Origin: Candidatus Eiseniibacteriota bacterium
GTDB taxonomy: Bacteria; Eisenbacteria; RBG-16-71-46
Assembly: GCA_016178725.1 (NCBI GenBank)
Contig: JACOSV010000028.1
Span: 1 to 64,000 of the forward strand
Reading direction: 5' to 3'
Length of the DNA stretch: 64,000 nucleotides
A program made the position numbers and the translations under genes. Shown one piece after another: positions 1 through 64,000 of the stretch. Position 1 is the first letter of the stretch. The number at the start of each line of letters is the position of its first letter. The notes below the pieces were generated by a model. That model saw only the letters and a list, made by a program, of their open reading frames with translations, ran no database searches and had not been told where the DNA came from.

Positions 1-136
1 CACTGCGAGGCGTGCTCACCCTCGTGCTCCCAGACCATCCGAACCGAACGCTCACGTACCTCTGGCGAGTACCTGCTTGGACGTCCCATGACCCCATCCT
101 CTCAAGCAATGGAGCCTCCGGGAATCCCGGCGCGGT
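1..136. other. unassigned left edge
   Basis: No frame here looks coding on either strand, and no RNA gene or clear repeat is visible. It lies just downstream of the truncated methyltransferase on the minus strand. The expected continuation of that gene is not present, so this is sequence on the far side of a rearrangement or decay point. Confidence 0.4.
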
Positions 137-307
137 TCAGAGCCGCAAACGTGCGATGTCGTCGCGAAGCTCGGCGGCGGAGACCCAGGAGTGCTGACCG
201 ATGTCTTCTCCGTAGGCTTCCGCCCGGAGTCGACGGGTCAGCGTCGAGTCAAACTCCTTGTAGAAGGAGTCGTAGCCTTGCGCTTCGGAAGGGCCAGGGG
301 CGTTCAT
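137..307 (-). pseudogene. truncated class I methyltransferase, N-terminal remnant
   Basis: Reading leftward from the ATG at 307 gives 56 residues ending at TGA 139-137. The text FYKEFDS, RRLRAEAYGEDIGQHSW and ELRDDIARL resembles the N-terminal helical part of a family of SAM-dependent methyltransferases, where a glycine-rich LDLGCG motif normally follows at once. Here the frame stops after RLRL, and the sequence beyond encodes nothing resembling the SAM-binding fold. No Shine-Dalgarno precedes the ATG. Family recognition is from memory of the N-terminal pattern, so it is moderately sure. The protein cannot bind SAM as it stands. Confidence 0.55.
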
Positions 308-346
308 GGGGAGGGACCTATCACCGCCAGGAAGCCACTCGGCGAC

Positions 347-1252
347 TCACCGATAGAGGGCCTTGAGTCGTCCCCACGTCGAGGTCGCGGTGTTCGTCAG
401 GCCGAGGTCGATGGCGCGGACGGCGTCGTTCGTCTCATCGGCGATGTACAGCGTGCCGCCCACGATCGCCAGTCCCGTCGGCGCATTGAACCGCGAGGTC
501 AGCAGGGGGCCGTTGACGAGGCCCGCGACGCCGGTGCCTGCGAACGTCGCATGCGATCCGTCGGGAAAGATGCGGACGATCGTGTTGAAATCGTATGTCG
601 CGGCGAACCACCCGCCCGAGAAATCCGTCTGGAGCGAGAGCAATCGAGGCAGCCCCGTCGCGAAGGTGGTGATGGGCGCCCCACCGGGCCCCACCGCGTA
701 GACCGTGCCTTCTTCAGATCCCATGTACAGCGTGCCGTCGCTCGTCATCCGGAGCGCGGCTAGGCGGTTGTGAGCCGTCGTTCCCGGCATGATCGCGTAC
801 GTGGCCGTGTCGCCCGCGGGCGTGATCTTGTACGCGTGCAGGTTGGAATAGTCACCAACGTACAGGTTGCCTGCCGCATCCCGGGTCATCGGCGCCGGTG
901 CAAACACGTGCGCGAAGTCGCTCTTCACGTGGGCGGGCGTGATCTTCCAGATCTTGTTGGCGCCGTAGTCCGATGCGTAGAGGTTGCCGGCGTCGTCGAG
1001 GGCCATTTCGATGATGTCCGTGAACCCGCTGGCGATGAACGTGGGCACGTTGCTGGGCGGCGTGAAGCGAACGATCTGCCCCGTCGTGAAGCGCTGGGAG
1101 AGGTAGAGATTCCCATTGCCGTCGGCGAGCAGGCCGCGGGCGACGTTGTACCCGCTGGCGAACGTCGTGACGTTTTGGGCGAACGACGGCGCAGCGGACG
1201 CCAACAGAAGCCCTAGAAGCGCGGTTGCGAAGGCGGAACGCGGCACGAGCAT
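347..1252 (-). CDS. secreted NHL/SMP-30-like beta-propeller protein
   Basis: 301 residues from the ATG at 1252. An upstream in-frame start would add 20 residues ahead of an obvious Sec signal peptide, so the inner start is preferred. After the signal (AAPSFAQ cleavage region) come repeated blades of the type DGNGNLYLS, DDAGNLYASDYG, DAAGNLYVGDY, SDGTLYMGS and GGTLYIADETNDAVRAID, which are NHL/gluconolactonase-like propeller repeats. It is probably periplasmic or exported. No catalytic residues can be assigned, and propellers of this kind may bind ligands or act as lactonases. It stands alone on the minus strand with no clear operon partner. Confidence 0.75.
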   Translation of the reverse strand: MLVPRSAFATALLGLLLASAAPSFAQNVTTFASGYNVARGLLADGNGNLYLSQRFTTGQIVRFTPPSNVPTFIASGFTDIIEMALDDAGNLYASDYGANKIWKITPAHVKSDFAHVFAPAPMTRDAAGNLYVGDYSNLHAYKITPAGDTATYAIMPGTTAHNRLAALRMTSDGTLYMGSEEGTVYAVGPGGAPITTFATGLPRLLSLQTDFSGGWFAATYDFNTIVRIFPDGSHATFAGTGVAGLVNGPLLTSRFNAPTGLAIVGGTLYIADETNDAVRAIDLGLTNTATSTWGRLKALYR

Positions 1253-1390
1253 GGGGCGCCTCAGGCACTTGTGGGGTTGGAGTGGCCCAGGATGGGCCGG
1301 CGATGGGGGCAAGTGGCGCCTCTCATCCTTGTGCTCCAGCCCATGAGTGTAGGGTTGGCGAAACGAGAGGCCAAAGGAATTCCGCCCTGG

Positions 1391-1804
1391 CTATCGCGTC
1401 CGCTTGGTCCGCTTCGGCTGGCTCTTGCCCTCGAGATTGAGCGCGACCGCGGCGCGGATGAGAGCTTTCAAGGCCGTCTCATCGATCTCGTCGCCTTCGT
1501 GGATGTCGATCGCGCGCCGGGCGTTCCCCTCGAGGCTGGAGTTGAAGAGCCGGGAAGGGTCCTTCAACGCGGCACCCCTTGCGAAGGTCATCTTGACGGC
1601 GTTCTTGTACGACTCTCCGGTGCAGATGATGCCGCCGTGGGACCAGACGGGATTCATCCACTTCCACTCTTCGACGATCTCGGCGTCCGCCTTGCGGATG
1701 ATGCCGCGAACCTTGGCGAGCGTCCTCCCGCGCCAGTCTCCGAGTTCCTTGATCCTCTCGTCGATCAGCGCAGAGGCGGATTCCACCGGGACGGATCTCT
1801 TCAT
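1391..1804 (-). CDS. DUF1801 (YdhG-like) domain protein
   Basis: 137 residues. The ATG at 1804 is chosen because an AGGAGG lies five bases before it; the GTG six bases upstream overlaps that site. The pattern IDERIKELGDWRG, EEWKWMNPVWSHGGIICTGE, KMTFARGAAL and DPSRLFNSSLEGN is typical of the DUF1801 / iron-chaperone-like fold, a small alpha/beta protein of uncertain biochemical role. The C-terminus is basic (KRTKRTR). It sits 10 bases beyond the stop of the upstream NADP-oxidoreductase gene and is probably co-transcribed with it. Confidence 0.8.
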   Translation of the reverse strand: MKRSVPVESASALIDERIKELGDWRGRTLAKVRGIIRKADAEIVEEWKWMNPVWSHGGIICTGESYKNAVKMTFARGAALKDPSRLFNSSLEGNARRAIDIHEGDEIDETALKALIRAAVALNLEGKSQPKRTKRTR

Positions 1805-1813
1805 GTGCACCTC

Positions 1814-2458
1814 CTATCTCCCGCGCCACTCGAAACGATACGCCAGCTCCGGCCCCCGATCGCCCTCGTACGCGAGCTGCGCGATCAGGAGCGTGAACGG
1901 CTCCATGTTGCGCGCCATGCGCAGCGGTCCGGCATCCACCGGCTCGAATCCCACGTCGCGGATCAGGCGCGCGGCGACTTTCTTGGCGCCCGTGTCGTCG
2001 CCGCAGTAGAGGAGCGAGGGACGCGGCCGCTTGCGGCGGGACGCGAACACGTCGAACAGCACTTCGCTCGGCACCGTGCCGAACGCGGCGACGACGCGGG
2101 CCGTGCGAACCTTCCTCGCGAGGGCCTCCGCGCCCGAGGACGTGTGGGCGATCGCGAGGTCCGTGTCGTTCGCATTCATCGGCAGCGAGCAGCTCACGAT
2201 GACCTTGCCGGCCAGATCGCCGGCCCGCTTCAGCACATCGCCGACGCGCGACCAGTGCACCGCGAGCAGGACGGCATCCGCCTCGCGCGCGGCCTCTCGG
2301 GGCGTCCCGGCTCGAGCGCGCCCTCCCGCCTCGCGGGCGAGGCGCTTCAGCTTCCGTTCGCTGCGGGAGTAGCTGAAGACCACGTCGTGACCGGCCCGGG
2401 CGAAGAGGGTGCCGAGCTTCGCCCCCATGAGTCCGGAACCGAGGATGCCGACGCGCAT
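1814..2458 (-). CDS. NADPH-dependent F420 reductase-like NAD(P)-binding protein
   Basis: 214 residues with a strong AGGAGGA ahead of the ATG. The N-terminus MRVGILGSGLMGAKLG is a Rossmann GxGxxG motif, followed by FSYSRSERKLKRLARE, an NADP-type phosphate-binding strand (S-R-S). The family (coenzyme-F420-dependent NADP oxidoreductase, PF03807) includes reductases acting on F420 and many uncharacterised dinucleotide-binding proteins. The LLM-class enzyme at 3472 belongs to a superfamily that often uses F420 or FMN, so an F420 link is possible. No F420 biosynthesis gene is visible here to support it. Cytosolic. Confidence 0.8.
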   Translation of the reverse strand: MRVGILGSGLMGAKLGTLFARAGHDVVFSYSRSERKLKRLAREAGGRARAGTPREAAREADAVLLAVHWSRVGDVLKRAGDLAGKVIVSCSLPMNANDTDLAIAHTSSGAEALARKVRTARVVAAFGTVPSEVLFDVFASRRKRPRPSLLYCGDDTGAKKVAARLIRDVGFEPVDAGPLRMARNMEPFTLLIAQLAYEGDRGPELAYRFEWRGR

Positions 2459-2490
2459 GGAGATCTCCTCCTATCGCTTGGATCTCGCCG

Positions 2491-2841
2491 CTACGGCGCG
2501 CGCCGGCGTTTCTTCTGGCGCACGCGAGCCGGCTTCAACCCTCGCCCCCATCGTTCGATCGCCTGCGCGACGTCACCGAACGAACGCCCGCTCTCGGTCA
2601 GCTCGTACGTCACGCGCACCGGCGGACCGGCCGCGACGCGGCGCAGCACGAGGCCGCGAGCCTCCAGCTCCTTGAGGCGCCCGGACAGCATCTTGTCGGC
2701 GGGGCCGCGCGTACGGTCGCGGATCTCCGTGAACCGGAAAGGCCCGCCCTGGAGCGAGTTCAAGATCAAGGCGCACCACGGCTTTCCCAGCACTTCGAGG
2801 GCGAGCTGGAATGTCGCGCAGTGGGAGTCGACGTGTTTCAT
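2491..2841 (-). CDS. HxlR/DUF24 family winged-helix transcriptional regulator
   Basis: 116 residues. CATFQLALEVLGKPWCALILNSLQ is the signature start of HxlR regulators, with the redox-sensitive Cys near residue 8 that many members carry and a second Cys at 23. The recognition helix region RFTEIRDRT and the wing ELEARGLVLRRV follow, and the tail is very basic (RVRQKKRRR). The gene is divergent from the DoxX/LLM pair, and a dyad-symmetric site lies between them. It therefore probably represses, or responds to electrophile or redox stress at, that promoter. The longer in-frame extension upstream of the ATG at 2841 lacks homology and is not used. Confidence 0.88.
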   Translation of the reverse strand: MKHVDSHCATFQLALEVLGKPWCALILNSLQGGPFRFTEIRDRTRGPADKMLSGRLKELEARGLVLRRVAAGPPVRVTYELTESGRSFGDVAQAIERWGRGLKPARVRQKKRRRAP

Positions 2842-2891
2842 GGCGCCAGTTTGCGACCTCCACTTCCTTCTGTAAAGCGAGCGACCCGTGA

Positions 2892-2940
2892 ATCGTTTCC
2901 TGTGATGCGCTATCCAATAGATAGTCGCAGTCGAAACGAT
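2892..2940. promoter_or_regulatory. nested inverted repeats, probable HxlR operator
   Basis: Two almost co-centred dyads lie in the 118-base gap between the HxlR gene and doxX. The outer arms are ATCGTTTC (2892-2899) and GAAACGAT (2933-2940), a perfect 8-base pair. The inner arms are TGCGCTATC (2906-2914) and GATAGTCGCA (2920-2929), symmetrical apart from one extra base. Operators of HxlR-family regulators are short AT-richer dyads in divergent promoters, and this is the only AT-rich stretch nearby. The assignment to the adjacent regulator is inference. Confidence 0.6.
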
Positions 2941-2959
2941 AGCACAGGAGGAGGGCGTC

Positions 2960-3475
2960 ATGGATCTCGGTCTGCTGGTTCTTCGGCTCGTGCTGGGGCT
3001 CACGCTCGCGGCGCACGGCGCGCAGAAGCTGTTCGGTTGGTTCGGTGGGTACGGCCTCGACGGCACGGGCGGTTTCATGGAGCAGCTCGGGTTCCGCCCC
3101 GGCCGGCGCGCCGCGCTCATGGCGGGACTCTCGGAAGCGGCCGGCGGCGCGCTTCTGGCGCTGGGCGCGGCGACACCGCTGGCGGCGGCGCTCATCATCG
3201 GCGTGATGAGCGTCGCCATCGTCACCGTGCACTGGTCGAAGGGCTTCTTCAACCACAACGGCGGGTACGAGTTTCCACTCGCTCTGGCCGTCGGCGCGGT
3301 GAGCATCGTGGTCACCGGCGCGGGACGCTACTCGGTCGACGCGTGGCTCGGGCGTGAGTACGCGGGGCTCGGCTGGGGGCTCGCATCGCTCGCCGTCGGC
3401 GCGATCGGCGCGACGCTGCAGGTCGCCAGCCGCCATCGCGAGCCGGCGGTCCACACTGAGGCCAAGACCGCGTGA
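2960..3475 (+). CDS. DoxX family membrane protein
   Basis: 171 residues, four predicted membrane helices. The N-terminal LVLRLVLGLTLAAHGAQKLFGWFGG is the DoxX signature (R...G...HG.QKL.GWFGG). Family members are small inner-membrane proteins linked to redox or thiol-stress responses, some as quinol-oxidase-associated subunits, but most are unassigned. AGGAGG sits just before the ATG. The stop overlaps the GTG of the next gene (GTGA at 3472-3475), so the two are translationally coupled and probably share control by the divergent HxlR regulator. Confidence 0.88.
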   Translation: MDLGLLVLRLVLGLTLAAHGAQKLFGWFGGYGLDGTGGFMEQLGFRPGRRAALMAGLSEAAGGALLALGAATPLAAALIIGVMSVAIVTVHWSKGFFNHNGGYEFPLALAVGAVSIVVTGAGRYSVDAWLGREYAGLGWGLASLAVGAIGATLQVASRHREPAVHTEAKTA

Positions 3476-4515
3476 TCGAGATCGGCATCGACAGCTTCGC
3501 CGCGGCGTTCACCGAGGACAGCCGTGCGGTCCGCGCGCCCGATCGACTGCGTGACCTGATCGGACAGGTCGAGCGCGCGGATCAGGCGGGGCTCCACTCG
3601 TTCGGCATTGGGGAGCACCACCGCCGGGAGTTCCTCGACTCCGCCCCCACCGTGATCCTGGGCGCGGCGGCCGTGCGCACGACGCGCATCCGCCTCTCCA
3701 GCGCGGTCACGGTGTTGAGCGCCGCCGATCCGGTGCGGCTATTCGAGGAGTTCGCGACGCTCGACCTGCTCTCCGACGGACGCGCCGAGATGGTGGTCGG
3801 CCGCGGCTCGTCGATCGAGGCGTTTCCGCTCTTCGGCTTCGACCTCGACGACTACGACGCGCTGTTCGCGGAGAAGCTCGATCTGCTGCTCAAGCTGCGC
3901 GAACACGAGCACGTCACCTGGACGGGCCGCTTCCGTCCGACGCTCACCGGACAGGGCGTCTACCCGCGGCCGGTGCAGGAACGGCTGCCCATCTGGGTCG
4001 GGGTCGGCGGCACGCCGGAGTCGTTCGAGCGCGCGGGCCGACTCGGGTTGCCCCTCATGGTCGCGATCATCGGCGGCGAGACGCGGCGCTTCCGTCCGCT
4101 CGTGGATCTCTATCGCGAAGCGGGGCGGCGCGCCGGTCATCCGCCCGAGCGGCTCTCGGTCGGCATGCACTCCCCGGGCTACGTCGCCGAAACAACGGAG
4201 CAAGCGGTGGCCGAGTTCCTTCCGGGGTGGATGCGCGCGATGAACGAGGTCGGCAAGGAACGCGGCTGGGGCGTCATGCGGCGCGAGCACTTCGAGGCGC
4301 AGCGCGGGCCGCACGGAGCGCTGCTCGTCGGCGATCCGGACGAGGTCGCGGCGAAGATCCTCCGGCACAGCGAGGCGTTGGGCGGGCTCTCTCGCGTCAC
4401 GTTCCAGATGAACGCCGCGTCGTTGCCGCACGAGAAGATGATCCGCGCGATCGATCTGATCGGGTCGCGCGTGATCCCGGCGCTCGCCTCGTCGGCTGGA
4501 ACTTCGGTGTCCTGA
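3472..4515 (+). CDS. LLM class flavin-dependent oxidoreductase (luciferase-like)
   Basis: 347 residues starting at a GTG that overlaps the doxX stop. MIEIGIDSFA, SFGIGEHHRREF, LSSAVTVLSAADPVRLFEEFATLDLLSDGRAEMVVGRGS and PIWVGVGGTPESFERAGRLGLPL are the classic motifs of bacterial-luciferase-like TIM-barrel monooxygenases (PF00296). These are FMN- or F420-dependent. The substrate is unknown. Coupling to DoxX behind an HxlR-type operator suggests a role in reducing or oxidising an electrophilic or xenobiotic compound, which is inference from context. Confidence 0.88.
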   Translation: MIEIGIDSFAAAFTEDSRAVRAPDRLRDLIGQVERADQAGLHSFGIGEHHRREFLDSAPTVILGAAAVRTTRIRLSSAVTVLSAADPVRLFEEFATLDLLSDGRAEMVVGRGSSIEAFPLFGFDLDDYDALFAEKLDLLLKLREHEHVTWTGRFRPTLTGQGVYPRPVQERLPIWVGVGGTPESFERAGRLGLPLMVAIIGGETRRFRPLVDLYREAGRRAGHPPERLSVGMHSPGYVAETTEQAVAEFLPGWMRAMNEVGKERGWGVMRREHFEAQRGPHGALLVGDPDEVAAKILRHSEALGGLSRVTFQMNAASLPHEKMIRAIDLIGSRVIPALASSAGTSVS

Positions 4516-4522
4516 TGGCCTG

Positions 4523-5722
4523 CTACCCTCCCGCCGATTTGATCATCAGTCCTGCGATCCCGGCCGCGAGAATGAGCAAGGGCTCGGGCAACTTCCTCGA
4601 GACGCTCGATAACACCAGCGCGACGACAAAGATCACGGTAGTCGGCACGTCGAAGATCGCTCGGCGCCCCAGAACGAACGCCGCGCCGGCGATGGCGCCG
4701 CACGCAGCGGCCGTCACGCCGTTCACGAACGCCTTGACCGATCGATTCTCCGCGTAGCGCCGATAGTGTGGCGCGAGCACGACGACGAAGAGATAACAGG
4801 GCAGGAACACGCCGAGCGCTGCGGCGAGCGCCCCGCCGAGCCCGGCGACGAGATAGCCGATGAATGCCACGGTGATCACGACCGGGCCGGGAGTGATCAT
4901 CGCGACCGCCACCGCGTCGAGGAACTGGCGATCGTTGAGCCAATGGAACTGGCCGACGACGCCGCCGCGAAGGAACGGCACGATCGCGAGCCCGCTGCCG
5001 AATACGAAGACGCCCGCCTCGCCGAAGTAAGTGGCGACGCGCATCAGCGTCGTCCACGCCGCCGGACCGTGGATGCCCTGGAGGAACCAGGGTGGCAGGC
5101 CGCCGAGCGCGACCATCGCGACGCCCGACGGCCGGCGCGGCGGAGCCTTGATCAGCAGTGCCGCGATTCCGCTCGAGGCGAACACCCAGACGATCTCGCG
5201 CTCCGTCCACGCGGTCACCACGGCATTGATCGCCAGAATCGCCCAGAGCAGCCAGTCCTTGGCGACGGTCTTACGGACGAGCTTGAAGGCGCTGCGCAGG
5301 ATGACGGCGATGACGGCCGCGCCGATACCGTAGAAGGCGCCCTGCATCCAGGCGAGGCCGCCGAAGCGCACGTAGAACACAGCGAGGAGGAGCACCATGA
5401 CGAAGGACGGCAGGATGAAGGCGACTGCGATCACGGTGGCGCCCGCGATGCCGCCGCGGACCCACCCGAGGTACATCGCGAGCTGTGCGGCGAGCGGGCC
5501 GGGTGAGAGCTGAGCCAGGGCCAACCCCTGGACGTAGTCATCGCTCGTGATCCAGCGGCGACGCTCGACCAGGTCCCGCTGCATGCTGGCTGCGAGCGCG
5601 ATTGGGCCGCCGAAGCCGAGCGTCCCCAGTAGCAGGAAGTACGCGGCGAGCTGCTTCAGACTGGACGGCCGTTCAGGCGCATTCGACGCCGCGCCCGAAG
5701 GCGTTGCCTCCGTACGGGTCAC
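4523..5722 (-). CDS. chrA: chromate transporter, two-domain ChrA type
   Basis: 399 residues with the GTG at 5722 as the likely start, just past the stop of the upstream gene. An open frame continues further but overlaps that gene. It holds two CHR domains of opposite topology: FLLLGTLGFGGPIALAA with LAQLSPGPLAAQLAMYLGW in the first half, and TYFGEAGVFVFGSGLAIVPFL with MITPGPVVI in the second. About ten to twelve membrane helices. The long-chain CHR family exports chromate or related oxyanions across the inner membrane. It is the last gene of a leftward operon whose other members (YncE-like, MaoC) give no clue to substrate, so true chromate specificity is unproven. Confidence 0.85.
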   Translation of the reverse strand: MTRTEATPSGAASNAPERPSSLKQLAAYFLLLGTLGFGGPIALAASMQRDLVERRRWITSDDYVQGLALAQLSPGPLAAQLAMYLGWVRGGIAGATVIAVAFILPSFVMVLLLAVFYVRFGGLAWMQGAFYGIGAAVIAVILRSAFKLVRKTVAKDWLLWAILAINAVVTAWTEREIVWVFASSGIAALLIKAPPRRPSGVAMVALGGLPPWFLQGIHGPAAWTTLMRVATYFGEAGVFVFGSGLAIVPFLRGGVVGQFHWLNDRQFLDAVAVAMITPGPVVITVAFIGYLVAGLGGALAAALGVFLPCYLFVVVLAPHYRRYAENRSVKAFVNGVTAAACGAIAGAAFVLGRRAIFDVPTTVIFVVALVLSSVSRKLPEPLLILAAGIAGLMIKSAGG

Positions 5723-5730
5723 GAGCTCTT

Positions 5731-6738
5731 CTAGGGCTTCTGGCCGGCCATGATCCGCAACACGGGATGCCCACCGACGTCTTGCAGCGGGAAGTAGACG
5801 AGGTGGGTGCGCGGATCCACCGATACCGTGTGACCGTGTGGGAGCGTCACCTGGCCGGCGAGCGCGAGCTTCCCCGCGACCTCCGAGAACACCGTGACCG
5901 GGCCCGACTCCGCCGCGACGTAGAGGCGCCGCCAATCGGGGTCGAAGGCCAGCACATCCGGGTCATCCCCGACCGGCTGCCGGTCGACGACCTTCCACGT
6001 CCGTAGGTCCACGGCCTGAAGCGTGGCATTGCCTTCGCTGGCCACGAACAGCAGGCGTCGCGTCGCGTCCACCGACATGCCGTGAGGATGTGACGCTCCG
6101 GAGAGATCGTGCCGCGCCACGATGCGATCGAGCGTGGGATCGATTTCGACGACCTGGTTCTTGGTCTGCACGGCCACGAGGATGTGCGCGCTCGCCGGAT
6201 CGTAGAGCGTGTTCCCCGCCTCCCCTCCGAGATCGATCGTCGTGACGACCCTGTCGGATTCGCCGTCGATCACGAGCTCGCCTCGGCCCGATTCGTCCGA
6301 GACGTACACCTTCTTCACCCCCGGCGCGTAGGCGATGCCGTCCGGGAACCCGATCGCGCCGACGCGCGCCTCCACGGTCAGCGTGCGAGCATTGATGACC
6401 GCGACGTGATGATGGCCGGGAACCGACGCGTACACCTTGCCGAGCGTCGGTACGCACCACACGCCGGTCACGCGCGGCAGATCGCGGACGGTGCCGACGA
6501 TCGTCCGCGTCGTGAGGTCGAGTACCAGAACCTCGCCGGCGTTCATGTGCGAGAAGTAGAGACGGTTCGCAGTCGTGTCGATCGTCTGGTAGTCGAACCG
6601 GACGGCGGGCCCGGGAAGGGCAACGTCCGTCACCTGCTCAAGCACCGGCGCAAGCACGCCGGCCGCCGTGGCCCGCGAAACGACCAGCGCGATGGCGACG
6701 CACGTGATCGCCGCGATGGCGCGCGCACGGCCGATCAT
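5731..6738 (-). CDS. secreted YncE-like beta-propeller protein
   Basis: 335 residues beginning with a Sec signal peptide (AITCVAIALVVSRATA). The rest is repeated YVTN/YncE-type blades: TTANRLYFSHMNAGEVLVLD, LGKVYASVPGHHHVAVINART, PGVKKVYVSDESGRGELVID, LYDPASAHILVAVQTKNQVVEID and RRLYVAAESGPVTVFSE. This is a seven-bladed propeller fold located in the periplasm or outside. Members bind metals, nucleotides or other partners, but no catalytic function can be read here. The start codon overlaps the stop of the MaoC gene (ATGA at 6735-6738), and chrA follows nine bases after its end. Confidence 0.82.
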   Translation of the reverse strand: MIGRARAIAAITCVAIALVVSRATAAGVLAPVLEQVTDVALPGPAVRFDYQTIDTTANRLYFSHMNAGEVLVLDLTTRTIVGTVRDLPRVTGVWCVPTLGKVYASVPGHHHVAVINARTLTVEARVGAIGFPDGIAYAPGVKKVYVSDESGRGELVIDGESDRVVTTIDLGGEAGNTLYDPASAHILVAVQTKNQVVEIDPTLDRIVARHDLSGASHPHGMSVDATRRLLFVASEGNATLQAVDLRTWKVVDRQPVGDDPDVLAFDPDWRRLYVAAESGPVTVFSEVAGKLALAGQVTLPHGHTVSVDPRTHLVYFPLQDVGGHPVLRIMAGQKP

Positions 6739-7211
6739 CGTGGGTGGTTCCGATCGAGCGTGCCACGCGGCAGCCCCAGCGCCATCGTGTAACAGACCGC
6801 GGTGCCCTCGAGCACCACGGTGCCGTCATCGCGCACGACACGCGTGATCAGCTCGGTGATCGGCTTGTCGGCGCGCACGGCCGTGACTTCGACCTGGCCG
6901 GTGATGGTGTCGCCGGGCCGCACCGGCGCCTTGAAGCTCCAGCTCACGTTGAGGAACACGGTGCCGGGTCCGGGCAGGTCTTCGGCCACCACGGCGTTCA
7001 GGATCGCGCTGGTCACGCCTCCCTGCACCACGATCCCGCCGAAGCGCGTCGCCCGCGCCGCGGCCTCGTCGTAGTGCAGCGGATTGCGGTCGCCGCTGAT
7101 CTCGGTGAACAGCTCGATGTCGCGTGCGGCTACGTGACGCGATCGCTCGGCCTTCTGCCCGACGCGCGGCGCGCCGTTCGGCCACGCGTCGCCGGCCGCC
7201 CGATCGCTCAT
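6735..7211 (-). CDS. MaoC-like hotdog dehydratase
   Basis: 158 residues. RDIELFTEISGDRNPLHYDEAAARATRFGGIVVQGG matches the hydratase-2 motif of MaoC and (R)-specific enoyl-CoA hydratases, with the catalytic Asp and His in GDRNPLH. The family hydrates trans-2-enoyl-CoA to (R)-3-hydroxyacyl-CoA. Single hotdog domain, full length, cytosolic. It lies 13 bases beyond the upstream small gene and overlaps the propeller gene by four bases. This is an odd pairing of a CoA enzyme with secreted and transport genes, so the operon's common purpose is unclear. Confidence 0.85.
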   Translation of the reverse strand: MSDRAAGDAWPNGAPRVGQKAERSRHVAARDIELFTEISGDRNPLHYDEAAARATRFGGIVVQGGVTSAILNAVVAEDLPGPGTVFLNVSWSFKAPVRPGDTITGQVEVTAVRADKPITELITRVVRDDGTVVLEGTAVCYTMALGLPRGTLDRNHPR

Positions 7212-7224
7212 TCCGGAACGATCG

Positions 7225-7512
7225 TTACGACGTCGCGGCCGGGTGCTTGCTCAAGATCGCGTCGATCTGGCTCAGCGAGAACTGGTTCAGGCTGATGATG
7301 CGCGCCGCGGACCGCAGGGCGGGCGGGACGATCGCCATCGCCTCGTTCTTGTCGGCCACGTCTACGACGATCCACGCACGATGATCGCCGTCCATGCAGC
7401 CCCAATCGGCACGGGTCAGGAGATGCGAGCCCGACGACAGGAACATCTTGACGACACGCGCGCACGCGGCCATTTCGGGCTCGTGCGGCACTTCGATCAG
7501 AAACCTGGCCAT
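7225..7512 (-). CDS. small uncharacterised protein, ferredoxin-like alpha/beta candidate
   Basis: 95 residues after a well-placed CAGGAGG. The sequence starts MARFLIEVPHE, has GSHLLTRADWGCMDGDHRAWIVVDVADKNEAM, and ends with a helix around SLSQIDAILSKH. The strand-helix pattern suggests a dimeric alpha+beta-barrel or muconolactone-isomerase-like fold, which I infer from pattern only. It is the first gene of the leftward run through MaoC, the propeller and chrA. I do not recognise a function. Confidence 0.65.
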   Translation of the reverse strand: MARFLIEVPHEPEMAACARVVKMFLSSGSHLLTRADWGCMDGDHRAWIVVDVADKNEAMAIVPPALRSAARIISLNQFSLSQIDAILSKHPAATS

Positions 7513-7547
7513 GTGTGCCTCCTGGTTGTCCCCGTCTCCGGATGATG

Positions 7548-8465
7548 TTACCTGGAACTCGTCTGGTCGAGCGCCGACCGCAGGCCGCGGGCGAGATCCT
7601 CGGCGCGGCCGACGCCCCAGTAGTGCAGGAACATGATGCGCGGCGCCTCGCCCGTCATGTGCTGGTGGATGGCGACGATCTGGATGTCGGCGTGGCGGAG
7701 CGCCCTGAGCACGGGCTGCAGCTCCGCTTCGATCATCGCGACGTCACCATCCACGACCGCGTCGTCGTTGGTGCCGGAGAACGCAGCCCACGTGTTGACG
7801 CCCATCGCGCTGCCGATCGCGTGTCCGTGCATGCGCGCCGAGCGTCCGATCGTGACCTTGTAGACGCCGCCGGCCAGATCGCCGCGGTGTCCGAGAGCGG
7901 TCGCGATCCGGTCCGTGTCGAGCTGCGACTTCGCCGGATCGATGTCCGCGTTCGGCAGCGGCACACCCGGCTCCTTGATCCTCGCGAACACCTTGCCGAC
8001 GGCTGCGGCGAGGCTCTCGATGCTGCCCTGGCCGCCGACGTGCATGAACATCACGCGCGGACTCTCGCCCAGGAAATGGTTGTGGAGCGCGGTGACATCG
8101 AGGCCGTTGTCCAGCGCCACGCTCATCACGGGATTGACCTGATCTTCCGTGAGCACCATGTCGCCCATGACCATCACTCCCGAACCGGCCGGCTCGAAGG
8201 CGGCCCACGACGTGAGGCCGGACGGCGGCGTCAGCTTCACGCCGCCGACGATCAGCGCGAGATCCGAGCGTGGCGCAGAAACCTTGAAGACGCTGGCCGC
8301 ACGATCGAGCTTGCCCCGGACGCCCGTGAGCTGCTCGATGCGGGAGGTATCGAGTGCGGCGACGTGTCCGTGCGATGCGGCCGCGACCGACGGGCGCGCG
8401 GGACCGGCGATGACCGATGCGGACGCGATCAGCGAACACCAGAGCGTGGCGCGAGACGGGCTCAC
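7548..8465 (-). CDS. secreted DUF1259 (LppY/LpqO-like) protein
   Basis: 305 residues from the GTG at 8465, chosen because CCAGGAGG lies about seven bases before it. An ATG 45 bases upstream is less well placed. A Sec signal peptide is followed by two homologous DUF1259 halves: TSWAAFEPAG, DMVLTEDQVNPV, ALHNHFLGESPRVMFMH and NTWAAFSGTNDDAVVDGDVAM, AIHQHMTGEAPRIMFLHYWG. The paired H.H and E.P.MF.H motifs suggest metal ligands, though the family has no known activity. It is probably periplasmic and lies downstream of the cytochrome c gene, 74 bases away on the same strand. Confidence 0.82.
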   Translation of the reverse strand: MSPSRATLWCSLIASASVIAGPARPSVAAASHGHVAALDTSRIEQLTGVRGKLDRAASVFKVSAPRSDLALIVGGVKLTPPSGLTSWAAFEPAGSGVMVMGDMVLTEDQVNPVMSVALDNGLDVTALHNHFLGESPRVMFMHVGGQGSIESLAAAVGKVFARIKEPGVPLPNADIDPAKSQLDTDRIATALGHRGDLAGGVYKVTIGRSARMHGHAIGSAMGVNTWAAFSGTNDDAVVDGDVAMIEAELQPVLRALRHADIQIVAIHQHMTGEAPRIMFLHYWGVGRAEDLARGLRSALDQTSSR

Positions 8466-8539
8466 GAGGGTCCTCCTGGGCCGGTGATGTCCATGAGCGG
8501 GCAGGCGCATTGTCGCACCTCCACTGCATCGATCTCCAC

Positions 8540-9310
8540 CTAGGGTCGCGCGCGCGTGTGCGACACCGCCCGGACGTAGCTCACGAGATCCTTGATCTGC
8601 GCGGGCGTCAGGAATCCGCCCCAGTGCGGCATGTACGTGGATTTCCGGGTCGGCCCGCCACCCTGCGAGATCACCGCGAAGAGGTCGCGGTCGCTTCTCG
8701 TTGCCACGTAGCTCGAGTCCGTGAGGTTGCGCGGATGCACGTGCCTCTTGGCGATCAGCGACGCGGCGAGGGGTCCGTCGCCGTGCGCCGAAAGCCCGTG
8801 GCACGCCGCGCACTGATGCACGAAGACGGCCCGACCGGCTTCTGGAGTTCCGGGCGGAGTGTCGAAGTAGGCGCGCATCGTCGCGGTCGAGACGGGAGTT
8901 CCCATGTCCGGCAGATGGAGCACGTAGTCCACCACGTCGTTCAGCTCGCCGGGTTGAAGCCGCTCCCCCCATGCGGGCATGAGATTCGAACGGCCGGTGT
9001 GGGCGCCGCCGAGCGAAATCGTGCGCCGGATTCCCGAGGCACCGACGCGCTCGAGCTCCGCGCGGTCGGTCAGGTTCGCCACCCGGACGCGCGCACGCCC
9101 GAGGAGCTGCGGAGCCATCTCGCCATCACCCTGGCCGCCGTCGCCGTGGCACATCGCGCAGTACTCGAGGAAGACGCGCTGCCCATTCGCGAGATGGGCC
9201 GGCAGGGCCTTCCCCGTGTCGGATTGGGCGCGGACCTGCGTGCCGAGCAGCATGAACTCCACGCCCAGCAGTAGAACGGCTGCGCACCGGACGATGTTCG
9301 TCGCTCTCAT
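8540..9310 (-). CDS. secreted di-haem cytochrome c
   Basis: 256 residues from the ATG at 9310, preceded by GGGGGAGG; a longer frame upstream lacks any signal peptide sense. After the signal peptide there are two class I cytochrome c domains. Their covalent haem sites are CAMCH (about 51-55) and CAACH (about 167-171), with probable axial methionines in NLMPAW and TYMPHWG. It acts in periplasmic electron transfer. No oxidase or dehydrogenase partner lies beside it; the DUF1259 gene follows on the same strand. Confidence 0.9.
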   Translation of the reverse strand: MRATNIVRCAAVLLLGVEFMLLGTQVRAQSDTGKALPAHLANGQRVFLEYCAMCHGDGGQGDGEMAPQLLGRARVRVANLTDRAELERVGASGIRRTISLGGAHTGRSNLMPAWGERLQPGELNDVVDYVLHLPDMGTPVSTATMRAYFDTPPGTPEAGRAVFVHQCAACHGLSAHGDGPLAASLIAKRHVHPRNLTDSSYVATRSDRDLFAVISQGGGPTRKSTYMPHWGGFLTPAQIKDLVSYVRAVSHTRARP

Positions 9311-9478
9311 GGCCTCCCCCTCACGTCGAATGCGCGCGACGCGGGCAGGTCGTGCACCGGTCCGCGGACGGGGGCATCCGACATGCCGAGTATTCCGCCG
9401 GGAGCGTCGGGACATCAGTGGTCCTATGGGAGACGGTGGGATCCACCCTTCGGAGGTCCCTGGTGGCGGGGCGCGGGG

Positions 9479-10111
9479 CTAGCCGGGCATCCGGCAGTAG
9501 CAGTAGACGAACTCCTGCTCGCTGCCCCACGGCGTCACGTGGGTCTCGCTCGCGTCGCCGATCCGCCGGAACCGCTCACCGAACTCGTCGTGGATGCCTT
9601 CGGCCGTGTAGCGCATGACGTCGAGCCCGCTGCACTTCTCGGGCCCCTCGGGGCCGAACGTGGCAACGACGACGTGGCCGCCCGGCTTCAGTGTGTGGCG
9701 CACGGCGGCGATGTAGCGGCGCCGGGCTTCCTCGTCGCGGAGAAAGTGGAACACGGCGCGATCGTGCCAGAAGTCGTAGTGATGTTCGGGCAGCTCGATC
9801 GTGGTGACGTCGCCGACGAGCCAGCGCACGCCCGCCGCCCGCGTGCCGAGCCGCTCTCGCGCCTGGGCGATGGCCGCGGACGACAGGTCGAGCACGGTGA
9901 GGTTCGTGTACCCGCGATCCAGGAGGTCGTCCACCAGTGTCGCGGCGCCGCCGCCGACGTCGATGATCGCGGCGTCCGGCGCGAGCTTCGCCTGCGTGAT
10001 GAAATGCAGTGAGCGCTCGAGGTGCGGGCGATACCAGCTGACCTCGTCGGTCGCCTTGCGCCGGTAGATCGACTCCCAGTGCTCCTGCCCGCCCGCGTCC
10101 GGCTCGGCCAT
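9479..10111 (-). CDS. class I SAM-dependent methyltransferase
   Basis: 210 residues. HWESIYRRKATDEVSWYRPHLERS is the typical opening of a common Methyltransf_25/12 subfamily. It is followed by motif I IIDVGGGAATLVDDLLDRG, the acidic LTVLDLS strand, LVGDVTTIEL, the DFWHDRAVFHFL motif and LKPGGHVVVATF. Full length and cytosolic. The subfamily includes thiopurine-methyltransferase-like enzymes and many of unknown substrate. It stands alone between the cytochrome and a secreted protein, with no clear pathway context. Confidence 0.88.
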   Translation of the reverse strand: MAEPDAGGQEHWESIYRRKATDEVSWYRPHLERSLHFITQAKLAPDAAIIDVGGGAATLVDDLLDRGYTNLTVLDLSSAAIAQARERLGTRAAGVRWLVGDVTTIELPEHHYDFWHDRAVFHFLRDEEARRRYIAAVRHTLKPGGHVVVATFGPEGPEKCSGLDVMRYTAEGIHDEFGERFRRIGDASETHVTPWGSEQEFVYCYCRMPG

Positions 10112-10154
10112 CGGCCGCCTCGCCCTATCCCCGCAGCGTGTTCCCGACGTCTGG

Positions 10155-10763
10155 CTACGGCGTGAAGGTCAGCGGTCTCCCGCGGAGATACGTCGCCACG
10201 TTCGTCGACGAGCAATTGAAGACCACGCCGATGTCCGCAGGCTGAACGTCTCCCCGCGTCTTGGCGGCGTTGAGTTCGTCGAGCGTCAAGATACGATGGT
10301 TGATGGCCCCATCCGCGAATCCTTGCTGCGTGAAATAGTCCAGCTCGACGTCCCAGGCGACGTTGAAGTCACCGCCCGTTCTCGACACGCCCACGAGATG
10401 GTCGTGTCCCTTGAGCAGGCCGCCGCTCGGGTACCACGGGAACGGCACGCGCTGGGCGTGATCGCACGTCGTCGGAGTGCAGTTGAACGCGTCGGTGATC
10501 GTCGAGTTCGTCGGGTAGGCGACCAGGTAGAGCGGCGCCTGCGCGCGCTCCGGTGCCTTCGAAGGGAACGGTGCGCCGTTGGGTGTGAGGAGGAAGATTT
10601 CCTCACCGGTCGCATCGTCGACCGCGGGCTCGACGGTCACGTTTCCGAATGCGCGCTGGCCCGTGTACCAGACCGTGGCCGCGCGTGTCAGCGCAGCGTC
10701 GCCGATGACGAGAATGCCGACGACAATGAACGCGACCAGAGCACCAGCAGCTACCCGGACCAT
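10155..10763 (-). CDS. secreted protein of unknown function
   Basis: 202 residues from the ATG at 10763, which has GGAGG at good distance; the extension upstream is not used. An N-terminal membrane or signal segment (GALVAFIVVGILVIGDAALTRA) is followed by an exported domain with GNVTVEPAVDDATGEEIFLLTPNGAPFP, PLYLVAYPTNSTI, CTPTTCDHAQRVPFPW and LKGHDHLVGVS. Four cysteines in the mature part could form disulfides. Homologues with this GHDH and VPFPWYPSGG text occur as hypothetical proteins in soil bacteria. I cannot assign a function. Confidence 0.7.
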   Translation of the reverse strand: MVRVAAGALVAFIVVGILVIGDAALTRAATVWYTGQRAFGNVTVEPAVDDATGEEIFLLTPNGAPFPSKAPERAQAPLYLVAYPTNSTITDAFNCTPTTCDHAQRVPFPWYPSGGLLKGHDHLVGVSRTGGDFNVAWDVELDYFTQQGFADGAINHRILTLDELNAAKTRGDVQPADIGVVFNCSSTNVATYLRGRPLTFTP

Positions 10764-10954
10764 GGGATCCTCCTCGACTGGGCGACACAACGGGCGCGTA
10801 GGCCCCGTCCATCGCCGCGGATGTAGTGGTTCGCCGTGCTCCACCGGGGTCCACTGGCCCCGACCGCGGCATTCTGCCTTGCCGATCCCACCGGCTTCAA
10901 GCGGGAATGCCGTCCGGCGCCGGGGCGCGTGCGATCGTGGCGGTGCTCACCGCC

Positions 10955-11746
10955 TCACAGCAGCGACTGGATCCAGCCTCCGTCCACGGCGATCGATTGC
11001 CCGGTGATGTACGAGGCGTCCTCCGAGGCGAGGAACGCCGCCAGCGCCGCGAGTTCGCGCGGCTCGCCGATCCGGCGCACGGGGATCCGTTCACGCACGC
11101 GTCGCTCGATCTGCTCGACCGGCACGCCCTCGCGCGCGGCGGTCGCTTCGTTGAGCTCGACGACGCGCTCGGTGTTCATGAAGCCGGGCAGAATCGTGTT
11201 CACGGTGACGCCGTCCGCCGCGGCCTCGTTCGCGAGCACGCGCGAGAAGCCGGTCACCGCCGATCGGATCGAGGTCGAGAGCATGAGCCCGTCGATCGGC
11301 TGCTTCACCGCGAGCGACGTGATGTGGATCACGCGGCCCCAGCGCCGCTCGCGCATCCCGGGCAGGACCGCGCGCGTGAGCTCGACGGCGCTGCGCAGCG
11401 TCAGCTCGACCGCGCGCTGCCACGCGTCCCACGCGAGCGTCTCGAACGTTCCGACCGGCGGGCCGCCGGCGTTCGTGACCAGCACGTCCACGCGCCCGAA
11501 GCGATCGAGCGTCGAGCGGACGATGCGCGCGATGCCGTCCGAGGTTGCGAGGTCGCCGGCCACGGCGTGCACGGGCGACCGCGCGATGCGCTGGATCTGG
11601 TCGCGCGCCGCCGAGAGCGCCGGCTCGCCGCGCGCGCAGATCGCGAGCGAGGCGCCGTCGGCCGCGAACGCGTCGGCGACCGCGCGGCCGAGTCCCTTGC
11701 TGGCCGCAGCGACCAGGGCGACCTTGCCGTCGAGGCGGGGGCTCAC
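10955..11746 (-). CDS. SDR family oxidoreductase with altered catalytic motif
   Basis: 263 residues with the full short-chain dehydrogenase fold: VALVAAASKGLGRAVA as the cofactor loop, LVTNAGGPP for the NAG motif, and LPGFMNTERV and the C-terminal ITGQSIAVDGGW of FabG-like enzymes. The canonical YxxxK is missing: counting 13 residues after the Ser of HITSLA gives Ser, and the Lys position is Arg (STSIR). Some SDR subgroups lack the Tyr/Lys pair, so activity as a classical carbonyl reductase is doubtful. It ends a leftward cluster, five bases after the cupin gene stop-to-start gap. Confidence 0.85.
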   Translation of the reverse strand: MSPRLDGKVALVAAASKGLGRAVADAFAADGASLAICARGEPALSAARDQIQRIARSPVHAVAGDLATSDGIARIVRSTLDRFGRVDVLVTNAGGPPVGTFETLAWDAWQRAVELTLRSAVELTRAVLPGMRERRWGRVIHITSLAVKQPIDGLMLSTSIRSAVTGFSRVLANEAAADGVTVNTILPGFMNTERVVELNEATAAREGVPVEQIERRVRERIPVRRIGEPRELAALAAFLASEDASYITGQSIAVDGGWIQSLL

Positions 11747-11750
11747 GCGG

Positions 11751-12113
11751 TCAGCGGCGGAAGTAGTCGTCGCGCTTTTCGATCCAGTCCTTGCGCGTCG
11801 GGCTGAACGCGTCGAAGACGATCGAGTCCTCGAGCGCCTCGGCGGAGTGCGGCAGGTGGGGCGGGATCATCAGCACCTCGCCCGCCGCCACGTCGACCGC
11901 CTCCGCCCCCATCCGCAACCGAAGCTTCCCCGCGACGACGTTCACGAACTGCTCGCTTTCGTGCTCGTGCGTCGCGACGAGGCAGCCCCTGGCGAGATGG
12001 AACTGCGCGAGCGTGAGGTGCACCCCGGTGACGTACCGGCGTTCGATCTTCTCGCCGACGCGCTCGCGCGGGAGATCGTTCCAACGGACGTGTGTCGCCT
12101 GCTGCGTCTTCAT
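11751..12113 (-). CDS. cupin domain protein
   Basis: 120 residues starting at the ATG that overlaps the upstream membrane-protein stop (ATGA at 12110-12113). It is a single cupin barrel: VATHEHESEQFVNVVAGKLRLRMG gives the HxH and Glu metal ligands, and LMIPPHLPHSAEALEDSIVFDAFSP gives the second motif with the conserved His. Small cupins of this type bind Fe, Mn or Ni and may be isomerases, dioxygenases or sensors. Close linkage to the atypical SDR suggests both act on the same small molecule, which is inference. Confidence 0.85.
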   Translation of the reverse strand: MKTQQATHVRWNDLPRERVGEKIERRYVTGVHLTLAQFHLARGCLVATHEHESEQFVNVVAGKLRLRMGAEAVDVAAGEVLMIPPHLPHSAEALEDSIVFDAFSPTRKDWIEKRDDYFRR

Positions 12114-12697
12114 TCGGATTGCCTCCTCGTGGCTGCCGCGGCGGCGGCGGCACGCGCCTGCTCCCGCTCCCGCCGGCTGCGCTCGGCCATGACGTACGTC
12201 ACCGTGTCCCAGGCGTTGTGAATGTCGACGAACACCAGCATGAGCGACGCGCCGCCGACGATGTAGAGCACGTCGCTCGAGACGCGCGACATCTGGATGC
12301 CGGCGTGGATCATCGCGGCGTACGCGAGCATCGGGAATGCCGCGTGCCAGATCCAGTCCTCGAGCACGGGCCGGTAGTCGCGCTGGCGCATGGCGCGCCG
12401 CAGGACGGCGATGGAATAGATGAGGCCGCCCGCGCCGCACAGCGCGACGGCGACGCCCGGCGGCCCGAGACCGCCCCACGGCGCGCCGAGAATCGCGGAG
12501 ACGAGCAGGGCCATGCAGAAATGCACGACGTTCGGGCTGGCGAACGCCGACAGCGCGTCGCCGGCGCGGAGCATCCGCGCCTCGCTGATCAGCGTGAGGA
12601 CGACGAACTGGAGGCCGGTGAGCGCGCCGGCCGACGAGCCGACGATGACGTAGAAGCTCTGCCACGCGTCCAGCGTGAACGGCGCGGTCTCATGCAT
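12110..12697 (-). CDS. hypothetical four-helix membrane protein
   Basis: 195 residues. The ATG at 12697 is preferred over the GTG six bases upstream because GGGGGAG is then seven bases away. FYVIVGSSAGALTGLQFVVLTLI, VVHFCMALLVSAILGA, AVALCGAGGLIYSIAVL, AFPMLAYAAMIHAGI and VLYIVGGASLMLVFVDIHNAWDTVTY predict four to five membrane helices, and the tail is a charged, Ala-rich helix. This matches a family of unnamed membrane proteins common in soil bacteria. No function is known. The gene overlaps both neighbours, so it is translated as part of the GNAT-to-SDR run. Confidence 0.72.
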   Translation of the reverse strand: MHETAPFTLDAWQSFYVIVGSSAGALTGLQFVVLTLISEARMLRAGDALSAFASPNVVHFCMALLVSAILGAPWGGLGPPGVAVALCGAGGLIYSIAVLRRAMRQRDYRPVLEDWIWHAAFPMLAYAAMIHAGIQMSRVSSDVLYIVGGASLMLVFVDIHNAWDTVTYVMAERSRREREQARAAAAAAATRRQSE

Positions 12698-13118
12698 CGC
12701 CACTCCCCCTCGCGTCCTGGTCGAGCGTCATCTCGATCATCGTCGGTCGGAAGCCGAGCGCCGTGAACAGGTCTTGCGCGTGCTCGTTCTTCGTCTTGGT
12801 CAGCAGCACCACCTGTGTGCGGCCCTTGGCGAAGATCCAGTCGATCGCGGCGCGCATGAGCGCGCGTCCCGCTCCGAGATGGCGCGCGGATGCGTCCACG
12901 TACACGTCCTGCACGACGCCGCAGGGCCCGCGCAGCTCCATCCAGTTGGTGGACTCGACGTCGGCGTAGATGTAGCCGACGACCTGGCCGGCCTGCTCCG
13001 CGACCATCACGAGGCTGCTCGGGTTCGAGATCTGCGAGACGAGGAACCGCCCGTATCCGGCCTCGGGGTGATCCACCTGAATGAACCGCCCGGGGTCCGC
13101 CGCGTGGTGCTGGCGCAT
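12690..13118 (-). CDS. GNAT acetyltransferase, apparently cut short at the N-terminus
   Basis: 142 residues from the ATG at 13118. The acetyl-CoA site is clear (VVQDVYVDASARHLGAGRALMRAAIDW, then LLTKTKNEHAQDLFTALGF), so the GNAT fold is sure. The frame upstream of this ATG continues to read as the missing first strand, back to an ATG at 13184 with a Shine-Dalgarno-free context. It is interrupted by a TGA at 13172-13170 where family members have Arg in a V-R-P-A motif. As written the protein lacks beta-1. It is either a pseudogene, a sequencing error (CGA read as TGA), or poorly active. Substrate unknown. Confidence 0.75.
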   Translation of the reverse strand: MRQHHAADPGRFIQVDHPEAGYGRFLVSQISNPSSLVMVAEQAGQVVGYIYADVESTNWMELRGPCGVVQDVYVDASARHLGAGRALMRAAIDWIFAKGRTQVVLLTKTKNEHAQDLFTALGFRPTMIEMTLDQDARGSGDA

Positions 13119-13189
13119 GAGCGCACCGCCGAAGCGGCCGAGCGCGTCCTGATCGGACGGCGTCGCGGGTCAGACGGTGATCATCGCGC

Positions 13190-13387
13190 TCACGCCCACA
13201 CGCCGCGCATGACCGCGTCGAGTCGCGGATGCGAGCGCAGCGCATCCCACGCGGAGGCGATCTGGATGCCGAGGGCCAGCGCTTCGAGCCGCGTGTCGCG
13301 CGCGCGATACACCTCGCCCATGCCGCCCGCGCCGAGGGGGGCGATGATCTCGTAGACGCCGAGGCGGGCACCGGGAGTCAGCGGCAC
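13190..13387 (-). pseudogene. Ser/Thr protein kinase remnant with large internal deletion
   Basis: 65 residues in one open frame. Residues 4-34 are a kinase N-lobe start ([27 protein letters not shown]) nearly matching the intact kinase at 18612-20879. The text then jumps to [18 protein letters not shown], which resembles the extreme C-terminus of such kinases (compare HPRLDPIRSDPRFPALV). The VAIK lysine, the HRD loop, DFG and everything between are missing. It is best explained as an in-frame deletion of some 600-700 codons in a former paralogue. It has no plausible kinase activity. Confidence 0.75.
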
Positions 13388-13425
13388 GCCGGGAATCTAC
13401 CGCACGTGGCTGTCCGCGTGTGCGG

Positions 13426-13797
13426 TCACGCCGTGGCGGTCGGTCCCGACGTCGGGTCGAGGCCGAACCGCTCGCGAATGCGCTGGCGGAACCGCTCGCG
13501 CTCTTCGGGCGACATGTGCTCCCAGCGGTCGACGAACCGGTCGGCGACGCGATCGGCCATGTTGCGGCGAAGGGCGGAACGATTGCCGCCGTGGAGGCCC
13601 AATCCGCCGAACAGGACCCGGCACAGCACGAGCAACCCCAGCGCCTGCCCGAACGTGATCACGTGCCAGCCGAAGAGCGGCGGCAGGATCCGGTTCCAGA
13701 GCCACATCACGCCGTAGCCGCCGATGGTCACGAACAGCGCCATGCCCACGATCGCCAGCGGAACGATGAACAACCACTTGCCTCGCATGGATCTCAT
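13426..13797 (-). CDS. small membrane protein coupled to ECF sigma factor
   Basis: 123 residues. Two predicted membrane helices (WLFIVPLAIVGMALFVTIGGYGVMWLW and FGQALGLLVLCRVLFGGLGL) are followed by a charged cytosolic tail containing MSPEERERFRQRIRERFG. Its ATG overlaps the sigma-factor stop (ATGA at 13794-13797). Such two-helix proteins with an RFRQRxRERFG tail are regularly found directly after ECF sigma genes. An anti-sigma-like or accessory role is a reasonable inference, but no classical anti-sigma zinc motif is present. Confidence 0.72.
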   Translation of the reverse strand: MRSMRGKWLFIVPLAIVGMALFVTIGGYGVMWLWNRILPPLFGWHVITFGQALGLLVLCRVLFGGLGLHGGNRSALRRNMADRVADRFVDRWEHMSPEERERFRQRIRERFGLDPTSGPTATA

Positions 13798-14372
13798 CCT
13801 TTCTCGAGTTCCTCGTACATGCCGCGCAGCCGCGCACGCAGCCGGAGGACCGCGTACCGCTTGCGCGCGAGCAGCGTGTTGAGATTGACGCCGGTCGCGG
13901 CGGCGATCTCCCTGAAGCTCTTCCCCTCCAGCTCGTGCGCCACGAACACCTCGCGTTGTTCCCCGGGCAGCTCATCGATCGCCAGCGTCAGCTCATCGAG
14001 CAGCACGCCGCGGGCGTGGAGCGCCTCGGGTCCGGCATCCGGCGACGGCAGCAGCTCCTCGAGCGCGACCAGCGCGTCGTCCTCGTCCGTCGCGTCGCCG
14101 AAGCGCTCCGGCTTCCGCCGGCGGAAGAGGTCGGTGATGCGGTTGCGCGCGACGCGAAACAGCCATCCCGTGACGTGCTCGATCGGCACCAGAAGGCGAT
14201 TGGCTTCGACCAGCTCGAAGAAGACGTCCTGAAGGATGTCTTCCGTGTCGAGCGGATCGGGAACGCGCCGGCGGATGAAGTTGCGCAACCGGGACCGCTC
14301 CCGGTCAACGACCTCCGTGATCCGCCGATCCTGCTCGCGGACCGTCCGCCCGCCGCCCGCCGTGCCGTCCAT
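13794..14372 (-). CDS. ECF-type RNA polymerase sigma factor
   Basis: 192 residues. Region 2 reads RLRNFIRRRVPDPLDTEDILQDVFFELVEANRLL with GWLFRVARNRITDLFRRRK, and region 4 reads IDELPGEQREVFVAHELEGKSFREIAAATGVNLNTLLARKRYAVLRLR, the sigma-70 helix-turn-helix. It redirects RNA polymerase to a small regulon. The only coupled partner is the membrane protein that follows, which makes a membrane-derived signal likely. Target promoters cannot be identified from the window. Confidence 0.9.
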   Translation of the reverse strand: MDGTAGGGRTVREQDRRITEVVDRERSRLRNFIRRRVPDPLDTEDILQDVFFELVEANRLLVPIEHVTGWLFRVARNRITDLFRRRKPERFGDATDEDDALVALEELLPSPDAGPEALHARGVLLDELTLAIDELPGEQREVFVAHELEGKSFREIAAATGVNLNTLLARKRYAVLRLRARLRGMYEELEKG

Positions 14373-14422
14373 CTAATGATGTAGACGGATGAGTCGCGCG
14401 GATATTGTGCGGCGCATCGTGC

Positions 14423-16624
14423 CTACGGACCGGCGTTCCGCACCCGGGCGAGCAGCGACACGGGCGCCAGTCCCGGTGCGATCGCCGCCACCGCGGCCCG
14501 GCGGGCGGCGGCGGCCGCCGGGTCGAGCGCGGCAGAGCGGTCGAGCGCTTCGGCCGCGCGCGGCGCATCGCCGAGCGCCCGTTCCACCAGCGCGAGCTCG
14601 AACAGGAGCCGCGGATTCGCGGGCTCACGTTCGACCGCGCGCCTGAACGCGGCGCCGGCATCGTCGGCGCGCGACTGGGCGAGCCGGATCAGTCCCAGCA
14701 GCCGCAGGCTACCCGCGAACGGATCGCGCCCGGAGCACGCGTGCTCGCAGTCGTCCGCCGCGTGCTCGAGGTCGCCGGCCGCGAAGTACGCCGCCGCCCG
14801 GGCCTCGAGCGCCTGCGGCGCGCCGGGGTCCACGCGCAACGCCGCGGTGAGATACGGAACCGCCTCGGCCGGCCGGTCCATGCGGATCAACATGCGGCCC
14901 GATTCGAACTGGACGCGCGCGTCGTTGGGGCGCAGCCGGGCGAAGTCGGTGAGCGTGCGGAGCAGCGAGGCGACGATGGCCGCCGAGTCCGAGAGCGCCG
15001 GCGTGAAGCGGTAGAGGACGTAGTAGCGCGTCGGCGTGTACGCGCGCTCCTCGACCCTCTCGAGCCCCGGCACGGCGAGGTTCGGGAGATCGAGCAGCCA
15101 GAACTGGCTGCGCAGGTGCGCCTCGAGCCCGGAGTAGAAGAGATAGTCCGCGTGCGTCTCGCGCGCGGCGGCGTAGAGGTCGAGGAACGTGTCGACCTGC
15201 GGCAGCGGCACGAAGTCCATGCCGGCGAAGTAGGCGATGTGCGGCTTGCGCGCCATGATCCGCCCGCCGTGCGGCGCGAGCCGGCGCAGCGTTTCCGCCG
15301 CAGCGTGGATCTCGTACGGCTCGTCGGCGTATCGCGCCCGCGCCTCGCTCCGCATCGCGATCGCGGAGACCAGGAGGAGCCCGACCGCCACCGCCACGCG
15401 GACGGCGGGCGGGATCGCCGGCCAGCGCGGCCGGGCCCTTCCCGTTCGCGCGCCGGGCTCGGCGAAGATCAGCGCCGCCGCGCCCATCAGATAGAACGGC
15501 GTGAGGTAGAGGAAGAAGCGCGTGTTGTAGAAGACGGAGGTGAGGACCAGGTAGGCGAAGAGGAAGTGGGCGGCGACGGCGGGCGCTCCCTTGCGCCGCG
15601 GCCAGACGAGCACCATGCCGATGAGCGCCGGAATGCCGAGCGCGATGGGGACCAGCTTCCGCACGTCGTCCGACCAGCGCAGCGCCGCGTTGCGCCCGAG
15701 CGCCGCCGCCACGCGCGGCGGATCGAGCTTCAGCACGTCGAGCAGCGAATGGAAGCGGCGCCCGGCATCGAGCCAGAAACCGTCCCACGTTCCGCCCTTG
15801 CCGTAGATCTCGAACGCGACGTTCAGGTAGTTGCGATTCTGAATCGCGCCGTGCGTCGCGATCCGGCCGATCAACGCCCATGCCGTAAGCGGGAGCGCGA
15901 GACCGGCCGCATAGAGCGCGAGGCTCGCGACCGGTCCCCCGCCGCGCGGCGCGGGTTTCGGATCCGCGATGTCGCCCGGCCGTGGCCGCGCGGCGATCAT
16001 CGCCACGAGCGCTGCCGGAACGAGCGAGACGGCATTCGAGCGCGTGAGGATCGCGGCCGCGGCGAGCAGGCCCGCGCATCCCCACGTGGCGGGCCGGCGC
16101 GCGGAGAGCGCGAGATCGGTCGCCGCCATGGAGAGCGCGAAGGCCGGCATGTCGCTGCCCGCCTCGATGCCGGCGAGCATCCAGACCGGATTGAGGAACA
16201 GGCCGCAGGTGACGAAGAGTCCCGCGGCGGCGCCGAGGAAGCGGGCCGCCATGCGCGCGGCGTACCAGGCTCCCAAGCCGGCCGCGATCACATTGAGGAG
16301 GCGCGCCGCGAGCCAGTCGTCGCCGGTCGCGGCGCCCGCGATCGCGAGGAGCGCCGGGTAGCCCGGCCCCTTGAACTCGTAATGCGCGGCGACGATGTGT
16401 CCGGCGCGCAGCGCCCGAGCCGCAGGAATCAGGTCGCCGAGCAGATCGGTCTCGACTCCGTAGAGCGGCGTGCGATGCGCGACGAGGACGAACGCGAGCA
16501 GCGCCAGCGTTCCGGCGGCGACCGCCCAGAGCGGCGACAACGACGGCGCTGCCGGCCGACGCGTCGCGCCGGCCGACTTCGCGGCGCCGGTCTTCCCGCG
16601 CCGTGCTCTCGCGTCGCGTGCCAT
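14423..16624 (-). CDS. membrane glycosyltransferase-like (PMT/GT39-type) protein with C-terminal TPRs
   Basis: 733 residues. About ten to twelve membrane helices occupy roughly residues 30-440. The first large loop contains TDLLGDLIPAARALRAG and EFKGPGYPALLAIAG, the acidic-loop and G-P-(G)Y-P pattern of GT-C enzymes of the ArnT/PMT type. These transfer sugars from polyprenyl carriers. The soluble C-terminus (about 555-725) carries TPR-like helical repeats (ARVQFESGRMLIRMDRPAEAVPYL, NPRLLFELALVERALGDAPRA). The donor and acceptor are unknown, and the catalytic Asp pair is less clear than in ArnT. It is divergent from the peroxiredoxin gene. Confidence 0.7.
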   Translation of the reverse strand: MARDARARRGKTGAAKSAGATRRPAAPSLSPLWAVAAGTLALLAFVLVAHRTPLYGVETDLLGDLIPAARALRAGHIVAAHYEFKGPGYPALLAIAGAATGDDWLAARLLNVIAAGLGAWYAARMAARFLGAAAGLFVTCGLFLNPVWMLAGIEAGSDMPAFALSMAATDLALSARRPATWGCAGLLAAAAILTRSNAVSLVPAALVAMIAARPRPGDIADPKPAPRGGGPVASLALYAAGLALPLTAWALIGRIATHGAIQNRNYLNVAFEIYGKGGTWDGFWLDAGRRFHSLLDVLKLDPPRVAAALGRNAALRWSDDVRKLVPIALGIPALIGMVLVWPRRKGAPAVAAHFLFAYLVLTSVFYNTRFFLYLTPFYLMGAAALIFAEPGARTGRARPRWPAIPPAVRVAVAVGLLLVSAIAMRSEARARYADEPYEIHAAAETLRRLAPHGGRIMARKPHIAYFAGMDFVPLPQVDTFLDLYAAARETHADYLFYSGLEAHLRSQFWLLDLPNLAVPGLERVEERAYTPTRYYVLYRFTPALSDSAAIVASLLRTLTDFARLRPNDARVQFESGRMLIRMDRPAEAVPYLTAALRVDPGAPQALEARAAAYFAAGDLEHAADDCEHACSGRDPFAGSLRLLGLIRLAQSRADDAGAAFRRAVEREPANPRLLFELALVERALGDAPRAAEALDRSAALDPAAAAARRAAVAAIAPGLAPVSLLARVRNAGP

Positions 16625-16785
16625 CGGGCGATCCTATGCGCTGCGCGTCGTGGCCGTCGATGCGGCCCCGGGCCGCACGGGCCTCGGCGTCCGCCGGCGC
16701 CGCGCCTTGCGAAGCGCCGCGCGGCGGCTTACCGTCCCGTGTCGCCGCAGTGTCGTTGCGTTCTCCCTCCCACCACGGAGCGAAG

Positions 16786-17322
16786 ATGAAGCGCATTCTG
16801 ATCGGGCTGTTCGTTCTGGCCGCCGCGGGCATCGCGCTCGCCGACGATGCGCCGGTGCACGTCGGCGACGTGGCGCCCGGATTCTCGCTTCCCTATGCCA
16901 CGCGCGATTCGATCTTCCGCGAGCCGCTGACGCTCGCGTCGCTGGTCGGCAAGAGCAACATCGTGCTCGCCTTCTATCCCGCGGATTGGAGCGGCGGCTG
17001 CACGCGCGAGGTGTGCATGATGCGCGACAACTTCGCCGCGCTCGGCTCGGTGAACGCCGACGTCGTCGGTTTGAGCGGCGACTACGAGTTCTCGCACCAC
17101 GAGTGGGCCAAGGCGCTCAACCTGCCGTTCCGGCTCGCCGCCGACCACGATCACGCGATCGCGAAGAAGTACGGCAGCTTCAACGAAGCGAGCGGCCACG
17201 ACCGTCGCACGGTGTTCGTCGTCGACAAGCAGGGCAAGGTCGCCTACCTGGACATGGCGTACAGCCCGCGCGATTCGGTGTCGTTCGGCAAGCTGCAGAT
17301 GGCGCTGAAGGGCCTCAAGTAG
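16786..17322 (+). CDS. periplasmic Bcp/AhpC-type peroxiredoxin
   Basis: 178 residues from the ATG at 16786, after a GGAG; earlier in-frame starts precede an obvious signal peptide (ILIGLFVLAAAGIALA). The thioredoxin fold has VLAFYPADWSGGCTREVCMMRD, giving a peroxidatic Cys72 and a resolving Cys77 in the BCP arrangement. DHAIAKKYGSFNE and RTVFVVDKQGKVAY follow. It reduces hydroperoxides using a thioredoxin-like donor. Export to the periplasm is inferred from the signal peptide; most Bcp proteins are cytosolic. It converges with the MFS gene, with no room for a terminator. Confidence 0.87.
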   Translation: MKRILIGLFVLAAAGIALADDAPVHVGDVAPGFSLPYATRDSIFREPLTLASLVGKSNIVLAFYPADWSGGCTREVCMMRDNFAALGSVNADVVGLSGDYEFSHHEWAKALNLPFRLAADHDHAIAKKYGSFNEASGHDRRTVFVVDKQGKVAYLDMAYSPRDSVSFGKLQMALKGLK

Positions 17323-17323
17323 C

Positions 17324-18598
17324 TCACGCGCCCGGCTCGGCGCCCAGGCTGGCGCGGTACGTCTCGGGCGCGAACCAGGTCGCGACCGCGGCGACCGCGC
17401 AGGAGCCGGCGACGTAGCCCGCCACCGCGCCCGATCCCGAGCGCGTGAGCAGCAGCGTCGCGATGAACGGCGCGAGCCCGCCGGCGAACACCGCCGTCAG
17501 CTGGTAGATGAGCGAGGCGCCGCTGTAGCGGACGCGCGCCGAGAAGAGCTCCGAGAAGTAGGCGGCCATCGGCCCGTACATCATGTCGCGGCCGATCATC
17601 GCCATGACGACCGCGAGCGGCACCCAGCGCGCGCCGGCGTCGATCAGCCGGAAGCACGGGTAGGCGATCGCGAGTGAGACCAGCGCGCCCGTGAGGTACA
17701 CGGGCCGCCGGCCGATGCGATCCGAGAGATACGACCAGAGCGGGATCGAGCCGAGGCTGACGGCCGAGGCCAGCGCGACGGCGCCGAGCATCGTCGAGCG
17801 CGGGTAGTGGAGCGTCTTCTCGCCGTAGCCCGGGATGAACACGGCATAGATGTAGAAGACTGCGTTCTCGGCAAAGCGCATGCCCATGCCCACCAGCACC
17901 TCGCGCGGATGGCGGCGGAACACGTCGAGGAGCGGCGCACGCGATTCGCCGTGCGCCGCATGGAGTGCCGCGAAGACCGGCGACTCGAGCACGCGCAGGC
18001 GGATGAACAGCCCGACGCCGATGAGGATCACCGAGACGAGGAACGGGATCCGCCACCCCCACGCGAGGAGATCGCGCTCCGAGAGGTGCGACGACACGAA
18101 CGCGAACAGGCCGGTCGAGAGCAGCAGGCCGAGCGGCACGCCCATCTGCGGCCACGCGCCGTGGAGCCCGCGGCGCTCGCCGCCCGAGTGCTCGACCGCG
18201 AGCAGCACCGCGCCACCCCACTCGCCGCCGACGCCGAAGCCCTGCGCGAAGCGCAGGACCACCAGCAGCGCCGGCGCCCAGATGCCGATCCGGTCGTAGG
18301 TCGGGACCAGGCCGATGAGTGCCGTCGCCACGCCCATGATGAGCAGCGACCAGACGAGCATCGTCTTGCGGCCGACGCGGTCGCCGTAGTGCCCGAACAC
18401 CGCGCCGCCGAGCGGCCGCGCGACGAACCCGAACGCGAACGTGCCGTAGGCGCTCAACGTGCCGGCGAGCGGACTCAGCGTCGGGAAGAACAGCCGGTTG
18501 AAGATCAGCGCCGCGGCGGTGCCGTAGAGGAAGAAGTCGTACCACTCGATCGTGGTGCCGATGAAGCTGGCGAGGATGACGCGGTGGAGAGGTTTCAG
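17324..18598 (-). CDS. MFS transporter, metabolite:H+ symporter (MHS) subfamily
   Basis: 424 residues if read from CTG at 18598. Homology clearly extends upstream of the first conventional start (TTG at 18457): the frame encodes ASFIGTTIEWYDFFLYG, the hallmark N-terminal helix of the MHS family, yet holds no ATG, GTG or TTG. The remainder has GDRVGRKTML (motif A), RFAQGFGVGGEWGGA, AWGWRIPFLVS and SDRIGRRPVYL, with 12 helices. The family imports dicarboxylates, shikimate, proline or betaine with protons. It lies 13 bases after the kinase stop. The CTG start is a guess, while the protein extent is well supported. Confidence 0.82.
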   Translation of the reverse strand: MKPLHRVILASFIGTTIEWYDFFLYGTAAALIFNRLFFPTLSPLAGTLSAYGTFAFGFVARPLGGAVFGHYGDRVGRKTMLVWSLLIMGVATALIGLVPTYDRIGIWAPALLVVLRFAQGFGVGGEWGGAVLLAVEHSGGERRGLHGAWPQMGVPLGLLLSTGLFAFVSSHLSERDLLAWGWRIPFLVSVILIGVGLFIRLRVLESPVFAALHAAHGESRAPLLDVFRRHPREVLVGMGMRFAENAVFYIYAVFIPGYGEKTLHYPRSTMLGAVALASAVSLGSIPLWSYLSDRIGRRPVYLTGALVSLAIAYPCFRLIDAGARWVPLAVVMAMIGRDMMYGPMAAYFSELFSARVRYSGASLIYQLTAVFAGGLAPFIATLLLTRSGSGAVAGYVAGSCAVAAVATWFAPETYRASLGAEPGA

Positions 18599-18611
18599 GC
18601 GCGCCCCGGCG

Positions 18612-20879
18612 TCACACCGCGTCGAGCCGCAGGCGGTGGACGAGCGCAGGGAAGCGCGGGTCGCTGCGGATGGGATCGAGGCGCGGATGGACGCGCAGGA
18701 GGACGAGCCCGGTCGCGCGTTCCGCGACCGCGGTGTCGAGCCAGCGGAACGCTTCGTCCACGTCGCCGAGGCTCGCGTGGAGCGCCGCGATCCCCCACGC
18801 GGAAACCACGCGGCGCGACCGCGCGTCGATCAGCTCCTGCAGCATGCGCCGCGCCTCGGCGACGTTGCCACGGCTCGCCGCGAGGTGCGCGAGGCCGAAC
18901 GACGGTCCGGCGATGCCGCCGCCCATGCGCCGCCCCTCTTCGTATTCGCGCTGTGCCTCGTCGAACCGTCCCACGGCCTCGAGCGATCGGGCACAGTCGG
19001 TGTGCGCGCCGTCGAAGCGCGGATCGAGCTCGATCGCCTTCTGGTAGTAGACGAGCGAGCGCTCGTAATCCCTTGCGTAGTAATAGGCGTCGCCCACGGA
19101 CGTATGCGTGATCATCGACAGCGGATCGAGGCTCAAGGCCTTGAGCATCTCGGCCTGCGCCTCGGCGTGGCGTTCCGTGTAGTAGCAGATGTGGCCGAGG
19201 TTGGAGTGCGCGCGCACGAGGCCGGGGTTGAGCTCGACCGCGCGCCGCAACGAGCGCATCGCGTTGGGGAGATCCATCTCGTGCACGTCGATGACGCCGA
19301 GCGCGGTGTGCGCCTCGGCGAGCGAATCGTCGAGCGCGAGCGCCTGCATCGCCGCCTCGCGCGACTGGGCATGCGCCTCGGCCGGCGGCGCCATGCCGCG
19401 GGCCGCGCGCACGTGGTGGCAGTAAGCGATCTCGGCGTACGTCGGCGCGTACGTGGGATCGAGCTCGAGCGCGCGCTGGAAGTGGCGCAGGCTCAGCTCG
19501 ATCGCCTGCGGCGAGCCGGCGACGGAGTTGTGGCGGCCCTTGAGGTACTCGACGTGCGCCTCGGGGTTCACGACGCGGCGTTTCGCGAGATGCGTGGCTT
19601 CGCGCGGCGTGATCTGCACCGCGATCTCCTTCGCCACCGTCTCGGCGATCCGGCTCTGGAGATCGAGGACGTCCGCGATCTCGCCGTCGTAGCGCTCGGT
19701 CCACACCGCCTCGTCGGCGCGCGCCGAGACCAGCTGCAGGGTAACGCGCACGCGCTTGCCGACCAGCAACGCCGAACCCTCGAGGATCGCCTCGACACTC
19801 AATTCGCGCGCGATCTCGGGCAGCGCCTTCGACGCGCCCTTGTACTTCATCGCCGACGTGCGCGAGATCACGCGCAGCGCCTTGAGCCGCGCGAGCTCGG
19901 AGATCAGCGCCTCGGTCATGCCGTCGGCGAAGTACTCCTGGGCCGGATCGTGCGAGAGGTTCTCCAGCGGCAGCACGGCGAGCGAGCGGATGGCGCCTGG
20001 CGCCGCACTCGCGCTCTCCCCCGCCTGCTTCAGCAGCTTGAGCTCGTTCAGGACGTCGAGCGCCGTCTGGAAGCGCACGCGCGGCTGCTTCTCGAGACAG
20101 CGCCGGACGATGCGCTCGAAGTCGGCGGGGAGGTCGGCGCGCAGGCTCGTGACCGGCTCGGGAGCGTCGCGGAGGATCGAGGAGCTGACATCCGCCGCGG
20201 TCGTGCCGCGGAACGGGCGCATCCCGGTCGCGAGCTCGTAGAGGATCACGCCGAGGGCGAAGAGGTCCGTGCGCGCGTCCACCGCGTCGCCACGCACCTG
20301 TTCGGGCGCCATGTAGGGCACGGTGCCGACCACGTACCCGGGTGTCGAGACCGGCGTTTCCATCGTCGCCGCCTGCGACGCGATCAGGGCCGGCGATTCG
20401 GCGGCGGGTCTGGCGAGGCCGAAGTCGAGCACCTTGAGGCGCTCGTCGCGCGTCAGCATCACGTTCGCGGGCTTCAGGTCGCGGTGGACGACACCGCGCT
20501 CGTGCGCGGTGACGAGCGCATCGGAGAGCGCGATGCCGAGATCGAGCACGCGCGCGAGCGGCAGCCCGCCGGCGCTGACGAGCCGGGCGAGGCTTTCGCC
20601 CTCGACCAGCTCCATGGTCATGAAGCGCACGCCGCCGTGCTCCTCGACCGAGTAGAGCACGACGATGTTCGGATGGTTGAGGCCGGCGACCGTGCGCGCC
20701 TCGCGCTCGAGCCGTGCCAGCCGCTCGGCGTCGCGCGCGAACGCCTCGGGCAGCACTTTGAGCGCCACGTCGCGGCCGAGCCGCGTATCGCGCGCACGAT
20801 AGACCTCGCCCATCCCGCCGGCGCCGAGCGGCGCGACGATCTCGTAGGGGCCGAGACGCGTGGCCGGTGCGAGGGTCAT
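18612..20879 (-). CDS. Ser/Thr protein kinase with TolB-like and TPR C-terminus
   Basis: 755 residues. The kinase domain (about 11-275) is complete: glycine loop [15 protein letters not shown] lysine in VALKVLP (K41), HRDLKPAN with catalytic D134, DFG at 152, MAPEQVRG and a normal C-lobe. Residues about 295-420 form a TolB-like domain (SLAVLPLENLSHDPAQEYFADGMTEALI). From about 430 onward come TPR repeats with ELDPTYAPTYAEIAYCHH, ELNPGLVRAHSNLGHI and ELDPRFDGAHTDCARSL. No membrane helix, so it is a cytosolic signalling kinase of the Hanks type. The remnant at 13190-13387 is a near-identical paralogue at its N-terminus. Confidence 0.93.
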   Translation of the reverse strand: MTLAPATRLGPYEIVAPLGAGGMGEVYRARDTRLGRDVALKVLPEAFARDAERLARLEREARTVAGLNHPNIVVLYSVEEHGGVRFMTMELVEGESLARLVSAGGLPLARVLDLGIALSDALVTAHERGVVHRDLKPANVMLTRDERLKVLDFGLARPAAESPALIASQAATMETPVSTPGYVVGTVPYMAPEQVRGDAVDARTDLFALGVILYELATGMRPFRGTTAADVSSSILRDAPEPVTSLRADLPADFERIVRRCLEKQPRVRFQTALDVLNELKLLKQAGESASAAPGAIRSLAVLPLENLSHDPAQEYFADGMTEALISELARLKALRVISRTSAMKYKGASKALPEIARELSVEAILEGSALLVGKRVRVTLQLVSARADEAVWTERYDGEIADVLDLQSRIAETVAKEIAVQITPREATHLAKRRVVNPEAHVEYLKGRHNSVAGSPQAIELSLRHFQRALELDPTYAPTYAEIAYCHHVRAARGMAPPAEAHAQSREAAMQALALDDSLAEAHTALGVIDVHEMDLPNAMRSLRRAVELNPGLVRAHSNLGHICYYTERHAEAQAEMLKALSLDPLSMITHTSVGDAYYYARDYERSLVYYQKAIELDPRFDGAHTDCARSLEAVGRFDEAQREYEEGRRMGGGIAGPSFGLAHLAASRGNVAEARRMLQELIDARSRRVVSAWGIAALHASLGDVDEAFRWLDTAVAERATGLVLLRVHPRLDPIRSDPRFPALVHRLRLDAV

Positions 20880-20946
20880 TGGCCGACTCTAGCGTAGGAC
20901 ACCGGGTGCGCGCATCCAGCGTGGCCCGCGGCGCCGCGGCCGCGGC

Positions 20947-22245
20947 TCACGCGAGGGTCAACGCGTCCGCGCCGGCGTCGTAGTCGAACAGGCCGCCGAA
21001 CTGTCCCCATTCGATCAGCGTCTCGAAGAGCCGGACCTGGTTTTCGCTCGGCAGCGCGAGCGCCAGCACCTCGAGCACGAAGTCCCGGTCCACCTCCCGC
21101 CGCGGTTGGCGCTCGATCACCTCGCGCAGCCGGCGGAATAGGGCGAGCTTGAGCAGCTCCTCGCGCCACAGGCTCTGGCGGTCGGGAAGCGCGGCGGCGA
21201 GGAAACGCCGGCCGAGCGGCGTGAGCGTGACCGCGCGCCGCGGCGTGTCCACGAAGTCGAGCATCTCGGCCGCCTTGGTCACCGTGATCACGCGGCCGAA
21301 GTCGCGGCTCGTCTCGGCGACGATGTGGAAGAGGTCGTCGGTGCCGCCGCGGGCGTCGAGGTACTCGAGGAGCCCGACGATCTCGGTCGGCCGGCTGTCG
21401 GGCAGCAGCTCGATCACCGCCGGCGCCGGCGTCGCCGGCTCCTGGACGTCGGGCAGCTCGCTGCCGGTGATGATCTCGTGCAGCTCGTCCACCAGCCGCT
21501 CGATCTCGGGCGCGCGGTAGTCGCGCGGGCGCGGCACGCGGTTGTCGATGATCGTGCGCACGCGGCCCGGCGTCGCGCTCAACACGACGATCCGGTCGGC
21601 CATGTACGCGACCTCCTTGATGTCGTGGCTGACCATGACGATCGAGGACGGATTGCGGTCGTGCGTCGCCCAGATGTCGAGCACCTCGGCGCGAAGGCTC
21701 TCGGCCGTGAGCGCGTCCACCTGGCTGAAGGGCTCGTCCATGAACAGGATCTCGGGCTCGACCGACAGCGCGCGCGCGAGGCCGACGCGCTGCTTCATGC
21801 CCCCCGAGAGCTCGCGCGGGTAGGCGTCCTCGAACCCCGCGAGGCCGACCGAGCGCAGCACCTCGCCGGCGCGGCATTCGATCTCGCCGGGCGCGAGGCC
21901 GCGGGCGCGGAGCACGGTGCGCACGTTCTCGGCGGCGGTCATCCACGGATAGAGGGCGAAGCTCTGGAAGACGATCGCGATGCCGGGATTGAGGCCGGCG
22001 AGCGGCAGGCCGTGGAAGCGCACCTCGCCCTCGCTCGGGCGGATCAGCCCGGCGAGGATGCGGAGCAGCGTGGACTTGCCGCAGCCAGAGGGCCCGAGCA
22101 ACGCGACGACCTCGCGCGGGCGAATCTCGAGATCGATCTTCTCGAGCACGCGCACGGGCGTCCCGTGCGGCGGATGGAACGTCTGGCCGACGCCCACCGC
22201 CTCGCACAGAGCTCCGGCGGCCGTCGCCGGCGGCGTCGCGCTCAT
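20947..22245 (-). CDS. ABC transporter ATP-binding protein with AAA-associated C-terminal domain
   Basis: 432 residues. The ATPase has Walker A GPSGCGKST (51-59), Q-loop in FQSFALYP, signature LSGGMKQ (146-152) and Walker B ILFMDEP with catalytic Glu171. It is closest to nitrate/sulfonate/taurine importers. Residues about 265-432 add a second domain (VGLLEYLDARGGTDDLFHIVAE, GRVITVTKAAEMLDFVDTPRRAV), the AAA-associated domain seen on some of these ATPases and presumed regulatory. The permease gene ends in the 19-base gap upstream, so the two form one transport unit. No substrate-binding protein is encoded nearby. Confidence 0.9.
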   Translation of the reverse strand: MSATPPATAAGALCEAVGVGQTFHPPHGTPVRVLEKIDLEIRPREVVALLGPSGCGKSTLLRILAGLIRPSEGEVRFHGLPLAGLNPGIAIVFQSFALYPWMTAAENVRTVLRARGLAPGEIECRAGEVLRSVGLAGFEDAYPRELSGGMKQRVGLARALSVEPEILFMDEPFSQVDALTAESLRAEVLDIWATHDRNPSSIVMVSHDIKEVAYMADRIVVLSATPGRVRTIIDNRVPRPRDYRAPEIERLVDELHEIITGSELPDVQEPATPAPAVIELLPDSRPTEIVGLLEYLDARGGTDDLFHIVAETSRDFGRVITVTKAAEMLDFVDTPRRAVTLTPLGRRFLAAALPDRQSLWREELLKLALFRRLREVIERQPRREVDRDFVLEVLALALPSENQVRLFETLIEWGQFGGLFDYDAGADALTLA

Positions 22246-22264
22246 CGCCGCTTCCCCACGTCCG

Positions 22265-24007
22265 TCATCGGGCCAACGCGAAGCGCTGCTCGGCGACGAA
22301 GTAGAGCCGCCGCCACAGCGTGCGGTTGAACAGCACCACGAGCGCCGACATGACGAGGACCCCGGCGGCGAGGTGCGCGAGATCGCCGTGCTCCGCGGCG
22401 AGGCTGATGCGCGAGCCGATTCCGGTCGCCGCGATCGTCCGGCCGTGGAAGCTCACGTACTCGGAGACGATGCTCGCGTTCCACGCGCCGCCGGCCGCGG
22501 TAACCCAGCCCGTGACGAGGTACGGGAACACGGCCGGCGCGTAGAGCCGCCGGAAGCGCTCGAACCGCGAGAGCCGGTAGGTCGCGGTCGCCTCGCGGAG
22601 ATCGGCGGGGATCGCCATGGTGCCGGCGATCACGTTGAAGAGGATGTACCACTGCGTGCCGAGCAGCATGAGCAGCACGCTGCCGGCGCCGAGCGGGACG
22701 CCGCTCGCGTGAAGTGCTGCGATCACGAGCGGGAACAGCATCGGCGCGGGGAACGACGCGGCGATCTGCGTCACCGGCTGGAGCACGCGCGAGAGCCGCG
22801 GCGAGAGGCCGATCGCGAGCCCGGCCGGGAGCGTCCACAGCGTGCCGATCACCGTCGCGGCGAGCACGCGCGCGAGTGTCAGCAGCGCGCCCGCGATCAT
22901 CCCCGCCCACTCGCCGATCGCGACCGGGCGCAGCAGCCACGCGAGCCGCCACGCTCCGATCGCGAGCCCGACGAGGAGCAGCGCGAACGCGATCTTCGCG
23001 ACGGTCTTGGACGCCGGCGCGCGCGCCGCGGCCGTCGCCGGCTCGGGCGCGGGTCGCGGGCCGCGCCCGAGCCCGTCGCGCGGCGTGCGCAGCCGGCCGC
23101 CGACCCACGCCAGCACGCGCGAGCGGCGCAGCCACGTCAGGAACCACGACGAGGCGACCTCGCTGCCCGCCGATTCCTCGACGCGGAACTTCTGCGACCA
23201 GACCACGACCGGGCGCCACAGCAGCTGATCGAGCAGGACGATCATCACGATCATCGCCACGACCGCCTGCAGCATCGCCTTCCCGTCACCACGCGCGACG
23301 GCGACGCTCATGTACGCGCCGATCCCCGGCAGGCGGAAGTCACGATTCCCGAGCACGAACGCTTCGGAGATCATGAGGAAGAACCACCCGCCCGCCATGC
23401 TCATCATGCTGTTCCACACCAGCCCCATCGTGGCGTGCGGCAGCTCGACCCAGCGCAGGCGCTGCCACGGCGAATATCGATACACGGTCGCGGCCTCGTC
23501 GAGATCGTGCGGCACCGAGCGCAGCGAATGGAAGTAGCTGAAGGTCATGTTCCACACCTGGCCGGTGAAGATCATGAGCACCGCGGCGAGCTCGAGACCG
23601 AGGTTGGTCGAAGGGAACGCCGCGACCAGCGTCAACACCAGCCCGGGCATGAACCCGAGCACCGGAATGCTCTGCAGGATGTCGAGCAATGGGATCAGCA
23701 GGCGCTCGGCCACGCGGTCCTTGGCCGCCCAGTAGCCGTAGACCAGCGTGAAGGCGAGCGAGAATCCGTAGGCGATCAGGCCGCGCGCGAGCGAGAACAG
23801 CGTGTAGCGCGGCAGTGCGCGCAGCGAGAGGTCGATGTCGACCGTCGGCCGCAGCTGCCCGGTCCATTCGTTCGCGATGCGATGCGCCGCGAACACGAGG
23901 CCGACGAGACCGGCCAGCACGAGCAGATCCACCGGGCTCCATCGCCGCGTCCGCGCGAGGGCGCCGTGCGCGCCGCCCCATGCCCGGGCAATGAACCGCG
24001 GAATCAT
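22265..24007 (-). CDS. ABC transporter permease with two fused permease domains
   Basis: 580 residues containing two BPD_transp_1 modules in tandem. The first has LLDILQSIPVLGFMPGLVL and the EAA loop YRYSPWQRLRWVELPHATMGL. The second has LQPVTQIAASFPAPMLFPLVI and the EAA loop YRLSRFERFRRLYAPAVFPYL. About 12 helices in all, with a Pro/Ala-rich linker near 300-335. The duplication means one polypeptide provides both membrane halves for the ATPase encoded next. This belongs to the nitrate/taurine/bicarbonate-type importers; the substrate is unassigned because the binding protein is absent. Confidence 0.9.
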   Translation of the reverse strand: MIPRFIARAWGGAHGALARTRRWSPVDLLVLAGLVGLVFAAHRIANEWTGQLRPTVDIDLSLRALPRYTLFSLARGLIAYGFSLAFTLVYGYWAAKDRVAERLLIPLLDILQSIPVLGFMPGLVLTLVAAFPSTNLGLELAAVLMIFTGQVWNMTFSYFHSLRSVPHDLDEAATVYRYSPWQRLRWVELPHATMGLVWNSMMSMAGGWFFLMISEAFVLGNRDFRLPGIGAYMSVAVARGDGKAMLQAVVAMIVMIVLLDQLLWRPVVVWSQKFRVEESAGSEVASSWFLTWLRRSRVLAWVGGRLRTPRDGLGRGPRPAPEPATAAARAPASKTVAKIAFALLLVGLAIGAWRLAWLLRPVAIGEWAGMIAGALLTLARVLAATVIGTLWTLPAGLAIGLSPRLSRVLQPVTQIAASFPAPMLFPLVIAALHASGVPLGAGSVLLMLLGTQWYILFNVIAGTMAIPADLREATATYRLSRFERFRRLYAPAVFPYLVTGWVTAAGGAWNASIVSEYVSFHGRTIAATGIGSRISLAAEHGDLAHLAAGVLVMSALVVLFNRTLWRRLYFVAEQRFALAR

Positions 24008-24149
24008 ACCGGCAGCGTTACATCAACGTTCGGCCGCGGCAAGCGCTCTTCAGGCGCGTGCGGTAGTCTCCGTGCCTTCGACACCGCCTTCGCCGTGTCG
24101 CGCGCCTCCGACGCGACCCACCACCGCCCCGCTGACGGAGCACGCGGCC

Positions 24150-24839
24150 ATGAGCAGGCAGACGTACTTCACGCCCGGCTTCTACACGTTTCTGACGCAG
24201 CTCGCGCGCAACAACCGCCGCGAGTGGTTCAACGCCCACAAGGAATCCTACGAGTCCGACGTGCGCGATCCGATGCTGCGCTTCATCGCGGCGCTCGCGC
24301 CGCGGCTGCGCCGCGTCGCGCCGCGCGTCGTCGTCGATCCACGCCCGGTCGGCGGCTCGATGATGCGCATCTACCGCGACACGCGTTTCTCGCGCGACAA
24401 GAGCCCCTACAAGACCGCGGTCGCCGGGCACTTCCGCCACGAGCGCAAGGCAGGGGAATCGACGCCGGCGTTCTATCTGCACCTCGCGCCGGGGCGGTCG
24501 TTCGCCGGCGCCGGGATCTGGCGCGCCGAGACGCCGGCGCTCAAGCGGATCCGCGATGCGATCGCCGCCGACCCGAAGCGCTGGCGCCGCGTCACGTCGC
24601 GCACCGCGTTCGGCGCCGCGTGCGGGATGGTCGGCGAATCGCTGAAGCGCGTGCCCGCCGGCTACGATCCGGCGTCTCCGGTGGCCGAGGACTTCAAGCG
24701 CAAGGACTTCGCGATCAGCGCGCCGATCGCCGACCGGATCGTCACCGGGCCGGGGGTACTCGACACGGTGATCGCGGCGTACCGGTCGTTCGCCCCGTTC
24801 ACCGCGTTCCTCTGCGAGGCGATCGGCCTGCCGTTCTGA
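24150..24839 (+). CDS. DUF2461 domain protein
   Basis: 229 residues starting at the ATG at 24150 after GGAG; the frame upstream is antisense overlap. YFTPGFYTFLTQLARNNRREWFNAHKESYES, MMRIYRDTRFSRDKSPYKTAVAGHF, PAFYLHLAPGRSFAGAGIW and KRKDFAISAPI are the conserved blocks of DUF2461 (TIGR02453). The family is widespread and uncharacterised; its conserved R-D-x-R-F-S-x-D-K-x-P-Y-K motif suggests phosphate or nucleic-acid binding. It is cytosolic, monocistronic, divergent from the permease and convergent with apbE. Confidence 0.9.
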   Translation: MSRQTYFTPGFYTFLTQLARNNRREWFNAHKESYESDVRDPMLRFIAALAPRLRRVAPRVVVDPRPVGGSMMRIYRDTRFSRDKSPYKTAVAGHFRHERKAGESTPAFYLHLAPGRSFAGAGIWRAETPALKRIRDAIAADPKRWRRVTSRTAFGAACGMVGESLKRVPAGYDPASPVAEDFKRKDFAISAPIADRIVTGPGVLDTVIAAYRSFAPFTAFLCEAIGLPF

Positions 24840-24883
24840 CCGCCGGCGCGGGGGCGCGCAGGAGACGAATGCGCGCCGCGGCG

Positions 24884-25813
24884 TCAGGCGATGCGGAACT
24901 CGACGTTCTGCTCGCGCAGGAACGCTTCGGCGCTCGGGCCCATGAGGCACGCGAGCGTCGCGAGCGTTCCCGCCTCGAGGCACGTCGCGGCGAGCACCGT
25001 CACCGACCGCGGCGCGCCCTCGACCGGCCAACCGGTCGAGGGATCGAGGATGTGGCCGAGCCGGCGGCCCCCGTGGCGCACGAAGCGACGCGCGTCGCCG
25101 CTCGTGGCGAGCGCGCCGCGCGTGAGCTCGATCCTGTAGAGGGCCGCCGTTCCGGTGCGTTCGGGATCGTCCACGCCGACGATCCACGGGCGGCCGCCGC
25201 GGCGCGGGCCGCTCGCGATCAGATCGCCGCCGAAGTTGACGAGGAACGCCGAGCGGACGCGCGCCGCGGCCTCGCCGGCGGCCCGATCGACGGCGTACTC
25301 CTTGCCGATGCCGCCGAGATCGATCTCCATGCCCTCGGGCATCGTGAGCACCGGCGGCCGCCACGAGACGCGCCGCCATCCGACCCGCGCGAGCGCATGC
25401 CGCAGCGACGCGGCGTCGGGCACGCGATCGCCGCCGTCGAACGTCCACACCCGGCGCAGCGCGCCGGACGTGACGTCGAACCGGCCGTCCGATTCGGTCC
25501 AGCACCGGGCAGCATAGTCGAGCAGCCCCGCCGTTTCCGCGTCGACCTCGACCGGGCGGCCGCACGCGTGCTGAATGCGGTGGACGATGTTGTCGTCGCG
25601 GTAGCGGCTGAACTTCGCCTCGATCCGCAGCGCCTCGAGGCGGGCCGCGGAACAGGCGGCGAGCGCCTCGTCGCGATCGTCGCCGTCGACGAGCACCTCG
25701 CACGGGCTCGCCATCGCCGTGAAGCGGCCGATCCAGTAGTCGTCGACGCGCTCGAGCGCGGGCGCGTCCTCGTGCTCCGGCCGCGGCGGGCGCGCGGCGC
25801 GCGCCGGTGGCAT
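24884..25813 (-). CDS. apbE: FAD:protein FMN transferase (ApbE)
   Basis: 309 residues from the ATG at 25813, which shares a base with the DUF3570 stop (TGATG). MASPCEVLVDG, EAKFSRYRDDNIVHRIQ, RFDVTSGALRRVWTFD, EIDLGGIGKEYAVDRA, SAFLVNFGGDL and LGHILDPSTGWPV are the ApbE motifs, including the Mg/FAD site. The enzyme moves FMN from FAD onto a Thr or Ser of an extracytoplasmic protein. No strong signal peptide is visible, so the N-terminus could begin further upstream, or export may be atypical. It closes the TlpA-DUF4266-DUF3570-ApbE operon, in which DUF3570 is the likeliest partner. Confidence 0.9.
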   Translation of the reverse strand: MPPARAARPPRPEHEDAPALERVDDYWIGRFTAMASPCEVLVDGDDRDEALAACSAARLEALRIEAKFSRYRDDNIVHRIQHACGRPVEVDAETAGLLDYAARCWTESDGRFDVTSGALRRVWTFDGGDRVPDAASLRHALARVGWRRVSWRPPVLTMPEGMEIDLGGIGKEYAVDRAAGEAAARVRSAFLVNFGGDLIASGPRRGGRPWIVGVDDPERTGTAALYRIELTRGALATSGDARRFVRHGGRRLGHILDPSTGWPVEGAPRSVTVLAATCLEAGTLATLACLMGPSAEAFLREQNVEFRIA

Positions 25814-27072
25814 CAGAACCCGACCGAGTAGCCCGCGACCAGCGTGCCGATTTCGAGCGGCGGGAAGAGGTCCACCGGGGGACCGCTCTGGATCCCGCCG
25901 GCCGTGCCGACCCTTCCCCACTGATGGATCCACTCGGCACGCAGCGTGAAGCGGCCGGGCTGACTCGGGACGCGGAAGCCGACGGTCGCCCCGAGCGTCA
26001 CGCTGCGCAGCGGTCCGAGGCGCTGGTCGCTCGAGGCATAGGGTGGCAGGGGCTGATCGTCGCGGAGGCCGAACGTGAAAAGGTCGGCCGCCGACTGCGT
26101 GTAGAAGCGGACGTGGGGCTGGAGGAACGTCTCGGCCGGCAGCTCGATCCGGTAACGCGCGTCGGCCGTGTGTGAGCGCAGGCCCCAGTCGTCCCAATAG
26201 TAGCGGTACGTCAGGTAGAGGATGTCCTTCTCGAGGTGATAGACCGAGCTCCCGAGCAGGCTGCGCCGCACGCGCGTCGCCGGCCGCTTCTCGGTGACCG
26301 TGGCCACGGGGATACCCTCCTCGGAGGTGACGATGGTGACGATCTTGTAGGGCTCGGTCAGGTAGCCGCGCTCACGCGTGCGCGACGCGTCGAGCGACAC
26401 CATCCAGCGGCGTGTGAGGATGCGCGAGATGCCGACGGTCGCCGTCTCGACGCGCTTGGGCTGCACGTCGTACCGGACGACGCCGCGATCGATCGTGAGC
26501 CCCTCGGGCGTCCCGCCCACCGGGAACACGCCGTCGTCGTCGTAGCCCCCTCCCGCGCTCACGGTGACGAGGCGCTGGAAGAGATCGGCCGAGAGCCGGG
26601 CGGTGCCGCCGAGCGATCGGTAGTCCTTCTCGCGCGAAACGTGGGCGCCGGCCTCCGCACGGAGCAACCGCCCGAGCGGCGTCTGCAGCCCGAGGTCGAA
26701 CACGCCGCGCGCGTCCTTGAAGTGGGCGGTCGGGATCTCCGTGCCGGAGGTCGACGTCGAGCCCGACGCCGACGTCACGGTCTGCACCTGATTCGAGGCG
26801 CGCGCGCCGGTCGGCGTGGCGCCCGTCATCACGTCGAGGCCGAGCTCGGCCGAGAGGATCTGCCCGCCGCCGAACAGGTGCGTGAACCGCGCCGCCGGCT
26901 CGAGCACGTTGGTGCGCTTGTTCTCGCCGTAGAGGAGCGTCGAGGCCTCGAGCGTGTTCGCGGTGCTGTCCGGCGCCTGCGCGTGCGCCGCGCTCGAGGC
27001 GAGCAGCAGGCACGCCGCCGCGCCCAGCCGCGTCCGCAGCCGCGACCCGCGCGGCGCGGCCTCTAATTGCAC
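25813..27072 (-). CDS. DUF3570 outer-membrane beta-barrel-like protein
   Basis: 419 residues from a GTG at 27072, which has GGGGGGAGG six bases before it and overlaps the DUF4266 end by ten bases. A signal peptide (AAACLLLASSAAHA) is followed by alternating-hydrophobic strands with aromatic girdles (FTLRAEWIHQWGRV, ILYLTYRYYWDDWG, ATVGFRVP), ending in F, as expected of an outer-membrane barrel. Near residues 80-88 lies D-V-M-T-G-A-T-P-T, which resembles the D..TGAT.T motif flavinylated by ApbE in Rnf/Nqr subunits. The family is repeatedly found beside ApbE and DUF4266. That this Thr carries FMN is inference. Confidence 0.83.
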   Translation of the reverse strand: MQLEAAPRGSRLRTRLGAAACLLLASSAAHAQAPDSTANTLEASTLLYGENKRTNVLEPAARFTHLFGGGQILSAELGLDVMTGATPTGARASNQVQTVTSASGSTSTSGTEIPTAHFKDARGVFDLGLQTPLGRLLRAEAGAHVSREKDYRSLGGTARLSADLFQRLVTVSAGGGYDDDGVFPVGGTPEGLTIDRGVVRYDVQPKRVETATVGISRILTRRWMVSLDASRTRERGYLTEPYKIVTIVTSEEGIPVATVTEKRPATRVRRSLLGSSVYHLEKDILYLTYRYYWDDWGLRSHTADARYRIELPAETFLQPHVRFYTQSAADLFTFGLRDDQPLPPYASSDQRLGPLRSVTLGATVGFRVPSQPGRFTLRAEWIHQWGRVGTAGGIQSGPPVDLFPPLEIGTLVAGYSVGF

Positions 27073-27296
27073 CCGCAGCCTCCCCCCGCGATCCCCGAGC
27101 CGCCGGTCGAGCCTTCCTTGCTGAAGTAGACGTGGTCGTCGATCGCGCGTTCCATCGGGATCGGGATGAAGCTCATCTGCTTCTGCGCCATGAGGTCGCG
27201 ATCCCACGGCTTGATCGTTGCCGCGCAGCCGCCGGTGAGCGCTGCAAGCGCCGCGAGCAGGACCGCGGCCCGGATACCCCGCACGAACGCCCTCAT
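27063..27296 (-). CDS. DUF4266 small lipoprotein
   Basis: 77 residues. The lipobox LTGGC gives a lipidated Cys at residue 24, after a short hydrophobic signal. VKPWDRDLMAQKQM-like text (here IKPWDRDLMAQKQMSF), DDHVYFSKEGSTGGSGIAGGGCGCN is the DUF4266 signature, with a Gly-rich tail ending in a C-x-C pair. It is too short to be catalytic; it may be a scaffold or an electron or thiol relay beside the barrel. Its ATG overlaps the stop of the TlpA-like gene (ATGA), and DUF3570 begins within its last codons. All three are therefore translationally coupled. Confidence 0.87.
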   Translation of the reverse strand: MRAFVRGIRAAVLLAALAALTGGCAATIKPWDRDLMAQKQMSFIPIPMERAIDDHVYFSKEGSTGGSGIAGGGCGCN

Positions 27297-27820
27297 CGCG
27301 CGCACGCTCCGGCGATCAGGCTCTCGGCGGCCGCGGCCTTGCGCGGATCGAAGCCGGCGTGCGTCGAGACGATGACGCCGGAGCGGTCGATGAGGAAGCT
27401 GGTCGGCATCACGCTCACCTTGTACGCGTCCGCGGCCTCGCCCGCGGGGTCGAAGGCGATCTCGAACGGCGCCTCGAAGCGATCGAGAAACGCCGTCGCG
27501 GCGGCGGGTTCCTTGTCGAGGTTGATCGCGACGACCGTGAACCCGCGCGGGCCGTAGCGCTCGCTCATCGCCTTCATCCAGGGAAACGACTTGCGGCACG
27601 GTTGGCACCACGACGCCCAGAAGTCCACCAGCACGACTCTGCCGCGCAGCGAATCGAGCGACGCGGTGCCGTGGCGGGACGGCAGCGAGAAGCTCGGCGC
27701 GGGCCGGGGCTTTGGGTCGGCGGCACGCGCCGGCGCCGCGGTGGAGGCGAGGCCGGCGGCCACGACGATGATGGAGACGAGCCAGCGAAGCATCGGCGGC
27801 GCGAAGGACGTGCGTCTCAT
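27293..27820 (-). CDS. TlpA-like periplasmic thiol-disulfide protein
   Basis: 175 residues (start at 27820; an ATG at 27793 is also possible). A signal or anchor segment (WLVSIIVVAAGLASTAAPARA) is followed by a thioredoxin fold: APSFSLPSRHG, VVLVDFWASWCQPCRKSFPWM with active CxxC at 72-75, FTVVAINLDKE and the cis-Pro strand VMPTSFLIDRSG. It reduces disulfides or haem-type thiols in the periplasm. It heads the operon with DUF4266, DUF3570 and ApbE and may keep the C-x-C of DUF4266 reduced, which is inference. Confidence 0.9.
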   Translation of the reverse strand: MRRTSFAPPMLRWLVSIIVVAAGLASTAAPARAADPKPRPAPSFSLPSRHGTASLDSLRGRVVLVDFWASWCQPCRKSFPWMKAMSERYGPRGFTVVAINLDKEPAAATAFLDRFEAPFEIAFDPAGEAADAYKVSVMPTSFLIDRSGVIVSTHAGFDPRKAAAAESLIAGACAR

Positions 27821-28029
27821 GCGGGCTGGGATCCCCCCGGGCATGTGGAAGGGCACGGATCTCTGCGCCCGATCAACGCTCATTAGATACCGGCGACCCG
27901 TCCGAGGGTTCCCACGAGTCGACGCGAGATGCAAGGCTCTTGTCAGGGCGTGGGCCGTCCCGGGGGAATCGCACGCCGTTCGGCGGGCGCCCCAACCATC
28001 GCCGTGGCATTCCGATGGCTCGCGGCGTG

Positions 28030-28035
28030 TAGAAT
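28030..28035 (+). promoter_or_regulatory. possible -10 element
   Basis: TAGAAT, one of the few AT-rich hexamers in the 272-base divergent gap, lies about 58 bases before the start of the large secreted protein. No good -35 hexamer sits 16-18 bases upstream, so this is only a weak sigma-70 promoter candidate. Confidence 0.3.
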
Positions 28036-28092
28036 ACGCTTCAGCTGCGCGTGATCGCTCCCCACGTCTCCATCCCGCGAGGGAGATTCGCC

Positions 28093-30348
28093 ATGGAATG
28101 GCTCGCCGTGATTCCACGTCCACGACGCGCGTTGCGCGCCGGCCTTGCGCTCATCCCCATCCTGCTCGCTGCGGCGACCGTGCACGCGGAGGACGCGGAC
28201 TGGCCGCGCCGGTTCGACTCGGCGAGCGGCACGTTCATCATCTACCAGCCGCAGCCCGAGGCGCTGAATGGCGACGTGCTCTCGGAGCGCGCGGCGTTCT
28301 CGCTGCAGCGGCCCGGCGACGCCGAGCCGACGTTCGGCGTCCTGTGGTTCAACGAGACGATCCAGATCGACCGCGACAGCAGCAGGGTCGAAGCGCGCGA
28401 CCTCGACGTCACGCGCGTGCGGCTGCCGGGGATCACGCCGGCCGAGGCGTCGCGCTACGAGAAGCGGGTCGAAGCCGAGGCCGTGGGCTGGGATCTCTCG
28501 GGGTCGCTCGAGGAGCTGCGCGCCGGCCTGGCCTCGGCCGATCGCGAACGGGCGAGCGTCGCCGATCTCGAGACGGCGCCGCCGCGCATCCTGTTCTCCA
28601 CGGAGCGCGCGATTCTGCTCGCGTACGACGGCGCCCCGGCGTTCGAGCCGATCGCGGGCTCGCGCCTCGAGCGTGTCGCGAACACGCCCTACGCCGTCGT
28701 CCACGATCCGGCCGGCCGCGCGTATTACCTGAACGGTGCCAACCTCTGGTACACGGCGCGCGATCCGCTCGGACCCTGGGGGCCGACGGCGCGCGTGCCC
28801 GCCGACGTCCGCGCCGCGGTCCCGCCCGATACCGCCGCGGCCGATCGCGTCGATGGCCCGCCGCCGCGCGTGATCACCGCGACCGAGCCGGCCGAGCTGA
28901 TCGCGACCGACGGCCCTCCTGCCTACGCGCCGCTCGTCGCGGGCGACCTGCTCTACGTCACCAACACCGAGAGCGACGTGGTGCGCGAGGTGGGCACGCA
29001 GGCCCTCTACGTATTGCTCGCCGGCCGCTGGTATCGCGCGACGTCCACCGATGGTCCGTGGACGTTCGTGCGCGGCGACCGCCTGCCGCCGAGCTTCGCG
29101 CGGATCCCGCCCGGATCGGCGAAGGCGCACCTGCTCGCGAGTGTCGCCGGCACCGACGCGGCCGACGACGCGGTCGCCGACGCCGAGGTGCCGCAGACGG
29201 GCGCGATCCGTCGCAACGAGGCGGGCTTCCGCGTCGTCTACGACGGCCCGCCGCGCTTCGAGCCGATCGAGGGCACGCGCATGGAATACGCCGTCAACAC
29301 CGACGCCGACGTCGTGCTCGCCGACGGCCGCTACTACGCGTGCGATCAGGGCGTGTGGTACATCGCCGACGACCCCGAAGGCCCCTGGCGCGTGAGCGAG
29401 ACCCGTCCGACCGACGTGGATGAGATCCCGCCCACCTGCCCCGTCTACGACGTCCGCTACGTCTACATCTATGACTGGACGCCCGAGGTCGTGTACGTCG
29501 GCTACCTGCCGGGATACATCGGCTGCTACCCCTACTACGGCACCGTCGTCTACGGCACCGGCTGTCACTATCACGCGTGGCGCGGACGCAATTTCTATCC
29601 GCGGCCGTGCACGTGGGGCTACGCGCCGCACTACAACCCGTGGGCGAGCGGCTGGAGCTTCGGCGCCAGTTACCAGACCGGATTCCTGCACGTCGGTTTC
29701 CGCTGGCACAGCGATCCCGCGCGCCCCTCACACGACCCGCCGCGCTGGTTCGGTCCGGGCGGATATCGCCGCCCCGCGCTCACCGCCGATCTCGCGATGC
29801 TGCGCAACCGGCGGCCGTCGCCCGCTCCGCTCCGGCCGGCCGATCGCGCGCCGATCAACCTGTATCGGCGCGCGGCGAATCTGGCGCGCGTCGATCGCAC
29901 GGCAACGCCGATGCCGGCGCGGCCGATCGCGCAGACCACGACGGGTCCCGCGGCGGTGCCCAACAACGTATTCGCGGGCCGCGACGGCAACGTCTACCGG
30001 CGCGACGACGCCGGCTGGCGGATCCACCAGGGTCGCTCGTGGCTCCCGGCCCCCGCGGCGTCCCGGCCGTCCCCCACGCCGCCCACGTCGTCGGGCGGCA
30101 CGGGCCGCGGCTGGCCCGCGAGCCGGATGCCGGCACGCGAAGCGCCCCCCGGCGACGGCATGGCCGGTGTGCGCCCGCGCATGCCATCGCCGCCGCATCC
30201 GGCGCCCGTGATCGGCTCCGCTCCCGGCAATCTCGAGCGCGAGTTCCGCGGTCGCAATCGCGCCCGCGGCGGCCCGCCCCCGCCGAGCGAGCCGAAGCCG
30301 CCGAAGGAGCCGAAGACCGAGAAGGAGCATCCGGGCCGGAACCATTGA
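28093..30348 (+). CDS. large secreted repeat protein (carbohydrate-binding family V/XII-like)
   Basis: 751 residues from the ATG at 28093, after GAGGGAG. A signal peptide (LALIPILLAAATVHA) is followed by at least three copies of a repeat of the form Y-D-G-P-P-x-F-x-P-I-x-G-T, Y-V-x-N-T, Y-Y and GPW, at about 170-235, 275-345 and 375-440. The stretch from about 450 to 560 is extremely rich in Tyr, Trp, Gly and Cys; the rest is a Pro/Arg-rich disordered tail. Databases often label such proteins carbohydrate-binding V/XII or autotransporter-like, with no proven function. It is probably a surface or cell-wall protein. Confidence 0.75.
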   Translation: MEWLAVIPRPRRALRAGLALIPILLAAATVHAEDADWPRRFDSASGTFIIYQPQPEALNGDVLSERAAFSLQRPGDAEPTFGVLWFNETIQIDRDSSRVEARDLDVTRVRLPGITPAEASRYEKRVEAEAVGWDLSGSLEELRAGLASADRERASVADLETAPPRILFSTERAILLAYDGAPAFEPIAGSRLERVANTPYAVVHDPAGRAYYLNGANLWYTARDPLGPWGPTARVPADVRAAVPPDTAAADRVDGPPPRVITATEPAELIATDGPPAYAPLVAGDLLYVTNTESDVVREVGTQALYVLLAGRWYRATSTDGPWTFVRGDRLPPSFARIPPGSAKAHLLASVAGTDAADDAVADAEVPQTGAIRRNEAGFRVVYDGPPRFEPIEGTRMEYAVNTDADVVLADGRYYACDQGVWYIADDPEGPWRVSETRPTDVDEIPPTCPVYDVRYVYIYDWTPEVVYVGYLPGYIGCYPYYGTVVYGTGCHYHAWRGRNFYPRPCTWGYAPHYNPWASGWSFGASYQTGFLHVGFRWHSDPARPSHDPPRWFGPGGYRRPALTADLAMLRNRRPSPAPLRPADRAPINLYRRAANLARVDRTATPMPARPIAQTTTGPAAVPNNVFAGRDGNVYRRDDAGWRIHQGRSWLPAPAASRPSPTPPTSSGGTGRGWPASRMPAREAPPGDGMAGVRPRMPSPPHPAPVIGSAPGNLEREFRGRNRARGGPPPPSEPKPPKEPKTEKEHPGRNH

Positions 30349-30421
30349 CCTCGCGGCGCACGCGGTCGAACGACAGGCACGGTGTGATCGTAGTGCGCGC
30401 GACCGGCCCAGAGCCGGCCCG

Positions 30422-30655
30422 TCAGCGCGTGATCGCGAACACGAGGTCCTGAACCGTGCTCCCGTCTTCCTGCCGGCGCGGCTGCCGCCGCAGGGGCCGG
30501 GCGCCGATCTTCTCCAGCGCGCGCTGCGCGCGCAGGTTGCCCGCACCGACCACGAACACGACCCGTTCGACGAAGCGCAGCGCGTGCGCCAGCATCAGCC
30601 GCTTCATCTCGCCGTTGTGCGCGCCGCCCCATGGACGCCCGCGCGCTTCCGGCAC
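30422..30655 (-). pseudogene. GNAT acetyltransferase, C-terminal half
   Basis: About 70 residues beginning inside the fold. WGGAHNGEMKRLMLAHALRFVERVVFVVG, NLRAQRALEKIGARPL and DLVFAIT are the second half of a GNAT acetyltransferase (acetyl-CoA loop and the final strands) of a family about 170 residues long. The N-terminal half is missing on this strand: homology starts at the Trp codon 30631-30629, exactly where homology to the other half begins on the opposite strand. The reading frame has no start with a ribosome site. It is a broken gene. Confidence 0.75.
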
Positions 30656-30718
30656 TACTTCGACGGCGCGATCGCTTCAGGCGGCGCGTTCGCGGTGATC
30701 GAGCGCGCGACCGGTCGT
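30626..30718 (+). pseudogene. GNAT acetyltransferase, inverted N-terminal fragment
   Basis: In the frame that runs into the next methyltransferase, this stretch reads PWTPARFRHYFDGAIASGGAFAVIERATGR. That resembles the segment of the same GNAT family that normally precedes IGSSRF and the WGG.YN.EMKRL block. It lies head-to-head with the minus-strand C-terminal half, the two meeting at CCATGG (30629-30634). After ATGR the similarity ends. This indicates a local inversion through the gene. Identification rests on a short match, so certainty is moderate. Confidence 0.5.
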
Positions 30719-30757
30719 TCCTGGTCAAGCATCGCGCCGCTACCCTACACTCTCCGC

Positions 30758-31585
30758 GTGACGGATCTGAATCCGCAGCGCGAGCAGATGTCGGACGCCT
30801 CGATGATCCGCACGCTCGACGCGCAGGCGCGGGCCATCTGGCCGCAGGAATCCGAGCTGGTCCGCCGCTACGGCTTCTCCCCCGACATCCGCATCCTCGA
30901 CGCCGGCTGCGGCACCGGCGAATGCAGCGCGCGCCTCGCCGAGATGTTCCCGCGCGCCGAGATCATGGCGGTCGACATTCTCGACCATCATCTCGCGCTC
31001 GCGCGCGAGCGCCACGGGCGGTTCGCGCCGCGGCTCCGCTTCGAGCACCAGAGCATCTTCGAGCTGCCCGCGGCCGACGCCAGCTACGATCTCACGGTGT
31101 GCCGGCACGTGATCCACTCGGTGCCGCACGCCGAGCGCGTCCTGCGCGAGCTGGCGCGGGTGACCCGGCCGGGCGGACGACTGCACCTGATCCCCGAGGA
31201 CTACGGGATGCTGCACTTCCCGACCGGCGGGGCGCACGACGTGCGCGCGTTCTGGCACGAGGCGACGACCGGCTTCGGCGAGGCCACGTCCACCGACCTG
31301 TTCGTCGGCCGAAACAGCTACGGACACCTCGCCGACCTCGGCCTCGAGGACATCACGGTGGACTACGTGATCGTGGATTCGCTGCGCGTGCCGCGCGAGA
31401 CCTTCGCCGCGATCCTCGAGGCGTGGCGCGACGGCTACGTCGAATCGATCGCCGAGCGCAGCCGGTTCAGCGGCGCCGAGGTCACCGGAACGTTCGACCA
31501 GATGATCGCCTCGATCCGGGATCCGCGGCGCTACTCGGTGTGGATGGTGCCGGTCGTGGCCGCCAGGATCCCCGCGCGGCGCTGA
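30758..31585 (+). CDS. class I SAM-dependent methyltransferase
   Basis: 275 residues from the GTG at 30758, which gives the N-terminus TDLNPQREQMSDASMIRTLDAQARAIWPQE seen in relatives; an ATG at 30788 is the alternative. Motif I is ILDAGCGTGECSARLAEMF, followed by EIMAVDILDHH, FEHQSIFELPAADASYDLTVCRHVIHSVPHAERVL and VTRPGGRLHLIPEDYG. This is a small-molecule methyltransferase of the Methyltransf_25/31 type; the substrate is unknown. There is no Shine-Dalgarno, so translation may be leaderless or weak. The region just upstream is the scrambled GNAT. Confidence 0.88.
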   Translation: MTDLNPQREQMSDASMIRTLDAQARAIWPQESELVRRYGFSPDIRILDAGCGTGECSARLAEMFPRAEIMAVDILDHHLALARERHGRFAPRLRFEHQSIFELPAADASYDLTVCRHVIHSVPHAERVLRELARVTRPGGRLHLIPEDYGMLHFPTGGAHDVRAFWHEATTGFGEATSTDLFVGRNSYGHLADLGLEDITVDYVIVDSLRVPRETFAAILEAWRDGYVESIAERSRFSGAEVTGTFDQMIASIRDPRRYSVWMVPVVAARIPARR

Positions 31586-31594
31586 CGCCGCGCT

Positions 31595-32086
31595 TCAGCG
31601 CAGGCGTTGCAGCCAGCCGAGCTGGCCGGACGCCGCGATCGCGATCCACCAAAGGACCAGCGTCACGAGGCCCCATCCGGCGGCGCGGATCAACGTGACG
31701 ATCGAGCGCACGGCGGGCGGAACGCTCGCGCCCACGGCGGCGCCGGCGATCGCCCAGCGCAGCGCGAGCCCGCCGAGTGCGGCGCCCGGCAGATGAAGGC
31801 CGAGCCCCGCCAGTCCGCCGGCGATCGCGCCGAGCCCGGTCCCGAGCAGCGCGAAGTTGAGCACCCAGCGGCCGAATCGCGGCCCGCTCATCGCCGCGAT
31901 CGCGCCCCCTCCGCCCCCGCCGCTCGGGCGGACGCCGCCGCCGCCGAACGGGGCCGACGCCGGCGCGGGCGCGAAGCCGCCGAAGTCGGGCACGGACGAC
32001 GGCGCGGTGGGATTGGGCGTCACGGACTGCGGCGAGACCTGGGGGCCGTGCGGTCCCCACGGCGAAGACGACGGATAATCGCTCAT
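31595..32086 (-). CDS. hypothetical membrane protein with low-complexity N-terminus
   Basis: 163 residues. Residues 1-62 are a Pro/Gly/Ser-rich disordered stretch (ending in a run of glycines), followed by three to four membrane helices: WVLNFALLGTGLGAIAGGLAGLGL, GLALRWAIAGAAVGA and AGWGLVTLVLWWIAIAASG. No family is recognised. It sits 14 bases after the amino-acid permease on the same strand side and converges with the methyltransferase. The Gly-rich coding track is a simple sequence and may vary in length. Confidence 0.6.
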   Translation of the reverse strand: MSDYPSSSPWGPHGPQVSPQSVTPNPTAPSSVPDFGGFAPAPASAPFGGGGVRPSGGGGGGAIAAMSGPRFGRWVLNFALLGTGLGAIAGGLAGLGLHLPGAALGGLALRWAIAGAAVGASVPPAVRSIVTLIRAAGWGLVTLVLWWIAIAASGQLGWLQRLR

Positions 32087-32100
32087 CGGCGTCTAGCGTA

Positions 32101-33588
32101 TCACGCGCGGCCGGCCGCGGCACGCTGCCGCCGCCGTCCCGCGACGAACAGCGCGACACCCGCGAGGTTGAGCACGACCGCGACGCCGATCAGCTTGGCC
32201 GCGAACGCCACGCGGCTTCCGACCTCGACGATCGGGACGATCGTGAGCGCGATGTAGATGAGCGAGACGATCGCGCCCGACGCCGAGGCGGCGCGCAGCC
32301 ACAGCGGCGCGCGCAGGCCGATGCGTGACGCGGCGAAGAGTGGGATCGCGAACAGCACGACGTAGGTCGAGGCGTAGAAGATCCCCGCGGCGTTGTCGAG
32401 GAGCTGGTTCGCCTCCTGCATGCCGACGCCGGAGATGCCGAGCAGGCCGAAGGCGAGCGCCGTCGCGCCGACCATCACGATCGAGTTGACCGGCGTCTTG
32501 TAGCGCGGGTGGAGCCGTGTGAACCACGCCGGCAGCAGATCGTCCCAGCCCGCGACCATCGGCAGCCGCGCGTTCGCGGTCAGGTAGATGCTCATGAGCG
32601 CGACGAGCCGGCCGATGAGCGCCACGATCACGAGCGAGACCACGCCGCCCGCGACGACGCCGAAGCGGCCGAAGCCGCGCGTCAGTACCTGCGCGATCGG
32701 GCCGATCAGGTCGACGTCGGCGGGGCGCACGAACGCGAGCACCGACGCGGTGCCGAAGATGAACATCAGGGCGATGATCGGCGCCGAGATGATCACCGAG
32801 CGGCCGATGTTGCGCGCCGGCGTGCGGCACTCGCCCGCGAGGATCGCGACGTACTCGAATCCGGTGAGCGCGCCGAGCGCGAGCTTGCTGAAGATGTTGA
32901 TGTCCTGGAGCAGTTGGCCGGCGTGGTCGCCCGAGAGCGCGGGGATCGTGAATACCAGCGGATGGAACGAGGGCAGCGTGCCGGCGAACACGCTCGCGAA
33001 CGGCAGCAGGATCAGCGTCAGAAACGTGAGGCTCAACAGCACGCCGCCCGCGTTGTGCACCCACTTGCCGATCCCGAGGCCGCGGGTCGAGACCAGCACG
33101 AGCGTGCCGACCAGCCCGATGCTGAACGCGGTGATGAATGGGCGGTTGCTCGCGATCCAGTGGGCACCCGGTCCCAGCGCGTACGAGAGGTTCGTCACGA
33201 CCGTGAGGCCGATGCTCGACATGACGAGAATCGCGAACACCCACAGATCCCACGCCACCATGAAGCCGACGAAGTCGTTGAAGCCGAGCTTCGCCCACTG
33301 GTAGAGGCCGCCCTCGAGCGGCATGAGCCGGTTGAGCTGGATCACGACCGCCGCGAGCGGCAGGTAGAACGTGGCGATCGCCAGCAGCCAGAAGAAGAGC
33401 TGATCGTTGCCGAGCTTGGCGGCGGTCCCGACCCACACGGTGCCGACGACGAAGACGATCTGCGTCAGGACCAGATCGGTGAGGCCGAGCTCCTTGCGGA
33501 AGACGGCGCTGCGTTCCTCGACGCGGCGCTCCTCGCTCTGCACGTCGGAGAGGCTCGGGGCGTGGCCGTGCGGCGCGGTGTCGGTCAT
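32101..33588 (-). CDS. APC-family amino acid permease
   Basis: 495 residues, twelve predicted helices. VFRKELGLTDLVLTQIVFVVGTVWVGTAA is the first transport helix with the G-x-G-T loop, followed by RLMPLEGGLYQWAKLGFND, LALGALTGFEYVAILAGECRTPARNIGRSV (the conserved consensus loop of APC permeases) and ANARLPMVAGWDDLLPAWFTRLHPRYKTPVNSI. It imports amino acids or polyamines across the inner membrane. Its ATG overlaps the stop of the racemase-like gene (ATGA at 33585-33588), so transport and metabolism of an Asp/Glu-like compound are probably coupled. Confidence 0.9.
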   Translation of the reverse strand: MTDTAPHGHAPSLSDVQSEERRVEERSAVFRKELGLTDLVLTQIVFVVGTVWVGTAAKLGNDQLFFWLLAIATFYLPLAAVVIQLNRLMPLEGGLYQWAKLGFNDFVGFMVAWDLWVFAILVMSSIGLTVVTNLSYALGPGAHWIASNRPFITAFSIGLVGTLVLVSTRGLGIGKWVHNAGGVLLSLTFLTLILLPFASVFAGTLPSFHPLVFTIPALSGDHAGQLLQDINIFSKLALGALTGFEYVAILAGECRTPARNIGRSVIISAPIIALMFIFGTASVLAFVRPADVDLIGPIAQVLTRGFGRFGVVAGGVVSLVIVALIGRLVALMSIYLTANARLPMVAGWDDLLPAWFTRLHPRYKTPVNSIVMVGATALAFGLLGISGVGMQEANQLLDNAAGIFYASTYVVLFAIPLFAASRIGLRAPLWLRAASASGAIVSLIYIALTIVPIVEVGSRVAFAAKLIGVAVVLNLAGVALFVAGRRRQRAAAGRA

Positions 33589-34274
33589 GCCGCCTCGTCC
33601 CGGGCGAGGAGTGCCGCGACGTGGAGCCGCGTCGTGTCGATGAGCGGCACCGGCGAGGGGACCTCGGGCGTGAGGATCAGCGAGAGCTCCGTGCCGCCGA
33701 GGATCACGGCCTCGATCCGTTCCGCCGCGACGAGCCGGGTGATCACCGCGAGCAATCCGTCGCGCGTCTCGGGCCGGATCACCTCTAGGACCAGCTCGTC
33801 GAAGTATACGCGGTGGACGAAGTCGCGGTCCGCGCGGGGCGGCGCGACCACCGCGATGCCGCGCGCCGCGAAGACGTCACGATAGAACGACGCCTCCATC
33901 GTGAAGCGCGTGCCGAGCAGGCCGACGCGCGTGAGCCCGCGCCTCGCCGCCTCCTCCGCCGCGGATGTGACGATGCTGACGAGCGGGATCGCGACCCGCG
34001 CCGCGACCGCATCGAAGACCATGTGCGGCGTGTTGGCCGCGAAGCCGGCGACCGTCGCGCCGGCGGCGGCGAGGCGGCCGACCTCGGCGACGAGCAGGTC
34101 GGCGAGGCCGGCCCGATCGCCGCGCTCGACGATCGCCAGCATCTGCGTGAGATCGACGCTGGTGATGACGATCGCGGGATACCGATCGGGATGCTTCGCG
34201 CGGAAGCCCTCGATCAGCATCCGGTAGTAGCCGACCGTCGTCTCGGGCGCGATGCCGCCGACGAGCCCGATCAT
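33585..34274 (-). CDS. Asp/Glu racemase superfamily protein lacking both catalytic cysteines
   Basis: 229 residues with the racemase fold (MIGLVGGIAPETTVGYYRML, RVGLLGTRFTMEASFYRDVF). In active two-base racemases the motifs are CNTxH and GCTE. Here they are A-N-T-P-H (Ala at 80) and G-G-T-E-L (Gly at 194), so neither cysteine is present. The protein may act as a hydrolase, decarboxylase or ligand binder, or use another mechanism. It is coupled by a four-base overlap to an amino-acid permease, which argues it still has an amino-acid-related role. Confidence 0.85.
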   Translation of the reverse strand: MIGLVGGIAPETTVGYYRMLIEGFRAKHPDRYPAIVITSVDLTQMLAIVERGDRAGLADLLVAEVGRLAAAGATVAGFAANTPHMVFDAVAARVAIPLVSIVTSAAEEAARRGLTRVGLLGTRFTMEASFYRDVFAARGIAVVAPPRADRDFVHRVYFDELVLEVIRPETRDGLLAVITRLVAAERIEAVILGGTELSLILTPEVPSPVPLIDTTRLHVAALLARDEAA

Positions 34275-34287
34275 CCGCGGCCGGCGC

Positions 34288-34701
34288 TCAAGCGGCGGCC
34301 GCCGGCTTCCGGCGCTTGAGCATCCAGGCCGCGGCCAGCGCGAACAGGCCGATGACGCAGCCCGAGATCACGCCGATCACCGGGCCGATGATCAGCATCA
34401 TGACGCGCGGCGAGGCCGGCATCGGCATCTTCTGCATCGCCGTCATCTCGGCGGCGTGATGCGCGCGATAGGCGTCGAAGAGCAGCACATGCGCGCCGGT
34501 CACCCACACGCAGTTCATGAGGCCGAGCAGCAGGCCGTGCACGAACACGAGGCGCGGCGCGCCGCGGGCGATGAGGTACGCCGTGACGATGAAGATCGCC
34601 AGCCACGGGAGCGGCTCGACGTTGGACGGCACGACGTACACGGTCGCGATCGCCATGGCCAGCCCGAACAGCGACAGTCGCAGAATCAGACCTCCGTTCA
34701 T
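34288..34701 (-). CDS. hypothetical four-helix membrane protein
   Basis: 137 residues. ILRLSLFGLAMAIATVYVV, PWLAIFIVTAYLIARGA, LVFVHGLLLGLMNCVWVTGAHVLL and MMLIIGPVIGVISGCVIGLFALAAAWML are four membrane helices, with a Met-rich loop (EMTAMQKMPMPAS) between the last two and a basic end. Its ATG overlaps the EVE gene stop (ATGA at 34698-34701), so it is part of the DUF2277-EVE run. No family is recognised. A metal-handling role suggested by the Met-rich loop would be speculation. Confidence 0.68.
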   Translation of the reverse strand: MNGGLILRLSLFGLAMAIATVYVVPSNVEPLPWLAIFIVTAYLIARGAPRLVFVHGLLLGLMNCVWVTGAHVLLFDAYRAHHAAEMTAMQKMPMPASPRVMMLIIGPVIGVISGCVIGLFALAAAWMLKRRKPAAAA

Positions 34702-35117
34702 CGCTCCTCCCGTTCGCCCGCGAGACCGAGCAGCCGCGAGAACTGCGCCTCGGTGAGCGGCATCACCGAGAGCCGCGGCAGCCGCGCCAGATCCGACGTC
34801 TTGAGCACCGCGTCCGCCTTGACCTCGGCGAGGGTGACCGGTCGCTTCCACGCGCGCCGCGGCTCGAGATCGAAGACCGGCCGCTTCGGATCGTCGAGCT
34901 TGGGGTCGGGGTAGGCGTCGGAGGCCGCGGCCGCGAGCCCCACCGCCTGCTTCTCGTCGCCCGTGTGGTAGACGACCACCGTGTCGCCCTTGCGGATCGT
35001 GGCGAGATGCTTGAGCGCGACCGGATTCGACACGCCGTCCCACACCGTGCGCCGGTCCTTCTCGAGCCGCGCGAACGAGTACGTCGAGGGCTCGGTCTTG
35101 ACGAGGAAGCGCGCCAC
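34698..35117 (-). CDS. EVE domain protein
   Basis: 139 residues starting at GTG 35117, two bases after the DUF2277 stop. ARFLVKTEPSTYSFARLEKDRRTVWDGVSNPVALKHLATIRKGDTVVVYHTGDEKQAVGLA is the hallmark of EVE domains (PF01878), a PUA/ASCH-like fold that binds modified bases. A-x-Y-P-D-P and F-D-L-E-P follow. Free-standing EVE proteins are housekeeping-like, and some read modified DNA or RNA. No restriction gene is adjacent. Cytosolic. Confidence 0.92.
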   Translation of the reverse strand: MARFLVKTEPSTYSFARLEKDRRTVWDGVSNPVALKHLATIRKGDTVVVYHTGDEKQAVGLAAAASDAYPDPKLDDPKRPVFDLEPRRAWKRPVTLAEVKADAVLKTSDLARLPRLSVMPLTEAQFSRLLGLAGEREER

Positions 35118-35119
35118 CG

Positions 35120-35398
35120 TCAGTCCCGTGCGGCGCCGAAGCGGCGCTCGGCGCGGGCCCGCGCCCGCTCGGCCTCGACGGCGCGGTCGCGCGGCGCAGC
35201 GCTGGTGGTCAGCGCGTCGACGAGCGTCCGCGCGGCGTGCGTGACGTCCGCCACGGCGCGATCGAACGCTGCGGCGTTGGCCTGCGACGGGCGCGTGAAG
35301 CCGCTGATCTTGCGCACGAACTGTAGCGAGGCGGCACGCACCTCGTCGTCGGTCGCCGCGGGCTCGAAGTTGAACAGCGTCCGGATGTTCCTGCACAT
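35120..35398 (-). CDS. DUF2277 domain protein
   Basis: 92 residues. MCRNIRTLFNFEPAATDDEVRAASLQFVRKISGFTRPSQANAAAFDRAVADV is the complete DUF2277 signature, with the invariant M-C-R-N-I-x-x-L-F-N-F-x-P-P/A-x-T start. The conserved Cys at residue 2 and the all-helical pattern are unexplained in the literature known to me. A positively charged tail (AEAERARARAERR) is an extension. It is first in the run with the EVE and membrane proteins; DUF2277 and EVE genes are often neighbours. Confidence 0.92.
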   Translation of the reverse strand: MCRNIRTLFNFEPAATDDEVRAASLQFVRKISGFTRPSQANAAAFDRAVADVTHAARTLVDALTTSAAPRDRAVEAERARARAERRFGAARD

Positions 35399-35539
35399 GG
35401 TCATGCCCTCGCCGACTTGCGCCCGCCCATCCGGGACGCAGGGGCATTCTAGACGACCGGCCGGCGCGTTACGATGGACCCCGAGCGCGGGCCCGACACC
35501 CCGTGCGGCAGGCCGTTCCTTGTCTCGGAGGTGCCGATC

Positions 35540-35935
35540 ATGAAATCGATCGCAGACGCCACGCACTCGCTACTCCGGATCGTCGCCGGGCTGCTGTTCA
35601 TCTGCCCCGGTGGGATGAAGCTCCTCGGCTGGTTCGGCGGCATGCCCGGAGGGCACGGACTCACGCCGCTGATGACCGTCGCGGGCGTGATCGAGCTCGG
35701 GGGCGGGACGCTCATCCTGCTCGGCCTCTTCACGCGCCCGGTCGCATTCATCGCCTCGGGCGAGATGGCGTTCGCCTACTTCATCGGCCACTTCCCACAC
35801 GCCTTCTGGCCGATCCAGAACCACGGCGAGCCTGCCGTCCTCTTCTGCTTCATCTATCTGTTTCTGTGGGGCAACGGCCCGGGATCGTGGAGCCTCGACG
35901 GCCTGATCGCGACGCGGCGCGCGCGAACCGGCTGA
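35540..35935 (+). CDS. DoxX family membrane protein (second copy)
   Basis: 131 residues from the ATG at 35540 after CGGAGG; the upstream in-frame ATG adds a non-membrane leader and is not used. LLRIVAGLLFICPGGMKLLGWFGGMPGG is the DoxX motif, with LMTVAGVIELGGGTLILLGLF, SGEMAFAYFIGHFPHAFWPIQNHGEPAVLFCFIYLF and four helices. It is the E-x-A-x-x-Y-F family type with conserved N-H-G-E. Distinct from the copy at 2960. It may form a redox unit with the anchored thioredoxin that follows 45 bases later. Confidence 0.88.
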   Translation: MKSIADATHSLLRIVAGLLFICPGGMKLLGWFGGMPGGHGLTPLMTVAGVIELGGGTLILLGLFTRPVAFIASGEMAFAYFIGHFPHAFWPIQNHGEPAVLFCFIYLFLWGNGPGSWSLDGLIATRRARTG

Positions 35936-35980
35936 GCTTGGCGCTCCAGCCGGCGGCGGCAAGGGCCGATAACGCGGATC

Positions 35981-36640
35981 ATGGCCGACACGGAACGCAG
36001 GATCTCGCCGTGGTGGGTGCTCGTGCTGCTGCCGCTCGCCCCCGCCGCGGGCTGGCTGGTGGGCACGATGCCGGTGCCGAAGCTCGAGGCTCCGGCCACC
36101 GCGCTCGCCCCGACTCCGGCTCGCGTCGCGGCGACCGTGCCGGTGACGACGACGGAGACCCATCACATTCAGGTCTCGGTCGCGAGCCCCACCGAGATCC
36201 ACGGTTCCACGTCGTCACCGCCGGTCGCCGCCGCGCCCGAGCCGGCCCGGCCGAGTGCTCCATCCGGCGAGCTCTCGCAGTGGACCACGTACGCGAACGC
36301 GCTCGACGAGTCGCGGCGCAACGGCAAGCCGATCCTGATCGACTTCAACGCGAGCTGGTGCGGGCCGTGTCAGGCGCTGCGCCGTGAGGTGTTCGACGAC
36401 GCCGTCCACGGGCACGCGGTCGAGACCGCGGTGATCCCGGTCTCGATCGTGGACCGCGTGCGCGAAGAGGGTCGCAATCCGGGCGACATCGAGGAGCTGC
36501 AGCAGCGCTTCGGCGTGGACGCGTTCCCGACGCTCGTGATCCTCAATCCCGCCAGCGGCCGCGTCATGAAGACTCGCGGCTTCGGCGGCGCGGATCGCAT
36601 GATGGCGTGGATCGCCTCGGCCGTGGACGCCGTCCGCTGA
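35981..36640 (+). CDS. membrane-anchored periplasmic thioredoxin-like protein
   Basis: 219 residues. One N-terminal helix (WWVLVLLPLAPAAGWLVGTM) anchors it, then a Thr/Pro/Ala-rich linker of about 65 residues, then a thioredoxin domain from about 98. The active site is FNASWCGPCQALRREVF (CxxC at 127-130), with the cis-Pro in VDAFPTLVILNPASGRV. It resembles the DsbD-C / thioredoxin_7 type that reduces periplasmic substrates. The long linker suggests reach across the periplasm. It ends before a strong stem-loop at 36648-36668. Confidence 0.87.
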   Translation: MADTERRISPWWVLVLLPLAPAAGWLVGTMPVPKLEAPATALAPTPARVAATVPVTTTETHHIQVSVASPTEIHGSTSSPPVAAAPEPARPSAPSGELSQWTTYANALDESRRNGKPILIDFNASWCGPCQALRREVFDDAVHGHAVETAVIPVSIVDRVREEGRNPGDIEELQQRFGVDAFPTLVILNPASGRVMKTRGFGGADRMMAWIASAVDAVR

Positions 36641-36647
36641 ACCGCCG

Positions 36648-36668
36648 CGCCGCGCGTCCCGCGCGGCG
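36648..36668. terminator. GC-rich stem-loop between convergent genes
   Basis: A perfect nine-base stem (arms 36648-36656 and 36660-36668) closes a three-base loop directly after the thioredoxin gene and ahead of the convergent RidA stop. There is no U-tract on either strand, so termination would need Rho or be intrinsic only through stem strength. Confidence 0.5.
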
Positions 36669-36704
36669 ATCCGATCCGCCGTTCTCCCCCGCCGCGACCC
36701 GCCG

Positions 36705-37052
36705 CTAGCGCGCGGCGATCACCATGATCTCGACGCGATAATCGGGGCGCGCGAGCCGCGCCTCGACCGTGGCGCGGGCCGGCGTCGCCTCGGGGTCCAC
36801 CCACGCGTCCCACACGCGGTTCATGGCCTCGAACGTCGCCATGTCGGCGAGCCAGATGTTGGCGCGCAGCAGGCACGACTTGTCGGTCCCGGCCTCGGCG
36901 AGCAGCGCGTCGATGCGCGCGAGGATCTGCCGCGTCTGGCCCGCGGTGTCGGCGCTCGGATCGCCCGCGACGATGCCGGCCGTGTAGACCAGGTCGCCGT
37001 GGATCACGCACGCGCTCATGCGCGGCCCGCGTCCGAGGCGGGTGATCGTCAC
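36705..37052 (-). CDS. RidA family enamine/imine deaminase
   Basis: 115 residues starting at a GTG that overlaps the DinB stop (GTGA at 37049-37052). It has the YjgF/RidA fold: VIHGDLVYTAGIVAGDPSADTAGQTRQILARIDALLAEAG, LLRANIWLADMATFEAMNRVWDAWV, and P-A-R-A-T-V-E-A-R-L, which contains the catalytic Arg. RidA proteins hydrolyse reactive enamine intermediates from amino-acid metabolism. It could be a subgroup with another function, but the active-site Arg is kept. Cytosolic trimer expected. Confidence 0.9.
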   Translation of the reverse strand: MTITRLGRGPRMSACVIHGDLVYTAGIVAGDPSADTAGQTRQILARIDALLAEAGTDKSCLLRANIWLADMATFEAMNRVWDAWVDPEATPARATVEARLARPDYRVEIMVIAAR

Positions 37053-37516
37053 GCGACCGGCCCCAGGCCCTGCAGGCGGCGCAGGTAGAGGATCTGGCCG
37101 AGGTGGTTCGCGTCGTGCGCGAGGTGATACCGCAGACGGTCGAGCGGCCGCGCGGAATCGGCGATCGCGGCGCGGATGCCGCGATGGCTCGCGGCGAGCC
37201 GCTCACGCGTCTCGCGCCACGCGGGGTCACTCACCGCCGCGGGTTCCAAGAAGTTGCGGCGCGCGACCTCGTCGTCCGCGAGCTTCGGGCCGCCGACGAT
37301 CTGGTCGAGCGTGTACTCACGCCAGAAGATCACGTGCGCGACGAGCTGCCAGATCGAATGGAGATCGGGCTTCGGCCGCCACGCCGCCTGCGCCGGCGTG
37401 AGCCCGTCGAGCGCCTGTGTCCACGAGGCGAACCAGATCCCCTCGGTCCAGGATTCGTCCCACAGCGCCAGCAGCGCGTCGCGCTCCATCGCGAGACCCC
37501 TTTCGGATGCGTTCAT
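37049..37516 (-). CDS. DinB family protein
   Basis: 155 residues. LWDESWTEGIWFASWTQALDGLTPAQAAWRP, HSIWQLVAHVIFWREYTLDQI and RYHLAHDANHLGQILYLRRLQG give the four-helix DinB/YfiT fold with its three-histidine metal site (His in HVIFW and the H-x3-H of HDANH). The family includes thiol-dependent transferases (mycothiol or bacillithiol) and many unknowns. It overlaps both the phosphoesterase and RidA genes by four bases in a single coupled run. Confidence 0.9.
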   Translation of the reverse strand: MNASERGLAMERDALLALWDESWTEGIWFASWTQALDGLTPAQAAWRPKPDLHSIWQLVAHVIFWREYTLDQIVGGPKLADDEVARRNFLEPAAVSDPAWRETRERLAASHRGIRAAIADSARPLDRLRYHLAHDANHLGQILYLRRLQGLGPVA

Positions 37517-38100
37517 CGGCGCCGCGGTCCAAGTCGATCGCGCGGCGGCGTGTAGGCGCGCACGGCGGCGTCCGGGTCCGGCCGGCCGCTCGCGCGGTAC
37601 GCGGCGATCAGCCGGTCGACGTCGAACAGCACGCGGCGGAACTCGATCGCGAGCCTCGTGTTCTCGGCGGAGAGTAGCGCATACTCGGCCCACGGATCGG
37701 CGCGGACGTCGCCCGCGAGGTCCTGCCCCGGCCGGTAGGCGAGCCCGGCGCTGCCGGGGTTCATGTGAAACGTGAGGCCGAGGTGGCGCACGAACTGGAC
37801 GTGCGTGTGGCCGCCGGCGTAGATCGTGTCGTCGCGCGGATCGAGCATCGCGCGCACGTCGGACTCGGGCGTGTCGGGCTGGATGATCTCGTCGAACGAG
37901 CGCGGCGATCCGTGATAGGCGCACAGCCGCCGGCCGCCGCCGAGCGGCACGTCGAGCGTCGCCGGGAATCCGCGCATCCACTCGAGATCGGCGGCGGCGA
38001 GGTGGGCGATCCGGTCGTGCGGCGTCCCTGCGAGATCGTCGAGCACGGCCTCGAGCGCGACCGCGTTGCCGTGCGTGTCCGAGATGAGCGCGATCCTCAT
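37513..38100 (-). CDS. metallophosphoesterase with an internal deletion
   Basis: 195 residues. It starts MRIALISDTHGNAVALEAVLDDL, the first metal motif (D-x-H), and ends with CAYHGSPRSFDEII, IYAGGHTHVQFVRHLG and FHMNPGSAGLAYRPG, the G-H-T-H and last motifs. The expected middle, with G-D-x-x-x-x-G and G-N-x-D, is absent: the sequence passes from TPHDR directly to IAHLAAADLEWMRGFP. About 55-65 residues seem to be missing in frame, compared with relatives of roughly 250 residues. Two of the metal ligands are therefore lost and activity is doubtful. The frame is open, and the gene overlaps both neighbours. Confidence 0.78.
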   Translation of the reverse strand: MRIALISDTHGNAVALEAVLDDLAGTPHDRIAHLAAADLEWMRGFPATLDVPLGGGRRLCAYHGSPRSFDEIIQPDTPESDVRAMLDPRDDTIYAGGHTHVQFVRHLGLTFHMNPGSAGLAYRPGQDLAGDVRADPWAEYALLSAENTRLAIEFRRVLFDVDRLIAAYRASGRPDPDAAVRAYTPPRDRLGPRRR

Positions 38101-38477
38101 TCCGCCGGGTCCTCGAAGTCACCGATCGCCGGCGGCCTGAACTGCACGTCCACCGCGAGCCACAGCATCTTGCCCACCGGATAGAACCGCAGCGCGAACG
38201 CCGCGATCGCCGCGACGCTCGCCGCATAGCGCAGCGGCGCCGGCGCGGCGAGCCAGCGCAGGTTGGCGAACACGACGGCGACCGCGACGGCGAGGCAGGC
38301 GAACAGGCTGATCGTGTAGGCGCCAAGGAACGCGTCGTGCTCGCGGCGCTCGAGAAACAGATCGCAGCGCCCGCACTGCGCCGCGAGCGCGAGCCGCCCG
38401 CGCCGCGGCCACGGCGCGCCGCACAGCGGACAGCGGAGCGCTAGGGCGCGCAGGCCCTGGCGCAGACGCCGGTTCAC
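38097..38477 (-). CDS. DUF983 zinc-ribbon membrane protein
   Basis: 126 residues. An N-terminal zinc ribbon (CPLCGAPWPR, then CGRCDLFLE) is followed by two membrane helices (FLGAYTISLFACLAVAVAVVFANL and AASVAAIAAFALRFYPVGKMLWLAVDV). This is the DUF983 layout, with the conserved tail F-Y-P-x-G-K-x-x-W-L-A-x-D. The family is found near cytochrome oxidase genes in proteobacteria and has no confirmed role. Here it heads the coupled run into the phosphoesterase, DinB and RidA. Confidence 0.85.
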   Translation of the reverse strand: MNRRLRQGLRALALRCPLCGAPWPRRGRLALAAQCGRCDLFLERREHDAFLGAYTISLFACLAVAVAVVFANLRWLAAPAPLRYAASVAAIAAFALRFYPVGKMLWLAVDVQFRPPAIGDFEDPAE

Positions 38478-38508
38478 GGCCCGCCGCGCGCGGGCGCCCC
38501 CGTGCGAT

Positions 38509-40557
38509 TCACCAGATGCTCACCCGCACCGAGTCGGCGCGGTACATCGTGTCGCCCGGCTTCACGCCGTACGCGGCGTAGAACTGCGGCAGATTCGAGA
38601 TCGGACCGGTCACGCGCAGGAAGCTCGGCGCGTGCACGTCGGTCTTGACGCGCACGGCGAGGTTCTCGGGCCGCAGCTGGTTCATCCAGCTCAACGCCCA
38701 GCCGATGAAGTAGCGCTGCGCCGGCGTGAAGCCGCCGATCGGCTGGTTGCGGCGGTACTGCTCGGTCTTCGCGAACGCGTCCCAGCCGAGGAGGATGCCG
38801 CCCAGGTCGGCGATGTTCTCGCCCTGCGTCGCCTCGCCGTTCACGTGCAGGCTGTCGACCGCGACGTAGCCGTTGAACTGGCGGACGATCCTCGCCGCGC
38901 GCTGCTTGAACTCCTTCGCGTCCTGCGGCGTCCACCATTCTTGGAGGTTGCCCTTTTCGTCGAACTGGCGGCCCTCGTCGTCGAAGCCGTGCGTGATCTC
39001 GTGACCGATCGTCGAGCCGCCCGCGTACGAGTAGACCAGCGCGTCGTCCACCAGCGAGTCCGGGATGCCGGGCAGGATGAACGCCGCCGCCGGCAGCACG
39101 ATTTCGTTGTTCGAAGGGTTGTAGTAGGCGTTGTAGGTCTGCGGCGTCATCTCCCACTCGGTGCGGTCCACCGGCTTGTGGAGCTTGGCGACGTAGAAGT
39201 CGGTGCGCCAGGCGTTCCCGCGCACGCAGTTGCCGAGGAACGACGTGCGGTCCACCGCGTACGCCGAGTAGTCGCGCCACTTGCTCGGGTAGCCGACCTT
39301 CTTGGTGACGGCGTCGAGCTTCTTGAGCGCGCGCGCCTTGGTCTCGGGGCTCATCCACTCGAGCGTGTGGATGCGCTCGCGGAACGCGGCGAAGATCTCG
39401 TCGGTCAGCTTCTCGTAGCGCGCCTTGGCGCGCGGCGAGAAGTACTGCTGCACGTAGAGCTGGCCGAGCGCGTCGCCGAGGTAGCCCTCCTCCTCATCGA
39501 GCATGCGCTTCCAGCGCGGACGCTGTTGCTTCGTGCCGTTGAGGATCGTGCCGTAGAAGTGGAAGTTCTCGGCGTCGAACTTCCCGCCCGCCTCGGCCGC
39601 GAAAGCGTGCGCCGTCTGCCAGCGCAGATAGGTCTTCCAGTCGTCGAGCGGGCGGTTCTTGAGCGACGTCTCGACCTGCTTGAAGAACTCGGGCTGGCCG
39701 ACGATGACGCTGTCGATCCCGGTAACGCGGCCGTCGGCCAGGAACTCGCGCCAGCCGATCGAGGGCGTGAGCGTGGACATGCCGGCGACCGACATGGCGT
39801 TGTAGTTGGCGATCGGGTCACGCAGCGCCTCGAGCTTGCGCGAGGCGCCGGCGAGCTCGGTCTCGAGCTTCATGACGGTGGCGGCCTCGGCCTGCGCCTT
39901 CGCGTCGGCGTCGCCGAGCAGCCGGAACATGTTCGCGACGTGCTTCACGTACTCGCCGCGCAGCATCGTCGAGCGCTCGTCGCTGTCGAAGTAGTAGTCG
40001 CGGTTGGGCATCCCGATGCCGCCCTGATAGAGATGGACGGCGAAGCGGTCGCTCTTCTTCTCGTCCTGGAAGATCGCCAGCGAGCACATCGCGTCCACGC
40101 CGATGGTCTGGAGATACGCCATCGTGGTCAGCAGGCCCTTCGCGTCGCGCGCCGCTCCGATGCGCCGGAACGCGTCGGCGAGCGGCGTGATCCCCTGCTT
40201 CGCGATCGTCACCGTGTCCATTGCCGCATGCCAGAAGTCGCCGATCTTCTGCGCGTTGCTGCCGCGCGCGGCCGAACGGCGGGCGCCGGCGCGCTCGCTG
40301 ATCTGGATCAGGCGGTGATAGGTCTCCTCCTGCACGACCTTGCCGATCCCCCACGAGCGCTCGGCGGCCGGAATCGGATGCGCCTTGAGCCAGCCGCCGA
40401 CCGCGTACTGGAAGAAGTCGATGCGCGGCGACACGCTCGTGTCGACGAACTGGGACAGGTAATGGGCGGTATCGTCGGCGGGAGGCGCCGCGGGCGTCGC
40501 GGCGGTGAGCGCGGCGAGCGCGACGAGCGCGGGGACGAGCATCATGAGTCGCTTCAT
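38509..40557 (-). CDS. M13 (neprilysin-like) family metallopeptidase
   Basis: 682 residues from the ATG at 40557, where a signal peptide (LMMLVPALVALAALTAATPA) begins. The N-terminal domain has the long helical PF05649 region; the C-terminal zinc domain has NAYYNPSNNEIVLPAA, the HEITH site (H519-H523) in STIGHEITHGFDDEGRQFD, and the third ligand Glu in GENIADLGG. The end (PGDTMYR, then W) matches family length. It is an exported endopeptidase degrading peptides outside the cytoplasm. A terminator-like hairpin lies upstream and separates it from the coiled-coil gene. Confidence 0.94.
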   Translation of the reverse strand: MKRLMMLVPALVALAALTAATPAAPPADDTAHYLSQFVDTSVSPRIDFFQYAVGGWLKAHPIPAAERSWGIGKVVQEETYHRLIQISERAGARRSAARGSNAQKIGDFWHAAMDTVTIAKQGITPLADAFRRIGAARDAKGLLTTMAYLQTIGVDAMCSLAIFQDEKKSDRFAVHLYQGGIGMPNRDYYFDSDERSTMLRGEYVKHVANMFRLLGDADAKAQAEAATVMKLETELAGASRKLEALRDPIANYNAMSVAGMSTLTPSIGWREFLADGRVTGIDSVIVGQPEFFKQVETSLKNRPLDDWKTYLRWQTAHAFAAEAGGKFDAENFHFYGTILNGTKQQRPRWKRMLDEEEGYLGDALGQLYVQQYFSPRAKARYEKLTDEIFAAFRERIHTLEWMSPETKARALKKLDAVTKKVGYPSKWRDYSAYAVDRTSFLGNCVRGNAWRTDFYVAKLHKPVDRTEWEMTPQTYNAYYNPSNNEIVLPAAAFILPGIPDSLVDDALVYSYAGGSTIGHEITHGFDDEGRQFDEKGNLQEWWTPQDAKEFKQRAARIVRQFNGYVAVDSLHVNGEATQGENIADLGGILLGWDAFAKTEQYRRNQPIGGFTPAQRYFIGWALSWMNQLRPENLAVRVKTDVHAPSFLRVTGPISNLPQFYAAYGVKPGDTMYRADSVRVSIW

Positions 40558-40690
40558 GGCGGGGATTCCGGGTGGAGGGTTCGCGGCGAACGCGGGCAGC
40601 ATGGCCCACGGGCACGCGCGAACGCCAGCGGAAGCCGCGCGGCGGGGACGAGCGCGGCAGCGCCCACGTCCGAGCGCGGGGCGAAAACGA

Positions 40691-40725
40691 CGCGGCGCGG
40701 AGTCGCCGAAGCGATCCGCGCCGCG
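40691..40725 (-). terminator. rho-independent-like terminator after the coiled-coil gene
   Basis: An eleven-base perfect stem (40691-40701 with 40715-40725) and a 13-base loop lie 36 bases after the coiled-coil stop. On the minus strand it is followed by TCGTTTTCG, a modest T-run, which is the best terminator-like signal in this region. Confidence 0.6.
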
Positions 40726-40761
40726 CGTGGGCGTCCCTGCCCGATGCGACTCGTGCGACCG

Positions 40762-43419
40762 TCAGGCCGCTTCCGCCGCGTCCTCCTCGCCGTCGCCGGC
40801 CCGCGCGTCGATGACGTGCGCCGTCATCTCGCGTTCCTCGCGCAGGCTCTCGATCGCCGACTCCGCCTGCTTGAGCAGGAACTGGAGCGATCCCGCCTTC
40901 TCGACCGCCTGCTCGACGATCGCCTTCTGACCCTGCAACGCCTCGAGGCTCGACCGCACGTCCACCAGCAGCGCGTCGGCCCGGGCCAGCCGCTCCTCGG
41001 CCTTCGCCATCTGCCGCTGCCGCTCGTCGAGCGTCTTCGCCGCCTTGCGCACCTCCTGCAGCCGCGCCATCACGTCGGTCAGCAGCTTGCGGCTCTGCTC
41101 GACCTCCTGATGGGCGCCGGTGATCTCGCGCACCTCGGCGGTGGTCTTCTCGGCCATCGCGAACATCCGGTCGAGATCGGCGGCCAGCGCCTCGACGGTG
41201 CCCTGGCGCGCGGTGATCTGCTCGAGCGCCCGGGTGACCGACTGGTCCGCGGCGTCCCAGCGGGTGAGCCGCTCCTCGAACTGCGCCATCCGCTTGCCCA
41301 TCGTCTTGAGGTTCGCGGAGCGCTCCTCGAGATCGGTCGACAGCTCGTCCACGAGGGCGATGCGCCGGTCGGTCGTCGTGAGCGCGGTGGTCAGCTTGCG
41401 CGCCAGCTCGTCGAGCTTCTGCGCCGAGCCGGCCGCGTCCTTGCGCAGCGCCGCCGCCTGATGCAGGTCCTTCGCCGCCTCGGCCAGCGCGTGCTGCCGC
41501 TGCTCGAGCTCCGGCCGCAGCGCGCGGGTCTGCTCGGCCAGCTCCTCGACCGATTCGCACCGCGCCGCGATCGCCGCGACGGACTTCGCAACCTCGGTCG
41601 TACGTTTCTCGGACGCCGTCACCTGCGATGCGACCTTCGCGATCGCCGCCGCGAGCCGCTCCGCCTCCTCCGAGCTGGACGCGAGGCCGACGAACCGCTC
41701 TTCGGCTGCGTCGGCGCGCGTCTGGAGATCGCGATCGCGCTCCTCGAGCCGGGCGCCCAAGGCGCCGAGATCGGCGACGCGCTTGTGCAGCTCGTCCACG
41801 AACTCGCGCCGCGCCTCGATCGCCGTGATCGCTTCGCCGGCGCGCTGCGCCTGCTTCTCGGCCGTCTCGACGAGCGGCGTCATCGCCTGCACCGCCGCGA
41901 CCTGGTCGCGCAGGGATGCGACCGACTGGTCCACGTCGGCGAGCCAGGCGCGCGTCTCGGACTGGCCGCTCCGGACGCGCACGATCTCGTCGTGGGCGAC
42001 CTGGATCTGCTCGAGCGCGTCGCGCACCGTGGCATGCGACGCGTTGAGCTGCTCGAGCTCGTGCAGCGACTTCTCGAGCGCCGGCCGCCCCTCCTCCACC
42101 CGCCCGAGCTGGGCGGCGAGGTCGTGCACGGTGCGCCCCGTCTCGTCGAGATCGCGGCGGATCGAGAGGAACCGGCCCATCTCGGCGTCGACCTGTCCGA
42201 CCTGCTCGGTGAGCGAGGCGACGTGGCCCGTGAGCGCGCGCGCTTCGCTGCGCAGCTCGCCGACCGCGAGGCTCGGCTCGGTCAGCCCCTTGAAACGGTG
42301 CTCGCAGTCGGTGAGCGCGCCGCGCAGGTCCGCGACCCGCTGGCTCGCCGATTCGAGTCCGCGATTCTCGAAGTCGAAGCGCTCGACGGTCTTCTTCATC
42401 TCGTCGGAGAGGCTCCCCAGCTCCTGCCGCGTGACCCGCGTGCGCTCGTCGGCCTCGCGCTGCATGTTCGCGACCTCGGTCGAGCGCTCGATCACCGTCT
42501 CGTGCAGCGAGCGCAGGCCGGCGACCCCGTCGTGGAGCGCCGACAGGCTCTTCTCGTTCTCCGCCTGCTGGCGCACGCCGGCGTCGATCTGCCGCATCGC
42601 GCGGTCGAGATGGTCCGCTTGGGCCAGCGCGCGCTCGACGGTCTCGCGCTGGGCCTCGAGCGCCGCCGTCCTCTGCACCACGGTGTCGCCGAGCGCCTTG
42701 AGCGAGCCGATCTCGCGCCGCACGTCGGTGATGGTCTGCTGCACGCCGTCCATGCCGCGCACCGCCTGATCCACGCCCGCGACGCGGCGCTCCTTGTCCT
42801 GGAGCTCGCGCGAGAGGTCGTCGCGGCGGCGGTCGAGCGCTTCCATCTTCGCCATCGCCAGCTTGTGCGCGTCCACCAGCCGGTCGTACTGCTCGCGCAG
42901 CTTGCCGAGCTGCTCGCCCGTGCCGTCCACGTGGCCGCGGATCGCTTCGGCCCGGCCGCGCAGTTCGGAGAACGGCTGATCGATGTCGAGGAATGCGACG
43001 AGGCGGTCCTTGAGATCGGTCGCCGTGTCCACCTTCGTGCGCAGCTCCTCGAAGATCGCGCGCACCTGCTGCGTCTCTTCGAGTGTCGCCGCGACGCGTC
43101 CCGCCGCCTGCTCGTGGCTCGCCGCGAGCCCCTGCGCGCGCTCGTCGAACGTCTGGATCGTCCCCGCCATCTCGGCGACGCCGGTCACGCGCTGCTCGAG
43201 CTCGGCAAGCCGCGCGGCGACCGCGTCAATGTCGCGGCCGGCCTTCACGAGCGGCTCCCCGACCTCCTGCAGCTTCTCGGCGGCGGCGCGGGTGTTCTGG
43301 AGGAACACGTTGCAGCGGTCGCGCTCCTGTTGCATCTCCTGCAGCACGGCGCGAAGTTCCTCGGCGAGCTCGCGGTCGCGGGACCCGTTTCCGAGCAGGC
43401 TCTTGAGCAAGGGGGCCAT
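40762..43419 (-). CDS. 885-residue coiled-coil protein
   Basis: Start at the ATG at 43419, after AGGAG. Almost the whole chain is heptad-type helix rich in Ala, Glu, Arg, Leu and Gln (e.g. RAVLQEMQQERDRCNVFLQNTRAAAEKLQEVGEPL, KRMAQFEERLTRWDAADQSV). There is no ATPase head, signal peptide or membrane helix. It resembles the coil part of SMC or methyl-accepting chemotaxis proteins without their functional ends. It may be a cytoskeletal or scaffold filament. The segment AAAEKLQEVGEPLVKAGRDI near the start is the least heptad-like. Function unknown. Confidence 0.8.
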   Translation of the reverse strand: MAPLLKSLLGNGSRDRELAEELRAVLQEMQQERDRCNVFLQNTRAAAEKLQEVGEPLVKAGRDIDAVAARLAELEQRVTGVAEMAGTIQTFDERAQGLAASHEQAAGRVAATLEETQQVRAIFEELRTKVDTATDLKDRLVAFLDIDQPFSELRGRAEAIRGHVDGTGEQLGKLREQYDRLVDAHKLAMAKMEALDRRRDDLSRELQDKERRVAGVDQAVRGMDGVQQTITDVRREIGSLKALGDTVVQRTAALEAQRETVERALAQADHLDRAMRQIDAGVRQQAENEKSLSALHDGVAGLRSLHETVIERSTEVANMQREADERTRVTRQELGSLSDEMKKTVERFDFENRGLESASQRVADLRGALTDCEHRFKGLTEPSLAVGELRSEARALTGHVASLTEQVGQVDAEMGRFLSIRRDLDETGRTVHDLAAQLGRVEEGRPALEKSLHELEQLNASHATVRDALEQIQVAHDEIVRVRSGQSETRAWLADVDQSVASLRDQVAAVQAMTPLVETAEKQAQRAGEAITAIEARREFVDELHKRVADLGALGARLEERDRDLQTRADAAEERFVGLASSSEEAERLAAAIAKVASQVTASEKRTTEVAKSVAAIAARCESVEELAEQTRALRPELEQRQHALAEAAKDLHQAAALRKDAAGSAQKLDELARKLTTALTTTDRRIALVDELSTDLEERSANLKTMGKRMAQFEERLTRWDAADQSVTRALEQITARQGTVEALAADLDRMFAMAEKTTAEVREITGAHQEVEQSRKLLTDVMARLQEVRKAAKTLDERQRQMAKAEERLARADALLVDVRSSLEALQGQKAIVEQAVEKAGSLQFLLKQAESAIESLREEREMTAHVIDARAGDGEEDAAEAA

Positions 43420-43650
43420 TCGACGCTCCTTCAGGCGCGCCGGCGGTTCGGCCGCGAGGCCGAAGGCACGTTGCGCGCGGGTAGTGACCGATCCCTGCGC
43501 CGGGTTCGGAGCCGGCGAAGGCATGAAGCCGCGGCCGTCAGTGCAAACGGCGGGCCGGAGGGCGTAGGCCCGTCGGCGCGCGCGCGGACAGCGAGTTGGA
43601 GCGTCGCGAGGGGCGCGACGTCAGGGCGCCCGGCCAAATCCCGGCCGAGG

Positions 43651-43684
43651 GCGGGCCGGACGTGGCGTGAATCGTCCGGCCCGC
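43651..43684 (-). terminator. GC-rich hairpin after the DUF2911 gene
   Basis: Perfect eleven-base arms (43651-43661 and 43674-43684) with a 12-base loop, starting 11 bases after the DUF2911 stop. No clear T-run follows on the minus strand, so intrinsic termination is uncertain. Confidence 0.5.
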
Positions 43685-43695
43685 GAAGGGTCTGG

Positions 43696-44859
43696 CTAGG
43701 GCTTGACCGTGAATGCCGCCGAGGCGCGCGTCGTGTCCCAGTCGAGGTTCAGGACGCCGCCGGTCGCCGAGGGATCGACGCTGATCGTGAACCGCTCGGC
43801 CACGGTGGGGAGCGTTGCGAGCTTCATCGGGATCGTGAAGAGATCCTTCGCCGCCTTGTGCTCGGTGCCCCACTGGCCGGTCTCGCCGTTGACGATCAAC
43901 TTCCAGCCGTCGGCGGCCGGGATCGTCCACAGCGTGTAGAAGCCGGCCGGCACCATGACGCCGCCGAAGTCGAGCGCCTTGTCGGTGCGGAACTGCGTCG
44001 CCGCGTTCGCGCCGGTGCGCCACACCTCGCCGTACGGGACGACGGCGCCGAAGATCGCGCGCCCGCGCTTGCCCGGCCGGCCGTAGTCGATCGAGAGCGC
44101 GGCGCCCGCGACCGTGGTCTTCACGCTGTCGCGCGGCGAGAGCACGCCCATCCCGCTCCCCGCCTTCTCGCGCGCCGCGAACGACGCGGTGAGGCCGGGG
44201 ACGTCGAGCGAGGCGACGCGCTCGACGCTCACCTTGCCGGTGCCCGCGACCGGCAGCACGCCGAGGATGTGCCCGGTCTTGTCGATCCTGACGTGGAACT
44301 GGTCGAGGTGCTCGTTCATGACCGAGACCGAGTCGCGGCCGATGCGGTGCAGGCTCAACCAGTACGGATTGGCGGCGCCGAGCGCCCACATCGTCATGCG
44401 CAGGCTGTCGCCCTTCTGCGCGGCGAGCTTCATCAGCGCTTCTTCGTAGAGCGCCCACGGCGCGCTGAGCGACATGACCAGCGCTCCGGGCGGAATCGCG
44501 AGCGCCGCGTTCACGGGCGGGCCGCTGGCGTTCTCGGTGCGCATGCGCGCCGAATCGGGATCGAACGAGAGGGTCACGGTCTGCGTCGGCGCCGCGGCGC
44601 CGGCCGGCGTCGCGACCAGGGTCAGCTTCGCCAGCTTGCCCTTGGCGTATTCGTACGTGAGATGGCGCTGCATCACGCGCGGGGCGCGGCCGACCTGATC
44701 GATCTCGAGACGGTCGGCGCCGCGCTGGTAGCGCTCGATGCTGGTCGTGTCCTGTCCGAGGCGGATGAGGAACATGCCCGTGTCGTCGGCCGCGGCGGGA
44801 ACGGCGAGAGTGAGCGCGAGCGCCAGACCGGGGACGAGGGCGGAGAGACGGCGGATCAT
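43696..44859 (-). CDS. secreted DUF2911 protein
   Basis: 387 residues with a clear signal peptide (LVPGLALALTLAVPAAA). The C-terminal half is DUF2911: SPRDSVKTTVAGAALSIDYGRPGKRGRAIFG, VPYGEVWRTGANAATQF, GGVMVPAGFYTLWTIPAADGWKLIVNGETGQWGTEHK. The N-terminal half (about 25-230) is a separate domain with repeated strands and no recognised motif. The family is exported, common in Bacteroidetes, Gemmatimonadetes and Acidobacteria, and has no known function. It is divergent from the MFS exporter. Confidence 0.87.
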   Translation of the reverse strand: MIRRLSALVPGLALALTLAVPAAADDTGMFLIRLGQDTTSIERYQRGADRLEIDQVGRAPRVMQRHLTYEYAKGKLAKLTLVATPAGAAAPTQTVTLSFDPDSARMRTENASGPPVNAALAIPPGALVMSLSAPWALYEEALMKLAAQKGDSLRMTMWALGAANPYWLSLHRIGRDSVSVMNEHLDQFHVRIDKTGHILGVLPVAGTGKVSVERVASLDVPGLTASFAAREKAGSGMGVLSPRDSVKTTVAGAALSIDYGRPGKRGRAIFGAVVPYGEVWRTGANAATQFRTDKALDFGGVMVPAGFYTLWTIPAADGWKLIVNGETGQWGTEHKAAKDLFTIPMKLATLPTVAERFTISVDPSATGGVLNLDWDTTRASAAFTVKP

Positions 44860-44990
44860 GCGAGGGCTCCTCGACGAATGTGGGAACGAGGGAAGCGTGA
44901 GCCCGGGAGATTAGGCGCGCCTTCGGCGCCGCGCAAACCCCGGGCGTGGCTTGCGGCGACGGCCTGCGTGATGGCACTTTGCCCCATCTC

Positions 44991-46259
44991 ATGCCCGGTG
45001 GCCCGCGTCTCTCGCCATTCGTCGCGCTCGAGCACCGCAACTTCCGGCTGCTCTGGACCAGCCAGCTGGTTTCGATGGCCGGTTCGATGATGCAGACGGC
45101 CGCGATCCTCTGGCACGTGTCCCTGCTCGTCCCGGCCCCCCAGCGCGGCTACGCCCTCGGCATGGTCGGGCTCGTGCGCGTGCTGCCGATCATCGGCTTC
45201 TCGCTCGTGAGCGGCGTCGCCGCGGACGCGCTCGACCGGCGCAAGGTGATGCTGGTGACGCAGAGCGGCATGGCGCTCGCCGCGGCGGCGCTCGCGACGA
45301 TGACGTTCGCCGGCGTGCGCAGCCTGTGGCCCGTCTATCTGCTCGCCGCCCTCGGCTCGGCGTTCGGATCGTTCGACGCGCCGGCGCGCCAGGCGCTCAT
45401 TCCGGCGCTGGTGCCGCGCGCGCATCTGCCGAACGCGATCAGCCTCAACACGATCATGTTCCAGGTCGCCTCGGTGATGGGTCCGGCGCTCGGCGGGCTC
45501 GTGATCGCCGGGCCCGGCGTCGGTTGGGCATACCTCCTCAACGCGGTCTCGTTCCTGTGCGTGATCGCAGCACTCCTGGCGATGCGCGACACGCCGAGGC
45601 CGGACAGCGGGGCGCGCGCGGGGTTGAGCCTCGGCGCGGCACTCGAGGGCCTGCGCTTCGTGTTCCGCACGCCGCTCATCCGCTCGACGATGCTGCTCGA
45701 CTTCGTCGCCACCTTCTTCGCCTCGGCGACCGCGCTGCTGCCGATCTTCGCGCAGGACATCCTGCGCGTCGGCGCGCCCGGGTACGGCCTGCTCTCGGCG
45801 GCGCCGGCGGTGGGCGCGATGCTCACGAGCATCGCGCTGGTGCCATTGATCGAGCGGATCCGGCGTCGCGGCGCGGTGATGCTCCTCGCGGTGCTCGGCT
45901 ACGGGCTCGCGACGGCCGGCTTCGGCTGGTCGCACGCCTTCTGGCTCACGTACCTGTGCCTCGCCGCGACCGGCGCCACCGACACGGTGAGCATGGTGAT
46001 CCGGAACATCGTGCGTCAGCTCTCGACGCCGGATGCGATGCGCGGTCGGATGACGAGCGTCAACATGATCTTCTTCATGGGCGGCCCGCAGCTCGGCGAG
46101 ATGGAAGCCGGGCTGGTGGCGGGCGTCTGGGGCGCGCGCGTTTCGGTGGTGAGCGGCGGCCTCGCCTGCCTCGCCGCCACGGCCTGGGTCGCGTGGCGCA
46201 CGCCCGAGCTGCGCGCCTATCGCAAGGAGACCACGGTCCTCACCGCTGTGGGTGGCTGA
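44991..46259 (+). CDS. MFS exporter, EntS-like (MFS_3)
   Basis: 422 residues from the ATG at 44991. FVALEHRNFRLLWTSQLVSMAGSMMQTAAILWHV is the usual start of EntS-type exporters, followed by DALDRRKVMLVTQSGMALAAAALA, PARQALIPALVPRAHLPNAISLNTIMFQVASVMGPALGG and RMTSVNMIFFMGGPQLGEMEAGLVAGVWG. Twelve helices. The family exports siderophores and drugs; no siderophore genes are nearby. The region before the ATG lacks a Shine-Dalgarno. A weak stem-loop follows the gene. Confidence 0.9.
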   Translation: MPGGPRLSPFVALEHRNFRLLWTSQLVSMAGSMMQTAAILWHVSLLVPAPQRGYALGMVGLVRVLPIIGFSLVSGVAADALDRRKVMLVTQSGMALAAAALATMTFAGVRSLWPVYLLAALGSAFGSFDAPARQALIPALVPRAHLPNAISLNTIMFQVASVMGPALGGLVIAGPGVGWAYLLNAVSFLCVIAALLAMRDTPRPDSGARAGLSLGAALEGLRFVFRTPLIRSTMLLDFVATFFASATALLPIFAQDILRVGAPGYGLLSAAPAVGAMLTSIALVPLIERIRRRGAVMLLAVLGYGLATAGFGWSHAFWLTYLCLAATGATDTVSMVIRNIVRQLSTPDAMRGRMTSVNMIFFMGGPQLGEMEAGLVAGVWGARVSVVSGGLACLAATAWVAWRTPELRAYRKETTVLTAVGG

Positions 46260-46270
46260 TCGCCGGCGCG

Positions 46271-46299
46271 GGCCGTCCGTTGCGAATCGCACGGCGGCC
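46271..46299 (+). terminator. stem-loop after the MFS gene
   Basis: Arms GGCCGTCCGT (46271-46280) and ACGGCGGCC (46291-46299) pair along nine bases with one bulged T, around a ten-base loop, twelve bases after the stop. No T-run is present, so it is a weak terminator candidate. Confidence 0.4.
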
Positions 46300-46429
46300 G
46301 AGGGCTTCCACGCATCTCCGCCGCGCCCAGCGCTTCCGGCTGAGTCCAAACCACGCGTCCAACGCCGCTCCCGCGCGCGTCGCTAGGCGGCTCCCGCGCG
46401 GCACGGAGCCTGCAAGGTTCCCGCCCGCC

Positions 46430-47821
46430 ATGCCCTCGCTCCGCCGTTTCCTCGTCGCCGCCGCGACGCTCTCGCTGCTGCTCGCGGTCCCTGCGCGTGG
46501 CGCCGACGTGACTCCGCCCGCCGCGGTCCAGGACCTCGGCTTCGGGACCGGTGCAGGCCACGTCACAGTCTATGGTCCGAACCCGCGCTATCTCCAGGAC
46601 GCGAGCGGCACGCCGTTCGCGATCGTCGGCTTCGGCAACGAGGGCCGCAACACGCCCGCGGTGATCGCGCAGCTCGCCGGCAAGATCAACTACCAGCGCG
46701 CGTACGCGACGAGCTGGGACTCGGGCCGCTCGCCCGACGAGTACGCGCTCGGCCGGCCGTGGCCGACGGTCAACGGCAAGACCGACATGAGCACGTGGAA
46801 CGAGACCTACTGGAGCAACCTGCGCGACAACCTCGGCCACGCGCGCGACGCGGGGATCGTCGTCGGCCTCACGCTGTGGGACGGGCACGACGATCTGCCG
46901 GGCGGCAAGTTCGGCAACGCGTCGATCTGGAACGCGTCGCTGAACGCGCAGGGCGTGCAGTGGGCCTACGACGATGCGGCGCTCGCCCAGTATCCGAATC
47001 CGAGCCCGAACGGCGGCGCGAGCGAGAAGCTCGTCTACTACCAGCGGCGCTGGATCGATCGCCTGCTGCAGGAGATCGCCGCCTACCCCAACGTGATCAT
47101 CGAGCTCGACAACGAGACCGACACGGCGCCGACGGCGTGGTGGCTGTGGTGGGCCGGCCACGTCCGCGCCGCCGGATCGTACATCGTCGCCACGACGTGG
47201 CAGCCGAGCGCCACGATCCCCGACAACGTGTTCTCGAGCGACGCGCGGCTCGACATGAAGTCCTACCACCAGCGCGACGAATCGATCCTCACCGCGCAGC
47301 GCTGGGCGTGGAACAAGATCATCGTCGTCGACGCCGACGAGGCGTGCACCAACCTCGACCGCGCGACGGGGCGCGGGCTCGCGTGGCGCTCGCTGCTGCG
47401 CGGCGGGCACTGGAACGACTTCGTCTGCATCGACACCGCGTTCCCGGACGCGGCCAAGATCCAGGACTACGGCCACCTGCTCGACTTCCTGCGCACGCGC
47501 AACGTCGCGCTGTGGAGCATGGCGCCGCACACCGAGCTGGTCTCGAGCGGCGTGGCGATGGCGGCGGTCGGGACCTCGTACCTCGTCTACACGACGGCCA
47601 ACGTGACCGTCGATCTCTCGGGCGCGGCCGGGACGCTCAACTGGACGTGGTACGACCCGAGCCTTGGCGTAGATGTGAGCTCCGGGCAGGTGGCGGGCGG
47701 CGCGCCGCGCGCCTTCACGCTTCCCGGCGCGGGCGACTTCGTGCTGTGGATCCGCACCGGCGCCGCGAGCCAGGGCGCCCGCCGCGCCGGCTCGAGCCGG
47801 CGCACGACGCCCGGCCGCTGA
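46430..47821 (+). CDS. secreted glycoside-hydrolase-like TIM-barrel protein
   Basis: 463 residues from the ATG at 46430; earlier in-frame sequence is antisense to nothing useful and lacks the signal peptide (FLVAAATLSLLLAVPARG). The body reads like an (alpha/beta)8 glycosidase of the DUF4038/GH5 kind: YLQDASGTPFAIVGFGNEG, WSNLRDNLGHARDAGIVVGLTLWDGHD, VYYQRRWIDRLLQEIAAYPNVIIELDNETD with the probable acid/base Glu in NE. Residues about 385-450 (NVTVDLSGAAGTLNWTWYDP, FTLPGAGDFVLWI) match the small collagen-binding-like beta domain found at the end of such proteins. Substrate unknown. Confidence 0.7.
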   Translation: MPSLRRFLVAAATLSLLLAVPARGADVTPPAAVQDLGFGTGAGHVTVYGPNPRYLQDASGTPFAIVGFGNEGRNTPAVIAQLAGKINYQRAYATSWDSGRSPDEYALGRPWPTVNGKTDMSTWNETYWSNLRDNLGHARDAGIVVGLTLWDGHDDLPGGKFGNASIWNASLNAQGVQWAYDDAALAQYPNPSPNGGASEKLVYYQRRWIDRLLQEIAAYPNVIIELDNETDTAPTAWWLWWAGHVRAAGSYIVATTWQPSATIPDNVFSSDARLDMKSYHQRDESILTAQRWAWNKIIVVDADEACTNLDRATGRGLAWRSLLRGGHWNDFVCIDTAFPDAAKIQDYGHLLDFLRTRNVALWSMAPHTELVSSGVAMAAVGTSYLVYTTANVTVDLSGAAGTLNWTWYDPSLGVDVSSGQVAGGAPRAFTLPGAGDFVLWIRTGAASQGARRAGSSRRTTPGR

Positions 47822-47834
47822 CGGTCGGCCCGAT

Positions 47835-49202
47835 TCAGGGCGTCGGCCGCGCCGGCGGCTTCGCGGTCGTCCGCCAGTCGCGCGCGAGCCGCTCGATCGT
47901 GAGCGCGGCGCGCTTCGCTTGCACCGGGAGCGTCGCGAGCAGCGCGTACTCCCCCGTCGTGTGTCCGCCATCGCCACGCAGCCCGATCCCGTCGATCGCC
48001 ATCCCGACGTGGCCCTCGGTGAACGAGATGTCCGCGGCGCCGGCCCGCGACGGATCCACGGGCTCGATCGCGCCGGTCCCGAGGTCGCGGCTCGCCCGGT
48101 CGTAGAGGGCGAGCAGCCGCCGGTTGCCGTCGGACGGCGCGAGCGGCGGATAGCCGTCGCTGAAGGTGATGGTCGCCGCGGTGTGCGGGCCGGTCGCGGC
48201 GACGATGCGGCGCATCACCGCGCGGGCGTGGTCGCGCTGCTCGACCGCGAGCGTGCGCAGGTCGCCGGAAACCAGCGTGCTCTCGGCGACGACGTTGCTC
48301 TTGCCGAAGGCGGTGCCGCGGTTGCCCTCGCGGTCGAGGTTCACGGTGGTTCCGCCGACGATCGCGCCGGGATTGAGCGTCAGGTACGGCTCGTGGCCGA
48401 GCGAGTCGCGGAACGCGGTGAGGATCGCGGCGGCGGTGAAGATCGCGCCGTCGCCGATGTCGGCGCGGAACACCTGCGACGAGTGCGCGGGCGTGCCGCG
48501 CACGCGCAGCAGCCACTGGTCCGCGCCGCGGCGCGCGATCACCGCGTGGCGCGGATCGCCGTCCCCGTCCTCGAACCCGAGCGCCGCGTCGGCCTCATCG
48601 GCGGCGGCGATGAGATCGGCCCGCGCGAGCGCGAGCGGATCGCCGGAGTGTTCCTCGTCGCCGGTGAGGACCACGGTGACCGGCAGGCCGTCGAGCGATC
48701 CGGCGTCCTTCAGCGCCCGCAGCGCGAGCAGCATGATGACGTCGCCGCCCTTCATGTCGATCACGCCCGGCCCGCGCGCCGTCGAGTCGGAGAGCCGCTC
48801 GAAGCGCTGGAACGGGCTGTTCGGCTCGAACATGGTGTCGAGGTGGCCGACGAGCAGGATGCGCGGGCGGCCGGGACGGCCGGGGCGTGTCGCGATCAGA
48901 TGTCCGGCGCGCCCCCAGGAGGCGCCGTCCACCCAGCGCGTCGTGAATCCGAGATGCTCGAACTCGGGCGCGAACACGTGCGCGACGTCGCGCACGCCGT
49001 CGAAGTGCATCGTGCCGCTGTTGATGTCGACGACGCGCTCGAGCAGCTGGAGCGCCGCTCCCGTGCCCCGGTCGATGCTCTGGACCATGCGTCGCTCGAC
49101 CGGCGTGAGCGGACCGTCCGGCGTGGCGGCGCGCGCGGGCGCGGCGATCGGCGCCAGCGCGAGCGCGAGCACGGCGGTGCGGAGGATGCGGCGGGCGATC
49201 AC
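47835..49202 (-). CDS. M20 family metallopeptidase (glutamate carboxypeptidase-like)
   Basis: 455 residues with a signal peptide (AVLALALAPIAAPARA). The di-zinc motifs are complete: LLVGHLDTMFE, GPGVIDMKGGDVIM (bridging Asp), TGDEEHSGDP (Glu pair), LGFEDGD and GDGGHTTGEYA. The lid domain follows with RRGADQWLLRVRGTPAHSSQ and TTVNLDREGN. It releases C-terminal Glu-type residues or deacylates amino acids outside the cytoplasm. The 14-base gap to the glycosidase-like stop shows the two genes converge. Confidence 0.92.
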   Translation of the reverse strand: MIARRILRTAVLALALAPIAAPARAATPDGPLTPVERRMVQSIDRGTGAALQLLERVVDINSGTMHFDGVRDVAHVFAPEFEHLGFTTRWVDGASWGRAGHLIATRPGRPGRPRILLVGHLDTMFEPNSPFQRFERLSDSTARGPGVIDMKGGDVIMLLALRALKDAGSLDGLPVTVVLTGDEEHSGDPLALARADLIAAADEADAALGFEDGDGDPRHAVIARRGADQWLLRVRGTPAHSSQVFRADIGDGAIFTAAAILTAFRDSLGHEPYLTLNPGAIVGGTTVNLDREGNRGTAFGKSNVVAESTLVSGDLRTLAVEQRDHARAVMRRIVAATGPHTAATITFSDGYPPLAPSDGNRRLLALYDRASRDLGTGAIEPVDPSRAGAADISFTEGHVGMAIDGIGLRGDGGHTTGEYALLATLPVQAKRAALTIERLARDWRTTAKPPARPTP

Positions 49203-49294
49203 GGCCGCATGATGCCGTGCGCCGCACGCCGCGGCAAGCGCGGCGACTTCACTTCCCCGCGCGCCGGGTGCACGATGCGGGAAAGGAGGGCGTC

Positions 49295-50227
49295 ATGCCG
49301 CTCGACGGAATCCATCACGTGACATGCATCACCGGCGACGTGCTCGCCAACGTGGACTTCTACGCCGGCGTCCTCGGACTGCGGCTGGTGGCGAAGAGCG
49401 TCAATCAGGACGATCCGACCGTGTACCACCTCTTCTTTTCGGACGAAGAGGGGCACCCCGGCGCGGACATCACGTTCTTCGGCTACGAGGGCGCCCGGCC
49501 GGGGCGCGCGGGCACGGGGATGATCCACACCATCGTCTGGCGCGTCGCCTCGGCCGAGGCGCTGGCGTTCTGGGCCGAACGCCTCGGCGCGCGCGGCGTC
49601 GCGGTCACGCGCGACGGCGAGCGTCTCGGCTTCGCGGATCCCGAGGGACTCGGCCACGAGCTCACGACCGACCGCTCGGGCGACGCGCCGCGGATCGCGG
49701 ACCATCCCGAGATCCCGGCGGCGCTCGCGCTCCACGGGTTCGACGGTGTGCGCGCCTACGGCGACGCGGCGCGCAGCCGCCGCGTGCTCGAGGAAGCGAT
49801 GGGCGCGCGGCCGCTCGCGGACGGCGGCTGGGAGGTGCGCGGGCCGAGGCGCGGCGGCTGGATCCGCTACGAGCCGGCGCCCGCGGAACGCGGGGTGCCC
49901 GGGGCCGGCACCGTGCACCACGTCGCGTGGGGCACGACGGTCGCGGAGCATCCGTCGTGGGTAGAGCGGCTCTCCGGGCACGGCGTGCGCTCAACCGAGG
50001 TCATCGACCGCCACTACTTCCACTCGATCTACTTCCGCGAGCCGGGCGGCGTGCTGTACGAGATCGCCGACGACGGCCCGGGATTCGCGCGCGACAGCGC
50101 CGTCGCCGAGCTCGGCCGCCGGCTGATCCTGCCGCCGTGGTTCGAAGCGCAGCGCGCCGAGATCGAAGCGCGCCTGACGCCGATTCCCGATCCGCGCGCC
50201 GCCTGGGGTGAGGTGAAGCGCGGCTGA
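49295..50227 (+). CDS. VOC-family ring-cleaving dioxygenase (MhqO/LinE-like)
   Basis: 310 residues from the ATG at 49295, which has AAAGGAGGG before it. Two glyoxalase/VOC modules: LDGIHHVTCITGDVLANVDFYAGVLGLRLVAKSVNQDDPTVYHLFF and GTVHHVAWGTTVAEHPSWVERL, then HYFHSIYFREPGGVLYEIADDGPGFA with the Fe-binding His and Glu. It matches hydroquinone-cleaving dioxygenases of the MhqO/LinE type. These open catechol or hydroquinone rings. No partner gene for aromatic degradation is adjacent, and the M20 gene is divergent. Confidence 0.9.
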   Translation: MPLDGIHHVTCITGDVLANVDFYAGVLGLRLVAKSVNQDDPTVYHLFFSDEEGHPGADITFFGYEGARPGRAGTGMIHTIVWRVASAEALAFWAERLGARGVAVTRDGERLGFADPEGLGHELTTDRSGDAPRIADHPEIPAALALHGFDGVRAYGDAARSRRVLEEAMGARPLADGGWEVRGPRRGGWIRYEPAPAERGVPGAGTVHHVAWGTTVAEHPSWVERLSGHGVRSTEVIDRHYFHSIYFREPGGVLYEIADDGPGFARDSAVAELGRRLILPPWFEAQRAEIEARLTPIPDPRAAWGEVKRG

Positions 50228-50234
50228 CGCGGCC

Positions 50235-52400
50235 TCAGCGCAGCACGCTCACGAGGCTCGAGTAGTCGTCGGTCCACAGCGGGGCCGAGCGACGCCGGTG
50301 GGGCGGCCGCCAGCGCGGATCGCGGTCGAGCGCGGCGGCGTCGCTCGTCTGACGCGTGACCACCGCCCAGCAGGAGCCGACCCGACCCAGCGCGCGCTCG
50401 GCGTCGCTCGTCGCCGGATCCAGCCGCACCCGGCAGGCCAGCCCCGCGTCCTCGGCGAGCCGCGCCACCACCGGCTCGAGGTCGAAGTAGCGGTTGGAAA
50501 GATGGAGCGCCAGCACGCCGTGCGGCGCCAACCGGTCGAGGTAGACGCGAAACGCCTCGCGTGTGAGCAGGTGGACCGGAATGGCGTCCGAGCTGTAGGC
50601 GTCGAGCGTCAGGAGATCGAACCGGGTCGTGTCGGCGACGATCGAGAGCCGCGCGTCGCCGAGGCGGATACGAGTGGGCGCCGCGGCGCCCGTGAGGTAG
50701 CTGAAGTACGCCGTGTCCGATGCGATCCGCGCCACGGCGGGATCGATCTCGAAGTAGGTCCAGTCCTGCCCGGGTCGCGCATAGGCGCTGAGCCCCCCGG
50801 CGCCGAGACCCGCGACGCCGATGGTCCGCGCACGGGCGCCGAGGTCGCCGAAGATCTCGCCCGCGGGACCGAGGCGGTGATAGTAGCCGAGCGGCTCGCC
50901 GCGGCGCGCCGGATCGGTCCACTCGAGGCCGTGCACCGTCGTGCCGTGGACCAGCCGGTGCATGTCGCCGGCCGCACCGTGGATGATCTGCACACGGTGG
51001 ATGCCGAAGAAGCTGCGCTCGGCATGGAGCGTGTCGCCTCCGGAGCCGGTGGCGAGCGGGGTGATGAGGATCAGGCCGCCGACGGCGAGGCCGACGCGCG
51101 CCGGGCGCGCGCGCAAGGCGTAGAGCGGGAAGCAGAGCGCGCTGGTGAAGATCAGCATTTCGGCGCGGGCCCATGGATGACCGGCGGCGCGCACCGCGAA
51201 GAAGGCGGCGCCGGCGACCGCCGTGCACACGAGCGCGGTCAGCGCGTCGCGCAACAGGGTACCGGGGCGGTCGCGATCGGCGGCCGGCGCGAGGACGCAC
51301 GCGATGACGAGGGCGATCGGATACTCGGCCACCGAGCGGAAGACGAGGGGCGCGACCAGCGCGCAAAAGACGCCGCCGAGCGCGCCGCCCGTGGCGAGGC
51401 AGAGATAGAAGCCGGTGAGATGGGTGACGCCCGGCCGGTCGGCGGCCAGCTGTCCGTGGCAGACGAGCCCGGCGACGAACAGCGTCGCCAGGTGGATGCC
51501 CATGATGAACGGGAGCGGCTCGGTCGCGCTGCCGAGGGTGATGATCATCGTGCCGAGCACGAGTGCGCACAGGAGACGCGTCAGCACCGGCATGGGCACC
51601 AGCGATCGGCGCGAGAAGGTGACGATGAACGTGAGGAGATAGATGGCGAGCGGGATCACCCACAGCAGGGGCATGGCCACGATGTCCATCGAGAGATGCG
51701 TGGTGACGCCGAGCATGAGCGCGGAGGGCGCGAACGCGAGCGCGATCCAGCGCAGCATCCGCCCCCGGGTCGGGGCCGGCTCGGGCGGGTCGGCCGGCGC
51801 GGCCGGGCCCGGTGCGTCGCCGCGGCGCGACGTCCACGCGCACACCGCCACCAGTGCGATGAGCGCGACGTATCCCGCCGCCCACGTGCGCGACTGGCCG
51901 CTCAGCGTCGAGAACGGCTCGATCACGAACGGATACGCGAGCAGTCCGATCATGCTGCCGAGGTTGCTCGCGCCATAGAGGAAGTAGGGATCGCGCGCAT
52001 GGGCGTGCCCGCTCGCGGCGAACCACCGCTGGATCAGCGGACCGGTGGTCGCGACGAGGATGAACGGCGCGCCCACCGTGGTGGCCATCACCAGCAGCAG
52101 CCATGAGACCGGGCTCGCGCCCGGCGGCGGCACGCGGCTCGCCGCGATGTGGAGCGGCAGCAGAACGAGTGCCCCGGCCAGCAGGACGAGGTGGATCGGG
52201 CGCACCCGCGCCGGGGCACGGCCGAGGGCGTGCGCGTACCCGTATCCCGCGAGCAGGGCGGCCTGATAGAAGACCATCGCCGTGTTCCACACGGCCGGCG
52301 ATCCGCCGAGGCGCGGCAGCACCATGCGCGCGAACATCGGCTCGAGCGCAAGGAGGAGCGTCGCGGCGAGGAACAGCGTGACGGCGTGGAGGATCAGCAT
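50235..52400 (-). CDS. fused MFS/spermidine synthase-like membrane protein
   Basis: 721 residues. The first part (about 1-480) has roughly twelve helices, beginning FLAATLLLALEPMFARMVLPRLGGSPAVWNTAMVFYQAALLAGYGYAH, the signature of this fusion family. The C-terminal part (about 500-700) is a spermidine-synthase Rossmann domain: IGVAGLGAGGLSAYA, YFEIDPAVARIA, IRLGDARLSI, DLLTLDAYSSDAIPVHLLT. The catalytic context of true aminopropyl transferases is only partly kept, so polyamine synthesis is not assured. It stands between the dioxygenase (convergent) and the MpaB gene (same strand, 51 bases away). Confidence 0.87.
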   Translation of the reverse strand: MLILHAVTLFLAATLLLALEPMFARMVLPRLGGSPAVWNTAMVFYQAALLAGYGYAHALGRAPARVRPIHLVLLAGALVLLPLHIAASRVPPPGASPVSWLLLVMATTVGAPFILVATTGPLIQRWFAASGHAHARDPYFLYGASNLGSMIGLLAYPFVIEPFSTLSGQSRTWAAGYVALIALVAVCAWTSRRGDAPGPAAPADPPEPAPTRGRMLRWIALAFAPSALMLGVTTHLSMDIVAMPLLWVIPLAIYLLTFIVTFSRRSLVPMPVLTRLLCALVLGTMIITLGSATEPLPFIMGIHLATLFVAGLVCHGQLAADRPGVTHLTGFYLCLATGGALGGVFCALVAPLVFRSVAEYPIALVIACVLAPAADRDRPGTLLRDALTALVCTAVAGAAFFAVRAAGHPWARAEMLIFTSALCFPLYALRARPARVGLAVGGLILITPLATGSGGDTLHAERSFFGIHRVQIIHGAAGDMHRLVHGTTVHGLEWTDPARRGEPLGYYHRLGPAGEIFGDLGARARTIGVAGLGAGGLSAYARPGQDWTYFEIDPAVARIASDTAYFSYLTGAAAPTRIRLGDARLSIVADTTRFDLLTLDAYSSDAIPVHLLTREAFRVYLDRLAPHGVLALHLSNRYFDLEPVVARLAEDAGLACRVRLDPATSDAERALGRVGSCWAVVTRQTSDAAALDRDPRWRPPHRRRSAPLWTDDYSSLVSVLR

Positions 52401-52451
52401 GGCCCGTCTGTTGTCGGCCGGTGAGATGCGCGGCTGGAGGCGGCGCGTGGA

Positions 52452-53348
52452 TCAGCGCAGGGTCGTGTGGCCGGCCGGCTCGACCCGTGCGCGCCGCTCC
52501 GCATCGACCAGGCGCGGCGGCCCGAGCAATCCGATCTCGTAGCCGTCGGGATGCGTGCGGTTGGGGTCGTCGGTGAAGAAGTGCGGCGCGCGCCGCGGCG
52601 GCGTCCAACGCAGCAGCCGGCCGCGCATGCGCAGCGATCCGCGCAGCAGCGGGCGCGTGAGCGGCAGCGGCTTCGGGAACCCGAACGCCGCGATCATCGC
52701 GTCGTCGAGCAGCGCGTAGATCGAGTAGTGGACGATCGGCGCCGCGACGCGCGGGAACCACGAGGCGAACACGTCGCGCGTCGCGCCGCCGACGCCGCGA
52801 TTGGTCTCGGCGAAATCCATGTTGCGGCGCTCGTAGTCGGCGGACCACGCCTCGAACGCCTCGAGCGACGGCGGGATGTCGCCGATCTTCATCCGCCTGC
52901 CCACCTCGCGCCAGAAGCAGTAGAAGCCGGCGCGCTCCTGCGGGCACAGGCGGCGCCAGCCGAACGCGTCGATCCAGCGGATCGGCTCGAGGATGAAGGT
53001 CGAGAGCACGTAGAGGAAGTCGTCGTTGCGGATCGTGTAGTGACCGTGCGCCCAGTTGATGCGCTCGAGGGCCTCCTTGCCGCGCCCCGACTCGTAGCCC
53101 CACTCGCACATCTCGGCGATCAGGATCGCGGTGTCGTCGTAACGCTTCTGCGCGTGGTGATAGAACTCGCCGGTGCGATGGAGCAGGCCCGAGATGCTCG
53201 GGATGCAGTAGGTGCGATAGAGCGCGATCTCGAGCGCGCGCACCGAGTCCCACGGGAACTCGTAGCCGAACGCCAGGTGCATGATCCGCTGGTGATCGCG
53301 CTCGGGGTCGAGCCTGCGGATCTCGTTCAGGATGTCGAAGCGGTCCAT
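52452..53348 (-). CDS. MpaB/latex-clearing-type oxygenase (DUF2236)
   Basis: 298 residues. DPERDHQRIMHLAFGYEFPWDSVRALEIALYRTYCIPSISGLLHRTGEF, YDDTAILIAEMCEWGYESGRGKEALERINWAHGHYTIRNDDFLYVLSTFILEPIRW and the R-x-x-P-x-x-x-x-x-F region are conserved in this haem-b binding family. Members are ER-bound oxygenase MpaB and rubber oxygenase Lcp. The axial-type His and the R-x-H/N-W-x-H-x motifs are present. The oxidised substrate is unknown. It is monocistronic between the fused MFS gene and the lipoprotein-like gene. Confidence 0.85.
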   Translation of the reverse strand: MDRFDILNEIRRLDPERDHQRIMHLAFGYEFPWDSVRALEIALYRTYCIPSISGLLHRTGEFYHHAQKRYDDTAILIAEMCEWGYESGRGKEALERINWAHGHYTIRNDDFLYVLSTFILEPIRWIDAFGWRRLCPQERAGFYCFWREVGRRMKIGDIPPSLEAFEAWSADYERRNMDFAETNRGVGGATRDVFASWFPRVAAPIVHYSIYALLDDAMIAAFGFPKPLPLTRPLLRGSLRMRGRLLRWTPPRRAPHFFTDDPNRTHPDGYEIGLLGPPRLVDAERRARVEPAGHTTLR

Positions 53349-53376
53349 CGTGGTCCCTCCATCCGCGACGAAACGA

Positions 53377-53406
53377 TCGCCGCCGCGGATCGAACCGCGG
53401 CGGCGA
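53377..53406 (-). terminator. terminator-like hairpin after the Ig-like protein gene
   Basis: Perfect twelve-base arms (53377-53388 and 53395-53406) close a six-base loop 33 bases after the stop of the gene at 53439. On the minus strand TCGTTTCG follows, a short T-enriched tail, so intrinsic termination is plausible. Confidence 0.6.
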
Positions 53407-53438
53407 CGATCATCGCACAGGCGCGACGCGGCGCGCGG

Positions 53439-54077
53439 CTACGGCTTCACGCCCGACTGCGGCGTCGTGACCGTCTCGGCCTTCGGCCCGCCGAGGAACA
53501 CCCACACGCGGCGCCAGCGATCGCGGTCGTTGAACGCGGTCACCGAGAGCGCGACGCGCTCCTTGGTCTTGATCGGCATGCGGTACGTCGCGTGCCACGA
53601 ACCCGACGTCGAGTCGTACGCGAACGACTGCCGGTCGTGGAGACCGTCCCACAGCACCACCTGCCGCACGTCGCCGGTCGCGACCGCCGTCACCTCGACG
53701 CTCCGCCCCGGCTGCAACGTCGTGTCGGGCACCGACGCAGTCACGTCCGGACCCTGCGCTTCGCCCGATCCGATGAGGCCGACGCCGGCGGGATCGGGGC
53801 TCGCCGTCTGACTCGCGGCGACCGCCGGCGTGCGGGCGGGCACTGGAGCCGCGACGACGTGGCGGTCGCTGTTCTCGGCGACCTTGTCACCGGGGTGGTC
53901 GCCGCCGCAGCCGAACACGGCGAGCGTGACCGCCACCGGGACCGCGAGAAGGGCCAGCCCAAGGCCGACGGCCGACCGCATCACGCGCCGCGCCGCGCGC
54001 CGGCTCGCGCTCGACTCGGTGGAAGGTTCCGGCGCGCGCGAGGGCGCGCCTTGCGTGGACTGCTGGGTGGTGTTCAC
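53439..54077 (-). CDS. anchored protein with C-terminal Ig-like domain
   Basis: 212 residues from a GTG at 54077 after GGAGGGAGA. A Ser/Glu/Arg-rich cytosolic start (1-33) is followed by one hydrophobic segment (AVGLGLALLAVPVAVTLAVF) ending in a lipobox-like V-F-G-C at about 57. It is therefore either a lipoprotein or a single-pass protein. The outer part has a Pro/Ala linker and, at about 100-200, an Ig-like fold (VTASVPDTTLQPGRSVEVTAVATGDVRQVVLWDG, TYRMPIKTKERVALSVTAFNDRDRW). The role is unknown. It is divergent from the sensor operon and shares its regulatory gap. Confidence 0.65.
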   Translation of the reverse strand: MNTTQQSTQGAPSRAPEPSTESSASRRAARRVMRSAVGLGLALLAVPVAVTLAVFGCGGDHPGDKVAENSDRHVVAAPVPARTPAVAASQTASPDPAGVGLIGSGEAQGPDVTASVPDTTLQPGRSVEVTAVATGDVRQVVLWDGLHDRQSFAYDSTSGSWHATYRMPIKTKERVALSVTAFNDRDRWRRVWVFLGGPKAETVTTPQSGVKP

Positions 54078-54240
54078 GAGAGTCTCTCCCTCCGGCGATG
54101 GATCAGGTCCTGCCGTGCCGGCTCTGGCTGGACCGCCCCCGCCTCGGCATTCGAGGGGCTCGGGGCCGCGACGGCCTCACCGCCGCTGGAGGGTTGCTAT
54201 CTCAAGCCCCGTGCCGCCTGCTGTCCTCATTGCGCCGCAC

Positions 54241-54258
54241 AACGATAGGCGAATCGTT
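54241..54258. promoter_or_regulatory. inverted repeat, first of a pair
   Basis: AACGAT (54241-54246) and ATCGTT (54253-54258) form a perfect six-base dyad with a six-base spacer. It lies in the 301-base divergent gap that otherwise contains no gene, 22 bases before a second dyad. It is likely an operator, but the cognate regulator is unknown. Confidence 0.45.
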
Positions 54259-54280
54259 CACAGTTCCACCTTCATCGAAT

Positions 54281-54296
54281 GTGTCAGCCTTGACAC
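54281..54296. promoter_or_regulatory. palindrome overlapping a perfect -35 hexamer
   Basis: GTGTCA (54281-54286) and TGACAC (54291-54296) make a perfect 16-base dyad with a four-base spacer. It contains TTGACA (54290-54295), an exact sigma-70 -35 box for the rightward sensor operon. The -10 at the right distance (54313-54318) is poor. An operator over the -35 would suit repression or self-control of the operon. Confidence 0.55.
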
Positions 54297-54378
54297 GGAA
54301 CCGTGGGCGACCCAACCTCGGCCTGTCCCGCAACCGGAGGTCGACCATCACGAGCACCATCGTCCACGGACGGACACG

Positions 54379-55470
54379 ATGAGCGCGGCACGGATACGCC
54401 TCTCCCTCACCTCGGCCGTCATCGCGGGCGCGCTCATCGTGGGGTCGCCGGCGGGGATCGCCGCGAAATCGGATGCGTCTGCCGCGCGCGTCATCTGGGT
54501 GCGCGGCGATCGCGTCTACATCGCCGCGCCGGATTCGGCCACGCTCGATCCGGGCCAGCACGTCGATCTGCTGGATCACGGCCGCGCGATCGCGGGCGCC
54601 GAGGTCGAGCGCCGGCTCGACGCCGCGATCGTCGTAACGCGGGTCACGTCCGGCTCGCTCGATCGCGTCAAGCACGTCGATCGGCTCGACGTGCGCGTCG
54701 CGCCGGCGATCGCGCCCGCGCCGCCCGCGCGACTCCGCGTCGGCATTCCCAACGCGCGCGCGAACCCGCTGTTCAGGTGCGAGCCGGGGACGGCCGGCAT
54801 GCATGCACGGTATCGGCGGCTCGAAGGCGCGGCGGAACGCTGGGTGCGCGGCGCGGATGGAACGAAGGCATCGCCCGAGACGCTCACGCTTGCGCGCTTC
54901 ATCGAGGCGGCCGACGAGGAGATCGCGCTCGAGCGCGGCGAGATCGACATCGCGGTGTTCTGGCCGGGCGAGCTCTCGAGCCACATGCGGAACGACCCGC
55001 GCTGGCGCGACGCGCTCTCGGGCTCGCGCTCGGGCGTGATCGCGGCGATCGCGGCGCCCGCATCGGCCGAGCCGCCGCTCCTTCCCGACTCACTGCGGAT
55101 CGCGGCGCTCAACCGGCAGGTCTTCCACAGCGACCTCGCGATGATCCGACGGCCGCCGCCGGGCGATTCGGCCGGCGTGGTTCCGGCCGCCGTGCGGTGG
55201 GTGTTCGATCCGTCCATGCCCGGACACGCGGCGCTCGATCGCGCGATCGGCACGAGTGAGGCGAGCGGCGGCAGTGTCGTGCGCCTGGGGTTCGTGGACG
55301 CCGCCGCCGGCGGACTCGATCCCAGCGCCGGCGTCGTCCCGTTGCTGGCGATGCGCTGTCCGGTCGTCTGCGCGCCGCACGTGCGTGACTGGGCGGCCAC
55401 GGTCGGCGGCGACTGGTTCGCGACGTTCACCGAGTGCGCGCGCGCCGCGCCGCCGGGCGGGCGCCCATGA
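54379..55470 (+). CDS. periplasmic binding-protein-like partner of a two-component system
   Basis: 363 residues from the ATG at 54379. A signal peptide (TSAVIAGALIVGSPAGIAA) leads to a small SH3-like beta domain (ARVIWVRGDRVYIAAPDSATLDPGQHVDLLD, about 35-112), then a segment beginning LRVGIPNARANPLFRC that resembles a periplasmic solute-binding lobe. That segment includes FIEAADEEIALERGEIDIAVFWPGELSSHMR and VGGDWFATFTECA. The final codons overlap the histidine kinase start (ATGA at 55467-55470). The family is not recognised with certainty. Coupling suggests it senses a ligand for the kinase. Confidence 0.65.
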   Translation: MSAARIRLSLTSAVIAGALIVGSPAGIAAKSDASAARVIWVRGDRVYIAAPDSATLDPGQHVDLLDHGRAIAGAEVERRLDAAIVVTRVTSGSLDRVKHVDRLDVRVAPAIAPAPPARLRVGIPNARANPLFRCEPGTAGMHARYRRLEGAAERWVRGADGTKASPETLTLARFIEAADEEIALERGEIDIAVFWPGELSSHMRNDPRWRDALSGSRSGVIAAIAAPASAEPPLLPDSLRIAALNRQVFHSDLAMIRRPPPGDSAGVVPAAVRWVFDPSMPGHAALDRAIGTSEASGGSVVRLGFVDAAAGGLDPSAGVVPLLAMRCPVVCAPHVRDWAATVGGDWFATFTECARAAPPGGRP

Positions 55471-57143
55471 TGCGCTCGCTGCGCGCCCGGCTCACGCTGG
55501 CGTTCGCGCTCATCGCCGTCGTCCCGCTCGCGATCGCGATGGCGGTGCTCGCGCAGCGCATCCGCGCCTCGGTGCGCACCGAGGCGGCCGACCGTCTCGC
55601 GACGACCGCGACGCTGCTCGAAGCCCGGCTCGAGGAGGCGAACGCGCGCACCCGGGAGCGGCTCGCGCTGCTCGCCGCTGACCCCTCGCTCAAGCGTCTC
55701 GTGCTCGTGGACCCGGGCCAGAGCTCCGACGCGGCCGAAGCGCTCGCCGAGCGCCGCTTCCTGCTCGGTCTCGATCTCCTGATGGTGACCGACACGAGCG
55801 GGCGCGTGATCGCCGACGCGGCCGCGGCGCCGCGGGCGGATGCCTCGGCGTGGCCCGCGAGCGCGATCGCTCCGGTGCGCGGCGCGGGCTCGGCGATCGT
55901 GCCTGCGATCGGGCGCCTCGCCCTCGTCTCGCTCGCGAGCGTCCCCGTGCGCTATCAGGGCGGCGTCGCAGCGCTGCTGGTCGCCGGTGCGGCGCTCGAC
56001 AGCTCCCGGCTCGCGGATCTCGCGCGCTCGAGCGGCATCGCGCTCCGGCTGCGGGACGGCGCGGGCGTCGTGATCGCCGACACGCGGACCTCGGGCGCCG
56101 GAACGATCGACCGCGACGTGGCGCTCGCGCTCGGGCCCCCGCCGCACGCGACGCTCACGGCGTTCGCCTCGACCGCGGTCGCCGATCGCGCCGTCGCGGC
56201 CCTCGGCCTCGCGACTCTTGCGCTCGGCGGCCTCGGGCTCGTGATCGCGGTCGTGCTCGCGGCGCTCGCCTCACGGCAGATCTCGCGCCCGATCGAACGC
56301 CTCGCCGGGTTCTCGGAGCGCATCGCCGCCGGCGCGTGGGACGAGCCGCTGGCGCTCGCCAGCGTGCGCGAGATCGAGACGCTGGTCGGGGCGCTCGACC
56401 GCATGCGGCGCGACCTCGGCGCCTATCGCGACCGGCTGCGCGTCACCGAGCGCCACGCGGCGTGGAGCCAGATGGCGCGGCAGGTCGCACACGAGGTCGC
56501 GAACCCGCTGACGCCGATCGCCGTGTCGGTGGCCGACCTCAAGCGCAGCTACGACGAGCAGAGGCCCGACTTCCCGGAGATCCTCGATCAGGCCTCGCGC
56601 ACGATCGCTGACGAGGTGCAGTCGCTGCGCCGTCTGCTGCGCGCGTTCTCGGAGCTCGGTCGCATGCCCGAGCCGCGGCCCGAGCGCTGCGATCTCGCGG
56701 CGCTCGTCGCCGACCTCGGCGCGCTCTACGGCGGCGACGTCGCCGCCGGGCGGCTGGCGCTCGGCGCCGTGCCCGCGGAGCTCGCGATCGTCACCGACGG
56801 CGGCCTGTTGCGGCAGGCGCTGGTCAACCTGATCCAGAACGGGCTGGAAGCCGACGACGTCACGCGCGTCGCCGTCCACGTCGCACGACGCCCGGGCGCG
56901 GTCGAGATCGCGGTCTCCGACGACGGCGCCGGGATCGACGCCGAGCGGCGGGCGCGGATCTTCACCCCGGGGTTCACGACCAAGGCGCGCGGCAGCGGCC
57001 TCGGCCTCACGATCGTCGAGCGCATCGTCCACGATCTCGGCGGCACGATCGTCCTCGATCCCGCCGCGGCCGACGGGCGCGGCGCCGCGTTCCGCATCCA
57101 CCTCCCTCTCACCGCACAGGACTCTGCATGCCCAGCCTGCTGA
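55467..57143 (+). CDS. NtrY-like sensor histidine kinase
   Basis: 558 residues. A membrane helix (about 9-29) and a second (about 244-268) flank a periplasmic sensor domain of some 210 residues; a HAMP linker follows (SRQISRPIERLAGFSERIAAGAWDE). The phosphoacceptor H342 lies in QMARQVAHEVANPLTPIAVSVADL, the NtrY pattern. The ATPase has VNLIQNGLEA (N-box), DDGAGID (G1) and GSGLGLTI (G2). It phosphorylates the sigma54 regulator encoded next, whose ATG is inside its last codons. Confidence 0.93.
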   Translation: MMRSLRARLTLAFALIAVVPLAIAMAVLAQRIRASVRTEAADRLATTATLLEARLEEANARTRERLALLAADPSLKRLVLVDPGQSSDAAEALAERRFLLGLDLLMVTDTSGRVIADAAAAPRADASAWPASAIAPVRGAGSAIVPAIGRLALVSLASVPVRYQGGVAALLVAGAALDSSRLADLARSSGIALRLRDGAGVVIADTRTSGAGTIDRDVALALGPPPHATLTAFASTAVADRAVAALGLATLALGGLGLVIAVVLAALASRQISRPIERLAGFSERIAAGAWDEPLALASVREIETLVGALDRMRRDLGAYRDRLRVTERHAAWSQMARQVAHEVANPLTPIAVSVADLKRSYDEQRPDFPEILDQASRTIADEVQSLRRLLRAFSELGRMPEPRPERCDLAALVADLGALYGGDVAAGRLALGAVPAELAIVTDGGLLRQALVNLIQNGLEADDVTRVAVHVARRPGAVEIAVSDDGAGIDAERRARIFTPGFTTKARGSGLGLTIVERIVHDLGGTIVLDPAAADGRGAAFRIHLPLTAQDSACPAC

Positions 57144-58468
57144 TCGTCGACGACGAACCCAACATCCGCGCGAGCCTCGAGGGCGCGCTCGGCCGCGAGG
57201 GATACGCGGTGGAGTCGGCGGCTTCGCCGGCCGAGGCGCGCACGCGGCTCCGCGAGGCGTTCGACGTCGTGCTGCTCGACATCCGCTTCCCCGGTGCGAG
57301 CGGCATGGATCTGCTCGCCGAGATCGCCGCCGCGGCGCCCGAGACGGTGGTGATCATGATGTCGGGTCACGCGACGCTCGAGGACGCGGTGCGCGCGACG
57401 CGGCTAGGCGCCTTCGATGTGCTCGAGAAGCCCGTCGCGCTCGAGCGCCTGCTCGTGCTGCTGCGGAACGCCACGGCGGCGCGCGCGTTGCGTGCCGAGA
57501 ACCGCCGCCTGCGCCCGGCGGCCGCGGCGCTGGTCGGGCGCTCGCCGGCGGTCGCGCGGCTCCTGCGCGAGATCGCGCTCGCCGGACCGTCGGGCTCGCG
57601 CGTTCTGATCCGCGGCGAGCACGGGACCGGCAAGGAGCTGGTCGCCCGCGCGCTGCACGCGACGAGCCCGCGCCGCGAGATGCCGTTCGTCGCCGTCAAT
57701 TGCTCGGCGATCCCCGACGAGCTGTTCGAATCGGAGCTGTTCGGCCACGAGCGCGGCGCGTTCACCGGCGCGACGCAGGCCCGGCGCGGGCGCTTCGAGG
57801 AGGCGAGCGGCGGCACGCTGTTCCTCGACGAGGTCGGCGACCTGACGCCGCGCGCCCAGACCAAGCTGCTACGGGTGTTGCAGGAGGGCGAGCTGCAGCG
57901 CGTTGGAGGCAGCCGCGCGATCCGCGTCGACGCGCGCGTGATCGCCGCCACCAACCGCGACCTCGAGCGGGTGATCGCGGACGGCGGCTTCCGCGAGGAT
58001 CTCTACTTCCGGCTCGCGGTGATCCCGATCGTCGTGCCGCCGCTGCGCGAGCGGAGCGACGACGTGCCGCTGCTCGTGGACCACTTCGCCGCGGAGATCG
58101 CGGCGGGCGCGCCGCCACGCGCGTTCCGGCCCGAAGCGAAGGATGTGCTGCGCGCGCACCCGTTCCCCGGCAACGTGCGCGAGCTGCGCAATCTGGTCGA
58201 GCGGCTCGTGATCATGAACCCCGGCGTCGCGATCGGCGCGGCCGAGGTGCGGGCCGTGCTGCCCGACATCACGGTGACTCCGGAGCGCGGCGACCCGGCG
58301 CGGCTCGCCGATGCGGTGCGCGCGTTCGAACGGCGGCAGATCGAGGCCGCGCTCGCGGCCGAGGGGAACAACATGACGCGCGCGGCGGCGCGCCTTGGCC
58401 TCGAGCGCAGTCATCTCTACAAGAAGATGAAGCAACTCGGGTGCGCCGCCCCCGCGGACGGCGGATGA
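57128..58468 (+). CDS. NtrC-family sigma54-dependent response regulator
   Basis: 446 residues. The receiver domain (1-115) has VDDE, the phosphoacceptor D51 in VVLLDIRFPG, MMSGHA and the K101 of LEKPV. The AAA+ domain (about 136-370) has GEHGTGKE (Walker A), GAFTGA (210-215, sigma54 contact), GGTLFLDEVGDL (Walker B) and ATNRDLE. The C-terminal Fis-type helix-turn-helix is NNMTRAAARLGLERSHLYKKMKQLG. It activates sigma54 promoters when phosphorylated. The start overlaps the kinase gene by 16 bases; targets are not visible in the window. Confidence 0.95.
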   Translation: MPSLLIVDDEPNIRASLEGALGREGYAVESAASPAEARTRLREAFDVVLLDIRFPGASGMDLLAEIAAAAPETVVIMMSGHATLEDAVRATRLGAFDVLEKPVALERLLVLLRNATAARALRAENRRLRPAAAALVGRSPAVARLLREIALAGPSGSRVLIRGEHGTGKELVARALHATSPRREMPFVAVNCSAIPDELFESELFGHERGAFTGATQARRGRFEEASGGTLFLDEVGDLTPRAQTKLLRVLQEGELQRVGGSRAIRVDARVIAATNRDLERVIADGGFREDLYFRLAVIPIVVPPLRERSDDVPLLVDHFAAEIAAGAPPRAFRPEAKDVLRAHPFPGNVRELRNLVERLVIMNPGVAIGAAEVRAVLPDITVTPERGDPARLADAVRAFERRQIEAALAAEGNNMTRAAARLGLERSHLYKKMKQLGCAAPADGG

Positions 58469-58487
58469 GACGCCGCGTCACGCGCGA

Positions 58488-59411
58488 TCAGCCGAACAGG
58501 TTGCGCAGGACGAACCAGAGGTTGGCGGGACGTTCGGCGAGCCGGCGCATGTACCAGGGGAACCACGCCGAGCCGTAGGAGATCAGCACCATGACGCGCC
58601 GGCCCTCGCCGACCAGCCGAAGCTGCTCCTCGCGCTGGATCCCGTAGAGCATGTGGATCTCGTACGCACCCGGGGCGAGCTCTCGCTCCCCGGCCCACTC
58701 GATCAGCGACGCGATGATCCGCCGGTCGTGAGTGCCGAGGATCTCGCGCGGGCCGCCGGCCGCCGCGGCGCTCTCGAGCAGGCGGTGCGCGAGACGCTCG
58801 TAGGCGCGGTCGACGTCGCCCTTGTCCGGGTAGGCGATCGCGGCCGGCTCGGCGTACGCGCCCTTGACGAGCCGGATCATCGGCCGGAGCGGGAGGAGCG
58901 CCTCGAGATCCTGATCCGAGCTCCGGAGATACGACTGTAGCGCGAGGCCGACGTTCTCGTGCTGCGCGCGCACACGCCCGAACATGTCGAGCGTCCGCCG
59001 CGTGTAGGCGCTCGACTCCATGTCCACCCACAGATCCTGACCGTGACCGGCCGCGGCCCGGACGAGGCGGACGAGGTTCGCCTCGGCCATCGCCGGATCG
59101 AGATCGAGGCCGAGGTGCGTGAGCTTGACCGAGACCTCGGCGTCGAGCCGCCGCGCGGCGATCGCCTCCATGACGTCGAGGTAGTGGCGCACCACGCCCT
59201 CGGCCTCCGAGGCGTTCTCGAGGTTCTCGCCGAGCAGCGTCAGCACGGCGCCGATCTTTCGACCGTTGAGCTCCGCCGTCGCGGCGAGCGCCGACGCCAC
59301 GTCCTCGCCGGGCATGAGGCGCGAGACCGCGCGCCGGACGAAGCCGAGGCGCGGCAGGCGCCGGGAGAGCCAGGGATTCTCCGACGCCCACAGCAGCATC
59401 CCACGCAGCAT
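58488..59411 (-). CDS. proline dehydrogenase
   Basis: 307 residues from the ATG at 59411 after GGAGGGGA. It is the monofunctional, short PRODH barrel: LTLLGENLENASEAEGVVRHYLDVMEAI, EVSVKLTHLGLDLD, LWVDMESSAYTRRTLDMF, VGLALQSYLRSSDQDLEALLP, IRLVKGAYAEPAAIAYPDKGDVDRAYERL, ILGTHDRRII and EIHMLYGIQREEQLRL. FAD-dependent oxidation of proline to pyrroline-5-carboxylate feeds electrons to quinone. No P5C dehydrogenase is adjacent. It converges with the response-regulator gene, 19 bases apart. Confidence 0.92.
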   Translation of the reverse strand: MLRGMLLWASENPWLSRRLPRLGFVRRAVSRLMPGEDVASALAATAELNGRKIGAVLTLLGENLENASEAEGVVRHYLDVMEAIAARRLDAEVSVKLTHLGLDLDPAMAEANLVRLVRAAAGHGQDLWVDMESSAYTRRTLDMFGRVRAQHENVGLALQSYLRSSDQDLEALLPLRPMIRLVKGAYAEPAAIAYPDKGDVDRAYERLAHRLLESAAAAGGPREILGTHDRRIIASLIEWAGERELAPGAYEIHMLYGIQREEQLRLVGEGRRVMVLISYGSAWFPWYMRRLAERPANLWFVLRNLFG

Positions 59412-59508
59412 CCCGTCCCCTCCGCTGGTTCCGACGTCGGAAACGCGGGGCACACTATCACGGCGGCGGAGCACGCGCCGCGTCCGACTCGCGTACCATG
59501 CCACGCGC

Positions 59509-60435
59509 ATGGACTCCCGGCCCCCGACCTCCGACGTCACGCGCGTCGCCGTCGCATTCGCTTCCGCCACGCTGATCTGGGGCAGCACATTCCTCGTCAT
59601 CCGCATCAGCAACGACGCCCTGCCGCCGTTGTGGGCCGCGACACTGCGTCTCGCGCTCGCCGCTCTCCTGCTGGTCACGATCGCGACGGTCACGCGCCAG
59701 GGCCTGCCGACGGGCCCGGCCCGCCGCGCCGCCGCCGCCTATGGCTTCTTCCTGTTCGGGCTCAATATGCCGCTGCTGTACTGGGGCGAAACCGTCGTGC
59801 CGTCGGGGCTCGCGGCGCTGGTGTTCGCCACCGGTCCGATCACGAACGCGCTGGTCGCCCGTGCGTTCGGGATCGAGCGCCTCGACCGGCCGAAGCTCGG
59901 CGCCGCGTGCGTGGCGCTCGCCGGTGTCGCCGTGCTCTTCGCCCGCGAGCTCTCGGCGCGGGTCACGGCGCTCCCGGTGGCGGCGATCTTCCTCGCCACG
60001 GTCGCCGCGGCGTTCGGAACGGTGCTGCTCAAGCGCGGGCCGCGTCAGTCGCCGATCGGCACCAACGCGATCGCGACGATGGTGGGGGCGCCGGTGTGCC
60101 TGGCGCTTTCGTTCCTCGCCCACGAAGCGCATCCGCTGCCCCGCCACGCCGCGCAGATCGTCCCGCTCGTCTACCTCACGATCGCCGGATCGGTGGGCGC
60201 GTTCGTGATCGTGTCGTGGCTGGTGCACCGCGTGGACGTGATCACCGTCGGCTTCATCGGCGTGGTGGTGCCGGTGATCGCGATCGTGCTCGGCGTCGTG
60301 ATCCGGCACGAGCCGTTCGCTCGCGAGCAGCTCCTGGGTTCGCTGCTGGTGCTGGCCGGGGTCGTCCTCGCGCTCGCGAGCGACCGCCGCCGCGCCGCGC
60401 GGGCGCGGTCGGCGGCGGGCTCGGAGGACTCCTAG
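59509..60435 (+). CDS. EamA/DMT family transporter
   Basis: 308 residues, ten predicted helices in two EamA repeats: ASATLIWGSTFLVIRISND and PPLWAATLRLALAALLL at the start, then LYWGETVVPSGLAALVFATGPITNALVA, and a second half with GTVLLKRGPRQSPIGTNAIATMVGAP and VDVITVGFIGVVVPVIAIVLGVVIRHEPF. It probably exports an amino acid or other metabolite. The start at 59509 has no strong ribosome site. The stop is TAG in CTAG at 60432-60435, which is also the stop of the opposite gene. Confidence 0.88.
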   Translation: MDSRPPTSDVTRVAVAFASATLIWGSTFLVIRISNDALPPLWAATLRLALAALLLVTIATVTRQGLPTGPARRAAAAYGFFLFGLNMPLLYWGETVVPSGLAALVFATGPITNALVARAFGIERLDRPKLGAACVALAGVAVLFARELSARVTALPVAAIFLATVAAAFGTVLLKRGPRQSPIGTNAIATMVGAPVCLALSFLAHEAHPLPRHAAQIVPLVYLTIAGSVGAFVIVSWLVHRVDVITVGFIGVVVPVIAIVLGVVIRHEPFAREQLLGSLLVLAGVVLALASDRRRAARARSAAGSEDS

Positions 60436-61301
60436 GGGCGGATCGGGAGCTGGCCGTCGGCGCTCGGAGGCGGATCGCTGACGGGCTGCGTCACGGTGAG
60501 CCGGAACCACGCGAATCCGGCCGCCGCGGTGTCGGGCACTGCGACGGTGATCGCCAGCGGCGCGGTCGACGTGCCACCGACCAGCGTGGAGCCGATGCGC
60601 GGGTAGCCGGGCCAGTGACGCAGCGACTCGAGCTTCCATTCGACCGTGACGACGGTCGCGGCGGCGTTGCCGAGCGTCCAGTCGAGCGTCCCCATTCCTC
60701 CCGCACTCGCCGAGTCGGCGCCCGCGAACACGACCGGCTGCACGTAGGGCGGCGGTGGCGGCGGTGGCGGCGGAGGCGGCGGCGGATCGGGATTGCCGTC
60801 GACCACGATCTCGCAGCAGCCTTCGCCGGCCGATCCGCCGCTGCCGATCCCGAGGCAGAAGGCGTTGAAACCGCTCACCGCGCTGTCCGGCACCGCGACG
60901 TGGAACTCGAGCGTCTGGCTGCTGTCCGCGGCCAGCGCGATGTGGCCCGTGATCGGGAATCCCGGCCAGTGCCGGGTCGAGCCGAGGGACGTCTCGCCGC
61001 TGTACGGCGTCGCGTCATGGTTCCGCACGTCGAATCGCACCGTGACGGTCGTCCCGTGCCGGCCGATGCTGTCGCTCGAGGCGCAGACGACCGTGATCCC
61101 GGTCACCGGCGGCGGAGGCGGCGGTGGCGGGGGCGGCGGCGGTGGGATGCTGTCGCCGGTGTGCGACCCGTGGAGCGGTGTGTTCGCGAACTTCGCAAAC
61201 GGCGCGTTGACGGCTGACTTTCCGCACGAAGCGACGGCGATCGCGGCGCACAGCGCCGCGATCGTCAGGATCGCCAGCGGACCTCTAGGGACTCGATGCA
61301 T
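60432..61301 (-). CDS. lipoprotein with two tandem polyproline-linked repeat domains
   Basis: 289 residues from the ATG at 61301 after GGAGGA. A lipobox (AVASC) puts lipid on Cys about 26. The mature part is two homologous beta domains, each preceded by a run of about 13 prolines (about 53-65 and 174-187). Shared text is RHWPGFPITG / RHWPGYPRIG and VAVPDSAVSGF / VAVPDTAAAGF. They are probably Ig-like modules on extended spacers, displayed at the cell surface. The coding repeats are GGC/GGT tracts at 60748-60786 and 61108-61146 on the plus strand. No known function. Confidence 0.78.
   Translation of the reverse strand: MHRVPRGPLAILTIAALCAAIAVASCGKSAVNAPFAKFANTPLHGSHTGDSIPPPPPPPPPPPPPVTGITVVCASSDSIGRHGTTVTVRFDVRNHDATPYSGETSLGSTRHWPGFPITGHIALAADSSQTLEFHVAVPDSAVSGFNAFCLGIGSGGSAGEGCCEIVVDGNPDPPPPPPPPPPPPPYVQPVVFAGADSASAGGMGTLDWTLGNAAATVVTVEWKLESLRHWPGYPRIGSTLVGGTSTAPLAITVAVPDTAAAGFAWFRLTVTQPVSDPPPSADGQLPIRP
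60748..60786 (-). repeat. polyproline-coding trinucleotide tract (second in protein)
   Basis: A near-pure run of CCN codons on the minus strand (GGN on plus) encoding about 13 consecutive prolines. Such tracts can change length by slippage. It precedes the second Ig-like module of the lipoprotein. Confidence 0.8.
61108..61146 (-). repeat. polyproline-coding trinucleotide tract (first in protein)
   Basis: The same kind of CCN-codon run as at 60748, placed before the first Ig-like module. Its presence twice supports duplication of a linker-plus-domain unit. Confidence 0.8.
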
Positions 61302-61387
61302 GACTGTCCTCCGACCATGCGGCGTGGTGCGGATCGATCGTCGCCTGGGCGACTCCTCTCCTTCCAACGCCGGGCACGTGCGTCCGG

Positions 61388-62557
61388 TCACCTTACGACC
61401 AGCACCCCCACGGCTCCATTGAAACCGTCGACGCGCACCGGCATGCCCGGAGGCGGCGACCATGGCCCGCCGTCGCAGCGCAGGTTGAGCTCGTGCACGC
61501 CGGGCGGCAGCGTGACGTCGAGCTCCCAGCGGGTGGCGGTGACCCACCGCATCTCGACCGCGTTCCATTCCGTCCAGTCGCCGGCCAGCTCGATCCGGCG
61601 CACGCCCGGCGCGTGAGCCCGGAAGGTGAAACGCCCGCCGGTCGCGCGCACCACCGTCCAATCGAGGCGCTCGTGTCCGGGCGCGGCGGGGCGCTCCACG
61701 CCCGGCAGCGACGGGGTCAGGCGCAGGCCGAGGCCGGCGCGGTGTGCCGGAGCGGCGTCGAGCGCGAGCCAGCGTGGCGGCGGATCGCCCATCGTGGCCT
61801 CGATCGCGAGCAGCGGCGAGAGCGCGGCCGACACGGCGGTCTGCATCCAGCGCCGCGTGACGCCGCGCGTCAGCGTCAGGCCCGCGACCGTCTCGCTACT
61901 CCAGCGGCCGCCGTGCCAGCGCATGTCGAGGCGCGCCGCGGTCGCGGGGGCGGCCCCGTCCCGCTCGGTCGTGATCCGCTCGACGAGCGTGTCGACGCGG
62001 ACGAAGGGCTCCTCGGTCCAACGCACCGGCTGCATCGTGCGCTCGACGGATCCCGCGACGTCGAACGAGCCGCGTCGCGCGGAGATGCCGAGGCCGAGCA
62101 GCGGCGGCGAAGCCGGGCCCTCCACCGGCATGCGCTCGAGCGCCGTGCCGATCCAGAGCGACCGGTCGGCATCGCCCCAGCGGAGCCGGCCCTGCGTGCG
62201 GACGCCGGTGCGCACGACATCCTCCGACGTGCGTTCGGCGATTCCGGCCAGGCCGAGCTCGAAGGCCGGACCGCGCGCGCCGCCGAGCGCGAGCGTGCCG
62301 CGGCCGATCGAGCCGAACGCGGCGCGACCCGGGCCGGAGGCGATCGAGGCCGCGAGCGTCGCGCCGCCGCGCAGCGCCGGGATCGCGGGCGTCGCGGGCG
62401 GAGCGAACGGTGAGGTCTCCGATGCGCGGGTTTCGGCGCCGGTGATCGCCGCGATGCGCTCGGAGTCGGGCGCGGTCGCTGCTCGCGCGGCCGGCGCCGG
62501 AGGCGCGAGCGCGCAGAACGACAGCAGCGCGAGACAGGATGCGATCACGCGGCTCAC
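61388..62557 (-). CDS. secreted beta-rich protein with C-terminal CBM48 (glycogen-binding) domain
   Basis: 389 residues from the GTG at 62557, which overlaps the upstream stop (GTGA). After a signal peptide (IASCLALLSFCALAPPAPAARA) most of the chain (about 50-300) is alternating strands of the outer-membrane-barrel kind (RRGSFDVAGSVERTMQPVRW, RWMQTAVSAALSPLLAIEATMG). The end (about 305-388) is a CBM48/AMPK-type module: RRIELAGDWTEWNAVEMRWVTATRWELDVTLPPGVHELNLRCDGGPW. The module would bind alpha-glucan-like chains. It is the last gene of the right-edge regulatory locus. Confidence 0.75.
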   Translation of the reverse strand: MSRVIASCLALLSFCALAPPAPAARAATAPDSERIAAITGAETRASETSPFAPPATPAIPALRGGATLAASIASGPGRAAFGSIGRGTLALGGARGPAFELGLAGIAERTSEDVVRTGVRTQGRLRWGDADRSLWIGTALERMPVEGPASPPLLGLGISARRGSFDVAGSVERTMQPVRWTEEPFVRVDTLVERITTERDGAAPATAARLDMRWHGGRWSSETVAGLTLTRGVTRRWMQTAVSAALSPLLAIEATMGDPPPRWLALDAAPAHRAGLGLRLTPSLPGVERPAAPGHERLDWTVVRATGGRFTFRAHAPGVRRIELAGDWTEWNAVEMRWVTATRWELDVTLPPGVHELNLRCDGGPWSPPPGMPVRVDGFNGAVGVLVVR

Positions 62558-63198
62558 GGCGGTGTTCCCCCCGCGCCGGCCCCGGCGCGCTTGTCCGGTC
62601 CGCCGCGCAGATCGAGCGTGCGCGCGCGCAGGATCGCGGTCGTCGCCGGCGACGCCCCGCCCTCGATGTCGCGCTCGATGCGCTGGCGGAGCCGCAGGAG
62701 ATCGACGTCCCCCGCGCCCGCCCGCGTTGCGACCAGCACCGCACCCGAGGCGGCGGCGGCCGGGACGCGGCGCGCGACGAGGTCGGCGAGCACCACCAGC
62801 GGCACGACGAGCGACTGACGCTCGCGCAACGCGCGCAGCCGCGCCAGCGACTCGGGCGGGGCGCCCGCGAGCAACGCCCCCGCCCCCGCCATCAGCTCGG
62901 CATCGCTCGACGCCGCGCCGAGCCACGCTCTCGCCGAGTCGAGCGCGGCCGCCTCGGCGCGCACCGCGGCGAGGATGCGGTCCGAGCGGGCGCCCTTCGC
63001 CGCGCCCTCGATTGCCTTCGAGATCAGCGGATCGGCCGGCAGGCGGCGCTCGCGTGCTTCGGTCACGATCCGGTCGACGTCGGCGGCGGTGGCGGGATCG
63101 AGCCGCCCGGCGAGTCGCGCATCCGCGGCGCGCGCCGGGCCCGGCCAGGCGGTCGCGCACGCGAGTCCCACGGTCACGATCAGCACCCGCGTGTTCAC
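62554..63198 (-). CDS. secreted helical protein of unknown function
   Basis: 214 residues with a signal peptide (LIVTVGLACATAWPGPARA). The mature part is all-helical and Ala/Arg-rich (VDRIVTEARERRLPADPLISKAIEGAAKGARSDRILAAVRAEAAAL, LLAGAPPESLARLRALRER), ending in a Gly/Ala tail. No known family. It overlaps both neighbours by four bases, so it is made together with the CBM48 anti-sigma-like protein and the CBM48 barrel. It may bridge them in the periplasm. Confidence 0.65.
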   Translation of the reverse strand: MNTRVLIVTVGLACATAWPGPARAADARLAGRLDPATAADVDRIVTEARERRLPADPLISKAIEGAAKGARSDRILAAVRAEAAALDSARAWLGAASSDAELMAGAGALLAGAPPESLARLRALRERQSLVVPLVVLADLVARRVPAAAASGAVLVATRAGAGDVDLLRLRQRIERDIEGGASPATTAILRARTLDLRGGPDKRAGAGAGGTPP

Positions 63199-63749
63199 AG
63201 CGTCGACTCCGCGCCGCCCACCACGAGCACCGAGTTCGGCGAACCGAATCCGTCCTCGGGCGCGCGCGGCGCGAGCGGATCGCCCACCCAGCGCGTGCCG
63301 TCCACGACGAACGCGTAGACGTGGCGTCCGGTCGCGACCGGCAGCGAGACCGTCCAGCGGTCGCTGGCGCGCACGCGACGCATCGGCGTCGCTGCCGCGT
63401 CCCAGTCATTGAAGTCGCCGACCAGCGCCACGCGGGCGGCCCCCGGCGCCGAAAGCTCGAAGCGCACCACCGCCGCTTCGAGGCTCGCTGCGGCGACCGC
63501 GTCCGACCGACGCGCGGGGGGCGACCAGGCGGTCCGCCAGGCCCGGGGACCCAGCAGGCCGGCGGCGACGAGGAGCAGCGCCGCGGCGGCGGCGAGCGGC
63601 GCCGGCATCCGCAGCTCGCCGAAGCGCGCGCCGCGCCGCGGCGGCGGGACCCGGCCGATCCGTTCGAGCAGCCGCGCGCGGGCTTCCGGGCCGGCGGACG
63701 GGGTCGCGCGAAAGTCCTCGCTCAAGCGATCGAAGCGGTCGTCGTTCAT
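63195..63749 (-). CDS. single-pass anti-sigma-like protein with periplasmic CBM48 domain
   Basis: 184 residues from the ATG at 63749 (after GAGGAG), overlapping the sigma-factor stop. A short cytosolic segment (DRFDRLSEDFRATPSAGPEARARLLERIG, 1-45) is followed by one membrane helix (LAAAAALLLVAAGLLG, about 50-66). A CBM48 domain fills the rest: ARVALVGDFNDWDAAATPMRR, RWTVSLPVATGRHVYAFVVDGTRWVGDPLAPRAPEDGFGSPNSVLVV. The layout, directly after a sigma factor, suggests the cytosolic part restrains sigma and the outer CBM48 senses a glucan. It lacks the zinc-binding anti-sigma motif. Confidence 0.78.
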   Translation of the reverse strand: MNDDRFDRLSEDFRATPSAGPEARARLLERIGRVPPPRRGARFGELRMPAPLAAAAALLLVAAGLLGPRAWRTAWSPPARRSDAVAAASLEAAVVRFELSAPGAARVALVGDFNDWDAAATPMRRVRASDRWTVSLPVATGRHVYAFVVDGTRWVGDPLAPRAPEDGFGSPNSVLVVGGAESTL

Positions 63750-64000
63750 CGACTCTCCTCGAGGCGCGGGCGCAGCTCGGCGCACGCGCGCCGCACCCGC
63801 ATCTTGAGCGCCGAGATGCCGGCGCCGGTCATCTCGCTCATGGTGCGGTAGTCGAGCCCCTCGCCGTACTTGAGCAACACCGCCTCGCGCAGCCGCGGGT
63901 CGAGGGCGTCGAGCGCCGTCTGGAGCGAGTCCCTGAGCACGTGATCTCCGTCGCGCGCGGCGGCCGGAGCGTCCGCCAGCGCGCGCTCGTCGGCGACGAA
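63746..64000 (-). CDS. RNA polymerase sigma factor, region 4 end (partial at window edge)
   Basis: The last 84 codons are present; the 5' part lies beyond position 64000. LQTALDALDPRLREAVLLKYGEGLDYRTMSEMTGAGISALKMRVRRACAELRPRL is sigma region 4 with its helix-turn-helix, as in ECF sigma factors. The stop overlaps the CBM48 anti-sigma-like start (ATGA at 63746-63749). It controls a small regulon that probably includes this locus. Confidence 0.88.
   Translation of the reverse strand, partial: FVADERALADAPAAARDGDHVLRDSLQTALDALDPRLREAVLLKYGEGLDYRTMSEMTGAGISALKMRVRRACAELRPRLEESR

Follow-up and report, generated by a model that had tools for sequence, protein, structure and literature searches.

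Where in the cell, and at which stage of export, could a flavin be attached to a beta-barrel protein of the outer membrane? The question is raised by four genes on the minus strand of a 64,000-nucleotide stretch of DNA from a Candidatus Eiseniibacteriota bacterium (the window, taken at its full length). Here a DUF3570 protein is encoded next to an ApbE, and the new part is that this neighbouring ApbE seems not to leave the cell interior, whereas the protein it would modify is a barrel of the outer membrane. Flavinylation of DUF3570 at [ST]GA[ST] is already published and is not new here. In the passages drawn on here, Meheust et al. (2021, eLife 10:e66878, PMC8238504) described clusters of DUF3570, ApbE, DUF4266 and a thioredoxin-like protein, identified two [ST]GA[ST] motifs conserved in DUF3570, and found that co-expression with the cognate ApbE in E. 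coli leads to flavinylation of the Chlorobium luteolum DUF3570, both Ser-to-Ala changes being required to abolish the modification. The same passages make no mention of the absence of an ApbE signal peptide, of an Asp-to-Gly change or of the position of the site in the barrel. Beyond that paper, no naming of DUF3570 or DUF4266 was found in the literature searched.

The gene cluster

The features referred to below are the following.
27293-27820, minus strand: TlpA-like thioredoxin-fold protein (WCQPC), exported; Pfam Redoxin, 1.2e-23
27063-27296, minus strand: DUF4266, small and lipoprotein-like, C-terminal GGGCGCN; PF14086, 9.1e-20
25813-27072, minus strand: precursor of the DUF3570 outer-membrane barrel, 419 aa; PF12094, E=1.3e-76
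26815-26835, minus strand: flavinylation site 1, D49-V-M-T-G-A-T55 (mature numbering), from conservation and the proven site in the C. luteolum homologue
26764-26784, minus strand: second-site position, degenerate Q66-T-V-T-S-A-S72, from alignment with QTFTGASG (L028) and the [ST]GAS second sites of Chlorobium
26185-26208, minus strand: conserved YRYYWDDW (mature 258-265) where strands 11/12 end on the outer side, with hardly any variation among 52 homologues
24884-25813, minus strand: ApbE of a lineage without signal peptide (AMASPCE...EAGTLAT); PF02424, 2.3e-66
24968-24970, minus strand: codon of ApbE Gly282, replacing the conserved Asp (V. cholerae Asp285), from alignment to solved ApbEs and relatives

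The genes follow one another as TlpA-like (27820-27293), DUF4266 (27296-27063), DUF3570 (27072-25813) and apbE (25813-24884). The start codon of the TlpA-like gene is a matter of choice (MRRTSF...), and its stop overlaps the DUF4266 start as ATGA; the GTG start of the DUF3570 gene overlaps the DUF4266 stop as GTGCAATTAG, and the DUF3570 stop and the apbE start share TGATG. These overlaps point to translational coupling of the four genes. All four families score well over their Pfam cut-offs (258.6 bits for DUF3570, whose cut-off is 25; 224.5 bits for ApbE; E=1e-23 for Redoxin/AhpC-TSA in the TlpA-like protein), and with the overlapping junctions these matches bear out the operon proposed in the initial annotation.

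ApbE, DUF3570, a thioredoxin-like protein and DUF4266 make up the composition of a DsbD-type flavinylation cluster, and the window cluster shares these four gene families, site 1 and the CxC tail of DUF4266 with the clusters of Meheust et al. It differs in that its DUF3570 has one canonical site, where that of C. luteolum has two, and, unlike the DsbD-type clusters, in the absence of DsbD, the only DsbD_TM match of the genome being on another contig (C17); 316 clusters without DsbD are also listed in the passages of PMC8238504 drawn on here.

The window genome (89% completeness) has two copies each of ApbE, DUF3570 and DUF4266; at that completeness, a search of it for FMN_bind proteins gave none. 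Its second DUF3570/DUF4266/TlpA/ApbE cluster, with CxxCH-containing proteins in between, lies on contig C72 (L104, 7864-14367); there the ApbE bears the canonical Asp as well as a clear signal peptide, and the DUF3570 has DAITTASRP at the site, which is kept in relatives from the same phylum. Downstream of the window cluster lies a two-gene NitT/TauT-like ABC transporter (permease and ATPase, 20947-24007, judged from the translations only), with a DUF2461 gene on the opposite strand in between.

The flavinylation site and its modelled place in the barrel

D-V-M-T-G-A-T-P-T, which the initial annotation had singled out, is indeed read at 26835-26809 (minus strand) inside the DUF3570 gene. DVMTGAT fits the ApbE target motif D-x-x-[ST]-G-A-[ST] (PMC12052999), and the flavinylation site that was then marked as inferred has been demonstrated experimentally for the C. 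luteolum homologue (PMC8238504, as drawn on here). FMN is predicted to be attached at T55 (nt 26817-26815). Shuffled DUF3570 yields D..[ST]GA[ST] with a probability of 0.006 (0.6% of trials), DVMTGAT is the sole such heptapeptide in the 74,593 residues of the window's open frames of at least 150 aa, and by these sequence statistics the motif is not a chance occurrence; the DNA pattern taken genome-wide, with 67 matches versus 29 for the reversed control, is not informative alone.

Conservation of the motif, which had been suggested as a check, extends across the family, with the strict form in most homologues. The Asp of site 1 is invariant (52/52 aligned DUF3570 homologues), the strict form [DE]..[ST]G[ASP][ST] occurs in 44 of the 52, and the motif is common to the DUF3570s of Eisenbacteria, gammaproteobacteria and Chlorobiia. 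Among the other eight, L051 does have D-S-L-T-G-A-T, one has TASTGAT and six carry [ST]AA[ST]/[ST]SA[ST], a sibling form ([ST][AST]A[ST] at site 1, e.g. DVISAASM, DAITTASRP) found in Calditrichota, Latescibacterota and Bacteroidota relatives and also in the contig C72 cluster. The family's usual second site, missed earlier, is degenerate in the window. Chlorobiia DUF3570s have two canonical sites, whereas in the window protein, as in most gammaproteobacterial relatives, site 1 is retained and the second place has QTxT[STG][AP]SG; the window reads QTVTSASG, and QTVTSAS departs from [ST]GA[ST]. Weak flavinylation may nevertheless occur there, by analogy with Klebsiella fumarate reductase, in which changing the motif Gly to Ala leaves about half of the flavinylation and removing the Asp has little effect (PMC12052999).

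PF12094 is the only Pfam match of the window DUF3570, and PF04205 (FMN_bind) was not matched; the NqrC/RnfG FMN_bind proteins resemble DUF3570 in the D..[ST]GA[ST] acceptor motif and in attachment by ApbE, but belong to another fold and family. The signal peptide spans roughly the first 31 residues (Q1 of the mature protein at nt 26979), and Cys is absent from the mature chain, so the only redox centre there would be FMN. AlphaFold2 folds the mature chain into a 16-strand barrel (pLDDT 92.4, pTM 0.88) with the even strand number, the alternation of lipid- and lumen-facing residues and the C-terminal Phe (ends SVGF) of outer-membrane beta-barrels. The model of a two-site Chlorobium homologue is the same barrel, with site 1 ending strand 3 and site 2 in the next loop, and the two models support the outer-membrane barrel that had been proposed as well as the outer position of the site.

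In such barrels, as a rule, both termini are periplasmic, the long loops lie outside and the C-terminal Phe is an assembly signal. Strand 3 of the window model comprises residues 41-56, with D49-T55 at its end, and is followed by a loop (57-83) containing the second site; the topology rules support placing the end of the modelled strand that bears T55 on the extracellular side. Even residues of strand 3 face the lipid (mean hydropathy 1.50 vs -0.50), so D49 and T55 would face the lumen. This facing, deduced from strand parity and topology rules, answers the earlier suggestion that a predicted structure be used to find the side on which the Thr lies. Of the positions that 85% or more of the homologues conserve, 32 in all, 31 fall in the outer half of the barrel, where 62% would be expected (p ~ 1e-5); conserved positions include S115, E117, D119, Y120, D149, K175, G205 and R236, and further Y260-W265, T271, R291, Q295 and D318. 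A sequence search of solved structures with DUF3570 gave no match, and Foldseek comparison of the model with the PDB and viral models returned generic barrels only, with no specific relative: the OprD/Occ, FadL, OmpG and AlgE channels have a similar barrel fold (E ~ 1e-9) but differ from DUF3570 (TM ~ 0.43, 7-11% identity) and are without a covalent cofactor site.

The ApbE partner

The initial annotation identified ApbE as the partner but overlooked both its missing signal peptide and its catalytic Asp-to-Gly change. Characterised ApbEs are mostly periplasmic (PMC12052999). The window ApbE lacks the N-terminal signal peptide of a periplasmic lipoprotein ApbE, and its N-terminus, MPPARAARPPRPEHEDAPALERVDDYWIGRFTAMASPCE, has no hydrophobic segment there or upstream. 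The conserved Ser and His are present (ALATSGD, GHILDP). Gly282 stands here in place of V. cholerae Asp285. No more than three active-site residues, this Asp included, are described as conserved throughout the ApbEs (PMC12052999), and the replacement is clade-wide, mostly in E/Q-A-G-x-L-[AS]-T, with Ser and His retained.

Among loci and genomes that are largely metagenome bins, and scored by hydropathy and in-frame stops (a 12-residue Kyte-Doolittle window with a threshold of 1.9, not a trained predictor such as SignalP; row L053, whose frame overlaps DUF3570, set by hand), a signal-peptide-like segment was seen in 0/62 Gly-type and 28/38 Asp-type ApbEs from DUF3570 clusters. An in-frame stop lies at most 34 residues from the conserved core in 37 of the 62 Gly-type enzymes (at most 25 in 19), so that hardly any space, if any, remains for a signal peptide. 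In the tree the signal-less Gly-type ApbEs form one clade (66 rows, all without signal, support 98/93). A separate Bacteroidota group (L082, L085, L086, L090, L091, L073) consists of DUF3570-linked ApbEs that lack a signal peptide and keep the Asp. Chemical covariation of the substrate-motif Gly with the ApbE Asp/Gly was dropped as a candidate, since the tabulated association runs along two lineages, so that shared ancestry confounds it.

In a survey of 185 gammaproteobacterial genomes, scores separate the Gly-type ApbE from other ApbEs, with 24 genomes at or above 164.9 bits and the following one at 123.5, and a motif-type DUF3570, counted by hand from the scores, is present in 23. Both occur together in 22 genomes, with one and two genomes having one of the pair alone (Fisher p ~ 3e-25, ignoring shared ancestry), and in three of the 22 (G248, G114, G117) the two genes are not adjacent and lie on different contigs. 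Signal-less Gly-type ApbEs at L202 (G167) and L217 (G145) come from genomes in which a motif-type DUF3570 was not found, and may have another substrate there. Beside motif-type clusters, thioredoxin-like proteins (matches in 14 members of a neighbour set drawn from 18 related loci) and two-component systems are the only recurrent families among those listed; metal transporters or cytochromes were not recurrent among the 25 families listed.

Proposed flavin attachment before export

We propose that the co-translated ApbE would attach FMN covalently to T55 of DUF3570 on the unfolded precursor in the cytosol, and that Sec would then export the flavinylated chain and BAM assemble it, placing the flavin in a conserved pocket on the cell-surface side. 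Once the barrel has folded, T55 would face the lumen at the outer end of its strand, beyond the reach of a periplasmic ApbE, and modification would therefore have to precede folding. Since the window ApbE has no export signal, attachment is most likely cytosolic; a dedicated enzyme without a signal would act most simply in the cytosol, where FAD is at hand. The proposal further requires SecYEG, whose pore size was reportedly studied by Bonardi et al. in 2011, to let a chain with FMN attached pass, and this demand weighs against it. Recombinant C. luteolum DUF3570 was found mostly in the pellet of lysed cells, yet flavinylated (PMC8238504, as drawn on here), so a non-native chain is probably an ApbE substrate, and this result is consistent with the proposed mechanism.

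Electrons would probably be fed to the flavin by thiol partners, the TlpA-like protein and the CxC tail of DUF4266. CxC ends 175 of 175 homologous DUF4266 frames, and the tail reads GGGC[GA]CN almost without exception in the window (27063-27083) and in these frames; judged by its residues, it resembles a flexible arm that carries thiols or binds metal. A hybrid thioredoxin/flavin system is itself a published proposal (PMC8238504, same passages). From gene content, the CxC tail and that proposal we infer a flow from the thiols of the TlpA-like protein and DUF4266 to FMN and outward, with the flavin handing electrons to an acceptor at or beyond the outer membrane; the barrel could then be the electron route out of the cell that was first suggested. 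Direction and acceptor, like the cytosolic timing and the thiol partner, are put forward as parts of this model. We consider it fairly probable that a cytosolic ApbE loads T55 of the precursor, followed by Sec, BAM and electron transfer at the outer surface. That the enzymes doing so before Sec are a lineage without the catalytic Asp, and that the result is a heme-free, exterior-facing flavin redox port at the surface, seems to us evenly balanced.

Attachment could instead take place in the periplasm, if unfolded DUF3570 were flavinylated there by the contig C72 ApbE, or by the window ApbE exported in some unusual manner, and the signal-less ApbE served a cytosolic substrate. The ApbE of contig C72, with its clear signal peptide, could modify DUF3570 in the periplasm before folding, as would suit the location of most characterised ApbEs (PMC12052999), and Klebsiella pneumoniae provides the precedent of a cytoplasmic ApbE without signal peptide, although its substrate is a soluble fumarate reductase (PMC12052999) and that proposed for the window ApbE an exported barrel. 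The genomes G145 and G167, each with a signal-less ApbE and no motif-type DUF3570 found, are a further counterpoint to cytosolic loading of DUF3570. We nevertheless hold the periplasmic explanation to be unlikely, because DUF3570 and the signal-less ApbE are translated together and accompany each other from genome to genome, unlinked cases included, and because no FMN_bind protein was found in the window genome at its 89% completeness. Far less probable still is that the window ApbE, with Gly for an Asp conserved across ApbEs (PMC12052999), is inactive as a transferase or only hydrolyses FAD, the TGAT motif being a structural relic: the Gly is fixed in a clade whose partners retain the motif, and two of the triad residues, Ser and His, are still present. 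Moreover, the sampled Chlorobiia ApbEs beside motif-type DUF3570 are all Gly-type where the residue is readable, and the tested active pair comes from Chlorobium (PMC8238504, as drawn on here); judged from these Chlorobiia relatives, the C. luteolum ApbE is presumably Gly-type as well.

A different doubt, about function alone, leaves cytosolic attachment untouched: the flavin barrel might work in reverse or in assimilation, reducing iron or copper for uptake or acting as a thiol oxidase in oxidative folding. The VIT1 iron transporter included in 25 DUF3570 clusters (PMC8238504, same passages) and the strictly conserved CxC tail of DUF4266 speak for such a role, which we regard as possible but doubtful given that no recurrent metal transporter appears among the top neighbour families listed for the sampled clusters.

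Covalent flavinylation of exported proteins is described in the literature drawn on here as an extracytosolic event that needs FAD there. If the Gly-type lineage flavinylates in the cytosol, as we favour, FAD outside the cytosol would no longer be needed, and it would be evident that a chain with FMN attached can cross Sec and BAM. The Gly-for-Asp ApbE offers a testable variant for flavin tagging and for enzymology, and, if the proposal is true, these bacteria would carry a covalent flavin close to the cell surface without cytochromes.
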